From assembly GCA_012960245.1 (NCBI GenBank), contig DUBO01000028.1, forward strand, positions 1 to 64,000: a stretch of 64,000 nt of DNA. Direction: 5' to 3'. The notes beneath the pieces were generated by a model. The model was not told the DNA's origin and did not search any database. It worked only from the letters and a program-made list of their open reading frames with translations. This document shows, one piece after another, positions 1 through 64,000 of the stretch; the stretch's first letter is position 1, and each line of letters opens with the position of its first letter. Position numbers and translations under genes: made by a program. Source of the stretch: Candidatus Binatota bacterium. Its GTDB lineage: Bacteria; Desulfobacterota; Binatia; UBA1149.

Positions 1-2
1 GC

Positions 3-827
3 TGGGGGCCCAACATCATGGCGCTGTCGGGCATGGCGGCTGCGTCGGGCTTTGCAGAGCGCGAGTGCACCATGGACCAGTATGCGTTTCCCGACCCCAT
101 GACGGCGCTGCACGGACTGTTCGCCGTCATGTCGGCGCTGGAGTACCGCCGGCAGACAGGACGGGGACAGTACGTCGACCTGTCACAGTTCGAGTGCACG
201 GCCGGGCTTGCGGGCGAGTTACTGGTGGACGCGCTGGCCGGGTCGTCTGCGGGGGCAACACCATCCCAGCAGCCGGCCTCCGCCTGCCCCGAGGGCGTGT
301 ACCGCTGCTCGGGTGAAGATCGCTGGCTCGCGCTGTCGGTGCAGGACGACGGCCAGTGGGCCGGGCTTTGCCGTGTGCTTGGACGCTCGGCCTGGCTGGC
401 CGACGCCGGGCTCGTCCACGCCGACGGCCGCTTGGAGCGCGCCAACGAAATCAACGAGGGCATCAGCGATTGGACGGCAGAACGTAGCCCGCTCGAGGCC
501 AGCGAGCAGTTGCAGGCCGCCGGTGTCGCCGCCGCCCCCGTGCAGAACGTCGATGACCAGTACCACCACGACCCACAGCTACACGCTCGGGGCTTCTTTG
601 AGCTGGTGGAACACCTTACTCTCGGCACGGTGACGGCCTGCGCGTTGCCGCTGGGCCTGGGTGACACGCCCGCGGCCAGCGGTGTGGCCGGGGCCGCCGT
701 GGCCGAGCACAACGATTACGTGCTGGGCGAACTGCTGGGCTTGAGCGCGGCTGATATAGCCGAGCTGGAGCGCGACGGCGCGGTTCAGCCGCGGGCCGGG
801 AACAAAACAAGGAGCGACGATCAATGA
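3..827 (+). CDS. CaiB/BaiF class III CoA-transferase, 5' truncated by window edge
   Basis: The reading frame is open from the first bases, so the N-terminal part with the Rossmann-like CoA-binding region lies outside the window. The 274 visible residues contain the conserved middle of class III CoA-transferases (GRGQYVDLSQFE, the small-domain entry) and the C-terminal dimerisation half (QYHHDPQLHARGFF, near the canonical D-PQ-RGF motif). Such enzymes move CoA between acyl-CoA and a free carboxylic acid. It overlaps the next gene by 4 bases (ATGA), so the two are translationally coupled, and an acyl-CoA dehydrogenase follows. Substrate unknown; the family call is firm. Confidence 0.9.
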   Translation, partial: WGPNIMALSGMAAASGFAERECTMDQYAFPDPMTALHGLFAVMSALEYRRQTGRGQYVDLSQFECTAGLAGELLVDALAGSSAGATPSQQPASACPEGVYRCSGEDRWLALSVQDDGQWAGLCRVLGRSAWLADAGLVHADGRLERANEINEGISDWTAERSPLEASEQLQAAGVAAAPVQNVDDQYHHDPQLHARGFFELVEHLTLGTVTACALPLGLGDTPAASGVAGAAVAEHNDYVLGELLGLSAADIAELERDGAVQPRAGNKTRSDDQ

Positions 828-1306
828 GCAACAACAGCAATCTCGAAGCGACCGTTAGACGGCTGGCCGACCTCGAGGCCATACGCGACCTGCCGCGCCG
901 CTACGCGCACTGCGTGTGGAACGGCGACGGCAAAAGTATTGTCGAGCTGTTCGCCGAGCAGGGCAGCATGGACATAGGCGACGGCCGGCCCATAGTCGGC
1001 CGCGAGAATCTCAAGCGCGACTACGGTGACATGCTTACCGGCATCGGTCTCTACCCCTACGTGCACAACCACGTGGTCGAACTCGACGGTGACCACGCCA
1101 CGGGCAACTGCTACCTCGATCTCAGGGCGACCATGGGTGACCAGAGCATGATAGGCTCGGGCTGGTACGACGACAGCTACGTACGCGAGGACGGCGCGTG
1201 GAAGTTTGACTCGAGGGTGTTGCACATCCGTTTCCTGGTGCCGGTGGGCGAAGGCTGGGCCGACGTCGACGGTAAGCAGGGCGACGTGTTCCCGGCCAGG
1301 GACTGA
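824..1306 (+). CDS. SnoaL-like / NTF2-fold protein
   Basis: This 160-residue protein starts inside the stop of the preceding CoA-transferase (ATGA). The N-terminal helix pattern (LADLEAIRDLPRRYAHCVWNGDGKSIVELF) followed by a short beta-rich body ending in a Trp-containing strand (EDGAWKFDSRVLHIRF) is typical of SnoaL-like proteins, a cone-shaped fold used by small hydrolases, isomerases and steroid delta-isomerase relatives. No catalytic residue can be assigned with confidence. Its place between a CoA-transferase and an acyl-CoA dehydrogenase suggests a dehydratase or isomerase step, or a binding role, in acyl-CoA catabolism. Confidence 0.75.
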   Translation: MSNNSNLEATVRRLADLEAIRDLPRRYAHCVWNGDGKSIVELFAEQGSMDIGDGRPIVGRENLKRDYGDMLTGIGLYPYVHNHVVELDGDHATGNCYLDLRATMGDQSMIGSGWYDDSYVREDGAWKFDSRVLHIRFLVPVGEGWADVDGKQGDVFPARD

Positions 1307-1334
1307 GGGACGGGACTGATCGTTCTTAAGCGAC

Positions 1335-2528
1335 ATGAACTTCGCGCACGGTGAAAAAGAACTGGCCTTCGCGGCCGAGGTTGAGCAGTTCCTCGACGAG
1401 TACCTGTCCGATCCCGCGCGCCGCGCGGCGGTGAGCGACCGTCACCCCGAGCAGCTCTCGCAGACGGTCGACAGCGCGGCCAAGCGCGAGTTCATTGCCG
1501 CGCTGGCCGAGCGCGGCTGGCTGGGCATGTCGTGGCCGGTCGAGTACGGCGGTGCGGCGTTGTCGGGCATCTACGATTTCATACTCACCGAGGCGCTGGC
1601 GCGGCGCGGCCTGCCGCAGCCGGGCAAGGGCGTGGGCATGGTGGGCAAGACCATCATCCGCAACGGCAGCGACGAGATGAAAAAGCGTTTCCTGCCGCAG
1701 ATCATCCGCGGCGAGATCGAGTTCGCGGTGGGCTACAGCGAGCCCGAGGCCGGCAGCGACGCGGCCAACATGCAGCTGCGCGCCGAGCGCGACGGCGACC
1801 ACTGGCTGCTCAACGGCACCAAGATGTGGACCACCTCGGCCCACTTTGCCGACTGGTACTGGCTGGGCGCACGTACCGACCCCGACGCGCCGAGGCATCG
1901 CGGCATAACGCTGTTCCTCATTCCCATGGACAGCCCGGGCCTGGAGGTGACGCCCATAATGACCATGGGCGACGAGCGTACCAACCAGGTGTTCTTCGAC
2001 AAGGTGCGCGTGGACGACGACTGCGTGGTGGGCGAACTCAACCGCGGCTGGACCTATATATGCGAGGCGTTGGACCTGGAGCGTTTTGCCATGATGCCCA
2101 TGGGCCCGCTCGAGACCAAGGCGGCCGCCTTGTTTGCCTGGGCCCGCGAGGCCACTCGCGAGGGCCGCCCGCTCGCAGAAGATCCCAGGGCACGCAGGCA
2201 ACTGGCTCTCGTGGCGACCGACCTGCAGGTGGCGCGAGCGTTACAGAAGCGCGTGCTTGCCGCGGCCCTTGGCGACACCGTGCCCACCGTCGAGTCGTCG
2301 CAGTACAAGCTGTTCATGAACGAAGCGGGGCAGCGCGTGGCCGACACCGCGCTCGACCTCGCGGGCGTTGCCGGCCAGTTGCGGGTAGGGCAGCGCCACA
2401 CACCCCAGGACGGACGCTTCGAGCGCAGCTATCGCTACACGGTGGTCGACACCATAGGCGGCGGCACCTCGGAGATACAGAAAAACATAATAGCCACGCG
2501 GGCGCTTGGCCTGCCGCGCAGTTTTTAG
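1335..2528 (+). CDS. Acyl-CoA dehydrogenase (ACAD-1)
   Basis: A full-length 397-residue FAD-dependent acyl-CoA dehydrogenase. Visible landmarks are the middle-domain signature AVGYSEPEAGSDAANMQ, the substrate-domain stretch WTTSAHFADWYWLGART, and the C-terminal FAD/dimer motif IGGGTSEIQKNIIATRALG. It introduces a 2,3-double bond into an acyl-CoA thioester in the cytoplasm. It is a close paralogue of the ACAD at 5024-6205. It begins 28 bases after the SnoaL-like gene and its stop overlaps by 4 bases that of the convergent SDR gene. Acyl chain or ring specificity cannot be read from the sequence. Confidence 0.93.
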   Translation: MNFAHGEKELAFAAEVEQFLDEYLSDPARRAAVSDRHPEQLSQTVDSAAKREFIAALAERGWLGMSWPVEYGGAALSGIYDFILTEALARRGLPQPGKGVGMVGKTIIRNGSDEMKKRFLPQIIRGEIEFAVGYSEPEAGSDAANMQLRAERDGDHWLLNGTKMWTTSAHFADWYWLGARTDPDAPRHRGITLFLIPMDSPGLEVTPIMTMGDERTNQVFFDKVRVDDDCVVGELNRGWTYICEALDLERFAMMPMGPLETKAAALFAWAREATREGRPLAEDPRARRQLALVATDLQVARALQKRVLAAALGDTVPTVESSQYKLFMNEAGQRVADTALDLAGVAGQLRVGQRHTPQDGRFERSYRYTVVDTIGGGTSEIQKNIIATRALGLPRSF

Positions 2529-3361
2529 GTTCTGCTGGCGGGTTCGGTGGGGGCGGCGGCCGTCGGATCGATCTCCAGCAGCTCGGCGCAGGCCTGCTCG
2601 GGCAGTTCAAGCGTGCGTGCCACGGTAAGCCCCACTACCGCCGGGTCCATGGCGCCTGCCCAGCCCGGGTAGCCGCCGGCTTCCCACTCCTGGTAGGCCA
2701 CCTGGGCGCGTTCGGGATCCCAGCTGGCGTTGAAGTTGGTCCAGGCCGGTCCGCAGCGCAGCACCGTTACCCGTGTGCCCTGTTCGGCCAGTTCGCGCCT
2801 GAGCGAGACGGCATAGTTTTCAAGCGCCGCCTTGGTAGCGGCGTACACCGCCATCCACGGGTAGGGGTCGTTCACTGTCGTCGAAGAGATCATCACCACC
2901 TGGCCACCTTTGGCCGCGCGCAGCAGTGGCACGGCCTCGCGGCAGCAGTACATTGCGCCCAGCAGGTTGGTGTCCAGCTGCGCGGTCAACTCGTGGTCGG
3001 CGAGGTCTTCCACGCGCGCGAGTTCGGCCACGCCGGCGTTGATGACCAGTATGTCCAGGCGGCCGTCAAACAGATCGGCGGCTTCGGCGAACGCGCTTCG
3101 AACCGAGTCGGGGTCGGCCACGTCGGCCTGTATAGCCCTGGCCCGCTCGCCCAGGCGCGCGGCTTCTTCCGCCAGCTTGCCGGTTTTGTTGGTGGCATCG
3201 TCGGGGTCGCTGTCGCCAGCGCGGGCGAGCATTGCTACGCATACGCCGCGTTCGACCAGCGCCTCGGTGATGGCCAGGCCCAGGCCGCGCGAGGCACCTG
3301 TGACCAGGGCGGTTTTGCCGGCAAGTGAGCGCGGGGTGCTGTGACTGCCTGCTTCGCTCAA
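2525..3361 (-). CDS. SDR family oxidoreductase
   Basis: A classical short-chain dehydrogenase of 278 residues. It has the glycine-rich cofactor motif TGASRGLG near the N-terminus, the NAG motif (VINAGVAELARV), the catalytic Ser (MISSTT) and YAATK (Tyr-x-x-x-Lys). I chose TTG at 3361 as start because it overlaps the stop codon of the upstream aldehyde dehydrogenase gene (TTGA), which implies coupling, and because the Rossmann strand follows after the usual short lead (LSEAGSHSTPRSLAGKTALVTGAS). The open frame extends 114 bases further upstream, but that part is the aldehyde dehydrogenase 3' end read in another frame. It probably oxidises a hydroxyacyl or alcohol intermediate. Confidence 0.88.
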   Translation of the reverse strand: MSEAGSHSTPRSLAGKTALVTGASRGLGLAITEALVERGVCVAMLARAGDSDPDDATNKTGKLAEEAARLGERARAIQADVADPDSVRSAFAEAADLFDGRLDILVINAGVAELARVEDLADHELTAQLDTNLLGAMYCCREAVPLLRAAKGGQVVMISSTTVNDPYPWMAVYAATKAALENYAVSLRRELAEQGTRVTVLRCGPAWTNFNASWDPERAQVAYQEWEAGGYPGWAGAMDPAVVGLTVARTLELPEQACAELLEIDPTAAAPTEPASRT

Positions 3362-4830
3362 GCGGGGAATCCCAGCGTCTTGGTCTCCAGGTACTCCGAG
3401 AAACCCTCCAGCCCCATCTCGCGTCCTATCCCGCTCTGGCGGTAGCCGCCGAAGGGCGAGTCGGGCGCGAACCACATGCCTCCGTTTACGCCCACGGTGC
3501 CGGTGCGAAGACGACGGGCCACGCTCTCGGCGCGCTCGAGCGATGCCGAGCTTACGCCGCCCGACAGCCCGTAGTCAGAGTCGTTGGCTATGCGCACGGC
3601 GTCGTCGTCGTCGTCAAAGGGCAGCAGGGTGAGTACCGGCCCGAATATTTCTTCGCGGGCTATGGTCATGGAGTTATCGACGTCGGCAAACAGCGTCGGT
3701 TCAACGTAGTAGCCCTTTTCGTGCGGCCCGCGTCCGCCGCCGGTGACAAGGCGCGCGCCCTCGGCCTTGCCCTTTTCGATGTAGCCCAGCACGCGCTCCC
3801 GCTGGCGAGCATTGATGAGCGGGCCCATCAGGTTGGAGGGGTCGGTGGGGTCTCCCCAGGCCACGCCCTCGACGGCCGTGGCCGCAAGTTCGACCGCTTG
3901 ATCGTAGCGGTCGCGGGGAATGAGCCAGCGCATGGTCATTGCGCAGCCCTGGGCCGCGTGGGCAAAGCTGAAGGCAGCGAACGGCATAGTAGCCTCAAGG
4001 TCGGTGTCGTCGAGGACTATGTGCGCCGACTTGCCGCCCAGCTCGAGGAATACCTTTTTAACCGTGTCCGCCGAGCGGGCCATGATGTGGCGGCCCACGG
4101 CCGTCGAGCCGGTGAAGCTTACCATGTCCACGCGTGGGTCGGCGGTGAGGAACTCGCCCACCTCGGCTGGATCGCTCGCGGTCACCACGTTGAATACGCC
4201 CGGGGGCATGTCGGTGTGCTCGGCCGCCAGGCGTCCGAGCCAGGTGGCGTTCCACGGGGTATCGGGCGCGGGCTTGAGCACCACCGTGTTGCCCGCCGCC
4301 AGTGCCGGCAGGATCTTGGCCATGTTGACCTGCAGCGGGTAGTTCCAAGGTGTTATGGCGGCGACCACGCCGATGGGCTCGCGCACGACGGTTCGGCGGC
4401 TCTTCATTCCCATGAAGTCGGATATTCCCAGGTCGCGCTCCCACTCGAAGCCGTCGATGAGCGCGATGGGCCACCTGGCCTGCTCGATCACCGTGTCGCA
4501 CTGCACGGCCCAGGTGAGCTGCAGCGGGCTGCCGGCCTCGGCCACGGTCTGCCAGCGCAGCGGCTCTTTCTCTGCCTCGAGCGCTTCGCGCAGCTGTTCC
4601 AGGCAGCGTTTGCGCAGTTGCCGGTCGCCGGCCCACTGCCCGTCGTCGAAGGCCCGGCGCGCAGCCGCGACGGCGCGTTCAGCGTCCTCGCTGTCGCCGT
4701 CGGCAGCCTGGCCCAGGACCTCTTCGGTGGCCGGGTTGATGTTGTCGTAGCTACGCCCCGAGGCGGCCTCTACCAGCTCGCCATCGATGAGTAACCGTGT
4801 TTCCGGGTTGAACTTTACTGCGTCGGCCAT
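3358..4830 (-). CDS. NAD(P)-dependent aldehyde dehydrogenase
   Basis: A 490-residue aldehyde dehydrogenase. The catalytic Glu motif LELGGKSAHIVLDD, the nucleophile region AAQGCAMTMRW (Cys within the usual GQxC position) and the C-terminal FGGYRQSGIGREMG signature are all present, as is the WNYPLQ cofactor-site motif. It oxidises an aldehyde to the acid. The chosen start is ATG 4830 (MADAVKFNPETRLLIDG), where homologues normally begin; a GTG at 4857 would add nine residues. It is the first gene of a two-gene minus-strand operon with the SDR, and reads away from a KstR-type operator at 4920-4933, placed 89 bases upstream. Confidence 0.92.
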   Translation of the reverse strand: MADAVKFNPETRLLIDGELVEAASGRSYDNINPATEEVLGQAADGDSEDAERAVAAARRAFDDGQWAGDRQLRKRCLEQLREALEAEKEPLRWQTVAEAGSPLQLTWAVQCDTVIEQARWPIALIDGFEWERDLGISDFMGMKSRRTVVREPIGVVAAITPWNYPLQVNMAKILPALAAGNTVVLKPAPDTPWNATWLGRLAAEHTDMPPGVFNVVTASDPAEVGEFLTADPRVDMVSFTGSTAVGRHIMARSADTVKKVFLELGGKSAHIVLDDTDLEATMPFAAFSFAHAAQGCAMTMRWLIPRDRYDQAVELAATAVEGVAWGDPTDPSNLMGPLINARQRERVLGYIEKGKAEGARLVTGGGRGPHEKGYYVEPTLFADVDNSMTIAREEIFGPVLTLLPFDDDDDAVRIANDSDYGLSGGVSSASLERAESVARRLRTGTVGVNGGMWFAPDSPFGGYRQSGIGREMGLEGFSEYLETKTLGFPA

Positions 4831-4919
4831 CCCCCTGACTGTCCTGCCTCCCCACACCAGTCAAGAAGCTCGCTACGTTTCTTTGATGGCAAAGGAGCGT
4901 ATCCCCCTTCCGGCTGGAG

Positions 4920-4933
4920 TAGAACACGTTTCA
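4920..4933. promoter_or_regulatory. KstR-type TetR operator, box 1
   Basis: TAGAACACGTTTCA fits TnnAACnnGTTnnA, the consensus known for KstR, the TetR-family repressor of steroid degradation. It lies almost centrally in the divergent intergenic region, 89 bases from the aldehyde dehydrogenase start and 90 from the TTG start of the ACAD at 5024. It is one of four matching sites in intergenic DNA of this window. That it is bound by a KstR homologue is inference; no TetR gene is present here. Confidence 0.7.
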
Positions 4934-5023
4934 CTTGAGGGGGGTGGCGTGCTACTTCTCTTTGCTTGCCCGTGAGCCATCGCGCCCGTTTCGCCGGGCA
5001 GCGGCCGGGCAGCGGAGGTAGCC

Positions 5024-6205
5024 TTGAATTTCGAGTTTTCCCAGGCCGAGCAGGCTTTTCAGCAGGAAGTTGAGCAGTGGCTGGCCGACAACCACGACCC
5101 CGAGGTCATGGATCCCACCCGCGAGAACTTCACCCAGTTGGCCGACACGCCCGAGCGCCGCGCGTTCATGAAGAAGCTCGCCGCCCAGGGCTGGATGGGC
5201 ATGACCTGGCCCCGGGAGTACGGCGGCCAGGAAATGGAGGGTGTCTACGAGTACATACTCAACGAGGCGCTTGCGCGCGTGGGCGCCCCGCAGATCGGCA
5301 AGGGCGTGGGCATCATCGGTAAGACGCTCATTCGCCACGGTAGCGATAAGCTCAAGAGCGAATTCCTGCCGAAGATTCTCAGCGCCGAGGTCGAGTTTGC
5401 CGTTGGCTACAGCGAGCCCCAGGCCGGTAGCGACGCGGCCAACATGCAGTTGAAGGCCGAGCGCGACGGCGACTGGTGGGTGATGAACGGCCAGAAAATC
5501 TGGACCACCTCCGCCCACTTTGCCGACTGGTACTGGTTCGGTGCCCGCACCGACCCCGACGCTTCCAAGCACAACGGCATCAGCCTGTTTCTCGCCCCCA
5601 TGCGCAGCGAGGGCATGCAGATCCTGAGTACGCCCACCATAGGCAAGGACACCACCAACGAGGTGTTCTTCGACAACGTGCGCGTGCACAACGACTACAT
5701 GGTCGGCGAGCCGGGCAAGGGTTTTCAGTACATAAGCGAGGCGCTCGACCTGGAGCGCTTCACTATGTTTACCTTCTCGCCCATAGAGGAACGCACCCGC
5801 CTGCTGTGCAACTGGGTGCGCGACACTCAGCGCGACGGGCGCGCGCTGCGCGACGACCCGGTCGTACGCAGCACCATCGCCAACACCGTGACCGAGACCG
5901 AGGTGGCCCGCTGCCTGGGCTACAAGTTCGTGGCCGCGTCGCTGAAGGGTGGCAAGCCGCCCACCTGCGAGGCATCGGAATACAAGCTCTACGGCACCAA
6001 CCTGTCGCAGCGCGTGGCCAATACGGCCCTCGACGTAATAGGCGGCGAGGCCCAGCTCAAGGAGGGTACCGACAGCGCGCCGCTGCGTTCCCGCTTCGAG
6101 GGCACTTATCGTTGCACCGTGGTCGAGACCATAGGCGGCGGCGCCTCGGAGATTCAGAAGAACATCATCGCGCGTCGCAAGCTGGGGTTGCCGCGCAACT
6201 TCTGA
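5024..6205 (+). CDS. Acyl-CoA dehydrogenase (ACAD-2)
   Basis: A 393-residue acyl-CoA dehydrogenase closely related to ACAD-1 at 1335-2528; shared stretches include AVGYSEP(E/Q)AGSDAANMQ, WTTSAHFADWYW and IGGG(T/A)SEIQKNIIA. The start is TTG at 5024, supported by a strong GGAGG at 5014-5018 with 5-base spacing and by alignment of MNFEFSQAEQAF with the N-terminus of the paralogue. It opens a long plus-strand operon (CoA-transferase, ACAD-3, XdhC-like, MocA-like, CoxG-like) and is divergent from the aldehyde dehydrogenase gene across operator box 1. Confidence 0.93.
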   Translation: MNFEFSQAEQAFQQEVEQWLADNHDPEVMDPTRENFTQLADTPERRAFMKKLAAQGWMGMTWPREYGGQEMEGVYEYILNEALARVGAPQIGKGVGIIGKTLIRHGSDKLKSEFLPKILSAEVEFAVGYSEPQAGSDAANMQLKAERDGDWWVMNGQKIWTTSAHFADWYWFGARTDPDASKHNGISLFLAPMRSEGMQILSTPTIGKDTTNEVFFDNVRVHNDYMVGEPGKGFQYISEALDLERFTMFTFSPIEERTRLLCNWVRDTQRDGRALRDDPVVRSTIANTVTETEVARCLGYKFVAASLKGGKPPTCEASEYKLYGTNLSQRVANTALDVIGGEAQLKEGTDSAPLRSRFEGTYRCTVVETIGGGASEIQKNIIARRKLGLPRNF

Positions 6206-6224
6206 GCCGACACCGTTGCCAGCC

Positions 6225-7412
6225 ATGACAGACAACGCGTCAACTCCCGCTGTGCCCATGCTCAAGGGCACCACCGTGCTCGACCTGTCGAGCGTGGGGC
6301 CGGCGGCCAGGTGCAGTCGCATACTGGCCGACTACGGCGCCGATGTGGTCAAGATCGGCCCCGTGCCGCGCCACGAGGGCGTGCAGATCCGCCCTCCGTT
6401 TCACAGCTACTCGGCCGGCCGCGGTTACCGCCGCGCGCTGTTCGACTTCAAGGACCCCAGCGGTCGCGACGCCTTCGCGGCGCTCGCTTGTAAGGCCGAC
6501 GTCGTGATCGAGAGTTTTCGTCCCGGCGTCGTTGATCGCCTTGGCATCGGTTACGCAGACCTGTCGGCCGGCAACCCCGGCCTGGTCTACTGCTCAACGA
6601 GCGGCTACGGCCAACAGGGCCCGGCCTCGCAACGCGCCGGCCACGATCTCAACTATCTTGCCGTGGGTGGATTTCTGCACTGCTCCACCCGGCGGGCCGA
6701 CGGAGGACCGCCGACGCCCGGGGCCACGGTAGCCGACAGCGCCGCCGGTGGCATGCAGGCGGCGGTGGCCATACTGGCGGCGCTGCTGCGGCGCGCGCGC
6801 ACGGGACAGGGCGAGTACCTGGACGTGTCGGTGGCCGACGGCGTGCTGGCGCTCATGGCCCTGCACGTAGACGAGCACCTGGCCACTGGCGCCGAGCCGG
6901 GCCCGGGCAGCAACGTGCTCACCGGTCGCTACGCCTGCTACGACTGCTACCAGGCCCGCGACGGCGCTTGGCTTGCGGTGGGCGCCATCGAGGCTGCCTT
7001 CTGGGCCAACCTTTGCCGTGCACTCGGGCTCGACAAGCTCGCGCAGCGCCAGTACGACGACGACGCCCAGGAAGAGCTGCGCGCAGAGCTCGCGCGAGTG
7101 TTTGCCGGCGAGGATCGGCAACACTGGCTCGACCTGCTGCTCGACGCCGACACCTGCGTGACGCCCGTGTACTCGATAGACGAACTGGTAGATGACCCGC
7201 AGTTCGCGGCGCGCGGGGTTTTTGGCACGGCCGAGCATCCTGTCGAGGGTCGCCTGCGGCAGGTAACCCCGCTCCTGGCCGGTCAGCAACGGGGCGATGA
7301 CCGCGTGCAGCTGCCCGACCCCGAGGTCACCCATACGCGCGAGCTGCTGGGCGCTGCCGGCCTGGGAGCCGAGGCCCTGGACGAGTTGTTTGACAGCGGG
7401 GCCGTTGCCTGA
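6225..7412 (+). CDS. CaiB/BaiF class III CoA-transferase
   Basis: A 395-residue class III CoA-transferase. The N-terminal VLDLSSVGPAARCSRILADYGADVVKIGP replaces the usual G-P motif region, and AGHDLNYLAVGG carries the Asp expected to form the acyl-anhydride/aspartyl-CoA intermediate. ATG at 6225 was preferred over the TTG at 6216. It lies 19 bases after ACAD-2 in the same operon, so it probably loads or regenerates the CoA thioester on which the flanking dehydrogenases act. Confidence 0.9.
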   Translation: MTDNASTPAVPMLKGTTVLDLSSVGPAARCSRILADYGADVVKIGPVPRHEGVQIRPPFHSYSAGRGYRRALFDFKDPSGRDAFAALACKADVVIESFRPGVVDRLGIGYADLSAGNPGLVYCSTSGYGQQGPASQRAGHDLNYLAVGGFLHCSTRRADGGPPTPGATVADSAAGGMQAAVAILAALLRRARTGQGEYLDVSVADGVLALMALHVDEHLATGAEPGPGSNVLTGRYACYDCYQARDGAWLAVGAIEAAFWANLCRALGLDKLAQRQYDDDAQEELRAELARVFAGEDRQHWLDLLLDADTCVTPVYSIDELVDDPQFAARGVFGTAEHPVEGRLRQVTPLLAGQQRGDDRVQLPDPEVTHTRELLGAAGLGAEALDELFDSGAVA

Positions 7413-7460
7413 AGGCGTCGGCCGAGAGCCACGCGGTAGACGAGAGAAGAGGAAGAACAC

Positions 7461-8588
7461 ATGGACCTGGATTTCAGCGAAGAACAACAGATGCTGCGCG
7501 ACACCTTGCGCTCGCTTTGCGCCGAGCACTCCACGATCGAAGTCGTGCGCGCCCTCGAGGATGACGCCAAGGGCTACACCGACGAGTTCTGGGGCAAGCT
7601 GGCCGAGCTGGGTATCACCGGCCTCACCCTGCCCGAGCCCTGGGGCGCGGGTATGGGACTTATGGACGCGGTGGTGGTGTACGAGGAATTAGGGCGTGCG
7701 TTGGCCGCTTCTCCGCATTTTGACAGCTGCGTGATGGCTGGTGGCGTGCTGGCCGCCGCGGGCAGCACGGAGCAGAAGGACGAGTGGCTTCCTGGCATAG
7801 CTTCGGGCGAAAAGATCGTGGTGCCCGCGTGGTTGGAGCCGGGCAACGGCTGCGGTCCGCGCGGCGTGCAGATGCGCGCCCGTCCGGACGGTGGCGGCTT
7901 CGTGCTCGAGGGCGAAAAACTCCACGTGCATTTTGCGCGTGAGGCCGACGCTCTGCTTGTGCTGGCCCGCAGCGGCGACGGCGACGAGGATGTAGATATA
8001 TTTATCGTCGATGCCCGCACCGAGGGCCTCCAGATGGAGCAGCAGTTGTCGATGGCGTCGGACTGTCAGTACCTGCTGACCTTTGACGGCGTGCAGGTCG
8101 ACGCCTCCTCGCGCGTTGGCGCCGCTGGTTCGGGCTGGGCTGCGTGGAATACAGCCATGCTCAACGGCATCGTGTTGCAGGCGGCCCAGGCCATGGGCGG
8201 GGCCGAGCGCGGGCTGGAGATAACCGTGCAGTACTCGCTCGATCGCGAGCAGTTCGGCAAACCGCTGGGCGCTTTCCAGGCGCTGTCACACTACATGGCC
8301 GACGCAACGACCCTGATCTCAGGCGGTCGCACGCTGGCTTACGAGGCCGCGTGGACCCGCGACCAGGGACTGTCGACTGCCAGGCTCGCGCCCATGGCCA
8401 AGCTCTTTGCCTGCAACACCTACCGCGATGCCACTGCCATGATGGTCCAGGTCCACGGCGGTATGGGTTTCACCATAGAGTACGATATCCAGTTGTTCTT
8501 CCGCCGCGCCAAGCAGATGCAATTGGCCTGGTGGGACACGCGCTACCTCGAAGAGCTGGTGGCCGCCGAGGTACTCGACGCCGCCTGA
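7461..8588 (+). CDS. Acyl-CoA dehydrogenase, divergent (ACAD-3)
   Basis: A 375-residue acyl-CoA dehydrogenase family member (N-terminal MDLDFSEEQQMLRDTLRSL, C-terminal VQVHGGMGFTIEYDIQLFFRRAKQ). It is clearly different from ACAD-1 and ACAD-2: the middle domain lacks the SEPxAGSD signature and is shorter. In steroid-degrading bacteria such a divergent partner forms an alpha2beta2 heterotetramer with a canonical ACAD (ChsE type), and the presence of ACAD-2 two genes upstream would allow that. The start ATG 7461 follows an AG-rich leader (AGAGAAGAGGAAG). Confidence 0.88.
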   Translation: MDLDFSEEQQMLRDTLRSLCAEHSTIEVVRALEDDAKGYTDEFWGKLAELGITGLTLPEPWGAGMGLMDAVVVYEELGRALAASPHFDSCVMAGGVLAAAGSTEQKDEWLPGIASGEKIVVPAWLEPGNGCGPRGVQMRARPDGGGFVLEGEKLHVHFAREADALLVLARSGDGDEDVDIFIVDARTEGLQMEQQLSMASDCQYLLTFDGVQVDASSRVGAAGSGWAAWNTAMLNGIVLQAAQAMGGAERGLEITVQYSLDREQFGKPLGAFQALSHYMADATTLISGGRTLAYEAAWTRDQGLSTARLAPMAKLFACNTYRDATAMMVQVHGGMGFTIEYDIQLFFRRAKQMQLAWWDTRYLEELVAAEVLDAA

Positions 8589-8619
8589 AGGGTCGGGTCG
8601 GGCGAGAGGAATACGACGC

Positions 8620-9627
8620 TTGCGCGAGCTGGCCGATACGCTCAATGGCTGGCGCCAACAGGGCCGACGCGTCGCCGTGGCCACGCTGGTGGCGGTGCAG
8701 GGCTCGGCACCGCGCCGTAGCGGGGCGCGCATGCTGGTGTCCGATGACGGCAGCGTCGAGGGATCGGTGAGCGGGGGCTGCGTCGAGTCGGACCTCGCGC
8801 GCGTGGCCCTGGACATGATCGCCAGTGGAGAGGCTGCGAAACTGCTCGACTACGAGCTGGCCACGAGTGTCGACAGCCGGCCGGGTGTCGAGCGAGGCCC
8901 CGAGGCAACTTCCTGCGGCAGTATAAGCGTGCTGGTCGAAGTGCTGGCTGGCGATGAACCGGCGCTGGACCTGGCGCTGGCCGAGCTCGCCGCGGGGCGT
9001 GCCTGCTCCCTGGTGACAGCCTTGCCGCCGGGGTCGGGAAGGCTGTGTATCGACCACGACGAAAACAGGGCGGGCGTTATGCAAGGCAGCCTGGGAGCGC
9101 TCACGGCAGGGCAATTGCGAGACTCTGACGAGGTATTTTTCGAGCAGCTGGAGCCCGACGAGCCACTGTACATCGTTGGCGCCACCGACACCGCGGCGCA
9201 GCTGTGTCGCATGGCCTCGGCCACCGGCTTTGCGGTGACGGTCATAGACCCGCGCGCGGCTTTCGCTCGCCCTGATCGTTTTCTAGATGCGCGGGCACTG
9301 TTGTGCGAGTGGCCGCAGGCGGTTTTCAAGCGAGAGGATCTGCCCGTTACGGCCAGCGTTGTTACTCTGAGCCACGACGAGAAGTTTGACATGCCGGCGC
9401 TCGAAGCCGCGCTCGCCGCAGACATACGCTACGTGGGCGCGCTGGGCAGTCGTGCCACCCAGGCCCGTCGTCGTCGTGAGCTGGCCTCGCGCGGGGTCGC
9501 AGAAGAACAGCTCGACAGCATTCACGGGCCAGTGGGGCTCGACCTGGGTGGCCGCGAGCCCGCCGAGATAGCCGTGGCCGTACTCGCCGAGCTGGTGGCC
9601 GCGCGTCACGGCCGGGCACTGTCGTGA
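8620..9627 (+). CDS. XdhC/CoxI-family molybdenum hydroxylase maturation protein
   Basis: A 335-residue two-domain protein. The N-terminal XdhC_CoxI domain has the GSAPRRSGARMLV and VEGSVSGGCVE motifs (Cys54), and the C-terminal Rossmann domain begins at LYIVGATDTAAQLCRMA. XdhC proteins bind sulfurated molybdenum cofactor and insert it into xanthine dehydrogenase-type enzymes. The start is TTG at 8620 preceded by GAGAGGA. It overlaps the next gene by 4 bases (GTGA). The most likely client in this window is the hydroxylase at 54708-58611, some 45 kb away. Confidence 0.85.
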   Translation: MRELADTLNGWRQQGRRVAVATLVAVQGSAPRRSGARMLVSDDGSVEGSVSGGCVESDLARVALDMIASGEAAKLLDYELATSVDSRPGVERGPEATSCGSISVLVEVLAGDEPALDLALAELAAGRACSLVTALPPGSGRLCIDHDENRAGVMQGSLGALTAGQLRDSDEVFFEQLEPDEPLYIVGATDTAAQLCRMASATGFAVTVIDPRAAFARPDRFLDARALLCEWPQAVFKREDLPVTASVVTLSHDEKFDMPALEAALAADIRYVGALGSRATQARRRRELASRGVAEEQLDSIHGPVGLDLGGREPAEIAVAVLAELVAARHGRALS

Positions 9628-10313
9628 CCCACGGGCGACTTGTGAGCGGCGTACTGCTGGCCGCCGGTGCTTCCTCGCGCATGGGCGAGTGCAAGCCGCT
9701 GCTGCCCTGGGGCGAGGTCACGCTGATAGAGGCGGTGACGGCCGAGTTGTTGCGGGTTGAGTTCTGCGAGCTGGTGGTCGTGCTGGGTCGCGAGGCCGAG
9801 CGCGTGGCCGCGCTGCTTGAGCAGATGGACGACGCGCGGATCACGATAGCCCGCAACCGGGACTACGCCCGCGGCGTGGCCTCGTCGCTGCAAGCGGGCC
9901 TGGCGGCCTGTTCGCCCACGAGCGAGGCGGCCGCGGTGCTGCTGGGCGATCAACCCACGCTGGGCCACGAGCTGGTCGAGCGGGTGATAGCCGCCTGGTC
10001 GGCCGGCGACCGCGAAGCCGCGCGACCGGTCTACACCGGTGGCGAGGGTGATCCCGTACCCGGCCAGCGAGTACCCGGCCATCCCGTGCTGCTCGGGCGA
10101 TCGCTGTGGCCGTCGGTAGCCGCGCTTTCGGGCGAGCAGGGCGCGCGCGAGTTGTTTGCTGCCGATCCATCGCTGTTGCTCGAGCTCGAGCTCGAAGGCC
10201 CGCCGCCCCCTGACATCGACAGCCACGATGATTACCTCGCCGCGCTGGCCGATATGATCGACGCGGGCGACTTGAAAACGGGTAACTTGAAAAAAGAGCC
10301 GCGCATGGGCTAA
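9624..10313 (+). CDS. MobA/MocA-like nucleotidyltransferase
   Basis: A 229-residue nucleotidyltransferase with the family signature LAAGASSRMGECKPLLPWG at the N-terminus and a metal-site region around LLGDQPTL. Relatives include MocA, which attaches CMP to molybdopterin for xanthine dehydrogenase-type enzymes. The GTG start overlaps the stop of the XdhC-like gene, so both are coupled. Position with XdhC and CoxG homologues favours molybdopterin cytidylyltransferase over protocobalamin or sugar nucleotidyl transfer. Confidence 0.82.
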   Translation: MTHGRLVSGVLLAAGASSRMGECKPLLPWGEVTLIEAVTAELLRVEFCELVVVLGREAERVAALLEQMDDARITIARNRDYARGVASSLQAGLAACSPTSEAAAVLLGDQPTLGHELVERVIAAWSAGDREAARPVYTGGEGDPVPGQRVPGHPVLLGRSLWPSVAALSGEQGARELFAADPSLLLELELEGPPPPDIDSHDDYLAALADMIDAGDLKTGNLKKEPRMG

Positions 10314-10345
10314 CTGGTCGGCGCTACTACCCGCAAAGGAAAACG

Positions 10346-10969
10346 ATGGCAATAGAGATCAAGCAGCAGTTTGAAGTTAACGCGCCCGCCGAGCAGGTGT
10401 GGGCGTTTGTCATGGACCCGCATCGCGTGGCTCCGTGCATGCCCGGTGCCACACTCGACGAGGTCATCGACGACAAGAACTTTCGCGGTTCGGTTCGCAT
10501 AAAGGTGGGCGCCGTTTCGGCCGCTTACAAGGGCAGCGTGTGCATGCAGAAGGCCGACCAGGCAGCGGGCCTGCTCGAGATGCTGGCCGAGGGTAGAGAG
10601 ACCGGCGGTGGTACGGCCCGCGCAACCATGACCGCCACCGTGACCGCGGGCGACAACGGCACAACCGCCGTCACCGTGTTCGCGGCGGTGGATATAACCG
10701 GTCGGCTGATGCAGGTGGGCGGGCGTATGATACAGGGCGTGTCGGACCAGCTGTTCAAGCAGTTCGTGCGCAAGCTCAAAGCCGAGCTCGAGGCTGGCGC
10801 GGCATCTTCCGGAGCCGGGACTTCCAGCGCGCCGGCTTCCCTGGCGATTTCTCCAGGAACAACAGCGCCGGCACCGGCCGACAACGCCATACGCGTGCTG
10901 CCCCTGCTGCTGCGCACCCTGGCGGCCGCCATAGTCCGTCTGTTCCGCCGCCTGTTGGGCCGTGGCTGA
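10346..10969 (+). CDS. CoxG-like SRPBCC protein with C-terminal membrane anchor
   Basis: A 207-residue protein starting with the CoxG pattern (IEIKQQFEVNAPAEQVWAFV, CMPGATLDEV, FRGSVRIKVGAVSAAYKG). CoxG anchors carbon monoxide dehydrogenase to the membrane. After the domain (to about residue 148) there is an Ala/Ser/Pro-rich linker and a hydrophobic, Arg-rich C-terminal segment (IRVLPLLLRTLAAAIVRLF) that could tether it to the membrane. An AAGGAAAACG leader precedes ATG 10346. It completes the XdhC-MocA-CoxG set serving a molybdenum hydroxylase. Confidence 0.85.
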   Translation: MAIEIKQQFEVNAPAEQVWAFVMDPHRVAPCMPGATLDEVIDDKNFRGSVRIKVGAVSAAYKGSVCMQKADQAAGLLEMLAEGRETGGGTARATMTATVTAGDNGTTAVTVFAAVDITGRLMQVGGRMIQGVSDQLFKQFVRKLKAELEAGAASSGAGTSSAPASLAISPGTTAPAPADNAIRVLPLLLRTLAAAIVRLFRRLLGRG

Positions 10970-11004
10970 CGGTAAAACAGCCGCGCAAAGCCGCGTGCCA
11001 CGGC

Positions 11005-11018
11005 TAGAACGTGTTGCA
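11005..11018. promoter_or_regulatory. KstR-type TetR operator, box 2
   Basis: TAGAACGTGTTGCA fits TnnAACnnGTTnnA and ends 92 bases before the ATG of the acetone-carboxylase beta-like gene. It lies in the 141-base gap after the CoxG-like gene, which suggests that the carboxylase gene has its own promoter. The spacing to the start codon is nearly the same as at box 1. Confidence 0.68.
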
Positions 11019-11110
11019 ATATGAGTCGCGGCCACCGATAATCCGCCCGCGCGGCCGGCACGGGGGCAGTTTCGCTCCGCCGGCGCCCAACAGGAAGGAG
11101 ACCACCAAGA

Positions 11111-13252
11111 ATGTCACGTTATGTTGTAGCCTGCGACGCGGGCGGCACGATGACCGATGTCATCATCGTCGATGAGGAAGGCCGCAGTGTCATAGGCAAG
11201 GCGCCCACTTCGCCGCAGGACGAGAGCATCGGCTACATGGAGTCCTTCTGGGAAGCCCTGGAGTTCATGGGTATCGACCGCGAGCAGGGCGCGCAGTTCG
11301 GTGCCCAGGTCGAGACCGCCATCTACACCGGCACCTCGATGCTCAACACGGTGATCAACATGAGCGGCTACCGCACCGGTCTGCTCGTCACCCGTGGGTT
11401 TGAAGACATCATCGCCCAGGGCCGCGGTTCGCAGACTTTTATCAACGCCCAGTGGACCGAGATCACCCACATGCAGTACCGCAAGCACCGCACGCCGCTG
11501 GTGCCGCGCAGCCTGGCCCGTGGAGTGACCGAGCGCGTGGACATGTTCGGGCAGGTAGTCATCCCCATGTACGAGCACGAGGTCGAGCAGGGCATACGCG
11601 AGCTGCTGGTAGACGAGCAGGTAGAAGCCATCGCCATCGTGTTTCTGCAGTCGTTCAACAATGCCACCCACGAACGGCGCGCAGCCGAGATCGCCCGCGA
11701 GGTCATGAAAGAAACCGGCCGCGAGGTGGTGCTCGAACTGTCGAGCCAGGTGGCCCCCACCACCCGCGAGGTGTCGCGCGCCAACGCCACCGTGGTGCAG
11801 GCCTACGCGAGCGATCCGGCGCGCAAGCAGCTGCTGCGCATTGAAGAAGAAATGAAGGGCGTGGGCTACGAACACAGCCTGAAGACCGTGCTCGGCTATG
11901 GCGGCATCACCAACATACGCTACCCGCGCCTTTTTGAAGCCGCCATGTCTGGCCCGGTAGGCGGACTGATGGGGGCCAAGTACCTGTCGAGCGTGATAGG
12001 CGAGGACAACATAGTGTGCTCCGACGTGGGTGGCACGTCGTTTGACGCCGGTGCCATCACCGCAGGCGTTCTGCCCATCGACCGCGAGCCCGGTTTCCAG
12101 GACATGTACGTCAACGTGCCCATGCTCGGCATCACCTCCATAGGCGCGGGTACGGGCACCTACATACGGCTCGATCCGCAGACCAATCGCATCAAGCTCG
12201 GCCCCGACTCGGCCGGCGGTACACCGGGGCCAGCCTTCCTGGAGGCCGGCAACACCACGCCGACCATCAACGACGTCAACCTGTTGCTGGGCATACTCAA
12301 CGAGGACAACTACCTGGGCGGCAAGCTGTCGGTAAACAAGCAGGTGTCTTACGACACCTTCAAGGAGAAGGTAGCCGACCCCCTGGGCATGGACGTATAC
12401 GTGGCCGCCGAGACCTGTCTCGAGCTGCTCAACGTGATGATGCGCGAGCACCTGGTGCGCAGCCTTATGGTCGGGCACGACTTGAGGGAGTACGTGTTGC
12501 TGGGCTACGGCGGCGGTGGCCCCATGCACCTGCTCGGCTACGCCGGTGATCACCCGTGGAAGGCGGTGGCAACCGTACCGCACGCAGGCGGGTTCTCGGC
12601 CTGGGGCGGCGCCTGCATGGACTACTCGCACCGACGCCATAAAAGCGTGCAGGCCCTGCTCACGCCCGAACTCGACGATGCAACGCGGCTTGCCTACGTG
12701 GCGCCGGTGGCGCAGGCCTGGCGCGATCTCGAGACCGAACTGCTCGAAGAGCTGCAGGAAGAGGGATTTGACCGCGACCAGATCACTCTCAACCAGGTGG
12801 CCTACGTGCGCTACTTTGGTCAGCTCGAGGATGTGGAGGTCGACTCGCCGGTGGCCACGCTCGAGAACCTCGACGATCTCGGCCAGCTCATAACTGCTTT
12901 CGAGGACCTGTACACGAAGATGTTTACGCTGGCAGCAAAGCCCGACGCGGGCAGCTACCTGATCACCGAGGTCTGTGTCACTGCCAAGGTGGCCACCGTT
13001 AAGCCGCGACTGCGGCGCCATGAGCTGGCTGACAAGAAACCCAGCAAGGAAGCCTTCAAGTTTACCCGGCCCGTGTTCCAGGGTGGCGAGTGGAACGACG
13101 CCGACATATGGCGCATGGAGTCACTTGTGCCGGGCAACGAGATCGAGGGCCTGGCGGTCATCGAGGCATCGAACACCACGCTGTTCGTTCCCCGCGAATG
13201 GAAACTACGCATCGACGAGCACGACATCTACTGGCTCACCCGCGCCGACTAA
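11111..13252 (+). CDS. acxA: Acetone carboxylase beta-subunit-like (HyuA/hydantoinase A family)
   Basis: A 713-residue member of the hydantoinase/oxoprolinase A family. It has the ATP-binding motif CDAGGTMTDVIIVDEEG at the start, a second phosphate-loop region CSDVGGTSFDAG, and GYGGGGPMHLLGYAG towards the end. The length matches AcxA, the beta subunit of acetone carboxylase, in which this subunit phosphorylates acetone and bicarbonate at the expense of ATP. Alpha- and gamma-like subunits are not next to it but lie at 32884-35661. An AGGAAGGAG leader precedes the start. Acetophenone carboxylase or another ketone carboxylase is the main alternative. Confidence 0.85.
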   Translation: MSRYVVACDAGGTMTDVIIVDEEGRSVIGKAPTSPQDESIGYMESFWEALEFMGIDREQGAQFGAQVETAIYTGTSMLNTVINMSGYRTGLLVTRGFEDIIAQGRGSQTFINAQWTEITHMQYRKHRTPLVPRSLARGVTERVDMFGQVVIPMYEHEVEQGIRELLVDEQVEAIAIVFLQSFNNATHERRAAEIAREVMKETGREVVLELSSQVAPTTREVSRANATVVQAYASDPARKQLLRIEEEMKGVGYEHSLKTVLGYGGITNIRYPRLFEAAMSGPVGGLMGAKYLSSVIGEDNIVCSDVGGTSFDAGAITAGVLPIDREPGFQDMYVNVPMLGITSIGAGTGTYIRLDPQTNRIKLGPDSAGGTPGPAFLEAGNTTPTINDVNLLLGILNEDNYLGGKLSVNKQVSYDTFKEKVADPLGMDVYVAAETCLELLNVMMREHLVRSLMVGHDLREYVLLGYGGGGPMHLLGYAGDHPWKAVATVPHAGGFSAWGGACMDYSHRRHKSVQALLTPELDDATRLAYVAPVAQAWRDLETELLEELQEEGFDRDQITLNQVAYVRYFGQLEDVEVDSPVATLENLDDLGQLITAFEDLYTKMFTLAAKPDAGSYLITEVCVTAKVATVKPRLRRHELADKKPSKEAFKFTRPVFQGGEWNDADIWRMESLVPGNEIEGLAVIEASNTTLFVPREWKLRIDEHDIYWLTRAD

Positions 13253-13374
13253 CGGGCAGTGGCAAGCGCTGGGACGATACCGTGGCGATGCCAGGGCGCG
13301 TCGTTTTTTAGTTAGCTTAAAGAAGGAATACGAAAACGAATTCAGCAGACCAGGGATCTGGTCATGGCTGAAGA

Positions 13375-13391
13375 CTTCGATTATATCGAAG
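13375..13391. repeat. Short inverted repeat in the 261-base intergenic region
   Basis: CTTCGA and TCGAAG flank a 5-base TTATA spacer. It sits between the acetone-carboxylase beta-like gene and the small secreted protein gene at 13514. It could be an operator or a weak RNA hairpin; it has no following T-run, so it is not a typical terminator. The rest of 13253-13513 shows no gene I would support. Confidence 0.35.
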
Positions 13392-13491
13392 ACATCGATA
13401 GTAGAACACGCCGCCACGACAAGCTGGGTGGCGTTGGCCCCGGGGTGTTTTGACGCGCCTCGTAACCAGGTCTCCGGCTCCCTGCAGTATC

Positions 13492-13501
13492 GGGGGGGGG
13501 G
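13492..13501 (+). repeat. Homopolymeric G10 tract in the 5' leader
   Basis: Ten consecutive G residues lie 12 bases upstream of the ATG at 13514, just before the Shine-Dalgarno-like GGATGGAGAA. Tracts of this length slip during replication and can alter promoter spacing or leader structure. Assembly error at the run is also possible. Confidence 0.6.
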
Positions 13502-13513
13502 CAGGATGGAGAA

Positions 13514-14140
13514 ATGAGAAGTATGAAAATCAAAACGATGAGACTCGCATTGGTACTCGCTTCGCTGGCGTTGATAGGTCTTTCGACCTCCTCGTGGGCC
13601 CATGATGATGGCGATGATGATGGTAGCGCCGCAAAGGTCACGAACGTGAAGCTGGAGACCTTCCAGGTACCGGAGATGGTGCCCAATACTACCCTGGATG
13701 AAACCGATGAGGTCGGTGGCTCGAGAGCCAGGCTCGTCCGTCGTGACGACTCCCTGGCGCTGAAACTGAAGACCAGGGATCTTCCCCCGGCGGTCTACAC
13801 GTTCTGGTTGCACCTCACCCATGCTGATGGCGAAGTCAGCATACTATGGGCCGGGAATGCGTTGGTCGGTAGGAGGGGGAAGCTGAGCTTGAACACCGTG
13901 CTTCCGGCCGGGGCGCACAATGCGCCAGGGTATATTTTTATCGGTAACGGTCTACAACCGGGGCAGGCGGCCGACGTGAGCGTAGAGCTCTGGGTCCGCA
14001 GCCATGGCGCTCTCGCCCAGGATGCCGATACGGCTGGCGAGCAGTTGACCCGGCCCTTTGGCGGTTGCACCGACTCCCGCAACCCCAATCCCCGGCCGGG
14101 CGACTACCCCTGCTGGAACCCGCAGCGCGCGGTTTTCTAG
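13514..14140 (+). CDS. Secreted hypothetical protein
   Basis: 208 residues with a clear signal peptide (basic MRSMKIKTMR, hydrophobic LALVLASLALIGLS, cleavage after SSWA). The mature N-terminus is acidic and His-led (HDDGDDDGS), a possible metal-binding tail. The rest is beta-rich, with VYTFWLHLTHADGEVSILWAGNAL and a C-terminal tail with two Cys. I do not recognise the family. GGAGAA precedes ATG 13514. It ends 4 bases into the convergent GH9-type gene. A G10 tract in its leader makes expression switching conceivable. Confidence 0.7.
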   Translation: MRSMKIKTMRLALVLASLALIGLSTSSWAHDDGDDDGSAAKVTNVKLETFQVPEMVPNTTLDETDEVGGSRARLVRRDDSLALKLKTRDLPPAVYTFWLHLTHADGEVSILWAGNALVGRRGKLSLNTVLPAGAHNAPGYIFIGNGLQPGQAADVSVELWVRSHGALAQDADTAGEQLTRPFGGCTDSRNPNPRPGDYPCWNPQRAVF

Positions 14141-17100
14141 CGGCACTTGGCCAGGCGCGCCTTGAGAACGCACTCGTGGCCAGCCGTGCTGAAGTCGGCG
14201 TCGCCACAGTGAGCCGAGGGCTCGATTTCGGTGTCGAGGCGAATTTCCACCGTTAAAGGTAGCGACTGCGGGTACAGCGTGGCCGCGGCCTGCCGGCCTA
14301 CTATTTTGAATTTAATCTGCCCCGGGTCACTGGATCGCCCCCAGCGAAGCACGACACGGTTGATTCCGCTCGCCAGGGAACTGCCGCTCCATTTTGCCGA
14401 CGTGCCCTTACTGTTGGTCTTCCATCCTTCCTTCGTAGCGGGGTCGAAAAGGCCTGCCGGAATGGTGGCCGACACGACGTCGTCGCCGGCCGCGTCGCGC
14501 AGGAAGACGCGTACGCCGTCAGCAGCAGGGTCGAGTTCGGGTATGAAGGGGTAAGGCCTGGTGAAGGTACCGCCGAGCTTGATCTTCTGCTCGCCGGAGG
14601 GCCTGTCGAGGCGCGCGACGATGATGCGCGGTTTGTTGATTGCCGAGCAGGGGCCACTTGTACCGGTGCAACCCGACGGGTCGCGGCTGGCCACCGCCAG
14701 CGCACCGACGGTTCGCGCTAGTTCGAGTACGGTGAACTCGCTGTAGGAGACCAGTTCGTTGCTGTCAACGTAACGGCGCAGGGGCGGGTAGGGGTCGCGC
14801 TCCCCGTTTGCCCACGGGTAGGAGTTTTCGTCGGCCTGCACGGCCTGGTCGTAAGGATTGGCGTTGCTCAGCACGGTCATCGTTCCGAAGACCGGTATAC
14901 CCGGTACGGGTTCCTCGATGCCGTCGTACATCGACGGCTTCTGCAGTGGGTCCCGTGGCGAACGCGCGCCGGTCCCCGTGATGAAACTGAGCGAGAGCGG
15001 GTTGGCGCCCAGCTGTACGTGCAGGTTACGGGCGGCGCTGTCGCGGTATACCGGGTCCTCGGTGAGACTATACGCCTGCAGCAACTGGAAGGCGTAGTCG
15101 GTGGAGTGCGCGAACGAACCCCAGGCTATCCACACCGGAACGTCGAGACGGCTACCGCTGCGGTAGGGACTGGACTCGGTTCGTGAGACAAGCACGTCGG
15201 CCTCGGTGACGAAGGCCTGGCGAATCTCCTCGCGACTGGTTTCGTCGACCGACGCGTGCGGGCTGTTGGCGTAGGCCCAGCTAGCCTCGCGCTGATGGTG
15301 TTGCCAGGTATTCCATCCCCACAGGGGAGGGTGCATTGCCCAGTAGGTCGCGAAAGCGTCTCGGAACGAGACTTCTCCCGTGGTCCGGAACAGTTCGGCC
15401 GCGGCCCACGCGCGTTCGTCGTCATCGCCCAGGGGGTCCTGGTAAGAGCCGGTACAGACACCCGACGGGTTGACGAATCCCGCGGCCGGCTCCGCGGACG
15501 GGTTAGCGACGAGAAAGGTCCACGCGCTGCGGGCGGCCTCGAGATAGGTCTCGGCGAGATCACCGTCCCAGGCGGAAAAGATCCGGCTCGCCATGGCCAG
15601 GACGGCAGCTGCGCTGGCCGTGTCGTGGGTGGTTTTCTCGAGGATGTACTGTGTCTCGGTGCTCGTTTCGGGCATGCCGCCAACCCAGCAGGAGGTAGTC
15701 ACCTTGTTGGGGAAGCCGCCGTCGGCCTCCTGGAGGCGGACGAGCCAGTCGAGTTCCCAGCGCGCTTCGTCGAGGAGATCGGGCACCCCGTTGCCGCTTT
15801 CGGGGAGACCCCAGTCGTCGGCGTGGGTCGGGCCATCGCAGTTGCCGAGGTCGAAGGCGGCCAGCAGGTACCACAGGGCCGTGGCCCCGGTTGGAATGTA
15901 CTTGTTGTAGTCGCCGGCGTCGTGCCAGCCGCCGCTGACGTCGCGTTGGCCACCGACGGTTTCCCCGGCGTAGAGGGCACTGGCCGCGACGCTGGCGTGG
16001 TATTGAGCCGGCGCGACGTGACACGCGTCGTGCGGGTGGGTAGTGCCGACGAGATCGGTTCCGCAACGCTGGTGGTAAAGCGCACGCCCGGTCGTTTGCA
16101 CGACCGGGTCGTAGACGTCATCGGCGACAACGAAGGGGTCGCTTGTTCCGAAGCCTTCCACCCTGGCCACGTAGGTTCCGGGAATCACGAGGGCGGAGAA
16201 ATCAAAGCCGTAGACGTCTTCGCCCGAGAGGTGCCAGTTCGCGGCGTGCAGCTCGATGGGCACGGTCAGGACCACTGAGTCGGTGTCTGTGTCGACGATA
16301 TCGGCAGACGACGCGTCGGTGCGCAGCGGCCCGTAAGGTAAGGCCATGGCATCGAGTACCGCGCCCGGCAGCGGGGCTGCCTGGCTTGACCAGCCGCCTG
16401 CGTTTGAGTCGTAGACGTAGGCCAGGCCCGCCGGCCCCAGCGCCATTCCGCGCCGGTTGTCGAGGAAGGCGATGGCCGACAGGGCATCGACGCCCGGGCT
16501 GGGGTCGAGGGTGAGCACGTCGTAGCCGGATCCCGAGCGGCGAACGATGGTGCCGTTGTCACCCACGGCGACCGCTCCGCCGTGCGGGTCGCCCGTTATT
16601 TTCCATAGATCGACGGGCTGCGGAGAGACACGCTCCTGCCACTGCCCGTACTTGCGTTCAAAGAAGGCTCCGCCGCGGCCGATAGCCCAGGCGACCGAGT
16701 AGGGGAAGCCACCGACGTCGAGAAGATCAGCCGAAGTCACGCCCACCGTCTCGGTCCAACTCGACCCGTCCCAGTCAAGAAGGGTGCCCGCGTCACCAAC
16801 GGCCAGGGCGTTCGAGTCGTTGATGGCGAAAACGGCCGCGAGGTTCTGCGAGGTTCCGGACGCGACGACTTGCCATGATTCGCCCGCCGCCGAGCGGTGA
16901 AGGATGAGGCCACCATCGCCGACGATCCAGCCTTCGAGGGTATCGGTGAACGATATATCGTTGAGATCGACGGTCGCGGGGACCGTGATCTCCTGCCACG
17001 CGGCCCCGTCGAAACGACGAACGCTGCCACCGTCTCCGACGACCCAGGCATCAGACGCGTGACGGATGGCGACTCCCCGTAGATTTTCGGTACCCACCGA

Positions 17101-18246
17101 TTCAACAGTCCACCCGTCGCGTGGGTGCCACCGAGCGACCATGCCGGATTCGCCGACCACCCAGATACCGCCGCCGAGGTCGCCGAGGTAACCGCCCACG
17201 AAGCCGACCTTGGGGTCATTGGGGCGGTAGCCGACCTGGTCTATTTTTACGTTGGGGTTTGGTGCTTCCGGGTCGAAGCCAAGTGGCAGGGTGGAGGGAA
17301 TCATCGAGTTGCCGGCCTCGTCCCTGATGCCGTCGACATCGATCTGGTAAGCGTGGCCTTCCAGTAGATCCTCGGGCCACTGGAGGGTCACGTCATAAAT
17401 CACTACCGGCGCCCCGCTCACTCCGCTGGGCACGCCGCCTGCGAAGTCAACGGTACGCCACTCCAGGCCCGCGTCGACCGGCGTACGCGGCGAAGCGTAG
17501 GCGGGGTCGCTGGAACTCAGGAGCGTGTAGCGGGCCGGGTCACCGGCGTCGGCGGTGTTGTAACGCTCGGAGAAACGAAGGCGCGTGTAGCGGTTGCTTT
17601 CGACAATGACCTCGCTGACCTCCACCGGGGTCGTGTCGCGGGCGGCGATGTCGTCGACGTAGGTCTGCCGGTACTGCGCATCAACGCTCCAGTGAAACAT
17701 CTCCACGTCCGAAAGGTCCCAGGCCTGGGTCTGGAGGTCGGCGATGGGAATGGTCACCTTCCTCCAGGTGCCGTCCAGGACTCCTCCCTCGATGTAGTCT
17801 GCGATCGCGATTTCGTTCGAGGCCTGGTCCCACTTGGTCAGGTACAAGGTCTGTCCCTGGACCGGGTCCAGCGGGTCGGCTGCCCGCGTGTAGAAGTCGA
17901 TCGCGTCGTAGCCGCTGAGGTTGCGACGTCCGCCACTGTCGCAGTACAGGATCAGCTTGGGCCTGTGCCAGGGCGAGGGCTCGAGGAGAAGGCTCTGCAG
18001 GCCGCTGTAGGATTCGGCGGTCGTCTCGGAGGCGTATTCAACGCAGCTGGCCGAGGGGAGAGGTGAGCCCCCGGGTTCGCCGTCGTAGAGCACGGTGTCG
18101 GGTACCGCTCCCGCCGGGATGGCCGGCAGAAGTACACAGGTGGCCAGGGCGAAGACAGCCCCCCACCGGAAGGTCCAGCCGCTGGCGAGTCGGCTCCTCC
18201 CAATGGAATTCAAGCGGGTGGACCATGCTGATAGTGCGACCATCAA
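14137..18246 (-). CDS. Secreted GH9-type glycoside hydrolase with inserted beta-propeller
   Basis: A 1369-residue exported protein. After a long basic lead and hydrophobic signal segment (about residues 29-47) comes a jelly-roll/Ig-like region, then the start of a CelD_N-type Ig domain (VKIDQVGYRPNDPKVGFVGG, about 330-350). That domain is interrupted by roughly 300 residues of repeated YCF48-like blades (WVVGDGG, WIVGDGG, ALAVGDAG, AVAVGDNG), and resumes near 650 (FDFSALVIPGTYVARVEG, DDVYDPVVQTTGRALYHQRCG). The GH9 catalytic domain follows: GWHDAGDYNKY with Asp776 and Asp779, LLDEARWELDWLVRLQ, and the acid Glu1170 in SYSEFTVLELA. A beta-rich C-terminal domain (about 1200-1369) ends the protein. 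The usual HHR of GH9 is not conserved (RSPRDPLQKPS), so substrate may differ from cellulose. Confidence 0.85.
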   Translation of the reverse strand: MMVALSAWSTRLNSIGRSRLASGWTFRWGAVFALATCVLLPAIPAGAVPDTVLYDGEPGGSPLPSASCVEYASETTAESYSGLQSLLLEPSPWHRPKLILYCDSGGRRNLSGYDAIDFYTRAADPLDPVQGQTLYLTKWDQASNEIAIADYIEGGVLDGTWRKVTIPIADLQTQAWDLSDVEMFHWSVDAQYRQTYVDDIAARDTTPVEVSEVIVESNRYTRLRFSERYNTADAGDPARYTLLSSSDPAYASPRTPVDAGLEWRTVDFAGGVPSGVSGAPVVIYDVTLQWPEDLLEGHAYQIDVDGIRDEAGNSMIPSTLPLGFDPEAPNPNVKIDQVGYRPNDPKVGFVGGYLGDLGGGIWVVGESGMVARWHPRDGWTVESVGTENLRGVAIRHASDAWVVGDGGSVRRFDGAAWQEITVPATVDLNDISFTDTLEGWIVGDGGLILHRSAAGESWQVVASGTSQNLAAVFAINDSNALAVGDAGTLLDWDGSSWTETVGVTSADLLDVGGFPYSVAWAIGRGGAFFERKYGQWQERVSPQPVDLWKITGDPHGGAVAVGDNGTIVRRSGSGYDVLTLDPSPGVDALSAIAFLDNRRGMALGPAGLAYVYDSNAGGWSSQAAPLPGAVLDAMALPYGPLRTDASSADIVDTDTDSVVLTVPIELHAANWHLSGEDVYGFDFSALVIPGTYVARVEGFGTSDPFVVADDVYDPVVQTTGRALYHQRCGTDLVGTTHPHDACHVAPAQYHASVAASALYAGETVGGQRDVSGGWHDAGDYNKYIPTGATALWYLLAAFDLGNCDGPTHADDWGLPESGNGVPDLLDEARWELDWLVRLQEADGGFPNKVTTSCWVGGMPETSTETQYILEKTTHDTASAAAVLAMASRIFSAWDGDLAETYLEAARSAWTFLVANPSAEPAAGFVNPSGVCTGSYQDPLGDDDERAWAAAELFRTTGEVSFRDAFATYWAMHPPLWGWNTWQHHQREASWAYANSPHASVDETSREEIRQAFVTEADVLVSRTESSPYRSGSRLDVPVWIAWGSFAHSTDYAFQLLQAYSLTEDPVYRDSAARNLHVQLGANPLSLSFITGTGARSPRDPLQKPSMYDGIEEPVPGIPVFGTMTVLSNANPYDQAVQADENSYPWANGERDPYPPLRRYVDSNELVSYSEFTVLELARTVGALAVASRDPSGCTGTSGPCSAINKPRIIVARLDRPSGEQKIKLGGTFTRPYPFIPELDPAADGVRVFLRDAAGDDVVSATIPAGLFDPATKEGWKTNSKGTSAKWSGSSLASGINRVVLRWGRSSDPGQIKFKIVGRQAAATLYPQSLPLTVEIRLDTEIEPSAHCGDADFSTAGHECVLKARLAKCR

Positions 18247-18297
18247 AGATACACGGCGGCTTCCCGGTCACGACACGTAGCCTGCTCCAGGAACGCC

Positions 18298-19098
18298 TTA
18301 CCCGTGACTTATACAGGTGTTCTGGCGTTGAATGTAGGGGCGGAAATGGGGCGGTATTACAGGCCCCGCGGTCTTTCCCCACGGCGCCCCGACCTGGGCC
18401 GCGTAACGGTCGATGGTTATAGCGTGGCGGACGTGGCGCAGCAGCCGCGACAGGCCGGGGCCCTCGCGGCGTACCGAGACTCCCTCGTGGGCTAGCTCGA
18501 GAATGGGGTAGGATCCGCACTCGCCCTTTGTCGCTTCGCTGGTGACCAACAATCCTACACCGCGACTGTTGGCGAACTCGAGAGCCCGTTGCTCGTCGAC
18601 AATAGAGCCCAGTGGATCTCCACTGATGTTGCAACTGGTGGCAAGCGGCGCCGCGAAGTGCTTGCCGGCCCACATCCCGGGCTCCGCGCTGTGATCAAAG
18701 GCAGCTTCAATTTCCTTTACCATTTCGCGGTGTATGCCGTTGAGCATCAGGGCCTGGTGGCTGCCATCGCGGACGGTGGAGGATTGGAAGCCGGGGGCGG
18801 CGAAGGGGAATCGCAGGATGACGTCGGACATGTCCGAGATGGCTTCGGGCAAGTGGAATCCATCGGGGAGCCTGTCGTGGTCCAGGCTCTGCCAGAAGCG
18901 CGAGAGGTCGCCTATCGTCGCGCTGTAGGTCTTGTTGGGTAGTCGTATTTTGAGCCTGTCGAGATGGCCGACTCCCTGGCTGGTCGGGGCGGCGATGAGC
19001 ACGTATACCGGTGCCAGCTGCACGACCACGGCGTTGACTCGTAACTCGTCGATGATCCTGCCGAACGCGTTTCGGTCGGTGATATCTATGGTTTTCAT
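18298..19098 (-). CDS. YrdC/Sua5-like protein
   Basis: A 266-residue protein resembling the Sua5/YciO/YrdC family, which makes threonylcarbamoyl-adenylate for tRNA modification. Supporting features are LRLPNK-like IRLPNKTYSATIGDL, the TSCNISGDP motif (family TSANxSG), and GSYPILELAHEGVSVRREGPG corresponding to the conserved S-T-(I/V)...RxG end. The N-terminal KR-x-SR motif region is weakly conserved, so it may not be the housekeeping enzyme. It begins at ATG 19098 with a weak leader. It has no obvious functional link with the GH9 gene downstream. Confidence 0.65.
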   Translation of the reverse strand: MKTIDITDRNAFGRIIDELRVNAVVVQLAPVYVLIAAPTSQGVGHLDRLKIRLPNKTYSATIGDLSRFWQSLDHDRLPDGFHLPEAISDMSDVILRFPFAAPGFQSSTVRDGSHQALMLNGIHREMVKEIEAAFDHSAEPGMWAGKHFAAPLATSCNISGDPLGSIVDEQRALEFANSRGVGLLVTSEATKGECGSYPILELAHEGVSVRREGPGLSRLLRHVRHAITIDRYAAQVGAPWGKTAGPVIPPHFRPYIQRQNTCISHG

Positions 19099-19275
19099 GG
19101 CCTGTTTTTCTCCCCGCGGACAGCCTGGTTCAGCAACAGCCGTGCCAGCGTGAAAGAGCAGAAAAACAGCCTGAAAAGGGGGTGGCCGCCGCGGCTGTAA
19201 AGAAAGGTTGGCGCCTGCCGGGGGCTGAGTGCTAAGCCTGGTTGCGAGCGGCCTCAGGGCGCGCCGATCCAGGCA

Positions 19276-19299
19276 GGGCAGGGCAGGGCTGCCGGGGGG
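19276..19299 (+). repeat. Tandem GGGCA / G-quadruplex-type motif after the RND gene
   Basis: Four G-runs (19276-19278, 19281-19283, 19286-19288, 19294-19299) with 2-5 base loops satisfy the G3+N1-7 pattern. They abut the stop codon of the RND pump gene (on the minus strand), so the motif is on the template strand at the end of the efflux operon. It may help stop transcription. Otherwise the 201-base gap 19099-19299 holds nothing I can name. Confidence 0.45.
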
Positions 19300-22200
19300 T
19301 CAGTCGTGGGTGTAGTCGGTGAAGTTCACGTTGAAAAAAAGCGCGTACAGGACGGGCACGATACACAGCGTGAGCATGGTGGCGAATATCAGCCCCGCCA
19401 TGATAGAGATCGCCAGCGGTTCCCACATCGGCCCGCCGCCAAGATACAGCGGTAGAAGTCCGGTCACCGTGGTGGTGGTCGTGAGCAGGATCGGCCGCAG
19501 TCGCCGTTGCGCGGCCTCTATCACCGCTGCCTGCGGCTCCCTGCCGAACTCGTCGAGCTCGGTCTGTATTCGATCGAGCAGGACGATAGCGTTGTTTATG
19601 ACTATGCCCGACAACGATATTATTCCGAGAAACGTCATGAACCCGAAGTAAGAGCGGGCTACAAGCAGGCCGACAACTACTCCGATTATGCCCAGCGGAA
19701 TGGTCATCAGTATGATCAACGGTTTGCGGATCGAGTTGAACTGCATGACCAGGAGCAACACGATGAACATGCCCGCGAGCGGCAGGGTCGATACGAGCGC
19801 AGCGTTGGCCTTGCTCGAGCTTTCTTCTTCACCACCAAATTCCCAGGAGTACCCGACCGGCCACTGCGCTGAGATTTCTTCAAGCCAGGGTCGTAGCTGG
19901 GTGTTCACGTCATGGGCGGTAATTCCACCGCTTACCCCGGATTCTACCGCCACGGTTTTTCGGCGGTCCCGGCGCTGGATCTGTGCTGACTGCCAGGCGA
20001 CTCGAACGTCGGCGACCTGTTTGAGCGGTACCGACACCCCGGTCGACTGCGAGTAGACATTGATGCCCTCGAGGTTGCCCATGTCGTTGCGATCCAGGGC
20101 CTTGGCCCTCAGCGTTACGGGGATTAAATTGTCGTCCTCCCGGAACTCCGTCGTTTCGAGTCCCGTCAGGTAGGTCTGCAGCGACACTGCTATGTCCTGG
20201 GAGCTTACGTGCGCGCGCGAGGCCCGTGCCTGGTCAATGTCGACGACCAGTTTTTTGGTTTCCGCTCCCCAGTCATCGTCGATGTTGTACGTGCCCGGGA
20301 TGGACCGGAGCTTGTCCTTCACCATGTCGACTATTTCAAAAATCCTGGTCTTGTCGGACCCCGCGATCCGTATTTCTACCGGCGGCCAGGCCGGCGGTCC
20401 GAGCGCGAGCGGACGCAGGACGGCCTTCACGTCGGGGAAAGTCTTTTCGATGTGCGTCCCCATGACCTCCATCAGCCGGTCGACTTCCGGCCGGCTGGTC
20501 GCGTTCAAGAGGTAAACTCCGATCTCGGCCCCGCGGTCCGGGGGCGCATAGGTGAGTATGAAGCGGGGTGGTGGCTCGCCGAGATAGGCGGTCCAGCTGG
20601 AGATTCCTTCCTGTCGGTCTTCGCCCGCGACCAGTTCCGTCCGGATGTACTCGTCCATGGCATCAGCCACCTCGATGGTCCTTTCGATGGGCGAACCGAC
20701 GGGCATCTCCAGGTCGAGGGTAAAAGTCGGCCTGTCGTTGGGGGGGAAGAAAATTACAGGCACCAGCGAAAACGCGCGCAGGGAGACGACCAGTAGCAAC
20801 ACGGCGCCAGCGACGATGGCCAGCGGACGGCGCAATGCCGGCAAGAGCAGGCCGCGGTATGTCTTGTAGAGCCTGGAATCGAAGCTCTCGGGTTTGTCGC
20901 TGACCTTCACCTTAAGGAAAAGCGTGCACAACATCGGCACCATGGTCAGTGCCAGTATCCACGAACACAGCAAGGTGATCGTCACGACCGAAAAAATTGG
21001 CCCGGTGTACTCACCCGTAGAGTTGGGCGTTATGAATATGGGTAAGAAGGCTGCGGCCGTCGTGAGAGACGAGGTAAGCAGCGGGATCGTCAATTCGCCG
21101 GCCGCGTCTATCGCAGCCTGGCGGGCGGGTTTGCCCGCGCTCATCTGCGTCATCGTGCTCTCGGACATCACGATGGCGTTGTCGACCAGCATCCCGAGCG
21201 CGATGATGAGCGCTGCGAGCGACATCTGGTCCAGGCCGATTCCCAGGAGGCCCATGACGGCGATGGCCGATACCATTGCCATCGGTACCAGCGAGGCGAC
21301 GATCAGGCCGCTACGCAAGCCAAGGGTGATCAGCATGACCAGGGTAACCACGGCCACCGACTGGAGCAGGTTGACCTGGAACGCCGAAACTTTTTGCGAG
21401 ACCGCCTCGGGCTGAAATTGTGCGACGGATATTTCCAGCCCTACCGGGTACTGGGGGGCAAGCCGATCGACGAGCCGGGTGATGTCTTCGCCCATCGTGA
21501 TGACGTTGCCACCGTCGCTCATGGAAACCGCCAGCCCCAGGCTCGGCACCCCGTTCGAACGCATCAAGCGCTGGGGAGGGTCGATGTAGCTTCTGTAAAT
21601 GTCAGCCAGGTCTTCGAGAGTGACCAGGCCATCGGAGTCGGGCAGCTGCACCACCGCGCGGCGGATGTCGTCGACGGTATCAAAGTTGCCCGTGGGCTCC
21701 AGTGTGATGGCCTCGAAGCGGTTGTATATCTCTCCCCCCGACAGGACGATGTTCTGTTTTTTAAGTATGTCCTGGAGCTGGCTCGGCGAAAGGCCGTAGC
21801 GAGCGAGCCTGGCGTTGGAGAACTCGACGAAAACCCTCTCGTCCTGTATGCCCACGACGTCGACCTTGGCCACGTCGTTGACGAACAGAAGTTCGTCGCG
21901 GACCTCGTCGGCAACATCCTTGAGCCTGGCGTAGTCGAATCCCTCACCGGTCAGGGTGAGGATCACCCCGTACACGTCGCCGTACTCGTCGTTGACGTAG
22001 GGGCCGTGCACGTTGCTGGGCAGGTCGCGCGCGGCTTCTTCCATCTTGCGGCGCAGGTTGTCCCAGATGGGTCGGATGTTGTCGAACTCGTCTCGTATGT
22101 CGACGTACACGATGGACACACCGTTCTTGGACACGCTGCGGACCTGGTCGAGTTCGGGGATGCGCTGTATCTTTTCCTCTATCTTGTCGGTGACGAGTTG

Positions 22201-22380
22201 CTCGACGCGGTCGGGGCTGGCCCCGGGAAAATAAGCGGTCACCACGGCCGTCCGGATGGTGAACCCAGGATCCTCGGCGCGGGGCATACTGTTGTAAGTC
22301 GAAATCCCGGCGAACACGGTCAGCACAAGCGCAACTGTGGTGATGCGGCTCTTCTCGATAGCGATCTTGGCTATGTTCAC
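19300..22380 (-). CDS. RND efflux transporter (AcrB/HAE1-like)
   Basis: A 1026-residue inner-membrane pump of the hydrophobe/amphiphile RND type. It has an N-terminal TM (TTVALVLTVFAGISTYNSMPRAEDP), large periplasmic loops, a TM4 region with the proton-relay sequence ALIIALGMLVDNAIVMSE (canonical GxxVDxAIVV), and a second copy of the TM block near the C-terminus (GIISLSGIVINNAIVLLDR). Length matches the family. It is the last gene of a five-gene minus-strand operon and lies 5 bases after the adaptor gene. Substrate is unknown; drugs, lipids or solvents are all possible. Confidence 0.94.
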   Translation of the reverse strand: MNIAKIAIEKSRITTVALVLTVFAGISTYNSMPRAEDPGFTIRTAVVTAYFPGASPDRVEQLVTDKIEEKIQRIPELDQVRSVSKNGVSIVYVDIRDEFDNIRPIWDNLRRKMEEAARDLPSNVHGPYVNDEYGDVYGVILTLTGEGFDYARLKDVADEVRDELLFVNDVAKVDVVGIQDERVFVEFSNARLARYGLSPSQLQDILKKQNIVLSGGEIYNRFEAITLEPTGNFDTVDDIRRAVVQLPDSDGLVTLEDLADIYRSYIDPPQRLMRSNGVPSLGLAVSMSDGGNVITMGEDITRLVDRLAPQYPVGLEISVAQFQPEAVSQKVSAFQVNLLQSVAVVTLVMLITLGLRSGLIVASLVPMAMVSAIAVMGLLGIGLDQMSLAALIIALGMLVDNAIVMSESTMTQMSAGKPARQAAIDAAGELTIPLLTSSLTTAAAFLPIFITPNSTGEYTGPIFSVVTITLLCSWILALTMVPMLCTLFLKVKVSDKPESFDSRLYKTYRGLLLPALRRPLAIVAGAVLLLVVSLRAFSLVPVIFFPPNDRPTFTLDLEMPVGSPIERTIEVADAMDEYIRTELVAGEDRQEGISSWTAYLGEPPPRFILTYAPPDRGAEIGVYLLNATSRPEVDRLMEVMGTHIEKTFPDVKAVLRPLALGPPAWPPVEIRIAGSDKTRIFEIVDMVKDKLRSIPGTYNIDDDWGAETKKLVVDIDQARASRAHVSSQDIAVSLQTYLTGLETTEFREDDNLIPVTLRAKALDRNDMGNLEGINVYSQSTGVSVPLKQVADVRVAWQSAQIQRRDRRKTVAVESGVSGGITAHDVNTQLRPWLEEISAQWPVGYSWEFGGEEESSSKANAALVSTLPLAGMFIVLLLVMQFNSIRKPLIILMTIPLGIIGVVVGLLVARSYFGFMTFLGIISLSGIVINNAIVLLDRIQTELDEFGREPQAAVIEAAQRRLRPILLTTTTTVTGLLPLYLGGGPMWEPLAISIMAGLIFATMLTLCIVPVLYALFFNVNFTDYTHD

Positions 22381-22385
22381 GGTTA

Positions 22386-23480
22386 CTAGAGGTCGGTGCG
22401 CAGCACTCGGACCTTCATTCCTCCGCGTATCCTGGGCACGCCGGCACTTGCGATGATCTCGCCACCGCTGAGCCCGCTGGTGATTTCTATGCCATGGGCG
22501 GTGAGCTCGCCTATCGTTACCTCGACCCTGCTCGTGGTCGCGGTGTCGTCTTCGCCGGATTCAAGCACGTAGACGAAGTGGCCCTTCCTGTCGTGCCCCA
22601 CCGCGTATGCCGGCACGACCAGTCGCCCGTGAACTCCGGCAGAAAAACGAAAATCAACCTTGGCTGCCATGCCTGCGCGCAGCCGGGTGTCGCTATAGTC
22701 GAGCCTGACGGTTACCGGGAAGGTTGCGCCACCCTGCGTGGCGGCGACGCCGACCTCGGTTACCTCGGCCCCGACAATCTCGCCGGGTATGGCGTCAAAT
22801 CGTACCTCGACACGGTCCTGCCTGCGTATGGGCGAGATCAGGCTCTCCGGCACCACTACTTTCACTTCGGGCAGTTCCCCGTAGACGGCTACCGCCACCG
22901 GGTCACCGGACTTAACGTTCTCATTGTCGGAACGGATCACCTGGGTGATCGCCATGCGCTGGGGGGCGAGCAGGGTCGTATACTCGAGTTGCTGCTTGGC
23001 CAGGGCCAGGCTCTGCTCGAGCGATTGAACCGTCGCCTTGCGGGATTCGGCCTGCGCTCGCGCCGCGTCCAGATCGGTCAGCGACACGCTCTGCTCCTCG
23101 TACAGGTCGCCTATGCGAGTATAGTTGGCGCGCGCGTTTCTTTCCTCGGCCTTCGCCTGTGCCAGCGATGCCTGCGCCTCGCGTGTCTTGAGCTCGAAAT
23201 CGGTACGGTCCAGCACCGCCACGGTGTCACCTTTTTTGAGTATGTCACCGACGTTGACGTTGACCTTGACCAGCTGTCCGCTGACGCGAAAGCTCAGTTC
23301 GAGGGTGGTGTTGGCCTCTACCGTTCCCGAAAAAGTCCGCACGCGGTCCACGCCGGGCTTCGACACGACTATCGCTTCGACAGGCCTCGCCGGCCTCTCG
23401 GGGGGTGGCGGTGCCTCGGTGCATGCGGCCGCGAGTAGAACGAGGAGCAGGGAGGGAAGCATCATTGGTCGAATTGGCAT
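22386..23480 (-). CDS. RND periplasmic adaptor lipoprotein (membrane fusion protein)
   Basis: 364 residues with a lipoprotein signal (LLLVLLAAAC, lipid-modified Cys20) followed by a Pro-rich tether. The barrel/lipoyl halves (LSFRVSGQLVKVNVNVGDILKKGDTVAVLD) flank a coiled coil (LASLAQAKAEERNARANYTRIGDLYEEQS...), as in AcrA/MexA. It joins the RND pump to the outer-membrane channel in the periplasm. Its ATG overlaps the stop of the TolC-fusion gene by one base (TGATG), so the operon is tightly coupled. Confidence 0.93.
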   Translation of the reverse strand: MPIRPMMLPSLLLVLLAAACTEAPPPPERPARPVEAIVVSKPGVDRVRTFSGTVEANTTLELSFRVSGQLVKVNVNVGDILKKGDTVAVLDRTDFELKTREAQASLAQAKAEERNARANYTRIGDLYEEQSVSLTDLDAARAQAESRKATVQSLEQSLALAKQQLEYTTLLAPQRMAITQVIRSDNENVKSGDPVAVAVYGELPEVKVVVPESLISPIRRQDRVEVRFDAIPGEIVGAEVTEVGVAATQGGATFPVTVRLDYSDTRLRAGMAAKVDFRFSAGVHGRLVVPAYAVGHDRKGHFVYVLESGEDDTATTSRVEVTIGELTAHGIEITSGLSGGEIIASAGVPRIRGGMKVRVLRTDL

Positions 23481-25873
23481 CAGCGTGCCTCCTGGCCGGC
23501 CAGTTGAACATGGGCTCTGTTTAGTTCGGCGGCGCGTTCGTCTTCTGAAAGGAACAACCAGAATCTCCCGATCTCTCGCTGCAGGGAGAGCAGGTCTACC
23601 AGGTAGTCAAAAACGGCGTTCTCCGCTTCGTCGGCCGAGGTCGTCGCGGCGTTCTGAGCGTCGAGAAGTTCAACGACCGAGACGGCGCCCCGGCTGTAGG
23701 AGCCGGTGACAAGCTCAAGGTTGCGGGCGGCCGATTCCGACGCGCTTCGTGACAAGTCTATTGCCATCAGGCTTGACCAGGCCTGGAAAGCGGCCGTCCT
23801 CACGGCCCCGTCTACCCTCTTGCGGGCCGCCGACTCGCGCAGTCTGAGTTCCGAAAGGGTGTCGTAGGCCTGCCGTTGCGCAAAGACTCGCCGGCCACCC
23901 TCGAACAGGGGGATCCCCGCCTCGATGCCGACGGTCCACTGGTCGTCGTCGTCGAGGCGCAGTCCCGATCCGTCGCCTCCCTCATCGACCACGCGGTCAA
24001 AGCGCCCGTTGAGCGAAAAAGTGGGCATCCAGAACGATCGCCTGGCCGATGCGAGCACGCGCTGCTGCGCGGTAATCTGCTCCTGTATTTCTCGTAGTTC
24101 GGGAGAATGTCCCATTGCCTCGGCTACGAGCATCGTGCGGATCATTCCGAAACCCGCGGGCTTGCTCAGTGCCTGTTGCACCTGCTCGTCGCCGAACAGG
24201 TGCATCGCCGCCGGAGGCGCGGCCGGATCGAGCGTGATCCGCGACTCGGTATCGCGATCGAGGATGCGGTTTAGTGCGATTTCGGCCTGTCGCCGGTCAC
24301 GAAAGGCAAAGATTGCCGACCTTTGATCTCGGGCCAACTGGCTGCGCCAGCGGTATACTTCGCCTGCCGCGGCCGTGCCCACCTTGCGCCGCGTTTCGGC
24401 CAGCTTGAGGTTCTCCTTCGTAACGCGTTCGTTCTCTTTCCTGATACGTCGCGTGGCCTCGGCGCGCAGTACCTGCAGGAAGGCGATTCCGGTCCCCTGG
24501 ATGACGTCAAGCCGAACCTGGTCCCTGGACGCCTCTGTCGACGCCAGCAGGTGCTTGCGTATGGATACGTCGGCCATAAGCTTTTCGTCGAAAATTACCT
24601 GGCTGACCTCAGCCCTGGCCCGCTGGTCTTTTTCTGGGGTGCGCCCGTTGGTCTGCGCGGCCCGGTCGGCGTCGATAACGGTGGCAAGAAAGGAGGCCCG
24701 GGCCTGCGGGAGCAACTTGGCGATGGACAACATCACGTCAGACCGACCCGCCGCCACAACCCGTTCCTCGGCCTGCAGGTCCAGGTTGACCTGGACGCTG
24801 CTGTGCATGGCTTCGGCCAGGGTCATTGCCTTGGTATCCTTGAGCGCTTCCTCGTTAATAATTTTTGCGCTTATAAGAAGGTCATAGGCCGGGACATTGC
24901 CGATATCGACGGCGGTCTTCGCGTTTATGGTAACCGCGGCGTCGGCCGACAAGGCCAAGGGGAATTCCGCCGCGTCATCGCCGAGCAGTGTGCGTTGTAC
25001 ATTCAAAGATAGACGCCTGGCGATGCGCATGAACTCCGAATCCGGGGAGTTGCTGGCGAGAAACCCGAGTTCAACTTCTTGCGTGCCCAGGAAGGCGAAA
25101 GACGGCAAGCGGCGCGCGACCAGGTCGGTTGCCAGCCCACTCACCTGTTCGGCCGTGAACCGGAGCAGGGGTGTAGCGATAACGGCGTCAACGTCGGCAG
25201 GTATTTTGTTTGCGAGGCCGGCGAGGGAATCACCGACCGAGACCAGTTCTACCTGAACGTTGAGCGACCCCGCCAGCGTTTTTATGCGGTCGGCTATTGC
25301 CGGGTAGGCTGACAGGTGTCGCCCATCTATCAGCAGTGCGATCTTGTCGGCGGTGGTGACCTCGCGCACGAACTCTGCCAGGCGAGCGAAATCGACGGGG
25401 GAGGTTACGTAGCTGAAGTTGGTGACGCCGCTCGTCCCTTCATCACTGGGCAGGCCAAGCAACTTGGAATCAAACACGAGGGCGGCAAAGGCCGGCTTGG
25501 CCAGTGGGCCGCGCGAGCCGAGTTCTACAGCGCTGCTCGCACCCAGTCCGATAACAATGTCGATCTCAGGGTCAGAAAGTAAACTATCGGCCGCTTCGCG
25601 TGCGACCACCGGATCGGCCCCGGTAACCACGCGGGCTGATTCGGGGTAACGTACAGTGAAGTCCTCGCCGAGCAGTGTCTCCAGCTCCTTGCGCACCATG
25701 GCGTCGACTTCGACCAGTTGTAGCTGGTGGTCCATGATGAACGCGACGTCGATCGTCCGTGCGGCGTAACATGGGGTCGCGGGTGCCGTGGCCAGCAGGG
25801 CACCTGCAAGTGCGATGGCGGTACTAAAGCGGATGGGGCTTTTTAGGGTGTACTGCCAGCTATGTCGAGTCAC
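23480..25873 (-). CDS. Fusion of ABC-type substrate-binding domain and TolC outer-membrane factor
   Basis: 797 residues, nearly twice the length of TolC proteins. After a signal peptide (to about residue 38, PCYA) residues 38-330 resemble the ABC_sub_bind/TrpX-like periplasmic binding fold (IDVAFIMDHQ, IDIVIGLGASSAVEL, KIALLIDGRHLSAYPAIADRIKTLA, DAVIATPLLRF). Residues of about 340-790 are an outer-membrane efflux protein: long Ala/Gln/Arg-rich helices, two copies of the repeat, and the typical ending with LLDAQNAATTSADEAENAVFDYLVDLLSLQREIGRFW. The gene reads through without frameshift, so the fusion is real on the sequence. It overlaps the K+ channel gene by 4 bases (ATGA). Confidence 0.85.
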   Translation of the reverse strand: MTRHSWQYTLKSPIRFSTAIALAGALLATAPATPCYAARTIDVAFIMDHQLQLVEVDAMVRKELETLLGEDFTVRYPESARVVTGADPVVAREAADSLLSDPEIDIVIGLGASSAVELGSRGPLAKPAFAALVFDSKLLGLPSDEGTSGVTNFSYVTSPVDFARLAEFVREVTTADKIALLIDGRHLSAYPAIADRIKTLAGSLNVQVELVSVGDSLAGLANKIPADVDAVIATPLLRFTAEQVSGLATDLVARRLPSFAFLGTQEVELGFLASNSPDSEFMRIARRLSLNVQRTLLGDDAAEFPLALSADAAVTINAKTAVDIGNVPAYDLLISAKIINEEALKDTKAMTLAEAMHSSVQVNLDLQAEERVVAAGRSDVMLSIAKLLPQARASFLATVIDADRAAQTNGRTPEKDQRARAEVSQVIFDEKLMADVSIRKHLLASTEASRDQVRLDVIQGTGIAFLQVLRAEATRRIRKENERVTKENLKLAETRRKVGTAAAGEVYRWRSQLARDQRSAIFAFRDRRQAEIALNRILDRDTESRITLDPAAPPAAMHLFGDEQVQQALSKPAGFGMIRTMLVAEAMGHSPELREIQEQITAQQRVLASARRSFWMPTFSLNGRFDRVVDEGGDGSGLRLDDDDQWTVGIEAGIPLFEGGRRVFAQRQAYDTLSELRLRESAARKRVDGAVRTAAFQAWSSLMAIDLSRSASESAARNLELVTGSYSRGAVSVVELLDAQNAATTSADEAENAVFDYLVDLLSLQREIGRFWLFLSEDERAAELNRAHVQLAGQEAR

Positions 25874-26583
25874 TCGACGGACTGGGTTGAGCGGTCACCC
25901 ACCAGGCTGGCAACCATCACACCCACGTAAAGTACGCCGCCGATCGCTTCGAGTATGACCAGTGTCCTGGCGTGCGGCGATACGGGGGTGATGTCCCCGT
26001 AGCCGAGCGTGGTCAGGGTGACGTAACTGAAGTATGTAAAAACTGGGAACGCGTCGCTCGTGTAAGCCGGGTCGGCCCTGTTTGCGACCAGCTCCTGTAT
26101 AGGTGCACCGGTGAAGCTGGACGGGTCGATGAGAAAGACCATTACGTAGATCATGCTCCAGGCCAGGCCGGCAAGCAGGTAGACGCACAGCGCCGCCGAC
26201 AGGCGGGTCCTGGTGTCGGCGTTCCCCCTCACGACGAATCCCAGCATGGTCCAGCCTACGTATGCAACGAAGAGCGCGAGCAGCGCAGGAACAAACGCGT
26301 ATTCCTCGGTACTCCCCAGGGGTCGTACTATGTGTACGATCAGGGCCAGGGTGGATAAGCCCCCGAGCGTGAGCACAGTGATCCGGTGGCGGTCGCTGTC
26401 GGCTAGCGCGGCCGCCGCCTGTCCGATCACGGACAGGAACGTGACACCTATTATCACGCTGCCCAGGGTCCCGCTTACAAACGGTTGCATGGCCAGCAGG
26501 CCCAGTAGGAGTACCAGCAGGCGGTTGCAGCGACTGGCGGCGATCCCACTGTCGAGTGACGTTGCTGTAAATAGTTTGGCCAT
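25870..26583 (-). CDS. Two-pore-domain-type potassium channel family protein
   Basis: A 237-residue membrane protein with about six hydrophobic segments and a single pore loop before the last one. The selectivity filter reads TLTTLGYGDITP, the K+-channel signature. No cytoplasmic RCK/TrkA domain is attached. It belongs to the ion-channel (Ion_trans_2) superfamily and probably conducts K+ across the inner membrane. It is coupled by an ATGA overlap to the TolC-fusion gene, which is an unusual partner for an RND efflux operon and suggests a link between membrane potential or K+ flux and efflux. Confidence 0.88.
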   Translation of the reverse strand: MAKLFTATSLDSGIAASRCNRLLVLLLGLLAMQPFVSGTLGSVIIGVTFLSVIGQAAAALADSDRHRITVLTLGGLSTLALIVHIVRPLGSTEEYAFVPALLALFVAYVGWTMLGFVVRGNADTRTRLSAALCVYLLAGLAWSMIYVMVFLIDPSSFTGAPIQELVANRADPAYTSDAFPVFTYFSYVTLTTLGYGDITPVSPHARTLVILEAIGGVLYVGVMVASLVGDRSTQSVE

Positions 26584-26600
26584 GGGCGGTCTTCTGGTCT

Positions 26601-27218
26601 CTATGGGGATTCTGAGTTGCTGGCCTGGTCGGTCGTTCCTTCCAGGTATATAGACTTTTTCAGCGATGCGAAGACGCTTTCGACAAGGGGCTCAAAGTGT
26701 TCCAGGGCCAGCGTGTCATAGGCGGGGTCGAAGCTGTTCTGGTCGTATTTCTCACAGAATTCCGCGCAGTCTTTCCAGTAGGGGTGATCGCGAAAACGGT
26801 CGCGCATGTCGCGGTCCAGGTCGAGGTGATGAAAGAAGTAGTAGCCCTGGAAGATGCCGTGGTGCTTGACGATCCAGTGGTTCTTCTCACTCACAAAAGG
26901 TTCCAGTATCGTCGCGGCGAGATCGGCGTGGTTAAAGCACGCGAGCGTATCGCCGATGTCATGCAGCAAAGCGCAAACGACGTACTCCTCGTCGCGGCCG
27001 TCGCGCTGCGCGCGGGTAGCACTCTGCAGGCTGTGGGTGAGTCGGTCAACGGCGTAGCCCCCGGTGTCGCCGGCAAGAATCTCAAGGTGCCCCATGACGC
27101 GGCCTGGTAACCCGGAGCCGAACTCGATCGAGTGATGCGCGATCTGCTGGTAGTCTTCGCGACTTGCGTCGCGCATGGCTGTGAAGCTGGTCTGCATTGC
27201 TTTCGTATTTTCAGGCAT
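26601..27218 (-). CDS. HD-domain protein (PhnZ-like)
   Basis: A 205-residue HD-superfamily protein. The sequence contains H-L-EIL, HSLQSATRA (H..Q), and ALLHDIGD followed by a distal NHADLAATILEPFVSEKNHWIVKHHGIFQGYYF, a pattern seen in PhnZ/inositol-oxygenase-like HD proteins, which can carry two iron atoms and oxidise C-H bonds, as well as in hydrolases. ATG 27218 was chosen because GAGGAG lies 5 bases ahead; a longer frame begins at 27263. It is the first gene of the efflux operon (17 bases before the channel gene). Activity unknown. Confidence 0.75.
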   Translation of the reverse strand: MPENTKAMQTSFTAMRDASREDYQQIAHHSIEFGSGLPGRVMGHLEILAGDTGGYAVDRLTHSLQSATRAQRDGRDEEYVVCALLHDIGDTLACFNHADLAATILEPFVSEKNHWIVKHHGIFQGYYFFHHLDLDRDMRDRFRDHPYWKDCAEFCEKYDQNSFDPAYDTLALEHFEPLVESVFASLKKSIYLEGTTDQASNSESP

Positions 27219-27438
27219 ATCGACTCCTCGCCTGCCCGGGCACTGGCAGCCCTGCCCCGGCATAGTTGCTTGTAAGTCCCGTGCAACCCCCAGTCCAGTC
27301 CGGCGCTGTATTTCGATTGAGTCGGTCCCGTCTGCGGTCTCCTGGCAGGAGGTTGTTTTCTTAACTGCGCCAGTACCGCGGCCTTCAGTTGCCGCCGTGC
27401 TGGTACAGCTCGACTATGGGGACAGATCCGCGCTTTGC

Positions 27439-28200
27439 TTACGCCGGGTTGCGCTGCGGGTGGGGCGGTAGGTTACCCCGTGAGATGAGTTCGACGAGCG
27501 TCTTCTTCCGCAGGAGGCCGATTATCTGGTTCAGCAGATCGATCCCGACCTCGGCCATGCGCGCAGCCTCGTCGCTTTCAACCCGCCCGGCGATACCGCG
27601 GGTGAACAAGCGTAGCTCCTGGCTTGCCAGCCACTCGACCATGGTGACGTAGAGGCCGATCTGGTCGGCGTCGAACCCACCTTCGGTCGTGAAGCCGGAG
27701 CTGCGCAGCTCCGCCCACAGCTCAAGGATGGCGAGCGAGGTGTCCTCGATCCAGTCCTCGCCGTTGTGCGATTTGATCTCTATGGCCCGTGCCTGGGCTG
27801 CCTTGTGGACGTCGCTCGCCGGCAAGCCAAGTCGCTGTACCGCGTCCCGAACCAGCTCGCGCTTGGCATTGGGTGCGCCCTCGATCTGCGGGAAGAGCTT
27901 GCCGTCAATCTCGAGGAGCGCTTGGATTTCGGCGCCCGACGGATTGCCGTCATCGGCCACAATGCGCTCAATGACGTTCAGGGGCAGGTAACGCTTTTTT
28001 TGTAGTTCCTTGATGAAGAGGATGCGCTTGACGAAGGATTCGTCGTACCAAGCGACGTTTCTCGCCGGACGCTCGGGTTCGGGCAGTAGCCCCTGGTTAA
28101 GGTAGAACCGTATAGTCTCGCGCCCGACCCCGGTCGCCTCTTCCAGGTCTTTCATCTTGAGCCGCTTGGGAGGCTGTTGCGTGGGGAGTTCTTCGGGCAC
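27439..28200 (-). CDS. MerR family transcriptional regulator
   Basis: 253 residues. The N-terminal winged helix has the MerR signature (MKDLEEATGVGRETIRFYLNQGLLPEPERPARNVAWYDESFVKRILFIKELQ). The remaining 170 residues form a helical effector domain resembling those of TetR-like or fatty-acid-binding MerR variants, without a metal-binding Cys cluster. It starts at GTG 28200, with GGAGAG just ahead, 12 bases after the ferritin-like gene, so both are one operon. It probably binds the long inverted repeat at 29303-29344 and controls its own expression. Confidence 0.88.
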   Translation of the reverse strand: MPEELPTQQPPKRLKMKDLEEATGVGRETIRFYLNQGLLPEPERPARNVAWYDESFVKRILFIKELQKKRYLPLNVIERIVADDGNPSGAEIQALLEIDGKLFPQIEGAPNAKRELVRDAVQRLGLPASDVHKAAQARAIEIKSHNGEDWIEDTSLAILELWAELRSSGFTTEGGFDADQIGLYVTMVEWLASQELRLFTRGIAGRVESDEAARMAEVGIDLLNQIIGLLRKKTLVELISRGNLPPHPQRNPA

Positions 28201-28212
28201 GGGCTCTCCAGC

Positions 28213-29292
28213 CTAGCTCCCCTCGGCGAGCGCAGCAACCTCCTCGACTTCACGCTGGCGTTGGTCGAACTGCAGGGCGATCTCTTCATCATGCTGGCCG
28301 AGTGCCTCCAGGTCGGCATCGGCGAATCCGAGGATTCCCATGTCGGCGTATGCCTTGCGCACTCGCGGTCCCCACAGGCCGATGTCCTTGATCGTGGGCA
28401 CAATGCGGCTGAAAAGAGCGGAGCGATAGCTGCGCATGAACTCCGAGCGCTCGGTCGCCTCCTTGCACTCGTCTACCGGGAGGCCAAGATTTGCCCAGAT
28501 CTCGTCGCCCAGGAATCGATCGCGCAACAGGTAGCAGCCTTCCACTACAAACTCCTCGCGCTCGTCTCGCTCTTTGTCCGTGAGCTGCGGATAGTAATCC
28601 CGTAGAGCCAGCCGTCCAAAGGCAACGTGGCGCGCCTCGTCTTGCATCACGTAGGCGGTGACCGACTGTGCGAGAGGGTTCTGCGCGTGGTCGCGGATCA
28701 TGCCAAACGCAGCCAACGCGACTCCCTCTATCAGGACCTGCATGCCGAGATAGGTGATATCCCAACGGGAGTCGGAGATGGTGTCTTCGAGCAGCGACTT
28801 GAGGTGCGGGTTGATCGGGTAAATGAGCTCGTACTTCTCGTGCAGAAGCCGCGAGTAGGCCTCGACATGGCGCGCCTCGTCGACCACCTGTGTGGCGGCA
28901 TAGAATTTGGCATCCATGTTGGGCACTTGCTGTACGATCTTGGCGGTGCAGACAAGAGCGCCCTGCTCGCCGTGAAGGAATTGTGACATCTGCCAGGCCT
29001 GGAAGTGTCGACGCACGTTTACCCGTGCGGCTTCGTCCATACCGTCCCAGATCTTAGAGCCGTAGATGCCGATAACCTCATCCGGCAGTCCTGCGGGGTT
29101 GTCGGGATCAAGATCCACCGACCAGTCGATGCGTTCGGCGGCGTTCCACTGGAGTTTTTTGCCCTTGTCGTAGAGGCCGAGGAGTTTCTTTCGGCCGTCG
29201 TCGTACTCCCAGCAGAAGTTCGCGTCGAAGGACTGCGCGGCTTCCCAATGCTGGTTCTCGGGGGGACTGGTGTAGTGATCTGCAGTAGACAT
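28213..29292 (-). CDS. Ferritin-like diiron protein
   Basis: A 359-residue helical protein with two ExxH iron-binding motifs, E139-A-R-H142 (VDEARHVEAY) and E219-A-R-H222 (QDEARHVAFG), plus single Glu ligands in HGEQGALVC and LIEGVALAAFG. This arrangement is that of the ferritin-like diiron oxygenase/R2-like superfamily (AurF, acyl-ACP desaturase and ribonucleotide-reductase R2 relatives). It likely oxidises an organic substrate in the cytoplasm. ATG 29292 follows AGGAG. The transcript also carries the MerR regulator. The substrate is not predictable; a membrane-lipid or hydrocarbon role is only a guess. Confidence 0.85.
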   Translation of the reverse strand: MSTADHYTSPPENQHWEAAQSFDANFCWEYDDGRKKLLGLYDKGKKLQWNAAERIDWSVDLDPDNPAGLPDEVIGIYGSKIWDGMDEAARVNVRRHFQAWQMSQFLHGEQGALVCTAKIVQQVPNMDAKFYAATQVVDEARHVEAYSRLLHEKYELIYPINPHLKSLLEDTISDSRWDITYLGMQVLIEGVALAAFGMIRDHAQNPLAQSVTAYVMQDEARHVAFGRLALRDYYPQLTDKERDEREEFVVEGCYLLRDRFLGDEIWANLGLPVDECKEATERSEFMRSYRSALFSRIVPTIKDIGLWGPRVRKAYADMGILGFADADLEALGQHDEEIALQFDQRQREVEEVAALAEGS

Positions 29293-29302
29293 ATTTTTTT
29301 CT

Positions 29303-29344
29303 CCTATTAATACGTAGTAAGTAGTAGTACTACGTATTAATAGG
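29303..29344. promoter_or_regulatory. Perfect 17-bp inverted repeat operator of the ferritin-like/merR operon
   Basis: Arms CCTATTAATACGTAGTA (29303-29319) and its exact complement (29328-29344) are separated by 8 bases. It covers the core promoter and ends on the Shine-Dalgarno sequence (AGGAG, 29301-29305) of the ferritin-like gene. A repressor dimer would block transcription. If transcribed from further upstream, the RNA hairpin would also hide the ribosome site. The regulator is most likely the MerR protein of the same operon. Confidence 0.8.
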
Positions 29345-29352
29345 ACTGTCAA
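29324..29352 (-). promoter_or_regulatory. Sigma70-type promoter for the ferritin-like/merR operon
   Basis: TTGACA (29347-29352, minus strand) is an exact -35 hexamer just outside the inverted repeat; 17 bases on, TACTAC (29324-29329) is a weak -10. The spacer and -10 lie inside the operator. The rest of 29353-29517 shows nothing else. Confidence 0.55.
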
Positions 29353-29517
29353 GCCGACCCAAAAAAAAGATCTGCTGGTAAGTTTTCCCGTGTTTACAGG
29401 CCTTTTTCGCCTGCGACTGGTTCTACCTGCCCTGGCAATTGACCGCGGAGCCTTCGCAACTGGTCGGGTGCAGGCCCTTACCGGGCTGCGCGGTGGCGGC
29501 ATTTCCCGTGGTGAATC

Positions 29518-30255
29518 TCAGTTGCCGCCGTGCTGCTTGAGAAACTCGGTCACCCGCGCCGAGGAGGCCCCTACGTGTTCGGGCTCTTTCCATCGCTCCA
29601 CCAGCTCTGCGTTGGGGGCCAGTGCGACGATCTCGCGGGAGATAGCCTCGGGGTGGTACAGGTCGCGGCCACACAGCACCAGTAGCGGCGTGTTGCAGCC
29701 GGCCACGAAATCGCGTGACACGTTGAACAGAAAGTCACCGTCGTACATGGCGTGCTTGAATGCCTGCCAGGTATCCGGCGCGACCCCGGGCCGCTCGGGC
29801 GTCAGTTGGCTTGCCCACTGGTCGAACATCTCATGGAAAGCGCCGCGGTTATTCCCGGGCCCGGTTTCGTCGAGGCCTATGGGTTGAAACAGTACGGCCG
29901 ATGCCACGCGTTCGGGCGCGGCTTCGATGAGCCCCATGCCGAATGACCCACCGATGCACATGCCCACGACGCTGAAGCGGTTCACGCCCAGGTGGTCGAG
30001 CAGGGCAAGCTGGTCGGCGGTATAAACCTGCCAGGAGTCGGTGGGCAGTACCGGCGCTGTTGAGCGCCCGGCGTTGCGTTGGTCCATGGTGATCACGCGA
30101 AAGTGTTCGGCCAGGGCCGGCACCGGGTTCCAGGGCTGCGTGTCCCACATCTCAAGCGTGGAGCGCATGCCGCCGGATGCCAGCAGCAGCAGCGGGAAAC
30201 CCTCGCCGTGTTCCTCGTAGTAGATCTCGGTTTCGTTGTTTTTGAATACGGGCAT
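29518..30255 (-). CDS. Alpha/beta hydrolase with Cys in the nucleophile position
   Basis: A 245-residue alpha/beta hydrolase. The N-terminal YYEEHGEGFPLLLLASGG gives the oxyanion region; the nucleophile elbow reads VVGMCIGGSFG, so Cys100 takes the place of the usual Ser, as in dienelactone hydrolase (GYCLGG). His227 (EPEHVGAS) is the catalytic His and an Asp lies near VLCGRDLYHP. It may open lactones, hydrolyse thioesters or cleave C-C bonds. The gene stands alone on the minus strand, divergent from the DUF1295-like gene. Confidence 0.85.
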   Translation of the reverse strand: MPVFKNNETEIYYEEHGEGFPLLLLASGGMRSTLEMWDTQPWNPVPALAEHFRVITMDQRNAGRSTAPVLPTDSWQVYTADQLALLDHLGVNRFSVVGMCIGGSFGMGLIEAAPERVASAVLFQPIGLDETGPGNNRGAFHEMFDQWASQLTPERPGVAPDTWQAFKHAMYDGDFLFNVSRDFVAGCNTPLLVLCGRDLYHPEAISREIVALAPNAELVERWKEPEHVGASSARVTEFLKQHGGN

Positions 30256-30368
30256 TTCGTTTTCCTTGCCGTTGTCGGGCGCCGATTGACTATACGAGAC
30301 GGTGCGTTGCAGCCACCCGGCGTCGGGCAGGCGTTGTGTCAGCCCGCGCGTGGGGGCACTGCTGGGGC

Positions 30369-31256
30369 ATGAACCGACCCGCTTTCACCCAGGATCGCTT
30401 TGCTTCCATGGCCTACGTCGTCCTCGTTTACCAGCTGGTGGTCGGGCTGGCCTGGTGGACCTTCGGCGCCTTTGACCTCTCCCCGCTGTGGGCCATGAGT
30501 GCGGGCCTGTTCGCCTCCGCGCTGCTCTGCTTCGTGGCCATGCTGCCGGTCAACAACGGCTCGGTGTTTGACCCCTGGTGGAGCGTGTTGCCTCCATTCG
30601 CCGCGCTTTATTTTCTCACGCTTGCGGCGGGCGAGGGGCTGAGCGACCGACAGCTGGCCGTGCTCGTGGTGGTCGTGGCGTGGTCGCTGCGGCTCACCCT
30701 GAACTGGTTCCGCGACTATCCCGGCCTGACACACGAGGATTTCCGCTACGTTGATCTTTACGAGAAGACGCCGTTACCACGGTGGGCCGTACGGTTGTTT
30801 CTCGTTGATCTCTTTCCCGCCTTGCAGGTGGTGCTCGGCTGCCTGCCGCTTTACCCGGCGCTGGTGCTGGGCGGCGGCGAGTTCGTTGCGCTGGACCTGC
30901 TGGCCCTGGTCGTTGGCCTGGTCGCCGTGGCCCTGGAACTGGTCGCCGACGAACAGATGCGCAATTTCATACGCAGGCGCGCCGAGGGCGAAAACATGTC
31001 GAGCGGGCTGTGGCGTTACTCACGCCACCCCAACTACCTTGGCGAGATACTGTTCTGGGTGTCGCTGTTCTTGTTCGGCCTGGCGGCTGCACCCGGGTGG
31101 TGGTGGACCGGGGTAGGCGCAGTGGCAATGATACTGATGTTCGTCTTTGCGAGCGTTCCCATGATGGACGAGCGCAGTCTCGCTCGACGGCCGGGCTACG
31201 CCGACTACGCCCGGCGCACCTCGGCGCTCGTGCCCTGGCCGCCGCGGCGGGATTGA
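30369..31256 (+). CDS. DUF1295 / steroid 5-alpha-reductase-like membrane protein
   Basis: A 295-residue polytopic protein. Its C-terminal motif SSGLWRYSRHPNYLGEILFWVSLFLFG is diagnostic of the DUF1295/steroid 5-alpha-reductase C-terminal and isoprenylcysteine methyltransferase fold, where RHPNY binds the cofactor. It may reduce a double bond in a lipid or methylate an isoprenoid. ATG 30369 (MNRPAFTQDRF) is preferred to the upstream in-frame start at 30336. It converges with the EamA-type gene 6 bases downstream. Confidence 0.85.
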   Translation: MNRPAFTQDRFASMAYVVLVYQLVVGLAWWTFGAFDLSPLWAMSAGLFASALLCFVAMLPVNNGSVFDPWWSVLPPFAALYFLTLAAGEGLSDRQLAVLVVVVAWSLRLTLNWFRDYPGLTHEDFRYVDLYEKTPLPRWAVRLFLVDLFPALQVVLGCLPLYPALVLGGGEFVALDLLALVVGLVAVALELVADEQMRNFIRRRAEGENMSSGLWRYSRHPNYLGEILFWVSLFLFGLAAAPGWWWTGVGAVAMILMFVFASVPMMDERSLARRPGYADYARRTSALVPWPPRRD

Positions 31257-31262
31257 TCGGGC

Positions 31263-32174
31263 TCAGCTCTCGAGGATCAGTATAACGATACCGAAAAGCA
31301 TGACGGCCATGCCCGCGAGTTCGAGGCGGTTGCTGCGTTCGCGGAAGAATATCCACGAAGCTGCCATCGCGAAGAGAAGTTCCACCTGCCCGAGCGCGGT
31401 CACGTAGGCCACGTTCTGTAAAGTCATCGCGGTAAACCAGCCTACCGATGCCGATGCGCCGCATATTCCTACCCAGAGCGACGGTCGCCATGCCCGGCCC
31501 ACCTCGCGAAGTTGTCCGGGCTCACGCAGCGCGAGGTAAAGGGTCATTAACACGGCCTGGAACACTAATACGCAGGAAAGCGTGAACCCGGCGCGCAGGA
31601 ACGCTCCCCCGTCGGATACCAGGGAGAGCGAGGCTGCCCGGTACGAAACACCCGCCAGGGCGAACAGTGCGGCCGATAACATTCCCAGCCCGGCCCCCCG
31701 GTCCAGGAAAATGTTGCGCAGGGGGCGCCGGGTTACGTCCTGGCGGGAGACGGTGAGCAACAACACGCCCACGACCGACACGAGTATGCCGATCCCTGCC
31801 AGCTCTCCCACCGACTCCCCGAGAATGGCAACGCTGAATGCCGCAGCCTGCAGGGGCTCGGTCTTCCGGTAGGCGGTGCTCACGGCGAAGTTTCTAAACG
31901 AAAATGCGTGCAGCAGGGTGGCGGTGGCAAGCACCTGGCCGATCCCGCCCAGGGCTCCATAAAAAAAGAAGGTGCCGCCCGGCTTCGGCAGCGGGTGGTC
32001 GAGCCCGACCGTCAGCACCAGTAGGTAAACGAGGGCGAACGGTGCGCCAAAAGCGAAGCGGACGTAGGTCGCTCCGGTGTTGCTGAGTCTCGTCTTGAGA
32101 TCCTTCTGCAGCGCCGAGCGAATGTTCTGCAGGAAGGCAGCCGCTACGGTTAACAGGATCCACGGTTCGGGCAT
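31263..32174 (-). CDS. EamA/DMT-family exporter
   Basis: A 303-residue membrane protein of about ten hydrophobic helices in two homologous halves, as in the drug/metabolite transporter superfamily (first half FAFGAPFALVYLLVLTVGL..., second half AGLGMLSAALFALAGVSYRAAS...LELAGMAVMLFGIVILI). It probably exports small metabolites across the inner membrane. It stands 42 bases downstream of the Ddn-like gene on the same strand and may share its transcript. Confidence 0.85.
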   Translation of the reverse strand: MPEPWILLTVAAAFLQNIRSALQKDLKTRLSNTGATYVRFAFGAPFALVYLLVLTVGLDHPLPKPGGTFFFYGALGGIGQVLATATLLHAFSFRNFAVSTAYRKTEPLQAAAFSVAILGESVGELAGIGILVSVVGVLLLTVSRQDVTRRPLRNIFLDRGAGLGMLSAALFALAGVSYRAASLSLVSDGGAFLRAGFTLSCVLVFQAVLMTLYLALREPGQLREVGRAWRPSLWVGICGASASVGWFTAMTLQNVAYVTALGQVELLFAMAASWIFFRERSNRLELAGMAVMLFGIVILILES

Positions 32175-32216
32175 GAGGCAGGGGATGTTTTGTGGCAGGA
32201 GCCGGGCTCGCTCTTA

Positions 32217-32705
32217 CTACACCGGCGAGCAGACGAAGATGGGAATGTCGCGGGTGGTTCGCTTGCGGTAGTCGGCGAAGGGCGCGTAGCAACCGTCGCA
32301 CACCGGCCACATGGCGGGCTTTTCGTCGGCCTGGGCCAGGCGGGCCGTGTAGCTCTTGCGCAGGCCACGGTAAGTGATGTCGACGCCCGGGTTCTTGACG
32401 ATGTTGTGATACCAGATGGGATTCTTCGGCGCGCCGCCCAGCGATGCCACCAGCAAAACATCGTCTCCGTGCGGCACGTACATAAGCGGCACGGTCAGTC
32501 GGCGGCCGCTGCGGGCACCGGTCATGTCGACAAAGCAGACCTCGTCGCCGCCCAGGGTGTTGCCCAGGCGCGCGCCGGTCAGCCGGCTCAACATGACGTG
32601 CAGGCGGGTGATGATCTTGAGAATCCAGCGCGGCGGTGCTGCTCCCTTGTCCTGGGGCTTGCTGTCCGTGCTGGCAGTATCGGTGGTGTTGGCGGTGTCG
32701 CTCAT
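32217..32705 (-). CDS. Ddn-family F420-type nitroreductase/quinone reductase-like protein
   Basis: A 162-residue split-barrel protein. The pattern RLTGARLGN, VCFVDMTGARSGRRLTVPLMYVPHGDDVLLVASLGGAPKNPIWYHNIVKNPGVDITYRG is typical of the deazaflavin (F420)-dependent nitroreductase family (pfam04075), including the GR-T-P phosphate-binding stretch. In actinobacteria such proteins reduce quinones and other compounds using F420H2. A low-complexity N-terminus (about 22 residues) precedes it. The call implies that the organism makes or takes up F420; no F420 biosynthesis gene is in this window. Confidence 0.85.
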   Translation of the reverse strand: MSDTANTTDTASTDSKPQDKGAAPPRWILKIITRLHVMLSRLTGARLGNTLGGDEVCFVDMTGARSGRRLTVPLMYVPHGDDVLLVASLGGAPKNPIWYHNIVKNPGVDITYRGLRKSYTARLAQADEKPAMWPVCDGCYAPFADYRKRTTRDIPIFVCSPV

Positions 32706-32812
32706 GCTGTTGTTCCTCCGGGCGTTGCCCGAATGTTAGACCGCCGAACGGCCAGCGGCAAGCCGCCGGCCGTTGCCATAACCGCCGGCCCTGCACATAT
32801 TACGCGGCGGGT

Positions 32813-32826
32813 AGAACGTGTTTCAC
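32813..32826. promoter_or_regulatory. KstR-type TetR operator, box 3
   Basis: TAGAACGTGTTTCA fits TnnAACnnGTTnnA and lies 57 bases ahead of the ATG of the acetone-carboxylase alpha-like gene. Box 1 differs from it only in the two central bases. It is the likely control site for the operon 32884-39323. Confidence 0.7.
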
Positions 32827-32883
32827 TCGTTCCCCGGTGGCGGCCGGAACGCTAGCCGTAAAGCGGCAACAGGAAAGCAGATT

Positions 32884-35106
32884 ATGGGCAATGCCAACGC
32901 GTTAAAGCTGAAAGAACAGCTCAGGGTCAACGACCGGGAGCTGGCCGATACGGGACATCTTTTCGGGCTTGAGAAGCTTGAGCGCAAGGAAAGCGACCCC
33001 GGCACCTACGAGGCCGTGTGGCACATACTATCTAATCTCTGTAACGCCGCGTGGTCGGTGGGCTGCAAGGTTTCCAGTTCGCCCATTGCCGCCGAGGGTG
33101 GCGACGCCCTGTGGGCGCTGCACACCCCCACCGGCGAGGCGGTGTGCGTGTCGCGCGGCATCACCGCCCACCCCGGCCTGCTGGCCGACATGATACGCAA
33201 CTTCATCGAGCTCGACTACGAGGACTACCCGGGCTTTCACCAGGGCGACATTTTCGAAAACAACGATCCCCACTACGGCGGCATCCACGCGCCCGACTTC
33301 GACATGGCCATGCCGATCTTTTACGGCGACGAGCTGGTGGCCTGGACCAGCTGCGTGTCGCACGTGAGCGACTGTGGTTCGGTGACGCCGGGCTCCATCG
33401 GTTTTCTCAATCCCGACTGCTACTCCGACGGCCTGTGCATCGCCATGGAGAAGGTGGGCGAGGCCGACAAGTTTTACCCCTGGTACGACATGCGCATCAA
33501 GTCGCGCACGCGTACTCCTGACTGGGTGCTGGGCGACGCGCGCGGGCGTCTGGCCGGCTGCATCACGGTGCGCGAAAAACTCATCGAGGTCATCGACAAG
33601 TACGGGCTGGATTTCTTTCGCGACGCTTGCAAGGAGTACGTCGAAGACAGTCGCCGCTACGCCGTGGGCCGCGTCAGGACCCAGACCGTGCCCGGGCGCA
33701 TACGCAAGTCGCAGTTCAAAGACCTTGCCATGAAGGGCAAGCGCGTGCTGCTGGCCAAGCAGGACATCGACTGCCTGTTCAACCTGCCCATGGAGCTCGA
33801 GATCAAGGCCGACGCCAACGTGGCCATTTCACTCCGGGGCGCGAGTGGCACGGTGCCTTTCGGCGAGAACATAAGCCCCACCGCGCTCAAGTCGGGCCTT
33901 CTCAACGGCTACTCGCACATAGTTGGCTTTGACATGTTCAACTCGGGGCCGTCGGCTTCCTGGGAAGTTGAAACCCCGCCCGGTGGTTCCTGGGCAAACC
34001 CGTTCGAGAAGGACTTCTCGGCCTCGTCGGGAGTGGCTTGGGCACCGGCGGTGATGTGGATGAGCAGCCTTTACGAGGTTTTCGGGCGGTTGTACCACAT
34101 GCGCGGTTTCATAGAGGAGATGGCCGCCGGCGCGGCCACCACCATGACGGCCGAGTTCGCGGGCATTAACCAGACCGGCCAGTACGTGGCCGGCCTCACT
34201 CTTGAGCAGGCCTGCAACGGCTCGCCCGCGCGCGGCTTTACCGATGGTGAGAACAGCGCCTGGTGCATCTATACGCCCAACGCCGACTTCGGCAACGCCG
34301 AAATCGCCGAGCTCTACTACCCCATTCTCTACCTGGGCCGTAACCTGGAGCCCGACTCGGCAGGCTACGGACGCTTTCGCGGTGGCCTCGGTCACACCGC
34401 CGTGTGGATGGTGCACAATACTCCGGGCATCGAGTACCAGTGCGGTTGCGCCGGTATACGAAGCAAGACGATTTCGAACCACGGCATGTACGGTGCTTAC
34501 CCGGCGGTGCCCGACCGCCCGGCCTACGCCCACGACACCAACGTCAAGGAACTCATAGATGCGCAGAAACCACTGGTGCACGAGCGCGGTGACCCCGAGG
34601 ACCAGCAGATCTCCAACAACGTCAAGGCGCGTGAACTCGAAGACGCGGCCATAGCTCCCTTCGTGACGCCCGAGCCCTTGCAGAACTACGACATCATCGT
34701 TCACCCGGTGTCTGGCGCCCAGTCGATGGGCGACCCCCTGGACCGCGATCCGGCGGCCGTAGAAGACGATCTCAACAAGGGCTGGGTGCGCGCCGGCGTG
34801 GCCGAGCGCGTGCACGGGGTGGTGGCGGTGAGCAACGGTCGCTGGACGGTAGACGAGAAGGCCACCGCCAGGAAGCGCAAGGAGCTGCGCGACAAACGCA
34901 AGGGCAAGGCCGTACCGTTTCGCCAGTGGTGGGATGAAGAACGCAAGCGCGTAGAGGCCTGCGAAAACATGGATCCGGCCGTCATCGAGATGTGGCGCAG
35001 CTCGATGGAGTTGTCGCCGGGCTACGGCGACGAGCTACGCGCCTTCTGGCGGCTGCCCGAAGATTTTATTTTCGAGTTACCGGAAGCAGGCAAAGAGGGG
35101 AGCTGA
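32884..35106 (+). CDS. acxB: Acetone carboxylase alpha-subunit-like (HyuB/hydantoinase B family)
   Basis: A 740-residue hydantoinase B-family protein. Motifs include RGITAHPGLLADMIRNFIE, GDIFENNDPHYGGIHAPDFDMAMPIFY (the family NDP-GG-H metal region), and GLGHTAVWMVHN. Its length and its Cys-rich gamma-like partner fit the alpha subunit of acetone carboxylase, which carries the Mn/Fe-dependent carboxylation site, better than 5-oxoprolinase. ATG 32884 (MGNANALKL) is preferred over an upstream in-frame start because GGAAAG precedes it. It is followed after 3 bases by the gamma-like subunit. The beta-like subunit is at 11111-13252. Confidence 0.86.
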   Translation: MGNANALKLKEQLRVNDRELADTGHLFGLEKLERKESDPGTYEAVWHILSNLCNAAWSVGCKVSSSPIAAEGGDALWALHTPTGEAVCVSRGITAHPGLLADMIRNFIELDYEDYPGFHQGDIFENNDPHYGGIHAPDFDMAMPIFYGDELVAWTSCVSHVSDCGSVTPGSIGFLNPDCYSDGLCIAMEKVGEADKFYPWYDMRIKSRTRTPDWVLGDARGRLAGCITVREKLIEVIDKYGLDFFRDACKEYVEDSRRYAVGRVRTQTVPGRIRKSQFKDLAMKGKRVLLAKQDIDCLFNLPMELEIKADANVAISLRGASGTVPFGENISPTALKSGLLNGYSHIVGFDMFNSGPSASWEVETPPGGSWANPFEKDFSASSGVAWAPAVMWMSSLYEVFGRLYHMRGFIEEMAAGAATTMTAEFAGINQTGQYVAGLTLEQACNGSPARGFTDGENSAWCIYTPNADFGNAEIAELYYPILYLGRNLEPDSAGYGRFRGGLGHTAVWMVHNTPGIEYQCGCAGIRSKTISNHGMYGAYPAVPDRPAYAHDTNVKELIDAQKPLVHERGDPEDQQISNNVKARELEDAAIAPFVTPEPLQNYDIIVHPVSGAQSMGDPLDRDPAAVEDDLNKGWVRAGVAERVHGVVAVSNGRWTVDEKATARKRKELRDKRKGKAVPFRQWWDEERKRVEACENMDPAVIEMWRSSMELSPGYGDELRAFWRLPEDFIFELPEAGKEGS

Positions 35107-35109
35107 GCG

Positions 35110-35661
35110 ATGGCCGAATTTCACAAGGAAGACATTGCGCGCTTAATGGACGGGGAGCTGCCCTGGCCGGCCGTGCAGGACATGCTCAAAAGCCCCAAGG
35201 ATCTCGACCGCTTTGATAAGTTCCTCGAGATAATGGCCGAGCGCGTGCCATGGGACGACACCATACTGCTGCCTCTTACGCCGCAGCTGATGATAGTGGC
35301 GCGCAAGGGCGAGCGCGTGGTCAAGTGTGTGTGCGGGCAGGAGTACGGCGACTACCGCGTAAACTGGAAGCTGTCGGCCCTGGTGCACGTGCGTGACAGC
35401 CAGGAGGCCCTCGACGAAATCTACCGTGGCCGCGATGCCCTGGACGAGGCATGGGTGCAGTTGCGCGAGTACATCTGTCCGGGCTGCGGCAGTATGCTCG
35501 AAGTAGAGGCCGTGCCGCGTGGCTGCCCGCCCGACTTTGAATTCCTGCCCGACCTCGACACCTTCTACCGCGAGTGGTTGGGCCGCGAGTTGCCCGACAA
35601 GTGCGAGTACGAGGACCATACGCTGGCCGTAGTGGCCGAGTGGTCCTCGGAAGGAGAGTAA
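35110..35661 (+). CDS. acxC: Acetone carboxylase gamma-subunit-like
   Basis: A 183-residue protein, close to the roughly 168 residues of the AcxC gamma subunit. It has two Cys pairs, C73-x-C75 (VKCVCGQEYG) and C123-x-x-C126 (YICPGCGSML), plus Cys139, typical of the zinc-binding gamma subunit. KEDIARLMDGELPW and the EYGDYRVNWKL stretch fit that family. It follows the alpha-like gene by 3 bases and precedes a CoA-transferase gene by 7, so it is part of the 32884-39323 operon. Confidence 0.84.
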   Translation: MAEFHKEDIARLMDGELPWPAVQDMLKSPKDLDRFDKFLEIMAERVPWDDTILLPLTPQLMIVARKGERVVKCVCGQEYGDYRVNWKLSALVHVRDSQEALDEIYRGRDALDEAWVQLREYICPGCGSMLEVEAVPRGCPPDFEFLPDLDTFYREWLGRELPDKCEYEDHTLAVVAEWSSEGE

Positions 35662-35668
35662 TCCACGG

Positions 35669-36889
35669 GTGGCCGGCAGCCAGCCAACGGGAGCCCTCGA
35701 CGACCTGAGGGTAGTTGATCTCACGCGCACTTTCTGGGGCGCCATGGCGGGTACATTGCTTGGCGACTTTGGCGCCGACGTCGTGCGCCTGGATTCGCCC
35801 GACGGCAGCAGCCGCGAGTTTCCCGACGACATTGAGCGCCCGGCCCTGGGCGACAACGACTGCATGGGCGCGCTTGTGCATCGCAACCGTCGCAGCGTGG
35901 CCGTGGATATTTCGAACGACGAAGGCCGCGCGCTGGCCCGCGAGCTGAGCGCGACGGCCGATGTGTTTCTCACCGATCTCGCGCTTGATGAGCTTGAGCG
36001 CTGCGGGCTTGACGAAAACAGCCTGCGCGAGATGCGCGAAGATATAGTGTACCTGCGTGGTTCGGCCTTCGGCCCCGAAGGCCCCGACAAAAACGAGCCT
36101 CCACTCGACGAGTTGGCCGCCGCGCGCACGGGTATGATGCCCATACTGCCCGAGCCCGGACAGCCGCCGGTCTACCCGGGCCACGGGCAGATGTATACCT
36201 CGGTGATGCTGGCCCTGGGCGCGGTGACGGCGCTGCTTCACCGCCGTGCCACTGGCGAGGGACAGGCCGTGGACGCCTCCCTGCTGGGCGGCAACATGTA
36301 CGGCGCCAGTCTTGACCTGCAGGCCTTTCTCGCCATCGGCGGACAGCGTTTCTGCGAGCCGGTTTCGCGGCTCGACGCGGGCAACCCGATGAGCGGCACC
36401 AAGTATCCCACCAACGACGGGTTGTGGGTCACGCTCACCATGCCGGAGACCGATCGCTGGTGGCCGGCGCTGTCGGGCCTGGTGGGCCTGGACAGTGACG
36501 ACCCGAGATTTGCCACACACGACTTGAGGTGTGGCGACAACCGCTTGCTGCTCATGGAATTGCTTGACGGGGCGTTCCAGCTCGAGTCGGCAGCCCACTG
36601 GCGCGAGCGTTTCAACGAACTGCAGATGTCGGCCGACGTCATCGAGAGCTACGAGTTTCCGGCCGCCGATGCGCAGGCCAGTGACAATCGCTACATCATC
36701 GAGCTCGAAGACGGGCAGCGCTCGCTCGGCTTCCCGGTGTGGATGCAGGACACGCCGGCGGCCATGCACCGCGAAGCACCCGCGGTGGGAGAACACACGG
36801 ACGAGTTGTTGCTTGCGCTTGCCGGCATGGACGAGGCCCGCCTCGAGCGCCTGCGCAAGGCAGGGGTCGTGTCGGGAGGAGAGCGCTGA
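35669..36889 (+). CDS. CaiB/BaiF class III CoA-transferase (first of three)
   Basis: A 406-residue class III CoA-transferase. LRVVDLTRTFWGAMAGTLLGDFGADVVRLDSP is the N-terminal motif; the acyl-anhydride Asp is probably in PPLDELAAARTGMM. GEGQAVDASLLGG marks the small domain. The start is GTG at 35669, 7 bases after the gamma-like subunit stop. The gene's stop overlaps the ATG of the next CoA-transferase (TGATG). The family normally works as an interlocked homodimer; here three paralogues are coexpressed. Confidence 0.9.
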   Translation: MAGSQPTGALDDLRVVDLTRTFWGAMAGTLLGDFGADVVRLDSPDGSSREFPDDIERPALGDNDCMGALVHRNRRSVAVDISNDEGRALARELSATADVFLTDLALDELERCGLDENSLREMREDIVYLRGSAFGPEGPDKNEPPLDELAAARTGMMPILPEPGQPPVYPGHGQMYTSVMLALGAVTALLHRRATGEGQAVDASLLGGNMYGASLDLQAFLAIGGQRFCEPVSRLDAGNPMSGTKYPTNDGLWVTLTMPETDRWWPALSGLVGLDSDDPRFATHDLRCGDNRLLLMELLDGAFQLESAAHWRERFNELQMSADVIESYEFPAADAQASDNRYIIELEDGQRSLGFPVWMQDTPAAMHREAPAVGEHTDELLLALAGMDEARLERLRKAGVVSGGER

Positions 36890-38100
36890 TGGCGGGCGCG
36901 CTCGACGGCATACGCGTCATCGATCTCACCATGTGGTTCCAGGGCCCGGTGGCCGGTCAGCACCTCGCCGACCAGGGCGCCGAGGTCATACACTTTGAGA
37001 ACCCGAAGGGAGGCGATCTCGGCCGCGGCGTGGCGAGCATCAAGGCGCTGCCCGTGGGCGACTGGAACCAGTACTTCCTGGTCATAAACCGTAACAAGAA
37101 GAGCATGGCGGTTGATCTCAAGAGCGATGCAGGACGCCAGGTCATGTACGAGCTGGTGGAGAAGTCCGACGTTTTTCTCACCAACCTGAGCGCCGGCGCG
37201 CTGTCAAAATGGGGCGTGAGTTACGATGACCTCTCTGCCATAAACCCGCGCTTGGTCTACGCCATGGGCAGCGGTTATGGGCCGCGCGGCACGGTGACCA
37301 AGCCGTCTTTCGATCTCACGGTGCAGGCATTGATCGGCGTGATGACCCGCCTGGGCGAGCCCGGTCAGCCGCCTATCTACCTTGGCATGGGTTCGGGCGA
37401 CGCCATGGGTGGCTTGATGGCGGCCTTCGGTATCACCACCGCCCTCTGGGCCCGCGAGAAGACCGGCCGTGGGCAGTTTCTCGACGCGTCGCTCTACGGT
37501 GCGCAGTTGTTCATGGCCGCGCCCACGATGCAGGCGTGGCTGGCGACGGCCAGTGACAGGTTCTCGCGGCAGGTGTCGCGCAGCCATGCACGCAATCCGA
37601 CCTGGAATACTTATCGTGCCTCGGACCGTTGGCTGGTCGTTTGCGTGCACAACGACGACGGGCAGTGGGCGAAGCTGGCCGGTGCACTAGGCGATGACGT
37701 GCTGGCCGCTGACGCGCGTTTTACGACTGAAGCCGCACGCGGCGAAAACAATGTCGAGCTGGTGGCCGAACTCGACCGCGTGCTGGTGGGCGACACGGCT
37801 GAGAACTGGGTCGAGAGGCTCGCAGAGACCGGGCTGCACGCGGGCGTGGTGTGCACGCTGGCCGAGCTGGCCGAGGACGAGGGCGCCTGGGCCAACGACT
37901 ATCTCGCGCGCACCCACTGCAACGAGGTCAATCGCGAGGTGATGCTGCGCGGCCTGCCCCTGGGCTTGCGTGGTACCCCGGGCACGATCAACACGCTGGG
38001 CCCCGAGCTGGGACAGGACACCGAGTTGATACTGTTCGAAACCCTGGGCTACGACTGGGATCGCATCGGCGAGCTCAAGTCGTCGGGCGCCATACTCTAG
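36889..38100 (+). CDS. CaiB/BaiF class III CoA-transferase (second of three)
   Basis: A 403-residue class III CoA-transferase starting at ATG 36889 within the stop of the previous gene. GIRVIDLTMWFQGPVAGQHLADQGAEVIHFENPKGGD, the SGYGPRGT motif and SFDLTVQALIGVM (catalytic Asp) are all present, and GRGQFLDASLYGAQ marks the small-domain entry. A longer in-frame extension upstream to 36739 is out of frame with, and overlaps, the first CoA-transferase and is not used. Confidence 0.9.
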   Translation: MAGALDGIRVIDLTMWFQGPVAGQHLADQGAEVIHFENPKGGDLGRGVASIKALPVGDWNQYFLVINRNKKSMAVDLKSDAGRQVMYELVEKSDVFLTNLSAGALSKWGVSYDDLSAINPRLVYAMGSGYGPRGTVTKPSFDLTVQALIGVMTRLGEPGQPPIYLGMGSGDAMGGLMAAFGITTALWAREKTGRGQFLDASLYGAQLFMAAPTMQAWLATASDRFSRQVSRSHARNPTWNTYRASDRWLVVCVHNDDGQWAKLAGALGDDVLAADARFTTEAARGENNVELVAELDRVLVGDTAENWVERLAETGLHAGVVCTLAELAEDEGAWANDYLARTHCNEVNREVMLRGLPLGLRGTPGTINTLGPELGQDTELILFETLGYDWDRIGELKSSGAIL

Positions 38101-38102
38101 GA

Positions 38103-39323
38103 ATGCCGGCCGTGGGCGCAGGCAGTACACAGAAACCCGGTGCCCTCGACGGCCTGCGGGTGCTCGACCTGGGCAGCATGATGGCTGCGCCTTACGCGGC
38201 CACGCTGCTGGGCGATCTCGGCGCCGACGTCATCAAGGTCGAGGCCCACCGCGGCGACGACAGCCGCTACCTCGGTCCCGAGCGTGACGGTGAACACACG
38301 CCTTTTCTTGCCATCAACCGCAACAAGCGCAGCCTTCTGCTCGACCTGCGGCAGGACGAAGCCCGGCCGGTGTTCGAGCGGCTGTTGGCCACCACCGACG
38401 TGCTCATCACCAACGTGCGGGAGCCCGCCCTGTCGCGGCTCGGCCTTGCCTACGAGCAGGTCAAGGCCCATCGCGACGACGTCATCTGGGCGGGGGTTAC
38501 AGCTTTTGGCCCCGACGGTCCTTACGCGGGCCGACCCGGCATAGACTTCCTGGCCCAGGGCTACGCGGGGATGATTTCCCTGAACGGTCAACCTGGCTCT
38601 GAGCAGGCGAGGGTAACCATACCGGTGGTGGACGTGATGACCTCGGAGCTGGTGGTCACCGGTGTGCTGGCGGCGTTGCTGGTGCGCGAGCGCACGGGTG
38701 AGGGACAGCGCGTTGACGTGTCGTTGCTCGACGCGTTGGCGCACGCGCAGTCGCCGGGCCTGGCGGTGTGGAACGTTGCGGGCGAAGTGACGCCGCGCAC
38801 GGGCAACGCCAGCCAGTACTTTGCCCCCTCGGGCATCTACCCGACCCTCGATGACAGCCACGTTGTAATCACCTGCCCCGCCGACAAGTTCTTTGCCAAC
38901 CTGTGCAGCGCGCTCGAAGTCGACTGGCACGAGCAGTCGCGCTTCGCGTCGGTGAACGATCGCCTGGCCAACGCTGGTGAGCTCGACGAGTTGGTCGCAT
39001 CGCGCACCCGGACATTTGATCGCGAGGAGTTGGTCGAGCGCCTGGTGGCGGCCGACGTTCTCACCGCGCCCATAAAGACCATTGACGAGGTCAGCAGCGA
39101 CCCGCAGCTAAGGCACAACGGCATGCTGGCCGAGGTGGAGCACGCCACGCTGGGCCCGGTGACGGTGACCGGTGTGCCGGTCAAGCTGGGGTCTACCCCC
39201 GGCTCGGTGCGCCTGGCGCCGCCCGTGCACGGCCAGCACACACGCGAACTGCTGGCGGAGCTGGGTTACGACGCCGACGCGGTCGAGCAGTTGCTGTCTT
39301 CGCGCGCTGCCGGCGCTGCCTGA
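38103..39323 (+). CDS. CaiB/BaiF class III CoA-transferase (third of three)
   Basis: A 406-residue class III CoA-transferase, starting 2 bases after the previous stop. Motifs: LRVLDLGSMMAAPYAATLLGDLGADVIKVEAHRGDD, AFGPDGPYAGRPGIDFLAQGYAGM with the catalytic Asp, and GEGQRVDVSLLDAL. It ends the plus-strand operon that opens at the acetone-carboxylase alpha-like gene. It resembles formyl-CoA/crotonobetaine transferases most closely of the three. Confidence 0.9.
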   Translation: MPAVGAGSTQKPGALDGLRVLDLGSMMAAPYAATLLGDLGADVIKVEAHRGDDSRYLGPERDGEHTPFLAINRNKRSLLLDLRQDEARPVFERLLATTDVLITNVREPALSRLGLAYEQVKAHRDDVIWAGVTAFGPDGPYAGRPGIDFLAQGYAGMISLNGQPGSEQARVTIPVVDVMTSELVVTGVLAALLVRERTGEGQRVDVSLLDALAHAQSPGLAVWNVAGEVTPRTGNASQYFAPSGIYPTLDDSHVVITCPADKFFANLCSALEVDWHEQSRFASVNDRLANAGELDELVASRTRTFDREELVERLVAADVLTAPIKTIDEVSSDPQLRHNGMLAEVEHATLGPVTVTGVPVKLGSTPGSVRLAPPVHGQHTRELLAELGYDADAVEQLLSSRAAGAA

Positions 39324-39609
39324 GCGCTTACGGGCCGACTGCGCGCGGCCGCCTTGCTGCAAACCCTGGTTGTCGGTAGCCCCCGATCGAGGCGGCGCCA
39401 GGCTAAGCCGGGTATGGGGCAAGCTGCGGCTCCACCGACTCGGTGGTCGCCACCAGCGGGCTTAAAGTGGCGGGGGAGGTCAGATAATCCGGGCATGACT
39501 CTTGCGTCAACACACTAAAGCGGTCGATTATTGAAGCAGGCTGCTGTTTACCAGTCGCTGTCGTAACAAAGGGGGGTCCTTCGTGCGGCAAGGCCACGGA
39601 AGAAAGCTG

Positions 39610-42600
39610 ATGAAACTTGTTTTGCCCGCCCGTACTTCTTCGCACGGCGATGTCCGCTTGCCGATGCTGCTTGCTACCTGCCTGCTTGCGACGGCCGTAA
39701 TAGCCGAACCCGTGTCGGCCGGCGTGTTGAGGCCGCAGCAGTCCTGTCAGAAAACCGTATCGAAGAGCGGCCGCAAGTATCTCTCATCGGTGGTCAAGAC
39801 TCTGTCGAAGTGTCGCGAGTCTGAGTTGTCTGGCAAGCAGACCGCGGCCTGCGACGAGGCAAGGACCACCGGCAGGCTTCAGAAAGCCGCTGACAAGTTA
39901 GCGGCGAAGATAAGCAAGGGTTGTGGAGGGCTCTCTACAGCTGAGCTGGCCGACCCGAGACCACGGGGGTTGGCGTTTGGCAGCCTCGTGTCATTGCTGT
40001 CGGGGCAGCAGGCCGAGCACGAGAGACTGGCCCGTCACCTGGTCGACCTGGTCTACGGGCAACCTGACCCTGCCCAGCCGGCTTACGGTAAGGAGGCGAT
40101 GTCCTGCCAGAAAACCCTGGGCAAGGGAACGGCCAAGCAGCTTAAGAACGCGATCAAGGGTCTTGGTTCACGCTGCGCAGACCGGGTGGACAGGGGTGGC
40201 ACCGTCGAGGGCGACGCTTTTCGCTCGGTAGAGGGCTGCCTGCAGACGGCAGCCGATGCGCTGGCTTCGTATGCGGAACGCGGGGCTGCAAAAATTTCAA
40301 AGAGATGCGACGACCAGGCTGTCGCGGGCTTGCGTGCCTGCGGGCACGCGGGTGGCTCGGCTGGGCAGACCATGGCGGGGTTAACCGGCTGCCTGTTCGA
40401 CAGGGCCGTGGGCGTAGCCGCCTCGGCGCTCGAACTGGAGCACGCCAGCGGTGGTTCGCTGGTCAAGGGAGCACTGGGGGTTGCCGACGTCGCTGGCGAG
40501 GGCGACACCCTGCGGGCTGCAGACGCTACCGTGCTGCTTGTTGATCCAGGCAGCGCAGATACGATCCTGGTGTCGGGTGAGACTGACTCCTCCGGGCAGT
40601 TCAGCTTCAACGTCCAGGCCTACCGCAGTTATCGCCTGTGCTGGGAAAAGGAAGGTCAACAGTCCTGCGCCGCAGAAGATTTCGAAGCCACGCGGGGGTC
40701 GCTGAACTTGCCGGACCAGGACCTCACCGCTCCGCGTGGGGCCGGGAGCACGTTAGTATACGGCAAGGTTCTCAGGGCCGACGGGACCGCCTGTTACCGG
40801 CGTTACAACGGTAGCGACCCCACTTTTCGTGGAGGTGCTTCGCTGCTGGCGGTAACAGGTGGACAAGTCGCAGCGCGGGTAGAGGTGGGATCTGACGGGT
40901 CTTACATGCTTCTCGCACCGTCGGCGGGCGACTATATCGTGGTGGCCGACTGCGGAGACGAGACCTCTACCGCGGCCGTGTCCGCGGCGGGTGGCAGCGG
41001 GGTACTGAGAGAGGACCTGCGCATGATCAACGCCGGCCCGGTACCGGGGAGCCTGGTCGTGACCGATTCCGACGGCAACCTTATTACCGATCCCTTGCAG
41101 GTATCCGAAGGTGACGAGTTGTTTGTCCAGGTTGACTTCGGAAGCGCCACCCCGGGCGACCTCGAGTACCACTGGACGGTGACCAGGGGAGAGGGCGAGG
41201 TGCTCTCGCCGGCCGGCCCCGGGCGGTCGTCGCAGGCTTGTATCGATCCGTTGCTCGGCGATTTTGCCAAGTGGATTCCCAAGGGAATCGGCAAGATCCA
41301 GCAGCTCGTGGTATCGGCGAAAAACAATTACGGCGGCTTGTCCAGTGCGGCGATAACTTTCGGACCGCTTGATCCCAGCGAGCTCTTTGTTTACGACCCC
41401 TGCCTTTTCGAGCTGAAGGACGAAGACACGCTGTGCGGTGACGGTTACAATGTCAGCGGCGGCAATAACGTGCCTGAGCCGGCGGGCGGCCGTAAAGAAT
41501 TTCTCACCGAGAAATACCGTGGTAGTTCCAACAGTAAGAACGACGCCTGCCTGTACTACAACCTGGTAGACCCGGACTGCGTGGACCTGGACTGTGACGG
41601 TGCGCTCGATCCGGGCAGCGACCCCGACGGAAAGTGCAGCCGCCTGACGCTCGGCGACTGGTGGACAAAAAACGGCTTCGACCCGGTGACCGGGCTGGGC
41701 ACGGACGTCGTCAGTGCCTGGTACCTGAACAGCAACGACCTGGGCTTCGGCCGCGAGATGCAATGCCGGGTAACCTCTTACAGCCCCTACCTGCTGGCGA
41801 AAATATTGACCGGGGCGAGCGGGCTGGCTCTGCCCAGTTCAGGCCGAGACGCTGATTATCCGTACCCCATGGCGGGCGACTTGTACCTGGACCACACCTG
41901 GCTGGAGAACCTTAGCCTGGAGGCACCCGATTACGTGAAACTGTTCAGGGGCTTTCCGGCCACGGTGGCCTGCTACGTGGTCAATTACACCACCGATTTC
42001 TGTAACAACTACCCCACCAACCTGGCAGCGAATGCGGATTTTGCCTACGAGGGGCAGCAGCAGATAGAGGCCAACCCTGGGGTGAATCCCACCCACGCGT
42101 ACGGCACGGTGGCCATGGAGTTCAGCCCGGTAGAGGGCTTCGGCGAGCTGGGGCCGGTGACCAAGTTCTACGTCTACGACGGTCGCACCGCCTCGGGGAC
42201 GCGCCTGGGTGCTGCCAATCTTGATGGCTGCGGCGCGAAGAGCGTACCCGAAGTCTGCATGTCCTGTCACGGCGGATCCTGGCCGGGCGACGGTAACCAG
42301 GGTGCTGAATTGGACGCGATAATTGCTGGCCTGACCGACAATGTGAACTGCGAGCTGGCGGGCATAGGTATTACCACACCGGGCGACATCGCGGATCCGG
42401 CGTGGATCAAGCGCCGCGACCTGCTGGCCAAAATCACACCTGACGGAGACAATTACTCGAGCTTCCTGCCCTTTGATCCCAAGACCTACGTGTTTCCCCC
42501 GGGCCATCTGGCTGTCGCCAGTGAAGCCGAGCAGGAAGACAACATGAGGGCGCTCAACGAGATGGTGAAATACACCGAGCCGAGGCTGCCGATAGAGGAA

Positions 42601-42981
42601 CTGGTTAAGGGCTGGTACACCAACAACTTCAGCTCGGGAAACTTTACGCCCTGGAGGCCGGAAAGTTGGGACAACGCCCCCGGTACCCCGGAAAACGAGG
42701 CTGATTTTTACGACAACGTGTACGCGGTGTCGTGCCGTGGCTGCCACGTGGCGCACTACTCTTTTGAAGACCCTTCGGACTTTCCCGGTTCAGCCCGGAT
42801 CTGCAAAGATGGAAACGGTGTGGCGGGCGGTTACGACCCGACCATGGCCCACGCCAAGCTCACCTACCAGAACTTCTGGCGCGAGGAGTTTCCCCAGGGT
42901 AACGCGCTGACATCTGCGCTGGAATCGCTGGAGGACTACTTCCAGCTCAAGAACAATGACCCGAGCTTCAGTTGTGACTGA
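39610..42981 (+). CDS. Large secreted Cys-rich, dihaem c-type cytochrome-like protein
   Basis: 1123 residues with a signal peptide (LPMLLATCLLATAVIAEPVSAG). The N-terminal third has two or more copies of a roughly 25-residue Cys module (SCQKTVSKSGRKYLSSVVKTLSKC, SCQKTLGKGTAKQLKNAIKGLGSRC). A carboxypeptidase-like/Ig-type beta region follows (ADATVLLVDPGSADTIL...), then an Asp-rich Ca-type segment (DPDCVDLDCDGALD). Two haem c motifs lie near the end: CMSCH (883-887) and CRGCH (1042-1046). ATG 39610 was chosen because GGAAGAAAG precedes it. Role in extracellular or periplasmic electron transfer is inferred; the family is unfamiliar. The 286 bases before it show no gene. Confidence 0.75.
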   Translation: MKLVLPARTSSHGDVRLPMLLATCLLATAVIAEPVSAGVLRPQQSCQKTVSKSGRKYLSSVVKTLSKCRESELSGKQTAACDEARTTGRLQKAADKLAAKISKGCGGLSTAELADPRPRGLAFGSLVSLLSGQQAEHERLARHLVDLVYGQPDPAQPAYGKEAMSCQKTLGKGTAKQLKNAIKGLGSRCADRVDRGGTVEGDAFRSVEGCLQTAADALASYAERGAAKISKRCDDQAVAGLRACGHAGGSAGQTMAGLTGCLFDRAVGVAASALELEHASGGSLVKGALGVADVAGEGDTLRAADATVLLVDPGSADTILVSGETDSSGQFSFNVQAYRSYRLCWEKEGQQSCAAEDFEATRGSLNLPDQDLTAPRGAGSTLVYGKVLRADGTACYRRYNGSDPTFRGGASLLAVTGGQVAARVEVGSDGSYMLLAPSAGDYIVVADCGDETSTAAVSAAGGSGVLREDLRMINAGPVPGSLVVTDSDGNLITDPLQVSEGDELFVQVDFGSATPGDLEYHWTVTRGEGEVLSPAGPGRSSQACIDPLLGDFAKWIPKGIGKIQQLVVSAKNNYGGLSSAAITFGPLDPSELFVYDPCLFELKDEDTLCGDGYNVSGGNNVPEPAGGRKEFLTEKYRGSSNSKNDACLYYNLVDPDCVDLDCDGALDPGSDPDGKCSRLTLGDWWTKNGFDPVTGLGTDVVSAWYLNSNDLGFGREMQCRVTSYSPYLLAKILTGASGLALPSSGRDADYPYPMAGDLYLDHTWLENLSLEAPDYVKLFRGFPATVACYVVNYTTDFCNNYPTNLAANADFAYEGQQQIEANPGVNPTHAYGTVAMEFSPVEGFGELGPVTKFYVYDGRTASGTRLGAANLDGCGAKSVPEVCMSCHGGSWPGDGNQGAELDAIIAGLTDNVNCELAGIGITTPGDIADPAWIKRRDLLAKITPDGDNYSSFLPFDPKTYVFPPGHLAVASEAEQEDNMRALNEMVKYTEPRLPIEELVKGWYTNNFSSGNFTPWRPESWDNAPGTPENEADFYDNVYAVSCRGCHVAHYSFEDPSDFPGSARICKDGNGVAGGYDPTMAHAKLTYQNFWREEFPQGNALTSALESLEDYFQLKNNDPSFSCD

Positions 42982-43172
42982 AATGTCGTCGCGGCGCTGG
43001 GCCTGGCCGTACTCTGCCCAGCCCGCCCTCGACGCGAGCATCGCGGCTTTCTCATCGGGTCGGATCCACCCTGTTGTTTTTTCTGCAGGTGGGTATTTAT
43101 TTTCGCAAAATGCGAGTGACGAAGGTATGCGAGGTGGCGATTGACGCGGACGGGGTGATGGCGAGCTGCTTT

Positions 43173-44951
43173 TCAGACTATCTCCTCGTCGCTGTCGCCC
43201 GGGGTGGAAATGGGCAGCGTGAGGGCGAAGCGCGCCCCTGCTGTTTGAAGATTCTCTCCGCTTATCTTGCCCCCGTGCGCCTCGACGATACGCTTTACTA
43301 TCGCGAGCCCCAGTCCCAGCCCGCCTTCGCGCTGACTGACGAAGGGCGTGAACAGGGCACCCAGCAGGTCGGGGGGTATGCCCGGGCCGTCGTCGGTCAC
43401 GGCAATCTCAAGCTCATCGCCCAGGCGGCGGGTGGAGATCAACACTGACGAACCAGGCGTACTTACCTGTAGCGAGTTCATGGTGAGGTTGAGCAGCACC
43501 TGGAACAGCTGCCCGGCATCGCACCTGGTCTCGGGCAACGACGGGGCCAGGTCGGCCGAAAGAGAGACCTTTCTCGCCCGCGCCTCGGTAGAAAGAAAAC
43601 CAGTGGCCCGTTCGACGATGGCGTTGATCGACGCGGGTGATTTTTTGAGCGGGGTGGGGCGCGCCAGGTTGAGCAGTTCATCCACAGTTAAATTCAGACG
43701 ATCGGATTCTCCCTGTATGAAACGAGAGAACTCCTGGGCCTCCTTGTCGTCTGCCTTCAGCGCCCGCCTTTCGAGCAGTTGCGCAGAGTTCTTTATGATG
43801 CCCAGGGGGGTACGGATTTCGTGCGCTATGCCGGCCGCAAGTTCCCCCAGGAAGGCGAGCTTGGATGATTGCACCAGTTCGTCGTGGGCGGCGGTCACGT
43901 TTTCGACCATGGCCTGAAAGGAACGGGCCAGCTCACCCACCTCGTCGTTGCTGTCCGGGTCGGGGACGGCCTCCAGTGTGCCTTCCCTGGCTATGCGCTG
44001 GGTGACCAGGGTAAGCTCCTTGATTGGCCGTGCGACGCTTTCGGCCAGGGCCCAGGCCATGGCTATGCCCAGTACGATGGCCGCCAGTACCAGCAGCACT
44101 ATGTAATTGCGCGCCCTGGTCAGGGGCAGGAAGGCCAGCTGTTCGGGCAGCGAAGCAACAACCGTCCAGTCCAGTCGTGGCAGTGCCCTGTAAGCCTGCA
44201 GGGGGAGTCGGCTCACGAGCAGTTCCTCTCCGGCCGGGTCAACAGCCGAATAGATCTGCTCATCGTCGTGCTCGTGTTTGCCGCCTTTGATCAGCTGATT
44301 CTCCCAGAGGGGAAGCGAGTCGCCGAGCAGGGCACGGTTTGAGCCAGCCAGTATCTCCAGGTCGGCGTTGAGCAGCAGTAGCTCCACCGGGGCTGAGTCT
44401 CTGCGCGGACGCACGATGGTGTCGAGCGCGGCGCGGTCCAGCATCGCCACGAGTAGCGCTCCATTTTTGCTCCCCAGCAGGGGGGAAGCGATGCCAACGT
44501 AAAAAGTTTGGTGCTCTTCGGACCATGCCACTGCCGGTCGCGGGCGTTGGTGGGCGTCCAGGAACCGTTTGCCCAGGCCGGGGTAAGTAAGGCCCCGATG
44601 CTCGGGCCAGCTCGACGCCAGGCAGACGTCGTTGCCGTCGAGTACCAGCACGTCAAGATACACGGCGTAGTTACGGGTCAGCTGCTCGAGAAAATGTGCC
44701 AACTCGGGTTGGTCCTCGGTGCGAGTGGAGTTAGTGAGTCCGAGGCTTGCCCAGGTCTTGACGTTCTGCAGTTGGCCGGCCAGCAGTTCCTGCAGGGCCG
44801 CCCGGGTAATGGCGGCCGAGTCCTTGAGCTGCAGCGACAGGACGGGGCGAAGCTCGGAGGTGACGCGCAGGCCAAGAAGTCCGTACAGCAGGGCGGATCC
44901 CACGAGCAGGCCCGCGGTGTAAGAAGCGATTCGAGTACGTATCGATCTCAT
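43173..44951 (-). CDS. HAMP-containing sensor histidine kinase
   Basis: A 592-residue membrane kinase. TM1 (residues about 12-30), a periplasmic sensor region of dCache type to about 280, TM2 (NYIVLLVLAAIVLGIAMAWAL), HAMP linker (ARPIKELTLVTQRIA), HisKA with the phospho-acceptor His377 (LAAGIAHEIRTPLGII) and HATPase (NSLQVSTPGS..DDGPGIPPDLL..GGLGLGLAIVKRIVEAHGG). It autophosphorylates and passes the phosphate to a response regulator, none of which is in the window. It is last in an operon with a porin-like and a phosphate-binding-like gene. Confidence 0.92.
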   Translation of the reverse strand: MRSIRTRIASYTAGLLVGSALLYGLLGLRVTSELRPVLSLQLKDSAAITRAALQELLAGQLQNVKTWASLGLTNSTRTEDQPELAHFLEQLTRNYAVYLDVLVLDGNDVCLASSWPEHRGLTYPGLGKRFLDAHQRPRPAVAWSEEHQTFYVGIASPLLGSKNGALLVAMLDRAALDTIVRPRRDSAPVELLLLNADLEILAGSNRALLGDSLPLWENQLIKGGKHEHDDEQIYSAVDPAGEELLVSRLPLQAYRALPRLDWTVVASLPEQLAFLPLTRARNYIVLLVLAAIVLGIAMAWALAESVARPIKELTLVTQRIAREGTLEAVPDPDSNDEVGELARSFQAMVENVTAAHDELVQSSKLAFLGELAAGIAHEIRTPLGIIKNSAQLLERRALKADDKEAQEFSRFIQGESDRLNLTVDELLNLARPTPLKKSPASINAIVERATGFLSTEARARKVSLSADLAPSLPETRCDAGQLFQVLLNLTMNSLQVSTPGSSVLISTRRLGDELEIAVTDDGPGIPPDLLGALFTPFVSQREGGLGLGLAIVKRIVEAHGGKISGENLQTAGARFALTLPISTPGDSDEEIV

Positions 44952-44960
44952 TAGATTATT

Positions 44961-45461
44961 TCAGTCGACAGTTCCCCGCCAGAGTTCGGCCAGGATCTTA
45001 ACACCGGGAAGGTCCCCGGTCGCTTCGGTCCACATGTAGCTTATTCCGCCGGGGTTGTTCCGCAGCATTATTGTGAGCTGATCGCGCTCATCCACGCGTC
45101 GAGGCAGCGTGCCACCGAAGTGAAACACCTGCGATATTACGTTTCGTTCGTAGCGGCGACGGGCCATGAACATTACCTTCTGCAGGAAGACCTCGTCGGC
45201 CATGGGCTCGGCCAGGTTACGCAGGGGCTCGAGCAGTTGGCCGTTGATTTTTACCGGCAGGCCCATCCACGCGTTACGCACCTGCTCGTTCGTGGGGGCC
45301 GTGATCTGACTTTCAGCAGCGGCCACCAGTACCAGCACGCGCTCTGCTCCCGAAGCCTGGGCGAAGCTGTGCGCTGGAACCAGCAGCGCCGGAACCCACA
45401 GCACCCCCAGCATCAGCAGGGGGAGCAGTAAACTTGTTTTCAGGGAAGCTGCGCGCTCCAC
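44961..45461 (-). CDS. Short PstS-like phosphate ABC substrate-binding family protein
   Basis: A 166-residue exported protein (hydrophobic LLLPLLMLGVLWVPALLVPAHS signal). LVLVAAAESQITAPTNEQVRNAWMGLPVKINGQLLEPL and the C-terminal NNPGGISYMWTEAT correspond to the short phosphate-binding-like proteins (about 150 residues) that are much smaller than PstS. GISYM matches the phosphate-family GIGY. It overlaps the upstream porin-like gene by 22 bases and ends 9 bases before the kinase gene, so it may be the ligand-binding partner of that kinase. Confidence 0.75.
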   Translation of the reverse strand: MERAASLKTSLLLPLLMLGVLWVPALLVPAHSFAQASGAERVLVLVAAAESQITAPTNEQVRNAWMGLPVKINGQLLEPLRNLAEPMADEVFLQKVMFMARRRYERNVISQVFHFGGTLPRRVDERDQLTIMLRNNPGGISYMWTEATGDLPGVKILAELWRGTVD

Positions 45462-46534
45462 TGCAACATGAACCTCCGCGAATGGGTGCCGAGACGGCGC
45501 AGATCGCCCACCTCGAGTTTAAAAGCTTGACGGTCAGAAAAGTCCCAGCGAAGTCCAGCCAGGTAGCCCTCGGTCACGAAATCGGGAAAGTTGGCCAGGT
45601 AGGGTGATTCGCTGGCGTTCGATGCCAGCTCGGCCCGCGCGTAAGTCGTCCAGTCTGAGCCCGGGCTGTACTCCGCCTGCAGGTAGCCGCTGGTGAAGTG
45701 GGAGTTGATGATAAACTGCCCATCTCTGCTCTTGTCTTCCACGTAAAACAACGCGCCGCTCAGCAGCAAGGCATCGAGTTCGAGCATGAGATTGCCGCCG
45801 TACACGGTGAGACGCAGGTCCCCTCCCACGCTGTCGTCCCGCTCGGCGTCCCAGTAACCGGCAAACAGGCCCACTCCCGACAAGTCCCGCTTGCTGCGCC
45901 TGAGGGTCACTGTGACCGCCGCCGCCAGGTCTCGGTCTCCGTCGCTCGGGTCGAGCAGGTCGTAGGGTTCGAGCTCGCCGGCCTCCAGTTTCGGTCCCAA
46001 GCCCGCCCCTGCCTCCCAGGAGAGGCTGGCCCCGTGCACGGGAAGGTCGCCCTGGGCCAGGACACCGGTTATATGCATAGGCAGCGCACCGCCCTTGTCT
46101 TCAAACTCGATTATACCCGGCCTGCTGATACTGGTCTGCAGCCAGGTGCCGTGGTGAAACGCGGTGTTCCAGTAGCCGAGTGGGGCGAGAAAGCGTCCGC
46201 CCCACACGCTTGTTCCCGGGGTTAATTGCTTGCCCACCATCAGGCGTTCGAGCTCCTGCTCGTATTTGTCAAAAAACAGCTCGGCCAGTAAGCGCAGCTT
46301 TCCGTAGTCGCGGGAAAAAAACAGGTCCACGCCCGGGTTGGCGGTAAACGTATCCTCGTCGCCGGAGGCACCGTTGAGCTTGGTCACGGTCAGGTCCGGG
46401 AATACGAGCAATCCCCCTGGCAGCTTTAAGCCCGATTCTTCGGCCGGCGCCGTAGCGGCCACGGCGGTGATCATGAGCGCAGCCAGTAGTGGCGCGAGCA
46501 CAAGGCCTCGACGATTGTTTGAAACGACAGTCAT
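45440..46534 (-). CDS. Outer-membrane beta-barrel (porin-like) protein
   Basis: 364 residues with a signal peptide (LVLAPLLAALMITAVAATAPAEE). The mature part is a run of amphipathic beta-strands with aromatic girdles (VDLFFSRDYGKLRLLAELFFDKYEQEL, LMLELDALLLSGALFYVEDK, FMLQWSAQL), as in outer-membrane porins and channel proteins. GGAGGAA lies 7 bases before the ATG. It leads a three-gene operon with a phosphate-binding-like protein and a sensor kinase. Substrate is unknown; phosphate or an anionic compound is suggested only by the neighbour. Confidence 0.75.
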   Translation of the reverse strand: MTVVSNNRRGLVLAPLLAALMITAVAATAPAEESGLKLPGGLLVFPDLTVTKLNGASGDEDTFTANPGVDLFFSRDYGKLRLLAELFFDKYEQELERLMVGKQLTPGTSVWGGRFLAPLGYWNTAFHHGTWLQTSISRPGIIEFEDKGGALPMHITGVLAQGDLPVHGASLSWEAGAGLGPKLEAGELEPYDLLDPSDGDRDLAAAVTVTLRRSKRDLSGVGLFAGYWDAERDDSVGGDLRLTVYGGNLMLELDALLLSGALFYVEDKSRDGQFIINSHFTSGYLQAEYSPGSDWTTYARAELASNASESPYLANFPDFVTEGYLAGLRWDFSDRQAFKLEVGDLRRLGTHSRRFMLQWSAQLP

Positions 46535-46671
46535 GCAAATTCCTCCGTTTGCTGGTTGTGTCAGCCCGGTTGCGGATCTCTCGAGGCCCTTAGCCAGGAA
46601 AGCAACCCTCCCATTGTAGCCCAGGTTTGCCGACGGCGGTGGCTCTTATCAGCGGGGAGTGGGCCGGGCGA

Positions 46672-47700
46672 TCAGCCTTCGGTCGTGAGCAGGATCTTGC
46701 CCACGTGCAGGCCTTCTTCCATGTGGGCGTGGGCGGCGGCGGCCTCGGCGAGGGGGAACACCGAGTCGACAACGGGTGCGACCGCACCCGATTCCAACAA
46801 CGGCCACACCTCGGTTGCCAAGGCGTTTGCTATGCGTATTTTCTCTTCGCTGCTACGCACTCTCAGCGTTGAGCCGGTGATGACCTGGCGCTTGAGCATG
46901 AGCCTGAGCAGGTCCACCTCCACCCGCGACCCACGCAGGAAGGCGATTATCGACATGCGGCCGCTCTCGGCCAGGCAGGCCAGGTTGCGCTCGACGTAGT
47001 CGCCGCCGACCATATCGAGTATCACGTCGACGCCGCGTCGATTGGTGGCGGCGGTAATTTTTTCGACGAAATCGTCGTCGTTGTAATTGATCGCCAGCTC
47101 GGCGCCGAGCTCGAGGCAGCGCGCGCATCTCTCGTCGCTGCCGGCGGTGGTAAACACGCGGTGCCCACGCGCCGCGCCCAGCTGTATGGCTGTGGTGCCG
47201 ATGCCGCTCGCGCCGCCGTGCACGAGCAGGCTCTCACCGGGGGCAAGGGCCGCGCGGTCGAAGACGTTGTACCAGACCGTGAACAGCGCTTCGGGCAGGC
47301 CGGCGCCGTCGACCGGGTCTATGGTGCTCGGCAAGGGCAGCACGCTGCCCTCGTGCGCCGTGGCGTACTCGGCGTAGCCGCCACCGTTGAGCAGGGCCAC
47401 GACCTGTTCGCCGCCCTTGTAGCGACTCACGCCCTGTCCCACGGCGGCCACGGTTCCCGACACTTCGAGGCCCGGCCAGTCGGGAGCATCGGCGGGCGCA
47501 GGGTAAAGACCCATTCGTTGCAGCGTGTCGGGACGGTTCACCCCGGCAGCCGTAACGCGGATGAGCACCTGGCCGGTGTCAGCCTGCGGCGTGGGCAGTT
47601 CGGCTGGCACCAGCACCTCGGGGCCGCCGGGCTCGCGGATGACCACGGCCTGCATCGTGTCGGGCAGCTGTTGATCGGTCGTGGTGGTGTTACTCGCCAA
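46672..47700 (-). CDS. NAD(P)H:quinone oxidoreductase (zinc-free MDR, PIG3-like)
   Basis: A 342-residue medium-chain reductase. MQAVVIREPGGPEVL begins the GroES-like domain; AAGVNRPDTLQRMGLYPAP and the Rossmann motif LLVHGGASGIGTTAIQLGAARGHRVF are typical of the quinone oxidoreductase/PIG3 group, which lacks catalytic zinc. It reduces quinones with NADPH. The open frame starts at TTG 47700, 10 bases after the cyclophilin stop; ATG 47655 is an equally likely start. It is cotranscribed with the cyclophilin gene. Confidence 0.9.
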   Translation of the reverse strand: MASNTTTTDQQLPDTMQAVVIREPGGPEVLVPAELPTPQADTGQVLIRVTAAGVNRPDTLQRMGLYPAPADAPDWPGLEVSGTVAAVGQGVSRYKGGEQVVALLNGGGYAEYATAHEGSVLPLPSTIDPVDGAGLPEALFTVWYNVFDRAALAPGESLLVHGGASGIGTTAIQLGAARGHRVFTTAGSDERCARCLELGAELAINYNDDDFVEKITAATNRRGVDVILDMVGGDYVERNLACLAESGRMSIIAFLRGSRVEVDLLRLMLKRQVITGSTLRVRSSEEKIRIANALATEVWPLLESGAVAPVVDSVFPLAEAAAAHAHMEEGLHVGKILLTTEG

Positions 47701-47710
47701 GGGCCGGTTG

Positions 47711-48304
47711 TCAGCCTAGAGCGACGGTGGCTTTTTCTATGAACAGCCGCTCGGTAGTTTCCCCGCTACCGCTGCCGCGTTGTTCGAGTCCGCCCAGCGT
47801 GGTCATGCCATCTACGACTTCGCCAAAAATAGTATGGGCGTCGTCGAGGTGGGGAGTGGGTACAAAGGTGATGAAGAACTGGCTGCCGTCGGTGCCCGGT
47901 CCAGCGTTGGCCATGCTGAGAAGGCCCGGCCTGTCGTGACGCTCGTCGGCGGAGAACTCGCCGTCGTACTGGTAACCCGGGCCGCCGAAGCCTTGGCCCA
48001 GCGGGTCGCCGCCCTGGGCCATGAAGCCGCTTATTACACGGTGAAAAACCACGTCGTCGTAGAAACCCAGGCGCGTAAGAAAGAGCGTGCTCGACACGTG
48101 CATGGGTGCCACGTCGGGCATCAGCCGGATGACCAGCTCGCCGATGTTGGTCGCCAGCGTCCAGGTGAGCTGGCAACCGGGCTCAAACTGCAGGCAGTCG
48201 GGCCTGGACAGATTAGTTTTCCAGTCCGCCTGCGTGGTGTCGATTGATTGCGCCTCTATGTAGGCGTCGATGGCTGCGATGGGGTCGTTGCTGGGGGTGC
48301 TCAC
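47711..48304 (-). CDS. Cyclophilin-type peptidyl-prolyl cis-trans isomerase
   Basis: A 197-residue cyclophilin. The central FHRVISGFMAQGGDPLGQGFGGPGY stretch and SMANAGPGTDGSQFFIT are the cyclophilin active-site signature (Arg, Phe, Gln in the core). A 50-residue N-terminal helical extension precedes it. The start is taken as GTG 48304, because AAGGAG lies 9 bases ahead. No signal peptide is seen, so it is cytoplasmic and assists protein folding. Confidence 0.9.
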   Translation of the reverse strand: MSTPSNDPIAAIDAYIEAQSIDTTQADWKTNLSRPDCLQFEPGCQLTWTLATNIGELVIRLMPDVAPMHVSSTLFLTRLGFYDDVVFHRVISGFMAQGGDPLGQGFGGPGYQYDGEFSADERHDRPGLLSMANAGPGTDGSQFFITFVPTPHLDDAHTIFGEVVDGMTTLGGLEQRGSGSGETTERLFIEKATVALG

Positions 48305-48457
48305 TGCTTGTTGCTCCTTATTTATATCCGGATCCCGCTGTAAGCCGCGTATGCTGCCAGTGCCACGCGGAGAATGCACCCCTGGGGGGAGGGGTGCCGG
48401 TGCCGCCCGCCCCGCTCTTGACTCGGTCGCCCGTGGGCAGGAACTTCGGGGCCCACA

Positions 48458-49795
48458 GTGTCCTTACTGCGCAGCATCATAGCCCCCGGGGTGTCGGCCC
48501 TGCTCACCAGCCATCGTACGCAGCATCTCCTGCGCCGGCGGTCCGAGCTCGCACGGCGACTGTTCGGCCGCCCCCATCGCGTAGATTATTTTCACCAGGT
48601 CGATGACCCTTACTCGGCCCTGACGGCCCAGCTGCTCGAGCGGTTCGCCGCGCGCTACCAGGTGGAACTCGCCTGTCACATCGTGCGCCCACCCCGCGCG
48701 GCTGCGGCACCCGAGCCGCGAATGCTCCAGGACTACTCGCTGGCCGACGCCCTGGCAGTAGCCGGGGAGTTGGGCCTGCGTTTCGAGGCGCTCGGGGGAC
48801 GCCCTTCGGACAGCTCGCTTCTCCTTGCCACGCGGGCACTGGCGGCGGCTGTAGAAACAGGGACGATGCCCGGCGTGGCAGCATCGGTAAGCTCGGCCTT
48901 GTGGGGTGGCGACCGGCAGGCGCTGGAGCGGTCGACCTCTGCGCTGTTGCAGGCCGCGCCTGATGACCAGCGGGTCGAAAATCTGCTCGACGAGGGTGAC
49001 CGCCTGCGCGGCAAACACGGGCATTATCTTGGAGCGACCTTCTACTACGCGGGCGAGTGGTACTGGGGTGTGGACAGGCTGCACTATCTTGAGCAGCGCC
49101 TCGGCGACCTGGGCCTGCGCCGGAGCTTGCCCGACGGCGGCGCTCAAGGCCAGTCACTCGTGGAGCCTGTGCTTGTCGCGGCGCCGGCCGGCAGCGGCGA
49201 GGGGTTCGTGCTCGAATACTTCGCTTCGCTGCGTAGCCCCTACACCGCGATAGTTACGCCGAGGGTTTTTGAATTTGCCGAGCGCAGCGGGGTCGAGCTG
49301 CGCGTGCGCCCGGTGCTGCCCATGGTGATGCGCGGACTGGCCGTGCCCAGGGCCAAGCGCATGTACATACTGCTCGACACCGCGCGAGAGGCCAGGCGGG
49401 CAGGGGTGCCGTTCGGCCGCGTGAGCGATCCGCTTGGTCGTCCGGTCGAGAGAGCGCTGTCGCTGCATGACTGGGCCCGCGGGCAGGGTCGTGAGCGCGA
49501 GTACCTGCTGGCCTTCTACGACCTGGTGTGGGCCCACGGGATCGACGCCGGAAGCGACGCGGGCCTGCGGCAGATAGTGCAGCGAGCCGGCCTGGACTGG
49601 AGCAGCGCCTGCGCCGTTGTTGACAACGACGACTGGCGCGGCGAGGTCGAGCAGAACCGGGTGGACATGATGGCAGCGGGTTGCTGGGGTGTGCCCAGCT
49701 TCAGGCTTTCGGGGCCGGGGCTCGGCGAGCCACTGGTGACCTGGGGCCAGGATAGGCTGTGGCTGATAGAGCGGGCGCTGACAGGTCTTTCCTAG
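48458..49795 (+). CDS. Tandem DsbA-like (HCCA isomerase-type) protein
   Basis: A 445-residue protein with two thioredoxin-like halves of the 2-hydroxychromene-2-carboxylate isomerase/DsbA family. First: VDYFHQVDDPYSALTAQLLERFAARY; second: VLEYFASLRSPYTAIVTPRVFEFAERSGVELRVRPVL, ending with the cis-Pro region AAGCWGVPSFRL. No CxxC active site is present, so it is not a disulfide oxidase; glutathione-dependent isomerisation is the family's other activity. It starts at GTG 48458 and overlaps the convergent gene at 49792 by 4 bases. Confidence 0.8.
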   Translation: MSLLRSIIAPGVSALLTSHRTQHLLRRRSELARRLFGRPHRVDYFHQVDDPYSALTAQLLERFAARYQVELACHIVRPPRAAAAPEPRMLQDYSLADALAVAGELGLRFEALGGRPSDSSLLLATRALAAAVETGTMPGVAASVSSALWGGDRQALERSTSALLQAAPDDQRVENLLDEGDRLRGKHGHYLGATFYYAGEWYWGVDRLHYLEQRLGDLGLRRSLPDGGAQGQSLVEPVLVAAPAGSGEGFVLEYFASLRSPYTAIVTPRVFEFAERSGVELRVRPVLPMVMRGLAVPRAKRMYILLDTAREARRAGVPFGRVSDPLGRPVERALSLHDWARGQGREREYLLAFYDLVWAHGIDAGSDAGLRQIVQRAGLDWSSACAVVDNDDWRGEVEQNRVDMMAAGCWGVPSFRLSGPGLGEPLVTWGQDRLWLIERALTGLS

Positions 49796-50916
49796 GCGCC
49801 GTCGAGCAGCTCCTTGAAGCCCGAGGGATCGTGGCGTCCAAAGCAGATGGTCTCCAGCGTGCCTATGCCTTCGAGATCGCCCAGGCGGGCACGGCAGATG
49901 TTGTGAACGTGGATGTGCTTGTAGTCGAGCAGGTCCATGTCGTCCAGGCTCCATGACTCGCCGGCGATCACCTCCTCACCCTTCCAGATGGCGTGCCCCC
50001 ACTCGGGATGCTGGTAGCCGATGCCGAGCAGGTGCAGCCGTATCATGGGCTCGAGTTCTATGTGCAGGCTCTCGCCGCTGGGACGCAGGAGGTCGAACTC
50101 GGCTCGCTCCGGGCAGCGGGTGCCGGGCTTCCAGTGTATGCGGTGGCTAGTGGTCTGTATGAGCTCGGTGCCGGGGTCATCGCCGCTGGGAATGTCATCG
50201 GGCGAATCGTAGACGGGTAGCAGGTGCGCGCTCAGCTGCGTGGCGGTGCCGTCGCGGTCTTCGAAGGTGCCGAACTGGCTTGAAAACTCGTCAAACATTA
50301 ACGGGCACCAGACCCAGTACACACCGGGTTCGGTGGTGAGCTTGCCGGGTGCGCCGGCCTCGGGCTCGCCTACCGGGCGCACGCCCCAGCTCCTGTCGCG
50401 GGTGCCCGGCCAGCGCGCCGGGTCCACGTCCACGCGTGTGCCACTCGCCGAGACATGCCCCTTCCAGTTTCCCATCTGCGTGTAGCGGGTCGTGTTCATG
50501 ATGAGCCGGCCGTCGTCGTACATCACGTTGCGGGGTTCCTGGTGGGGAGCCGTGCGAGCCACGAAAGTGAGGTCGGCCGAAATGCCGGTCTCGTTGTCGG
50601 CCAGCCGCACGCGCACTTGTCGCAGGGCTTCGACTATTTCGATGCTGAGCGGGCCTACATTCATTTCCGCGCGCTCGTGCGGGGCGCGACGCGATGCGTG
50701 GAAGGCGTGCTGGCGGCCGTCGAGGACCACGGTAAGGTGTGCGTCCATCACCAGCCGGTTGGGGTACAGGCCAAATCCGACCTCGAAGGTGCAGTCGCCG
50801 TCGCGCGAGTAGCCGTTGAACCAGTAGCGGTCGTAGAAGTTGCGATCACTGGGGCCGGGCTGGGTCACCGGCTCGGCCGTTTGGTGGATCATGTACTCGT
50901 CGAACTGTGTGATCAT
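49792..50916 (-). CDS. Hypothetical protein of the CrtC/AttH-like beta-barrel type
   Basis: A 374-residue soluble protein, without signal peptide or helices that stand out. Repeated beta-strands and the DRSWGVRP motif are reminiscent of the DUF7064/7065 and CrtC/AttH lipocalin-like families, which bind or modify carotenoid and isoprenoid chains. Other conserved-looking parts are WCPLMFDEFSSQFGTF and YKHIHVHNICRARL. ATG 50916 is preferred (MITQFDEYMIHQ) to 50931. It is convergent with the DsbA-like gene and divergent from the ligase gene. Function unknown. Confidence 0.6.
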   Translation of the reverse strand: MITQFDEYMIHQTAEPVTQPGPSDRNFYDRYWFNGYSRDGDCTFEVGFGLYPNRLVMDAHLTVVLDGRQHAFHASRRAPHERAEMNVGPLSIEIVEALRQVRVRLADNETGISADLTFVARTAPHQEPRNVMYDDGRLIMNTTRYTQMGNWKGHVSASGTRVDVDPARWPGTRDRSWGVRPVGEPEAGAPGKLTTEPGVYWVWCPLMFDEFSSQFGTFEDRDGTATQLSAHLLPVYDSPDDIPSGDDPGTELIQTTSHRIHWKPGTRCPERAEFDLLRPSGESLHIELEPMIRLHLLGIGYQHPEWGHAIWKGEEVIAGESWSLDDMDLLDYKHIHVHNICRARLGDLEGIGTLETICFGRHDPSGFKELLDGA

Positions 50917-51002
50917 AGGCCTGTGTAGCACCGTGCTCGCCCTAATGGGAAGAGGCTCGTGGCCCCGCGGCGGTATTGCATACTGGTTGACAGGGGCCCG
51001 GG

Positions 51003-52565
51003 ATGGGCGCTAAGAAAACAACTATGAAAAACAACATCGGGCTTTTCCTGGCCAAGCGTGCCGAACTCGACCCGGACCTCGAGGCCTTCGTGGGCCTGGA
51101 GTCGGGGCAGCGATTGACCTACCGCGAGTTCAACGAGCGCTCCTGCCGGACGGCCAATGCGCTCACCGGGCTCGGCGTAGGCAAGGGCGACCGCGTGGCG
51201 TTGCTGATGATGAACGGCGCCGAGTACATCGAGTCGTTCTTCGCTATCGCCAGGATAGGCGCCATCGTGGTGCCGCTTAACTGGCGACTGGTGGCCGACG
51301 AGCTGACGTTTATATTGTCGGACAGTGGCGCCACCGTGTTGTTGTTTGACGGTGAGTTTGCCGAGGTGGTGGCCGCGCTGCAGGGGCGACCCGACGCGAC
51401 GGCGGTGACCACCTGGGTGCAGGCGGGCGATGACCAACGAGCCGACTGGGCCTCGTCCTACGACGAGCTGCAGCAGTCCGCGTCGGCTGACGCTCCGGAA
51501 ACCGGCGGCGAGGACGAAGACGAACTTTACATAATGTACACCTCGGGTACGACCGGTTTACCCAAGGGGGCGGTACACACGCACGCGTCGGCCATGTGGG
51601 GGGCCTTGACGATAGCCGCTACCGCAGACATGCGTTACGCCGACCGTTACATGGTTACCCTGCCGTTGTTCCACGTCGGCGCGCTTACACCGATGCTTGT
51701 TAATGTCTACAAGGGTGGCACGAGCGTGGTAATGCGCGCGTTCGACCCGGTGCGAGCCTGGCAGGCCCTGGAAGAAGAAAAGATTGATAATATGCTGCTG
51801 GTGCCGGCGATGCTCAATTTCATGTTGCAGGTGCCCGACTTCGACAAGTACGACCGCAGCCGTCTGCGCTGGTGCATGAGCGGCGCCGCTCCGGTACCCG
51901 TCAACCTCATAGAGCGCTGCGCCGAGCTGGATATAGAAATCCAGCAGGTCTACGGCATGACCGAGTCCTGCGGGCCGGCTTGCCTGTTGACCTCGGCCGA
52001 TTCGCTGCGCAAGGCCGGGTCTACCGGCAAGGCCTTTTTTCACACCGACGTACGGGTAGTCGATGACAAGGGCGACGATGTAGCGCCCGGAGAAGCCGGG
52101 GAGGTATGGATACGGGGCGCCCACGTGATGAAAGAGTACTGGAACCGGCCCGAGGCCTCCGAGGAGACCCTGGCCGGTGGTTGGCTGCACTCGGGGGACA
52201 TCGCGACGATAGACGACGAGGGTTTTATATACATACAGGATCGAATGAAGGACATGATCATTTCGGGCGGTGAGAACGTGTACCCCGCCGAGATAGAAAA
52301 CGTGTTGCTCGACTGCGACGGCGTGGCCGACGCTGCGGTCATCGGCCAGCCCAGCGAGAAGTGGGGCGAATCGCCGGTGGCCGTGCTGGTGGGTTCGGCC
52401 GGCCCGGTAGATCCCGGCACAGTGCTTGAGCACTGCAAGACCCGGCTGGCCGCCTTCAAGAGACCGGTGGCTGTTGAGATGGTCGAAGAAATTCCCCGCA
52501 ACCCTTCGGGTAAGATACTCAAACGCATACTGCGCGAGCGCTACCCCGGACCTGCGCCCGCCTGA
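51003..52565 (+). CDS. Long-chain-type acyl-CoA ligase (AMP-binding)
   Basis: A 520-residue ANL-superfamily ligase. The ATP-binding P-loop IMYTSGTTGLPKGAVHTHAS, YGMTESCG, GWLHSGDIATIDDEGFIYIQDRMKDMI and the C-terminal IPRNPSGKILKRILR (catalytic Lys) are all present. It activates a carboxylic acid to the acyl-adenylate and then the CoA ester. ATG 51003 is followed by an in-frame ATG at 51024, either possible. It lies next to the MarR gene and may be under its control, though the MarR boxes are downstream of it. Confidence 0.93.
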   Translation: MGAKKTTMKNNIGLFLAKRAELDPDLEAFVGLESGQRLTYREFNERSCRTANALTGLGVGKGDRVALLMMNGAEYIESFFAIARIGAIVVPLNWRLVADELTFILSDSGATVLLFDGEFAEVVAALQGRPDATAVTTWVQAGDDQRADWASSYDELQQSASADAPETGGEDEDELYIMYTSGTTGLPKGAVHTHASAMWGALTIAATADMRYADRYMVTLPLFHVGALTPMLVNVYKGGTSVVMRAFDPVRAWQALEEEKIDNMLLVPAMLNFMLQVPDFDKYDRSRLRWCMSGAAPVPVNLIERCAELDIEIQQVYGMTESCGPACLLTSADSLRKAGSTGKAFFHTDVRVVDDKGDDVAPGEAGEVWIRGAHVMKEYWNRPEASEETLAGGWLHSGDIATIDDEGFIYIQDRMKDMIISGGENVYPAEIENVLLDCDGVADAAVIGQPSEKWGESPVAVLVGSAGPVDPGTVLEHCKTRLAAFKRPVAVEMVEEIPRNPSGKILKRILRERYPGPAPA

Positions 52566-52630
52566 GCTGCCCCCCGGCGTTACTACTGGTCACGACTCGA
52601 GTGGGCCCCTGCGAAAGCCCCGTAAACAGT

Positions 52631-52642
52631 GTGCATATGCAC
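52631..52642. promoter_or_regulatory. MarR box A
   Basis: GTGCATATGCAC, a perfect 12-bp palindrome, between the ligase and the marR gene. It belongs to a set of four related boxes (consensus GTGyATATrCAC) flanking the marR gene. It lies 37 bases ahead of box B. Confidence 0.7.
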
Positions 52643-52659
52643 TTGTTTGTAAAAAGGGG

Positions 52660-52691
52660 TTGACGCTTCCCCGTATAATGTGTATATACAC
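52660..52691 (+). promoter_or_regulatory. marR promoter with MarR box B in the -10 region
   Basis: TTGACG (52660-52665) and TATATA (52683-52688) are 17 bases apart. The -10 lies inside GTGTATATACAC (52680-52691), a perfect 12-bp palindrome. A TATAAT at 52674-52679 could serve instead. Either start point would be within about 10 bases of the ATG at 52696, so the message has almost no leader, and no Shine-Dalgarno sequence is seen. Autorepression is implied. Confidence 0.65.
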
Positions 52692-52695
52692 AGAC

Positions 52696-53166
52696 ATGGG
52701 AAGGGGCTCTGAAAAGACCAGCGCTGGCGACAGCGGCAGTGGAAAGGACAGCGGATGTGCGTGCTTCAACATACGCCGTGCGGCCAGGGCTGTTACCCGC
52801 CTTTACGACGACACAATCAGGTCCACAGGGCTCAGATCTTCGCAGGTTATGCTGCTTATGGGCGTGCGTGCCATGGGCCCGGTAAGCGTGGGCAACCTGG
52901 CCGAGGAAGCCGTGCTTGACCGCACTACGCTTACCCGAAATCTGCGCCCACTGGAGCGCGAAGGACTGGTTCGCATAGAGCAGGGCGTGGACAGGCGCGA
53001 GCGGGTGGTAAGTCTTACCGCCAAGGGAGACAGCAGGCTCAAGGTGGCGATGCCGGTGATGCGCAAGGCGCAACAGAAGGTGGAGGAATTGGTGGGGGGC
53101 AACTGCGTTTCCCGGGTCATAGAGGATCTGGGGCGTTTGGTGGGTGCTACCAGGACGAGGGCGTAA
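52696..53166 (+). CDS. MarR family transcriptional regulator
   Basis: A 156-residue MarR protein. An N-terminal Ser/Gly-rich tail is followed by CACFNIRRAARAVTRLYDDTIRSTGLRSSQVMLLMGV, then the winged helix VGNLAEEAVLDRTTLTRNLRPLEREGLVRIEQGVDRRERVVSLTAKG. The two Cys near the start (GCACFN) are in a spot often used for oxidant or ligand sensing. It starts at ATG 52696 with a very short leader. Palindromic boxes lie in its own promoter and in the promoter of the next gene, so it probably represses both. Confidence 0.92.
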   Translation: MGRGSEKTSAGDSGSGKDSGCACFNIRRAARAVTRLYDDTIRSTGLRSSQVMLLMGVRAMGPVSVGNLAEEAVLDRTTLTRNLRPLEREGLVRIEQGVDRRERVVSLTAKGDSRLKVAMPVMRKAQQKVEELVGGNCVSRVIEDLGRLVGATRTRA

Positions 53167-53185
53167 AGGAAGTCCTTTTTTTTGC

Positions 53186-53222
53186 TTGACAAGGTGTATA
53201 TGCACCTTATGTATGTACACAT
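53186..53222 (+). promoter_or_regulatory. Promoter of the small peptide gene with MarR boxes C and D
   Basis: TTGACA (53186-53191, exact consensus) and TATGTA/ATGTAT (53208-53214) are 16-17 bases apart. Box C, GTGTATATGCAC (53194-53205), fills the spacer; box D, ATGTATGTACAC (53209-53220), is a 10/12 match and covers the -10. Bound MarR would cover the whole core promoter. Confidence 0.68.
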
Positions 53223-53248
53223 AGATTGATTACGGAGAGGCCGGGACG

Positions 53249-53503
53249 ATGACTGGAACTGAGAACAACGGAGATAATACGATGAATATCAACTCAAATG
53301 GATGCGCAGTAGCAAACCTGGCCCAAGGGGCCTTCGCGGGCTGGGACGAAGACAGCGAAGACCTGGTCGCGAGATCGGCCCGGACCGGCGGAGTCGTAGG
53401 GTCGGCGGTGGGTAGCGCGGTAGGAAGAGCGTTGCCGGCGTTGGTGGCTAGTGGAGGTTTCGCCCTGGCGGTCTTCCTGCCCCTGATCCTGGCCTTCGCA
53501 TGA
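53249..53503 (+). CDS. Small glycine-zipper membrane peptide, MarR-controlled
   Basis: An 84-residue protein, or 73 if ATG 53282 is used; both starts have a GGAGA-type ribosome site. The N-terminal half is polar and acidic (AGWDEDSEDLVARS). The C-terminal half is a glycine-zipper helix (G48-VV-G51-SAV-G55-SAV-G59) followed by a hydrophobic stretch (GGFALAVFLPLILAFA) that should insert in the membrane. A Gly-Gly at residues 47-48 resembles a bacteriocin leader cleavage site, but no exporter or immunity gene is adjacent. I do not recognise the family. It has its own promoter with two MarR boxes. Confidence 0.65.
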   Translation: MTGTENNGDNTMNINSNGCAVANLAQGAFAGWDEDSEDLVARSARTGGVVGSAVGSAVGRALPALVASGGFALAVFLPLILAFA

Positions 53504-53660
53504 GCTGTCGGGAGGGCAGCAAAGAAACGGGCGGCGATCGCCAGCGCAACATCGGTGGTCGCGCCCGCCTGGGCCAGGAGCCCGCCGCTGGACAAGCCCG
53601 AGGCCACGCTCGGCGGCGACCAGGGGCATGCCCGGTAACCACGCCGAACCCTGCAGTCGG

Positions 53661-54572
53661 TTAGTCCTTGCCGCTGCTTTTGCGCGCCGCCGGGGTTTCC
53701 TGGAGGTAGCGCTCCATGAGTTCCCGGTGCTCACCGGCCTCGCGCTCGCGCAGTTCCCAGAACCTGGGCGAGCGACGGCCGTCCATGAAAGCCACGCCGC
53801 CTTCCTTGCCCTCGGGCGAGTCAAACCAGTCGGGGTACATTGACGAAGATATAGCCCCCATCTCCTGGTAGCCGTCCATCTCCTGGTCGAAGGCCGCCTT
53901 GAGCACCTCGAGGCATCCGGGACTCAAGGCCAGCAGTTCCTCTGCCCAGCGGTCGACCGCGGCCTCGAGATCACCGACCGGCACCACCTCGTTGACCAGC
54001 CCCATGCGTTCGGCTTCCTCCGCGGTGTACTTGCGACACAGCATCCACATTTCGCGTGCCTTCTTGGCGCCTATGACCTTGGTGAGGTAGGGGACGAAAA
54101 ACCCATCGGCCGGGCTCGACACGCGCGGGCCCGCTTGGCCGAACTTTGCCGTGTCGGCGGCGATGGTGAAGTCGCAGCAGTAGGCCATGTGGTTGTGTCC
54201 GCCCAGGCAGTAGCCCTGTACCTGGGCCAGCACCGGTTTGCGTGAATTGCGCACCAGGCGGTTGTGGGGGTAGCGAAAATAGAAACCCTTGCGCAGCCCC
54301 CAGGTCTCCCACTCCACGTCGCCGCCGGTACCGAAGTTCTTGCCTGCGCCGGCCACCACGATCAGGCCGATCGATGTGTCGTGGTTGGCATCGTAAAACG
54401 CGCGGAACATCTGTTCTACGGTTTCCAGGGTCATCACGTTGTACTTGTCGGGCTTGTTCAGCGTGACCCGTGCAATGCCTCCGCCTAGTTTAGCGTGGTG
54501 TTTCTTCTCGTAGACGATTTCGTCAAAGACGAGCCCGTCGCCGTTTACCTGCTGCCAATCGCTCCAACTCAT
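53661..54572 (-). CDS. Crotonase-fold enzyme (enoyl-CoA hydratase/ring-opening hydrolase-like)
   Basis: A 303-residue crotonase-superfamily protein. Oxyanion-hole regions are YNVMTLETVEQM with GTGGDVEWE, and QGYCLGGHNHMAYCCDFTIAADTAKFGQAG. The GAGKNFGTGGD pattern and length resemble MenB/BadI-like enzymes that close or open rings as well as simple hydratases. It is on the minus strand, with its start 89 bases from KstR-type box 4, and is divergent from the molybdenum hydroxylase operon. Ring cleavage is a plausible role but is inference. Confidence 0.85.
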   Translation of the reverse strand: MSWSDWQQVNGDGLVFDEIVYEKKHHAKLGGGIARVTLNKPDKYNVMTLETVEQMFRAFYDANHDTSIGLIVVAGAGKNFGTGGDVEWETWGLRKGFYFRYPHNRLVRNSRKPVLAQVQGYCLGGHNHMAYCCDFTIAADTAKFGQAGPRVSSPADGFFVPYLTKVIGAKKAREMWMLCRKYTAEEAERMGLVNEVVPVGDLEAAVDRWAEELLALSPGCLEVLKAAFDQEMDGYQEMGAISSSMYPDWFDSPEGKEGGVAFMDGRRSPRFWELREREAGEHRELMERYLQETPAARKSSGKD

Positions 54573-54661
54573 AGGCTTGCTCCCCGTGGGCCAGCATTAG
54601 CTCCCCCGCAGGGAGCAGGCAAGAAGGGGGCGGCTTGCCCCGCCTGCCGTCGAGAGGTAAA

Positions 54662-54675
54662 TGGAACATGTTCTA
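54662..54675. promoter_or_regulatory. KstR-type TetR operator, box 4
   Basis: TGGAACATGTTCTA is the most symmetric of the four sites and fits TnnAACnnGTTnnA. It lies 89 bases upstream of the crotonase start and 32 bases upstream of the hydroxylase FAD-subunit start, so it can serve both divergent genes. Confidence 0.72.
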
Positions 54676-54707
54676 CCTGTGTCGCTGCAGGTGGGGTGTA
54701 GCGATAC

Positions 54708-55571
54708 ATGAAGCCACCAGCCTTTGAATATGCCGCTCCCGCTACCGTGGCCGAGGCAGTCGGGTTGCTGGCCGAGCGTGGTTTTGACGCCAAGATCCTG
54801 GCCGGCGGGCAGAGCCTGATGGCCTTGCTCAACATGCGCCTTGCGCGCCCCGAGCTGCTCGTCGATATCGCCCGCGTGCCCGGGCTCGACAGCATTGAGA
54901 TATCAGGCGACTGCCTGGGCGTGGGCGCGATGGCCCGCCAGCGTTCACTGGAATTTTTTCCCGGCCTGGGCGATAGCCACCCGCTCTTGCTGGCCGGGCT
55001 GCGCCACGTGGCCCACCCCCAGAACCGCAACCAGGGCACAGTGTGCGGCTCACTGGCCCATGCCGATCCCGCCGCCGAATTGCCGGCCCTGGCCCTGGCC
55101 ACCGACGCCGAGCTGTTTATAGAAGGTCCCAATGGGAGACGCAGCGAACGCGCCGAGGATTTTTTTGTCACCTACCTGACCACCACGCTCGAAGAGGATG
55201 AGTTGCTCGTAGAGGCTCGCTTTCCGTTGCCGGCAGAGGGCAGCGGCTGGTCGGTGCAGGAGGTGACCCGTCGGCATGGCGATTTCGCGCTGGCCGGTGC
55301 GGTGGTGACCCTGCGCATCGCCGACGCGCGCGTGGCCGATCCCCGCGTGGTGGCCTTCGGCGTGGGAGCTGTGCCGTTGCGCTGCGCGGCGGCCGAGCAG
55401 TCGCTCGACGGAGCCGAGCCGGGACCGGCAGCATGGAAAGAAGCCGCAGCGCTGGTGGCCGAGGCGGTCGAAGACCCCCTGGATGATGTTCACGCCAGCG
55501 CCGCTCAGCGGCGTTCGGTAGCTGGAGTTATGGCCGCGCGGGCAATGGAGCAAGCCGCGACGCGGGCTTAA
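54708..55571 (+). CDS. Molybdenum hydroxylase FAD-binding subunit (CoxM-like)
   Basis: A 287-residue FAD-binding subunit of the xanthine dehydrogenase/CO dehydrogenase family. The FAD motifs AKILAGGQSLMALLNMRLARPELLVDI and HPQNRNQGTVCGSLAHADPAAELPAL (the NxGT and GG motifs) are typical. It passes electrons from the Fe-S subunit to an acceptor. First gene of the plus-strand operon 54708-61294. KstR-type box 4 lies just ahead of it. Confidence 0.92.
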   Translation: MKPPAFEYAAPATVAEAVGLLAERGFDAKILAGGQSLMALLNMRLARPELLVDIARVPGLDSIEISGDCLGVGAMARQRSLEFFPGLGDSHPLLLAGLRHVAHPQNRNQGTVCGSLAHADPAAELPALALATDAELFIEGPNGRRSERAEDFFVTYLTTTLEEDELLVEARFPLPAEGSGWSVQEVTRRHGDFALAGAVVTLRIADARVADPRVVAFGVGAVPLRCAAAEQSLDGAEPGPAAWKEAAALVAEAVEDPLDDVHASAAQRRSVAGVMAARAMEQAATRA

Positions 55572-55606
55572 GCCGAGCGGCCGGGATAAGGGCGACAGGA
55601 TCAAGA

Positions 55607-56203
55607 ATGGGCGAAGGAAAAACATCCAGGGTGACGGTGGAGGTCACCGTAAACGGCCGCCGCCAGTCGGCCGAACTCGAGCCGCGCGTGACGCTCGCCG
55701 ATTTTCTACGCGTGGAGCTGGGACTCACCGGTACCCACCTGGGCTGTGAGCACGGCGTCTGCGGTGCCTGCACCGTGTTGCTCGACGGGCGCGCGGTGCG
55801 CAGCTGCATAATGCTGGCCGTGCAGGCCGCCGGACACGAGGTGACCACTATCGAGGCGCTGGCCAACGAGGGTGAGTTGCACCCGCTGCAGCAAGCCTTC
55901 GTCGACAAGCACGGCCTGCAGTGCGGCTTCTGTACGCCTGGCTTCATCATGGCCGCAGCCGAGTTGCTCGAGCGTGACTCCGACCCATCCGAGCAGGCGC
56001 TGCTCGAAACATTGGGCGGGCAGGTGTGCCGTTGCACGGGTTACGAGGCCATCATCGAGTCGGTGCGCGACGCTGCTGAAAAATTACGCCAGCAAGGCGT
56101 GGGTCCGCTCGAGCTTCTGACCGCAGCCCTCGAAAAGAAAGCGGCGCCCAGTGGCAACGATACTGGTGGCAACGATACTGGTGGCAACGGGGGCGGCGAG
56201 TGA
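55607..56203 (+). CDS. Molybdenum hydroxylase 2Fe-2S subunit (CoxS-like)
   Basis: A 198-residue subunit with two iron-sulfur clusters. The plant-ferredoxin-type motif GCEHGVCGACTVLLDGRAVRSC and the second CGFCTPGFI...CRCTGYEAI are complete. It is longer than usual (about 160 residues) because of a C-terminal Gly/Asn/Asp/Thr-rich tail made by a 15-base tandem repeat. It overlaps the large subunit gene by 4 bases (GTGA). Confidence 0.92.
   Translation: MGEGKTSRVTVEVTVNGRRQSAELEPRVTLADFLRVELGLTGTHLGCEHGVCGACTVLLDGRAVRSCIMLAVQAAGHEVTTIEALANEGELHPLQQAFVDKHGLQCGFCTPGFIMAAAELLERDSDPSEQALLETLGGQVCRCTGYEAIIESVRDAAEKLRQQGVGPLELLTAALEKKAAPSGNDTGGNDTGGNGGGE
56153..56182 (+). repeat. 15-bp tandem repeat in the 3' end of the 2Fe-2S subunit gene
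   Basis: GGCAACGATACTGGT occurs twice in succession, with a degenerate third copy starting (GGCAACGG). The unit is a multiple of three, so it encodes GNDTG repeats without disturbing the frame. It lies just ahead of the GTG start of the large subunit gene. Confidence 0.8.
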
Positions 56204-58611
56204 GTAGTCACATTCCCAACAGTGTCCAGGAGCTTCCGGTAAGCGAGATCCGCTGGATAGGCAAGGGTGTTGAGCGCCTCGAAGACCCGTCGCTTGTAAC
56301 CGGCCGCACCGAGTTCATCGACAACGTGGTGCTCCCCGGCATGCTTCACTGCGCCATACTGCGCAGCCCCTACGCCCACGCACGAATCGTTTCGATCGAC
56401 AGCTCGGCGGCCGAAGAGATGGAGGGCGTGTATGCGGTGATCACCGGCAGCGACGCTGCGCGCCTGACCAACCCGGCCACTACGGCACCGGAGGGTTGGG
56501 GTGGCTACTGCCTGGCCCACGAGAAGACCCGCTTCGTGGGCGAGCCCGTGGTGGCGGTGGCGGCAACGAATCGCTACCTGGCCGAGGACGCCCTTGAGCT
56601 CATCATCGTTGAGTACGAGGAGCTGCCGGTGGTGGCTAACGCGCAGGCCGCGCTGGCGGCCGACGCGGCGCTGTTGTTCGAGGAACACGGCAGCAACGTG
56701 ATGCTCCAGCGCAAGTTTACCTGGGGCGAGGTCGACGCGGCGTTTGACCAGGCCGACCTCGTGGTCTCCGACGACTACCGTTGGAACCGCCTGGGCGCTA
56801 ATCCCATGGAGACCTTCGGCTGCGTGGTTGACTGGAACCCGGCCGACGACATGCTCACCTGCCGCGGCTCCTTCCAGTCACAGTCGCACATGGGCCTCGC
56901 ACGCTCGCTGGTGCTCGGCCTGCCTTCGAACCAGGTGCGCATGATCAGTCACCCGCACGGCGGCAGCTTCGGTGGCAAGGGCGGGTTTCGTGGCGTGGAC
57001 ATCTGCGCGCTGCTTTCCAAGGCGGCCTCCGGCCGACCGGTGAAGTGGATAGAGGACCGCCTGGAATACCTGCTCGCGGGTGCTGGGCAGAGCTGGGATC
57101 GCGAGTACACGCTGCAGCTGGCGCTCAAGAAGGACGGCACCGTGACCGGCCTGCGCGTGAAGTTGCTCGACGACATGGGCGGCACCGCCGAGGCTTTCGG
57201 CGCCGTGTCGGCGGCCAAGCCCCTGGCCGCTTTTACCGGTTGTTACGCCATACAGGCGGCCGAGTACGATCTCACGCTCGTGGCCACCAACAAGATTCCG
57301 CAGAGTCCCTACCGCGGCATGGGACCGCCGCCGCACAACTGGGTACTCGAGCAGACCATGGACAAGGCCGCGCGCGAGCTGGGGCTGGACCCCGCCGAGA
57401 TCCGCAGGCGCAACTATATTCCGGCCGACGCGTTTCCCTACACCATAGCCAGCGGCAACGAGTACGACTCGGGCAACTACGAGGCCACGCTGGACGCGCT
57501 GCTCGACATGGCCGACTATCAAAAGCTCTGCGCCGAGCGCGACAGCGCCCAGGCTGAAGGTCGCCTGCTGGGTCTCGGGCTCGCCAACACGATAGAGCCG
57601 GGCGTGTTTGACTGGAACGCCTACGCCATCGTCGGACTCGAGAGCACCGGCGTGCCCGAGGGCATAACGGTGGCTATCGATGTGATGGGTCGCATCACGG
57701 CACGGCTGGGATTCTCGCTCGAGGGGCAGGGGCAGTACACGCTCGTGGCGCAGGTGCTGGCCGACTACTTTGCCGTCACGCCGGCCGACGTGAGCATCGT
57801 GTACCAGGACTCGCTGTCGGCGCCGCCACACTTCGGGCCGGGTGGCTCACGACTGGGCGTGGCCATAACCGGCGCCGCGCTGGGAGCCGCGCACCTGCTC
57901 GAGCGCAAGCTGGCCCGCGTTGCCGCGGTACTGTTGCAGTGCGGCCCCGACGATGTCGAGCTCATGGACGGTTTCTTGCGGGTGCGTGCCATGCCCGAGG
58001 CGAAGATGCACTTTGCCGAGGTGGCCGGCGCCATGCTCGCGCGCAGCGACCTGCTGCCCGAAGGCAGCGATCCGCAGCCGCAAGCCACCTACGTGTGGAC
58101 GGCTCCCGGTCGCACCCCGGCCGACGAACAGGGCCGCGCGAAGAGTTACCTCACGGCCGCCAACGCCTGCCACCTGGTGAAGGTCGAAATTGATCGCGAC
58201 ACTGGCACCGTGGATATACTGGGCTACTGGTTGGTCGACGATTGCGGTACCCGCCTCAACCCGGTCACCGTTGAAGGCCAGACCATGGGGGGCATAGCGC
58301 AGGGCGTGGGCGCGGCGCTGCTCGAGGAGTACGTGTACGACGAGTCTGCCCAGCCGTTGACCTCGTCGTTCATGGACTACCTGCTGCCCAGCGTCTACGA
58401 GGTTCCGCGGGTAGAAAAAAAGGCGCTGACCACTCCGTCGCCGTTTACACCCCTGGGTGCCAAGGGCTGCGGCGAGGGCGCCATGCACACCACGCCGGCG
58501 GCAATCATGTGCGCCATAAACAATGCGTTGTCGCCGCTGGGCCTGTCGGCCCGCGAGGTGCCGGCCAGTCCGCGCAGGCTGTGGAAGCTGCTGCACGAGA
58601 ACGCCGATTGA
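56200..58611 (+). CDS. Molybdenum hydroxylase large (molybdopterin) subunit, CoxL/XDH-like
   Basis: An 803-residue molybdopterin-binding subunit. GRTEFIDNVVLPGMLHCAILRSPYAHARI opens it; the HPHGGSFGGKGG motif (about residue 252-261) and the catalytic Glu759 in AKGCGEG are present. The active-site loop, normally PYRGAGRPE, reads PYRGMGPPP (from residue 370), and the AYxCSFR loop of true CO dehydrogenase is missing, so it is not a CO dehydrogenase. It hydroxylates an unknown carbon, perhaps a ring or side chain. GTG start overlaps the Fe-S subunit stop. Maturation proteins are at 8620-10969. Confidence 0.9.
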   Translation: MSSHIPNSVQELPVSEIRWIGKGVERLEDPSLVTGRTEFIDNVVLPGMLHCAILRSPYAHARIVSIDSSAAEEMEGVYAVITGSDAARLTNPATTAPEGWGGYCLAHEKTRFVGEPVVAVAATNRYLAEDALELIIVEYEELPVVANAQAALAADAALLFEEHGSNVMLQRKFTWGEVDAAFDQADLVVSDDYRWNRLGANPMETFGCVVDWNPADDMLTCRGSFQSQSHMGLARSLVLGLPSNQVRMISHPHGGSFGGKGGFRGVDICALLSKAASGRPVKWIEDRLEYLLAGAGQSWDREYTLQLALKKDGTVTGLRVKLLDDMGGTAEAFGAVSAAKPLAAFTGCYAIQAAEYDLTLVATNKIPQSPYRGMGPPPHNWVLEQTMDKAARELGLDPAEIRRRNYIPADAFPYTIASGNEYDSGNYEATLDALLDMADYQKLCAERDSAQAEGRLLGLGLANTIEPGVFDWNAYAIVGLESTGVPEGITVAIDVMGRITARLGFSLEGQGQYTLVAQVLADYFAVTPADVSIVYQDSLSAPPHFGPGGSRLGVAITGAALGAAHLLERKLARVAAVLLQCGPDDVELMDGFLRVRAMPEAKMHFAEVAGAMLARSDLLPEGSDPQPQATYVWTAPGRTPADEQGRAKSYLTAANACHLVKVEIDRDTGTVDILGYWLVDDCGTRLNPVTVEGQTMGGIAQGVGAALLEEYVYDESAQPLTSSFMDYLLPSVYEVPRVEKKALTTPSPFTPLGAKGCGEGAMHTTPAAIMCAINNALSPLGLSAREVPASPRRLWKLLHENAD

Positions 58612-58653
58612 GAGAACGACCGCCTGGATTAACGACTGAAAGGAGACGAAGTC

Positions 58654-59667
58654 ATGCCCGCAGATAAAGAATACTTCGTGGCGCTCTCGGAGTGCCACTT
58701 CATGAACCCCGAATCGATGGAAGAGATGTCGTACTACCCGGGCTACGAGCGCTGGTGGAAGAGCATCGACGGGGTCATGCGCGCCTGGGGTGGCGACCGC
58801 GACCTGTCGGGTGGCGAGGGCATGCCCGAGCCGCGCGCGCACGCGTTGATAGAGTGGATGGACAAGGCCGAGGTCGACGTCTGTTTTGCACTGCGCGAGT
58901 CGATGATGGACGTGGCCGACTACACCACCTGCATGTCGACCAACGCCTTCATGCTCAAGGAGATCGAACCCTACCCTGAGCGCATGTACCTCGAGTGTAA
59001 CTGCGGCCCTATCCTCCGGCGCGGCGTCGACAAGGCGATCTGGGAACTGGAGTACCTGTTCAACGAGCGTAATGCGCGCTTGTGCAAGGTCTACGCGCCA
59101 GAGGACGGCCCTCTCAACGACAAGCGGCTGTGGCCCTTCTACGAAAAGTGTTGCGAGCTGGGCATAGCCATCACGGTACACACCGGCATGAGCTACGTCT
59201 GCCCGCAGCCGAGCAAGTACACCGCCCCGGTGCTGCTCGACGACGTCTGCCTCGATTTCCCCGATCTCAAGGTCATCGCCTATCACATGGGCTGGCCCGA
59301 CACCGAGGAACTGATCGGGCTGGCGGGCAAACACGTCAACCTGTACCTGAGCCTGTCGGGCATCATCGGTTGGCTGGCGCGCTCGCCCTACCGCGCCTAC
59401 CACATGATAGGCACCGCGCTGCAGTGGGTCAGTGACGAGAAGATCGTCATGGGACTGGACCTCGCGTTTGACGACATGCCGTTGGTGGTCGACTTCATTC
59501 GTAACTTCCAGATTCCCGAGCAGCTGCGCGAAGAGTGGGGTTACAAGGAGATAACCGACCAGATGCGCGCCAACATACTGGGGCTCAACCTCGCAAAGCT
59601 GGCCGGCATAGAGCCGACCCGTCGCGTGGGTAAGGGCAAGGGCAAACCGGGGGCCCTGGCCTCCTGA
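58654..59667 (+). CDS. Amidohydrolase-2-like (ACMSD-family) protein
   Basis: A 337-residue TIM-barrel protein of the amidohydrolase_2 group. The HTGMSYVCPQPSKY strand, the AYHMGWPDTEEL strand and GLDLAFDD towards the end correspond to the metal and catalytic positions. At the N-terminus the metal-binding DxHxH reads SECHFM: His15 is kept but Met17 replaces the second His, so metal binding may be altered. The family catalyses decarboxylation or hydrolysis. It starts at ATG 58654 (GGAGACGAAGTC ahead) and is in the operon between the hydroxylase and the thiolase-like gene. Confidence 0.8.
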   Translation: MPADKEYFVALSECHFMNPESMEEMSYYPGYERWWKSIDGVMRAWGGDRDLSGGEGMPEPRAHALIEWMDKAEVDVCFALRESMMDVADYTTCMSTNAFMLKEIEPYPERMYLECNCGPILRRGVDKAIWELEYLFNERNARLCKVYAPEDGPLNDKRLWPFYEKCCELGIAITVHTGMSYVCPQPSKYTAPVLLDDVCLDFPDLKVIAYHMGWPDTEELIGLAGKHVNLYLSLSGIIGWLARSPYRAYHMIGTALQWVSDEKIVMGLDLAFDDMPLVVDFIRNFQIPEQLREEWGYKEITDQMRANILGLNLAKLAGIEPTRRVGKGKGKPGALAS

Positions 59668-59689
59668 CCGGCCTTCCGGGCGAGCGACG

Positions 59690-60850
59690 ATGAAAGACAA
59701 GGCCTGCATCGTTGGCGTGGGCGCCACCGGGTTCTGCCGCGGCGAGGGCTCGGGCAAGAGCCTGCACGGGCTGCAACTCGAGGCCGCGCTGGCCGCGCTG
59801 GCCGACGCGGGCCTGCGGGCGGGAGAGGTGGACGGTATCATGCCGTTTCCAAACCTGGGCACGGCCGAGGGTTTTGCCGCCAGCCTTGGCTGCGAGAACC
59901 TGAGGTTTGCCACCACGGTCAACATGGGCGGCGCGGCTCCGGTGGCGTCGCTGGGTGTCGCGGCCGCTGCGGTGAGCTCGGGCCTGGCCGACTACGTGCT
60001 CATGCCCGCGGGTTGGAACGGCTACTCGGGATCGCGGGCTGGCGCCATCGTGCAGGAGATGACGGCTTCGATTCCCGGCGGGGCGATCGCCCGCGACTTC
60101 TATCTGCCGCACGGGCTGGTGGCCCCTCCGCAGTGGTACGCGCTCATCGCCCGTCGCCACATGCACGAGTACGGTACCACGGCCGAGCAGCTGGGCGCGG
60201 TCGCGCTGGCCATGCGCAAGCACGCGCAGTTGAATCCCGCTGCCGTCATGCACGGCAAGTCGATGACCATGGAGCAGTACCTGGCCTCGCCGATGATCAC
60301 CGATCCCTACCGCTTGTTCGACTGTTGCCTGGAGACCGACGGCGCGGCCGCCTTCGTGGTGACCTCTGCCGAGCGCGCGCGGGATCTTGCCCGCACGCCG
60401 GTTTACATAAGCGGGGTGGCCTCGGCCCAGCCCTATCCGGCCGACGAGATTACCGGCAGGGAAGATATCTTTCGCACCGGGCTCACGGTGGCCGCGCCCC
60501 GGGCCTTCGAGATGGCCGGCGTAAAACCGGCGGACGCCGACTTTGCCCAGGTGTACGACTGCTTCACCTTCGAGGTAGTCCAGCAGCTCGAAGAAGCCGG
60601 CTTCTGCGCGCGTGGCGAGGGTGGTGCTTTCGTGCAGGAGGGGCGGATAGAGCTCGGCGGCGAACTGCCCGTCAACACCCACGGTGGCCTGCTGAGCGAG
60701 GCCCACGTGCTGGGTATGGGCCACGTTGTGGAGGCCGTGCGGCAGTTGCGCGGCGAAGCAGCTGGGCGACAGGTGGCAGACGCCAGCCTGGGAGTGGTGA
60801 CCGGCTGGGGCGATTTCGGCGACGGCTCTATTGCCGTGTTGAGGAACTGA
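59690..60850 (+). CDS. Thiolase-fold protein without active-site Cys (Ltp2/SCPx-like)
   Basis: A 386-residue thiolase-superfamily protein (IVGVGATGFCRGEG start; NTHGGLLSEAHVLGMGHVVEAVRQL C-terminal motif). The nucleophile Cys normally in the N-CxSG motif is absent: the corresponding stretch reads VNMGGAAPVASLGVAAAAV. Proteins of this type include Ltp2, a retro-aldolase that removes the steroid side chain in partnership with a DUF35 protein. The next gene, 6 bases on, is exactly such a DUF35 protein, so an aldolase-type role is more likely than thiolysis. Confidence 0.85.
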   Translation: MKDKACIVGVGATGFCRGEGSGKSLHGLQLEAALAALADAGLRAGEVDGIMPFPNLGTAEGFAASLGCENLRFATTVNMGGAAPVASLGVAAAAVSSGLADYVLMPAGWNGYSGSRAGAIVQEMTASIPGGAIARDFYLPHGLVAPPQWYALIARRHMHEYGTTAEQLGAVALAMRKHAQLNPAAVMHGKSMTMEQYLASPMITDPYRLFDCCLETDGAAAFVVTSAERARDLARTPVYISGVASAQPYPADEITGREDIFRTGLTVAAPRAFEMAGVKPADADFAQVYDCFTFEVVQQLEEAGFCARGEGGAFVQEGRIELGGELPVNTHGGLLSEAHVLGMGHVVEAVRQLRGEAAGRQVADASLGVVTGWGDFGDGSIAVLRN

Positions 60851-60856
60851 CAAGCG

Positions 60857-61294
60857 ATGACTGATGCTGGAAAGAAAAAGGCAGTGGGTCTGCCGCTGCC
60901 CTTGATGCAGGGATTGCACGGTGAGTTTTATGGGCACTGCGCCGCGGGCCGATTGAGTTTTCAGCGCTGCTCGGACTGCGGTCGCTGGCGCCACGTGCCG
61001 CGCGAGATATGCCCGGCCTGCAGCTCGTGGAACTGGAGCTGGGAGCAGTCGAGCGGGCGCGGCACCGTGTACACTTACACTATCGCTGAGCGCCCCATGC
61101 ACCCGGCCTTCGCCGAGCGTTGCCCTTACGCCGTGGTGGTGGTCGAGATGGAAGAAGGCGTAAGATTGCTCAGCCGGGTCGTTGATTGCCCGCCCTCCGA
61201 ACTCGAGATAGGCGCGGCAGTTAAAGTCGATTTCGAGGATGTTGGTTCTACCGCTGCCGGCAAAGTTCTTCTACCCGTTTTTCGACGCGGGTAA
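60857..61294 (+). CDS. DUF35 zinc-ribbon/OB-fold protein
   Basis: A 145-residue protein with a rubredoxin-like zinc ribbon (C38-x2-C41 and C52-x2-C55) and an OB-fold (GRGTVYTYTIAERPMHPAF...VVVVEMEEGVRLLSRVVDC). DUF35 proteins pair with thiolase-like enzymes and, in steroid degraders, form the Ltp-ChsH2 complex. It ends the operon and is 1 base from the stop of the convergent gene. Confidence 0.9.
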   Translation: MTDAGKKKAVGLPLPLMQGLHGEFYGHCAAGRLSFQRCSDCGRWRHVPREICPACSSWNWSWEQSSGRGTVYTYTIAERPMHPAFAERCPYAVVVVEMEEGVRLLSRVVDCPPSELEIGAAVKVDFEDVGSTAAGKVLLPVFRRG

Positions 61295-61295
61295 G

Positions 61296-63542
61296 CTACT
61301 CGCAACGCTGATTGCGAAGGAGCAACGCCCCCTCGTAACCCCGCAGCCGTATCTTGTGGGCGCACTTGCGTTTAACCTTGCCGTTGAGCTTGACCCTCTG
61401 GTAGCGCCTCTCGGGCAAGATGATCCGTTGCGACTTGGTCGCCATGAAATCAGTGTTCGAACCGAAGATGTCTGTACGGTAGAGCACCATTCCATTGGTG
61501 TAGGTGCGCGCGAGCACCATCTCGGTCGGGGCGTCGGCAACCTGGGGGTGATCCTCGGCCCGGTCGAGGTAGAAAATATGCGAGGGCACCGTCGGAACGC
61601 TGCCGTCGGGTAGCAGTTCGGGGTGGGATAGCACCGTGTCGGTACTGTCCCCGATAACGGTGTAATCACCGCCGGCCTGGGTGGCTACCATGTACTTCAT
61701 CGCTTCCAAGCCGGCCGGAATGTAGCCCGCGGGGCTTCCGAGGTCGTGTTCCAGCAGCCGCGTGGGCTGGTAGGCCACGTTTTTGGGTATACCCGCCCGG
61801 TAGTACAGCCAGTCCTCGGTGTTTCCGCTCCCGTAAAGGTAAGTGTGGTTCCAGTTGTTGAGGTAGGTCAGACCGGGGACGTTGAGAAGGTAGTACTGGG
61901 CCAGCAGGGATTCCTGGTCACGACTCCAGTTCTTTTTCCTGTTGGCCAGGAGGCGGGCACGTCCTGACCGGCTGGTTCCCTGGACTATGTTTCGGTGTCC
62001 CAGCTGGGACATCGCGAAGATGTCCCACGCCTTGTTGATGCCGAAATAGCCGGTCAGTCCGGTCGACGAACGGAGGTAATCCTCCCGCAGGTAGGCCGAT
62101 ACGCCATCGAGGAAGGGGTAGCGGTCAGCCGAAGTGAAAAGGTTGGCCGCCGATATGTTGGCCGTCAGCCAGGGGCTGCCGGTTGCACTGGCAATAGAGG
62201 CGAACGTTTCGACGAAGGCCGTGGTGTACTCAGCCAGGAGTTCATCGCTGTCGATAGGGTTCGAGCTCTCGTCGATCGAACCACCGCCCAGTACGTTGAA
62301 CTCGGTCGCGCCCACCGTTTTGAAGAGATCGTCGTTGTAGCCGCCCTTCATGCCCTGGGAGTCCCAGTGCTCAGCATGGTACAGCCCGACTTCGGTGCGA
62401 AAATCCGCGTTGAACAGGTTGGCGCGGCACCAGTCCGAGGTCGAGTTCCACATCCTGCCCAGGGGGACGACCCGCGATTCCCAGCGCATGCGGGCAGAGG
62501 CCTGTATATCAGGCCGGGCGGAGAATTCGGCGTCGTCCACGTAGCCGTTGCCGTCGCCGTCGTTGGTGGGATTCCAGCCGGGGATGACCCGGGAACTGGA
62601 ATCACCGGGCGTTAGCTCGGGCATCCAGTCCTTGAGTTGTACGTTGTCCAGTCGCGGCTGGGTGTTGCCATCGCCGTCACGCCATAGCAGGCGCACGGCG
62701 TACATCATGCCGCCGTCGCGCAGCAGTGACTGGCCGAAATACTGGCCGTGGCCGTACGACAGTCCCGAGCCGTCGTGCAGGCTGGCGATCTGCCAGTCGG
62801 CGGGCGGTGTCCACTTCACCACGCCGCTCGCACCCAGGTTGGCCGTGCCGTCGGTAAAAAGGAGGGGCGACCATTGGCTTACCATGCCGTTGCCGTCAAC
62901 CGCGCTCGGGTACTCGATTACCAGCGTGCCGTCGACGGCAAACGATGAAAGGGTCAGTGTTAACTCGTCGAATTTCTCGAAAAGCAATACGTACAGTGCG
63001 CCGTCCTGGTCGGAGTGTTGCCACACTGATGTATCCCACGGCGGAGACTGGTACAGCCAGAATCCTGCGTGCAACGAATCCGCGGTCCAACCAACGGTAT
63101 CGGGTCTACGCGCGAATGGCGTGACCGTTGAATGACTGGCATCGTCGATGGCCAGGGTAGTGTCGGTGGTGAAGTGCAGAAAATAGTCTTCGTAGTCGCG
63201 CCCTGCAGCGAGAGCGCTCCGCCGGTACCACATCTCTGCCTTGCTCGGACTGAAGGCCAGGGTCTGGTTGTACATGTAGTTGATCACGTCGATCTGCTGG
63301 TTACCGTCGGCCCCGTAATCTCCACCGAAAGACACGTCGGCCTGGGCCTGTTCCCAGGCTTTCACCGCGTCCGCGTCCGGCAAGGTCTTTCTGGTCTTGC
63401 GATCGGTGGGGGCCTCCCACGCTCCCGGAAGAACCCAGGCTGTACCGGTGGAGGGATACCGGGACTGCTGCGCCCCAAGCGGGTCAGCCAGGAAGGAAAA
63501 CGCCAGCATCGCGAGTAGCGCCGTTGTGTAGTTGTTTCTCAT
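61296..63542 (-). CDS. Secreted protein, possible glycoside-hydrolase-like
   Basis: A 748-residue exported protein (signal MRNNYTTALLAMLAFSFLADPLGAQQ). An EF-hand-type Ca site lies near residues 325-338 (NDGDGNGYVDDAEF) and another Asp-rich loop near 80 (YGADGNQQIDVIN). A later region (WLTANISAANLF, DGVSAYLREDYLR, LLAQYYLLNVPGLTYLNNWN) has the feel of a TIM-barrel enzyme, but I cannot place it in a named family. ATG 63542 was chosen; a start at 63554 is equally possible. The C-terminal end is basic and Cys-containing (KVKRKCAHKIRLRGYEGALL). Confidence 0.65.
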   Translation of the reverse strand: MRNNYTTALLAMLAFSFLADPLGAQQSRYPSTGTAWVLPGAWEAPTDRKTRKTLPDADAVKAWEQAQADVSFGGDYGADGNQQIDVINYMYNQTLAFSPSKAEMWYRRSALAAGRDYEDYFLHFTTDTTLAIDDASHSTVTPFARRPDTVGWTADSLHAGFWLYQSPPWDTSVWQHSDQDGALYVLLFEKFDELTLTLSSFAVDGTLVIEYPSAVDGNGMVSQWSPLLFTDGTANLGASGVVKWTPPADWQIASLHDGSGLSYGHGQYFGQSLLRDGGMMYAVRLLWRDGDGNTQPRLDNVQLKDWMPELTPGDSSSRVIPGWNPTNDGDGNGYVDDAEFSARPDIQASARMRWESRVVPLGRMWNSTSDWCRANLFNADFRTEVGLYHAEHWDSQGMKGGYNDDLFKTVGATEFNVLGGGSIDESSNPIDSDELLAEYTTAFVETFASIASATGSPWLTANISAANLFTSADRYPFLDGVSAYLREDYLRSSTGLTGYFGINKAWDIFAMSQLGHRNIVQGTSRSGRARLLANRKKNWSRDQESLLAQYYLLNVPGLTYLNNWNHTYLYGSGNTEDWLYYRAGIPKNVAYQPTRLLEHDLGSPAGYIPAGLEAMKYMVATQAGGDYTVIGDSTDTVLSHPELLPDGSVPTVPSHIFYLDRAEDHPQVADAPTEMVLARTYTNGMVLYRTDIFGSNTDFMATKSQRIILPERRYQRVKLNGKVKRKCAHKIRLRGYEGALLLRNQRCE

Positions 63543-63755
63543 GATGCTGTGCAATCTTTCCCGGCACGGCCACTGGTGGGCCCATGTGCTGTCAACTGCG
63601 CGCGACCCAAGCCGAGAACCAGCCGCGAAATGAAAAGAGACGATATACTTTCAGCCGAATCAACGGAACCGTATGCTGGGCCTGCCCTGGAAGGTTTCCG
63701 GCGACGGTGCGGTGCGCGCTCGTGGCGGAGCTCCCACAAGCGGGTCGCGCGCGTA

Positions 63756-64000
63756 TCAGTAAATCTTAAGGTACACCGAGCCGTAGGCCGGTACGGTAAC
63801 AGCCGGCAGCGTGCCACCGGCGGCCACGCTGAACGAATCCGTAGGAGTGCGTATGGCGTCCCACAAAAGGTCGCGCTTGCCTCGCCACCAGGACTCGCTC
63901 TGCGCGTCCAGCTGCTGGTCTAGTGTCGTGGTGCAGCTGTCCTGACCCTGGTGGGGGCCGTCACTTGAGTGCCACAGGGTTGCGGTGCTCGTGTCCTGGT
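63756..64000 (-). CDS. C-terminal end of a secreted-type protein, truncated by window edge
   Basis: On the minus strand an open frame enters from the right edge and stops at TGA 63758-63756. The 80 visible residues include SWWRGKRDLLWDAIRTPTDSF and end GGTLPAVTVPAYGSVYLKIY, a beta-sandwich-like tail as seen at the end of many glycoside hydrolases. It reads in the same direction as the gene at 61296-63542 and may be related. The 213-base gap 63543-63755 shows no gene. Confidence 0.6.
   Translation of the reverse strand, partial: QDTSTATLWHSSDGPHQGQDSCTTTLDQQLDAQSESWWRGKRDLLWDAIRTPTDSFSVAAGGTLPAVTVPAYGSVYLKIY

What the first reader, a model, noticed from the sequence alone, without database searches (positions are those of the whole stretch)
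52631..53503. MarR circuit with four near-identical boxes and a small glycine-zipper peptide
Boxes GTGCATATGCAC, GTGTATATACAC, GTGTATATGCAC and ATGTATGTACAC lie in the promoters of the marR gene and of an 84-residue peptide gene. In the second promoter one box fills the 17-base spacer and another covers the -10; TTGACA is exact. The peptide has an acidic head and a membrane-inserting glycine zipper and resembles no family I know. This could be a pore-forming, toxin-like or membrane stress peptide held off by MarR.
Basis: partly seen in the sequence, partly recalled or inferred. Interest (0 to 1): 0.75.

Follow-up and report, generated by a model that had tools for sequence, protein, structure and literature searches.

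The report
MarR switch controlling an orphan membrane peptide
A bacterial gene switch that probably senses oxidation by two neighbouring cysteines appears to control only itself and one small, genus-specific membrane peptide; the switch is a known kind, but what the peptide does is unknown.

Summary
Three near-perfect palindromes GTGYATATRCAC and one degenerate copy lie in the promoters of a marR gene and of an 84-codon ORF. They are the only such palindromes in the 2.8 Mb genome, and are unchanged in a sister species. Fourteen of 17 related MarR loci from other genera carry the same operator kind beside marR (about 0.06 expected), so the boxes are very probably this regulator's own operators. 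The MarR is nearest in sequence to M. tuberculosis MosR and keeps its N-terminal Cys-x-Cys redox pair. In relatives the linked genes include molybdopterin oxidoreductases, a DsbA-like protein and a 135-aa membrane protein; in this genus the gene is an orphan peptide. The peptide ORF has coding-like codon usage in its frame only, a GxxxGxxxG motif and a C-terminal hydrophobic tail. It was found in no other genus. marR and peptide are present together in two species and both absent from the third, at the same site. Most likely: an oxidation-relieved, autoregulated switch with one other target, a tail-anchored membrane peptide. Pore or toxin activity is neither supported nor excluded. Codon substitutions alone do not prove the peptide is selected as protein (dN/dS about 0.7).

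The parts
52631..52642 (.). operator box 1, GTGCATATGCAC, 17 bp upstream of the marR -35
   Evidence: perfect palindrome; unchanged in sister species
52660..52688 (+). marR promoter: TTGACG, 17 nt, TATATA lying inside box 2; ATG about at +1
   Evidence: both elements unchanged in sister; the alternative TATAAT at 52674 is TAGAAC there; TTGAC-spacer-box-ATG layout recurs in homologues. Inference, no transcript data
52680..52691 (.). operator box 2, GTGTATATACAC, over the -10 and just before the marR start codon
52696..53166 (+). marR gene, 156 aa, MarR/MosR-like with Cys21-Ala-Cys23
   Evidence: Pfam MarR E 1.8e-07; best solved relative 4fx0/4fx4, E 6.6e-20, CAC aligned to CAC
53186..53214 (+). 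peptide promoter: exact TTGACA, 17-nt spacer filled by box 3, weak -10 under box 4
   Evidence: unchanged in sister
53194..53205 (.). operator box 3, GTGTATATGCAC, core of an 18-bp near-palindrome AAGGTGTATATGCACCTT
53209..53220 (.). operator box 4, ATGTATGTACAC, degenerate (4 of 6 pairs)
   Evidence: unchanged in sister
53249..53503 (+). peptide gene, 84 aa (or 73 aa from the ATG at 53282): acidic head, GxxxGxxxG, hydrophobic C-terminal tail
   Evidence: 85% identical in sister; only frame with positive coding score; no family match
53500..53565 (+). start of a possible second coupled ORF (ATGA overlap), MSCREGSKETGGDRQRNIGGRA, conserved, then diverging abruptly
   Evidence: 2 changes in 66 nt, both synonymous; in-frame coding score positive for this part only; no relatives outside genus

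Best explanation
A self-contained regulatory cassette of about 1 kb. A MosR-like MarR with an N-terminal Cys-x-Cys pair represses its own leaderless promoter (box 2 over the -10, box 1 upstream) and the promoter of one neighbouring gene (boxes 3 and 4 over the spacer and -10). When the cysteine pair is oxidised, or another signal is bound, the repressor leaves the DNA and a small peptide is made. The peptide has a soluble acidic head and a C-terminal hydrophobic helix preceded by a glycine-zipper motif, and most likely sits tail-anchored in the inner membrane as an oligomer or as partner of another membrane protein, acting as a stress peptide. Shown by comparison: the operator assignment, the two-promoter regulon, restriction of the peptide to the genus, joint presence and absence with marR. 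Inferred from the family: repression and relief by oxidation. Inferred from sequence only: membrane insertion and the stress role.
For: Strict box only here in the genome. Promoters and all four boxes unchanged in the sister while surrounding DNA is about 8% diverged. Same operator class next to marR in 14 of 17 homologous loci from other genera, upstream 11 and downstream 4, one locus both, versus 0.03 and 0.04 expected. CxC aligned to MosR, whose Cys10-Cys12 disulphide is linked to release from DNA (PMC5823404). marR plus peptide present in two species; the third has the flanking genes side by side without them and has no box. Peptide frame is the only positive codon-usage frame in both species, at a level like marR's (0.12 and 0.15 per codon). 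GxxxGxxxG kept while the single Arg moves from 60 to 56, same helix face.
Against: Codon-level selection on the peptide is not demonstrated: 5 synonymous and 9 non-synonymous changes after codon 12, dN/dS about 0.67, and other frames give similar ratios. Structure model is poor (pLDDT 60, pTM 0.26) and has no fold match. Only two sequences of the peptide are known. The signal and the peptide's function are untested. The third species' assembly is 86% complete, though the syntenic junction itself is present on one contig.
Confidence: 0.55

Rival explanations
1. The peptide is a membrane-permeabilising, self-limiting toxin or pore-former kept off by MarR, in the manner of small stress-induced membrane toxins such as TisB under LexA.
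For: Tight double-operator promoter on a small ORF with glycine zipper and hydrophobic tail; accessory, genus-restricted presence.
Against: No match to toxin, holin or bacteriocin families; no antitoxin gene; double-glycine export leader does not fit (Arg at -4 and -7, GG becomes GA in sister); 73-84 aa with a long soluble head is unlike the very short type I toxins (own knowledge).
Confidence: 0.15
2. The operator-bearing promoter survives from a cassette whose original target was lost; the ORF downstream is a degenerate or newly arisen reading frame under weak selection.
For: In relatives the gene beside this MarR is usually a molybdopterin oxidoreductase, or a DsbA-like or 135-aa membrane protein; this genus has the oxidoreductase elsewhere without a box in front; dN/dS about 0.7; no relatives of the peptide; a truncated-looking coupled ORF follows.
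Against: Promoter unchanged, frame kept without indels or stops, start sites and hydrophobic tail kept in both species; codon usage positive only in this frame; no DNA similarity to other genes of the order.
Confidence: 0.2
3. The MarR is a ligand-responsive regulator of the adjacent acyl-CoA ligase/enoyl-CoA hydratase/molybdenum hydroxylase genes and the peptide is incidental.
For: Cassette lies between an AMP-dependent ligase and an enoyl-CoA hydratase; many MarR proteins sense aromatic acids or their CoA esters (own knowledge).
Against: No boxes at those genes; the third species has the same ligase and hydratase genes without marR.
Confidence: 0.1

Closest known systems
MosR (Rv1049) of Mycobacterium tuberculosis, PDB 4fx0/4fx4
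   Same: MarR fold; best solved relative by far (75 bits versus 35 for the next); Cys-x-Cys at the start of helix 1; controls another gene
   Different: MosR controls a secreted oxidoreductase (PMC5823404); here the neighbour is an orphan peptide. Whether the cysteines react here, and MosR's operator sequence, were not checked
CxC MarR genes of the same class (loci L006-L019, L050)
   Same: 36-50% identical; CxC in most; operator NTGYAnnTRCAN directly before the start codon, leaderless layout, TTGAC -35
   Different: Linked to molybdopterin oxidoreductases, a DsbA-like protein or a 135-aa membrane protein; often TTGTAnnTACAA and one operon rather than two promoters
Small stress-induced membrane peptides (TisB type) and small membrane partners (AcrZ, MgtS type)
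   Same: Short hydrophobic product under a stress regulator (resemblance recalled, not tested)
   Different: No sequence relation found; larger soluble head; no antisense RNA or known partner
Glycine-zipper domain families (Pfam, NCBIfam YiaD type)
   Same: GxxxGxxxG motif
   Different: No significant match (NCBIfam E 0.087, 12.5 bits against cut-off 175; Pfam none)

Membership tests
MarR family | winged-helix MarR domain above curated cut-off | tested here: met
   PF01047 31.3 bits against 24.6
MosR-like redox MarR | closest solved structure is MosR, with aligned N-terminal Cys-x-Cys | tested here: met
   E 6.6e-20; query GCACF over ECACY; CxC in most homologues
MosR-like redox MarR | reversible disulphide that releases DNA | not testable with these tools
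   needs purified protein
MarR autoregulation | palindromic operators overlapping its own promoter, conserved in relatives | tested here: met
   binding itself not tested
Double-glycine bacteriocin/microcin | LSxxELxxIxGG-type leader and GG | tested here: not met
   Arg at -4 and -7; GG is GA in the sister; export genes not searched
Known small membrane toxin, holin or glycine-zipper family | profile match | tested here: not met
   Pfam none, NCBIfam best 0.087, PHROGs best 0.22
Pore-forming or toxic peptide | membrane insertion and growth inhibition | not testable with these tools
   hydrophobic C-terminal tail only (mean hydropathy 2.3-2.5 over 19 residues)

The most novel reading that the evidence does not exclude
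A redox-sensing MosR-type MarR has been rewired in one genus to a single output, a previously undescribed tail-anchored glycine-zipper peptide (perhaps with a second translationally coupled small peptide), forming a compact oxidative-stress membrane module.
Probability: 0.3. Interest if true: 0.6.

Novelty: new variant of a known kind. Interest (0 to 1): 0.42.

Why it matters
It ties a class-wide operator code (NTGYAnnTRCAN just before a leaderless marR) to a Cys-x-Cys MarR subfamily, which makes targets predictable in poorly cultured lineages, and shows how the gene under a conserved redox switch can differ between genera. If the peptide is real and membrane-active it would be a minimal redox-gated membrane effector with a one-target regulon, easy to test.

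Tried and rejected
Peptide relatives: 98 relatives, 395 genomes of the phylum, GTDB contigs, viral contigs, plasmids and phages gave only the sister species. A weak hit in G005 (L003) lies inside an unrelated long reading frame that reads like a ketoacyl-ACP synthase, so it was dropped; a weak G375 hit (E 4.8e-4, inside a 380-aa frame) was not followed. dN/dS to prove coding: inconclusive, since the region is unusually little diverged (dS 0.09 against 0.37-0.48 in the ligase and marR), perhaps through recombination between the species. Structure model and Foldseek: uninformative. Downstream RNA fold: no more stable than shuffles (z -0.81), so no RNA element claimed. Double-glycine bacteriocin: leader does not fit. 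TATAAT of marR as the -10: rejected by spacing and non-conservation.

Full report
Observation. Three fit GTGYATRTRCAC exactly; the fourth differs at one base of that pattern and pairs at 4 of 6 positions. First-order expectation for the looser pattern is about 0.02 in the window and 0.0002 in 600 bp. The strict form GTGYATATRCAC occurs in the own genome only at these three places, with no match to the reversed control, and TTGAC followed by the box core occurs exactly at the two promoters. The regulon readable from sequence is therefore marR and the peptide gene.

Promoters. At the peptide gene TTGACA is exact, box 3 fills the 17-nt spacer and box 4 lies where the -10 should be, though the -10 is weak. 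At marR, the eye-catching TATAAT is 8 nt from TTGACG and is TAGAAC in the sister species; the conserved reading is TTGACG-17-TATATA with the -10 inside box 2 and the start codon about at +1. The same layout, TTGAC, spacer, palindrome, start codon within about 10 nt, recurs at many homologous marR genes.

Whose operators? Related MarR genes (most 36-50% identical) were collected from the order and class. Of 17 loci outside the genus, 11 carry NTGYAnnTRCAN (at least 5 of 6 pairs) upstream of marR, where simulated sequences gave 0.03, and 4 carry it within 150 nt downstream, where 0.04 is expected; 14 loci have at least one. Two flavours appear: GTGYATATRCAC (or CTGCATAYRCAG) in the closer homologues, TTGTAnnTACAA in the rest. 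This is phylogenetic footprinting of this MarR subfamily's operator. Binding is not shown.

The regulator. Pfam gives MarR. The best solved relative is 4fx0/4fx4, MosR of M. tuberculosis, E 6.6e-20, with CAC of the query over CAC of MosR. For MosR the literature describes a Cys10-Cys12 disulphide in helix 1, release from DNA by oxidants and induction of a secreted oxidoreductase (PMC5823404). CxC is kept in most homologues here. Redox sensing is thus the leading guess for the signal, by family and not by test.

What the operators control elsewhere. Several homologues are followed directly by a molybdopterin oxidoreductase; in G075 the box stands between marR and such a gene; in G003 before a DsbA-like gene; in G017 before a 135-aa membrane protein without a Pfam match. 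The window's genus keeps the oxidoreductase elsewhere, without a box in front. So the gene beside this regulator varies, and in this genus it is the peptide.

The peptide. 84 codons, or 73 from a second ATG with its own Shine-Dalgarno sequence; in the sister 4 of the first 11 residues differ, so the shorter form is plausible. Head net charge from residue 12 is -3 in both species; GxxxGxxxG at 51-59 is kept; the one Arg in the zipper moves from 60 to 56, one helix turn along the same face; the last 20 residues are strongly hydrophobic and end at the stop. Codon usage is positive only in this frame in both species, weak like that of marR itself, against a median 0.38 for neighbouring genes; both genes therefore look atypical for the genome. 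dN/dS is about 0.67 after codon 12 and does not by itself prove selection. No family, phage, plasmid, viral or phylum-wide relative was found. The AlphaFold model is low-confidence with a long C-terminal helix.

Presence and absence. Of three species in the genus, two have marR plus peptide. In the third the ligase and enoyl-CoA hydratase genes are side by side with about 240 bp between them, no marR, no peptide and no box. The pair behaves as one cassette and is not needed by the catabolic genes around it.

Judgement. The regulatory half is well supported as a new member of a MosR-like MarR group. The effector half is a genuine orphan with modest evidence for being a protein and none yet for its function. 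The toxin or pore reading remains possible but has no specific support.

Noticed in passing
window 53500-53664: Second small ORF starting at the ATGA of the peptide stop; first 22 codons nearly unchanged in the sister (only two synonymous changes), then both species diverge abruptly into different tails. May be a coupled second peptide or a gene cut off at the cassette edge.
   Followed up: partly
L035 about 1270-1400 (third species, between ligase and enoyl-CoA hydratase): In place of the cassette, a short open stretch directly after the ligase stop would encode AAAAFTGSGLGLAGVLLWVAAATLGWFFLSFFTAAATAYPG, like the tail of an unrelated membrane protein; found nowhere else. Perhaps a deletion scar.
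   Followed up: partly
L009 (G004), around 1330-1425 on the minus strand: Operator plus TTGAC-like element after marR is followed within about 80 nt by a terminator-like hairpin with T run and no obvious gene; could be a small RNA or the relic of a lost target.
   Followed up: partly
window 51003-52565: Divergence from the sister species is strongly mosaic along the ligase gene (0-3 versus 17-20 changes per 60 bp), suggesting recombination.
   Followed up: no
L008 2007-2414 (G017): 135-aa membrane protein without Pfam match downstream of a homologous MarR with box CTGCATATGCAG.
   Followed up: partly
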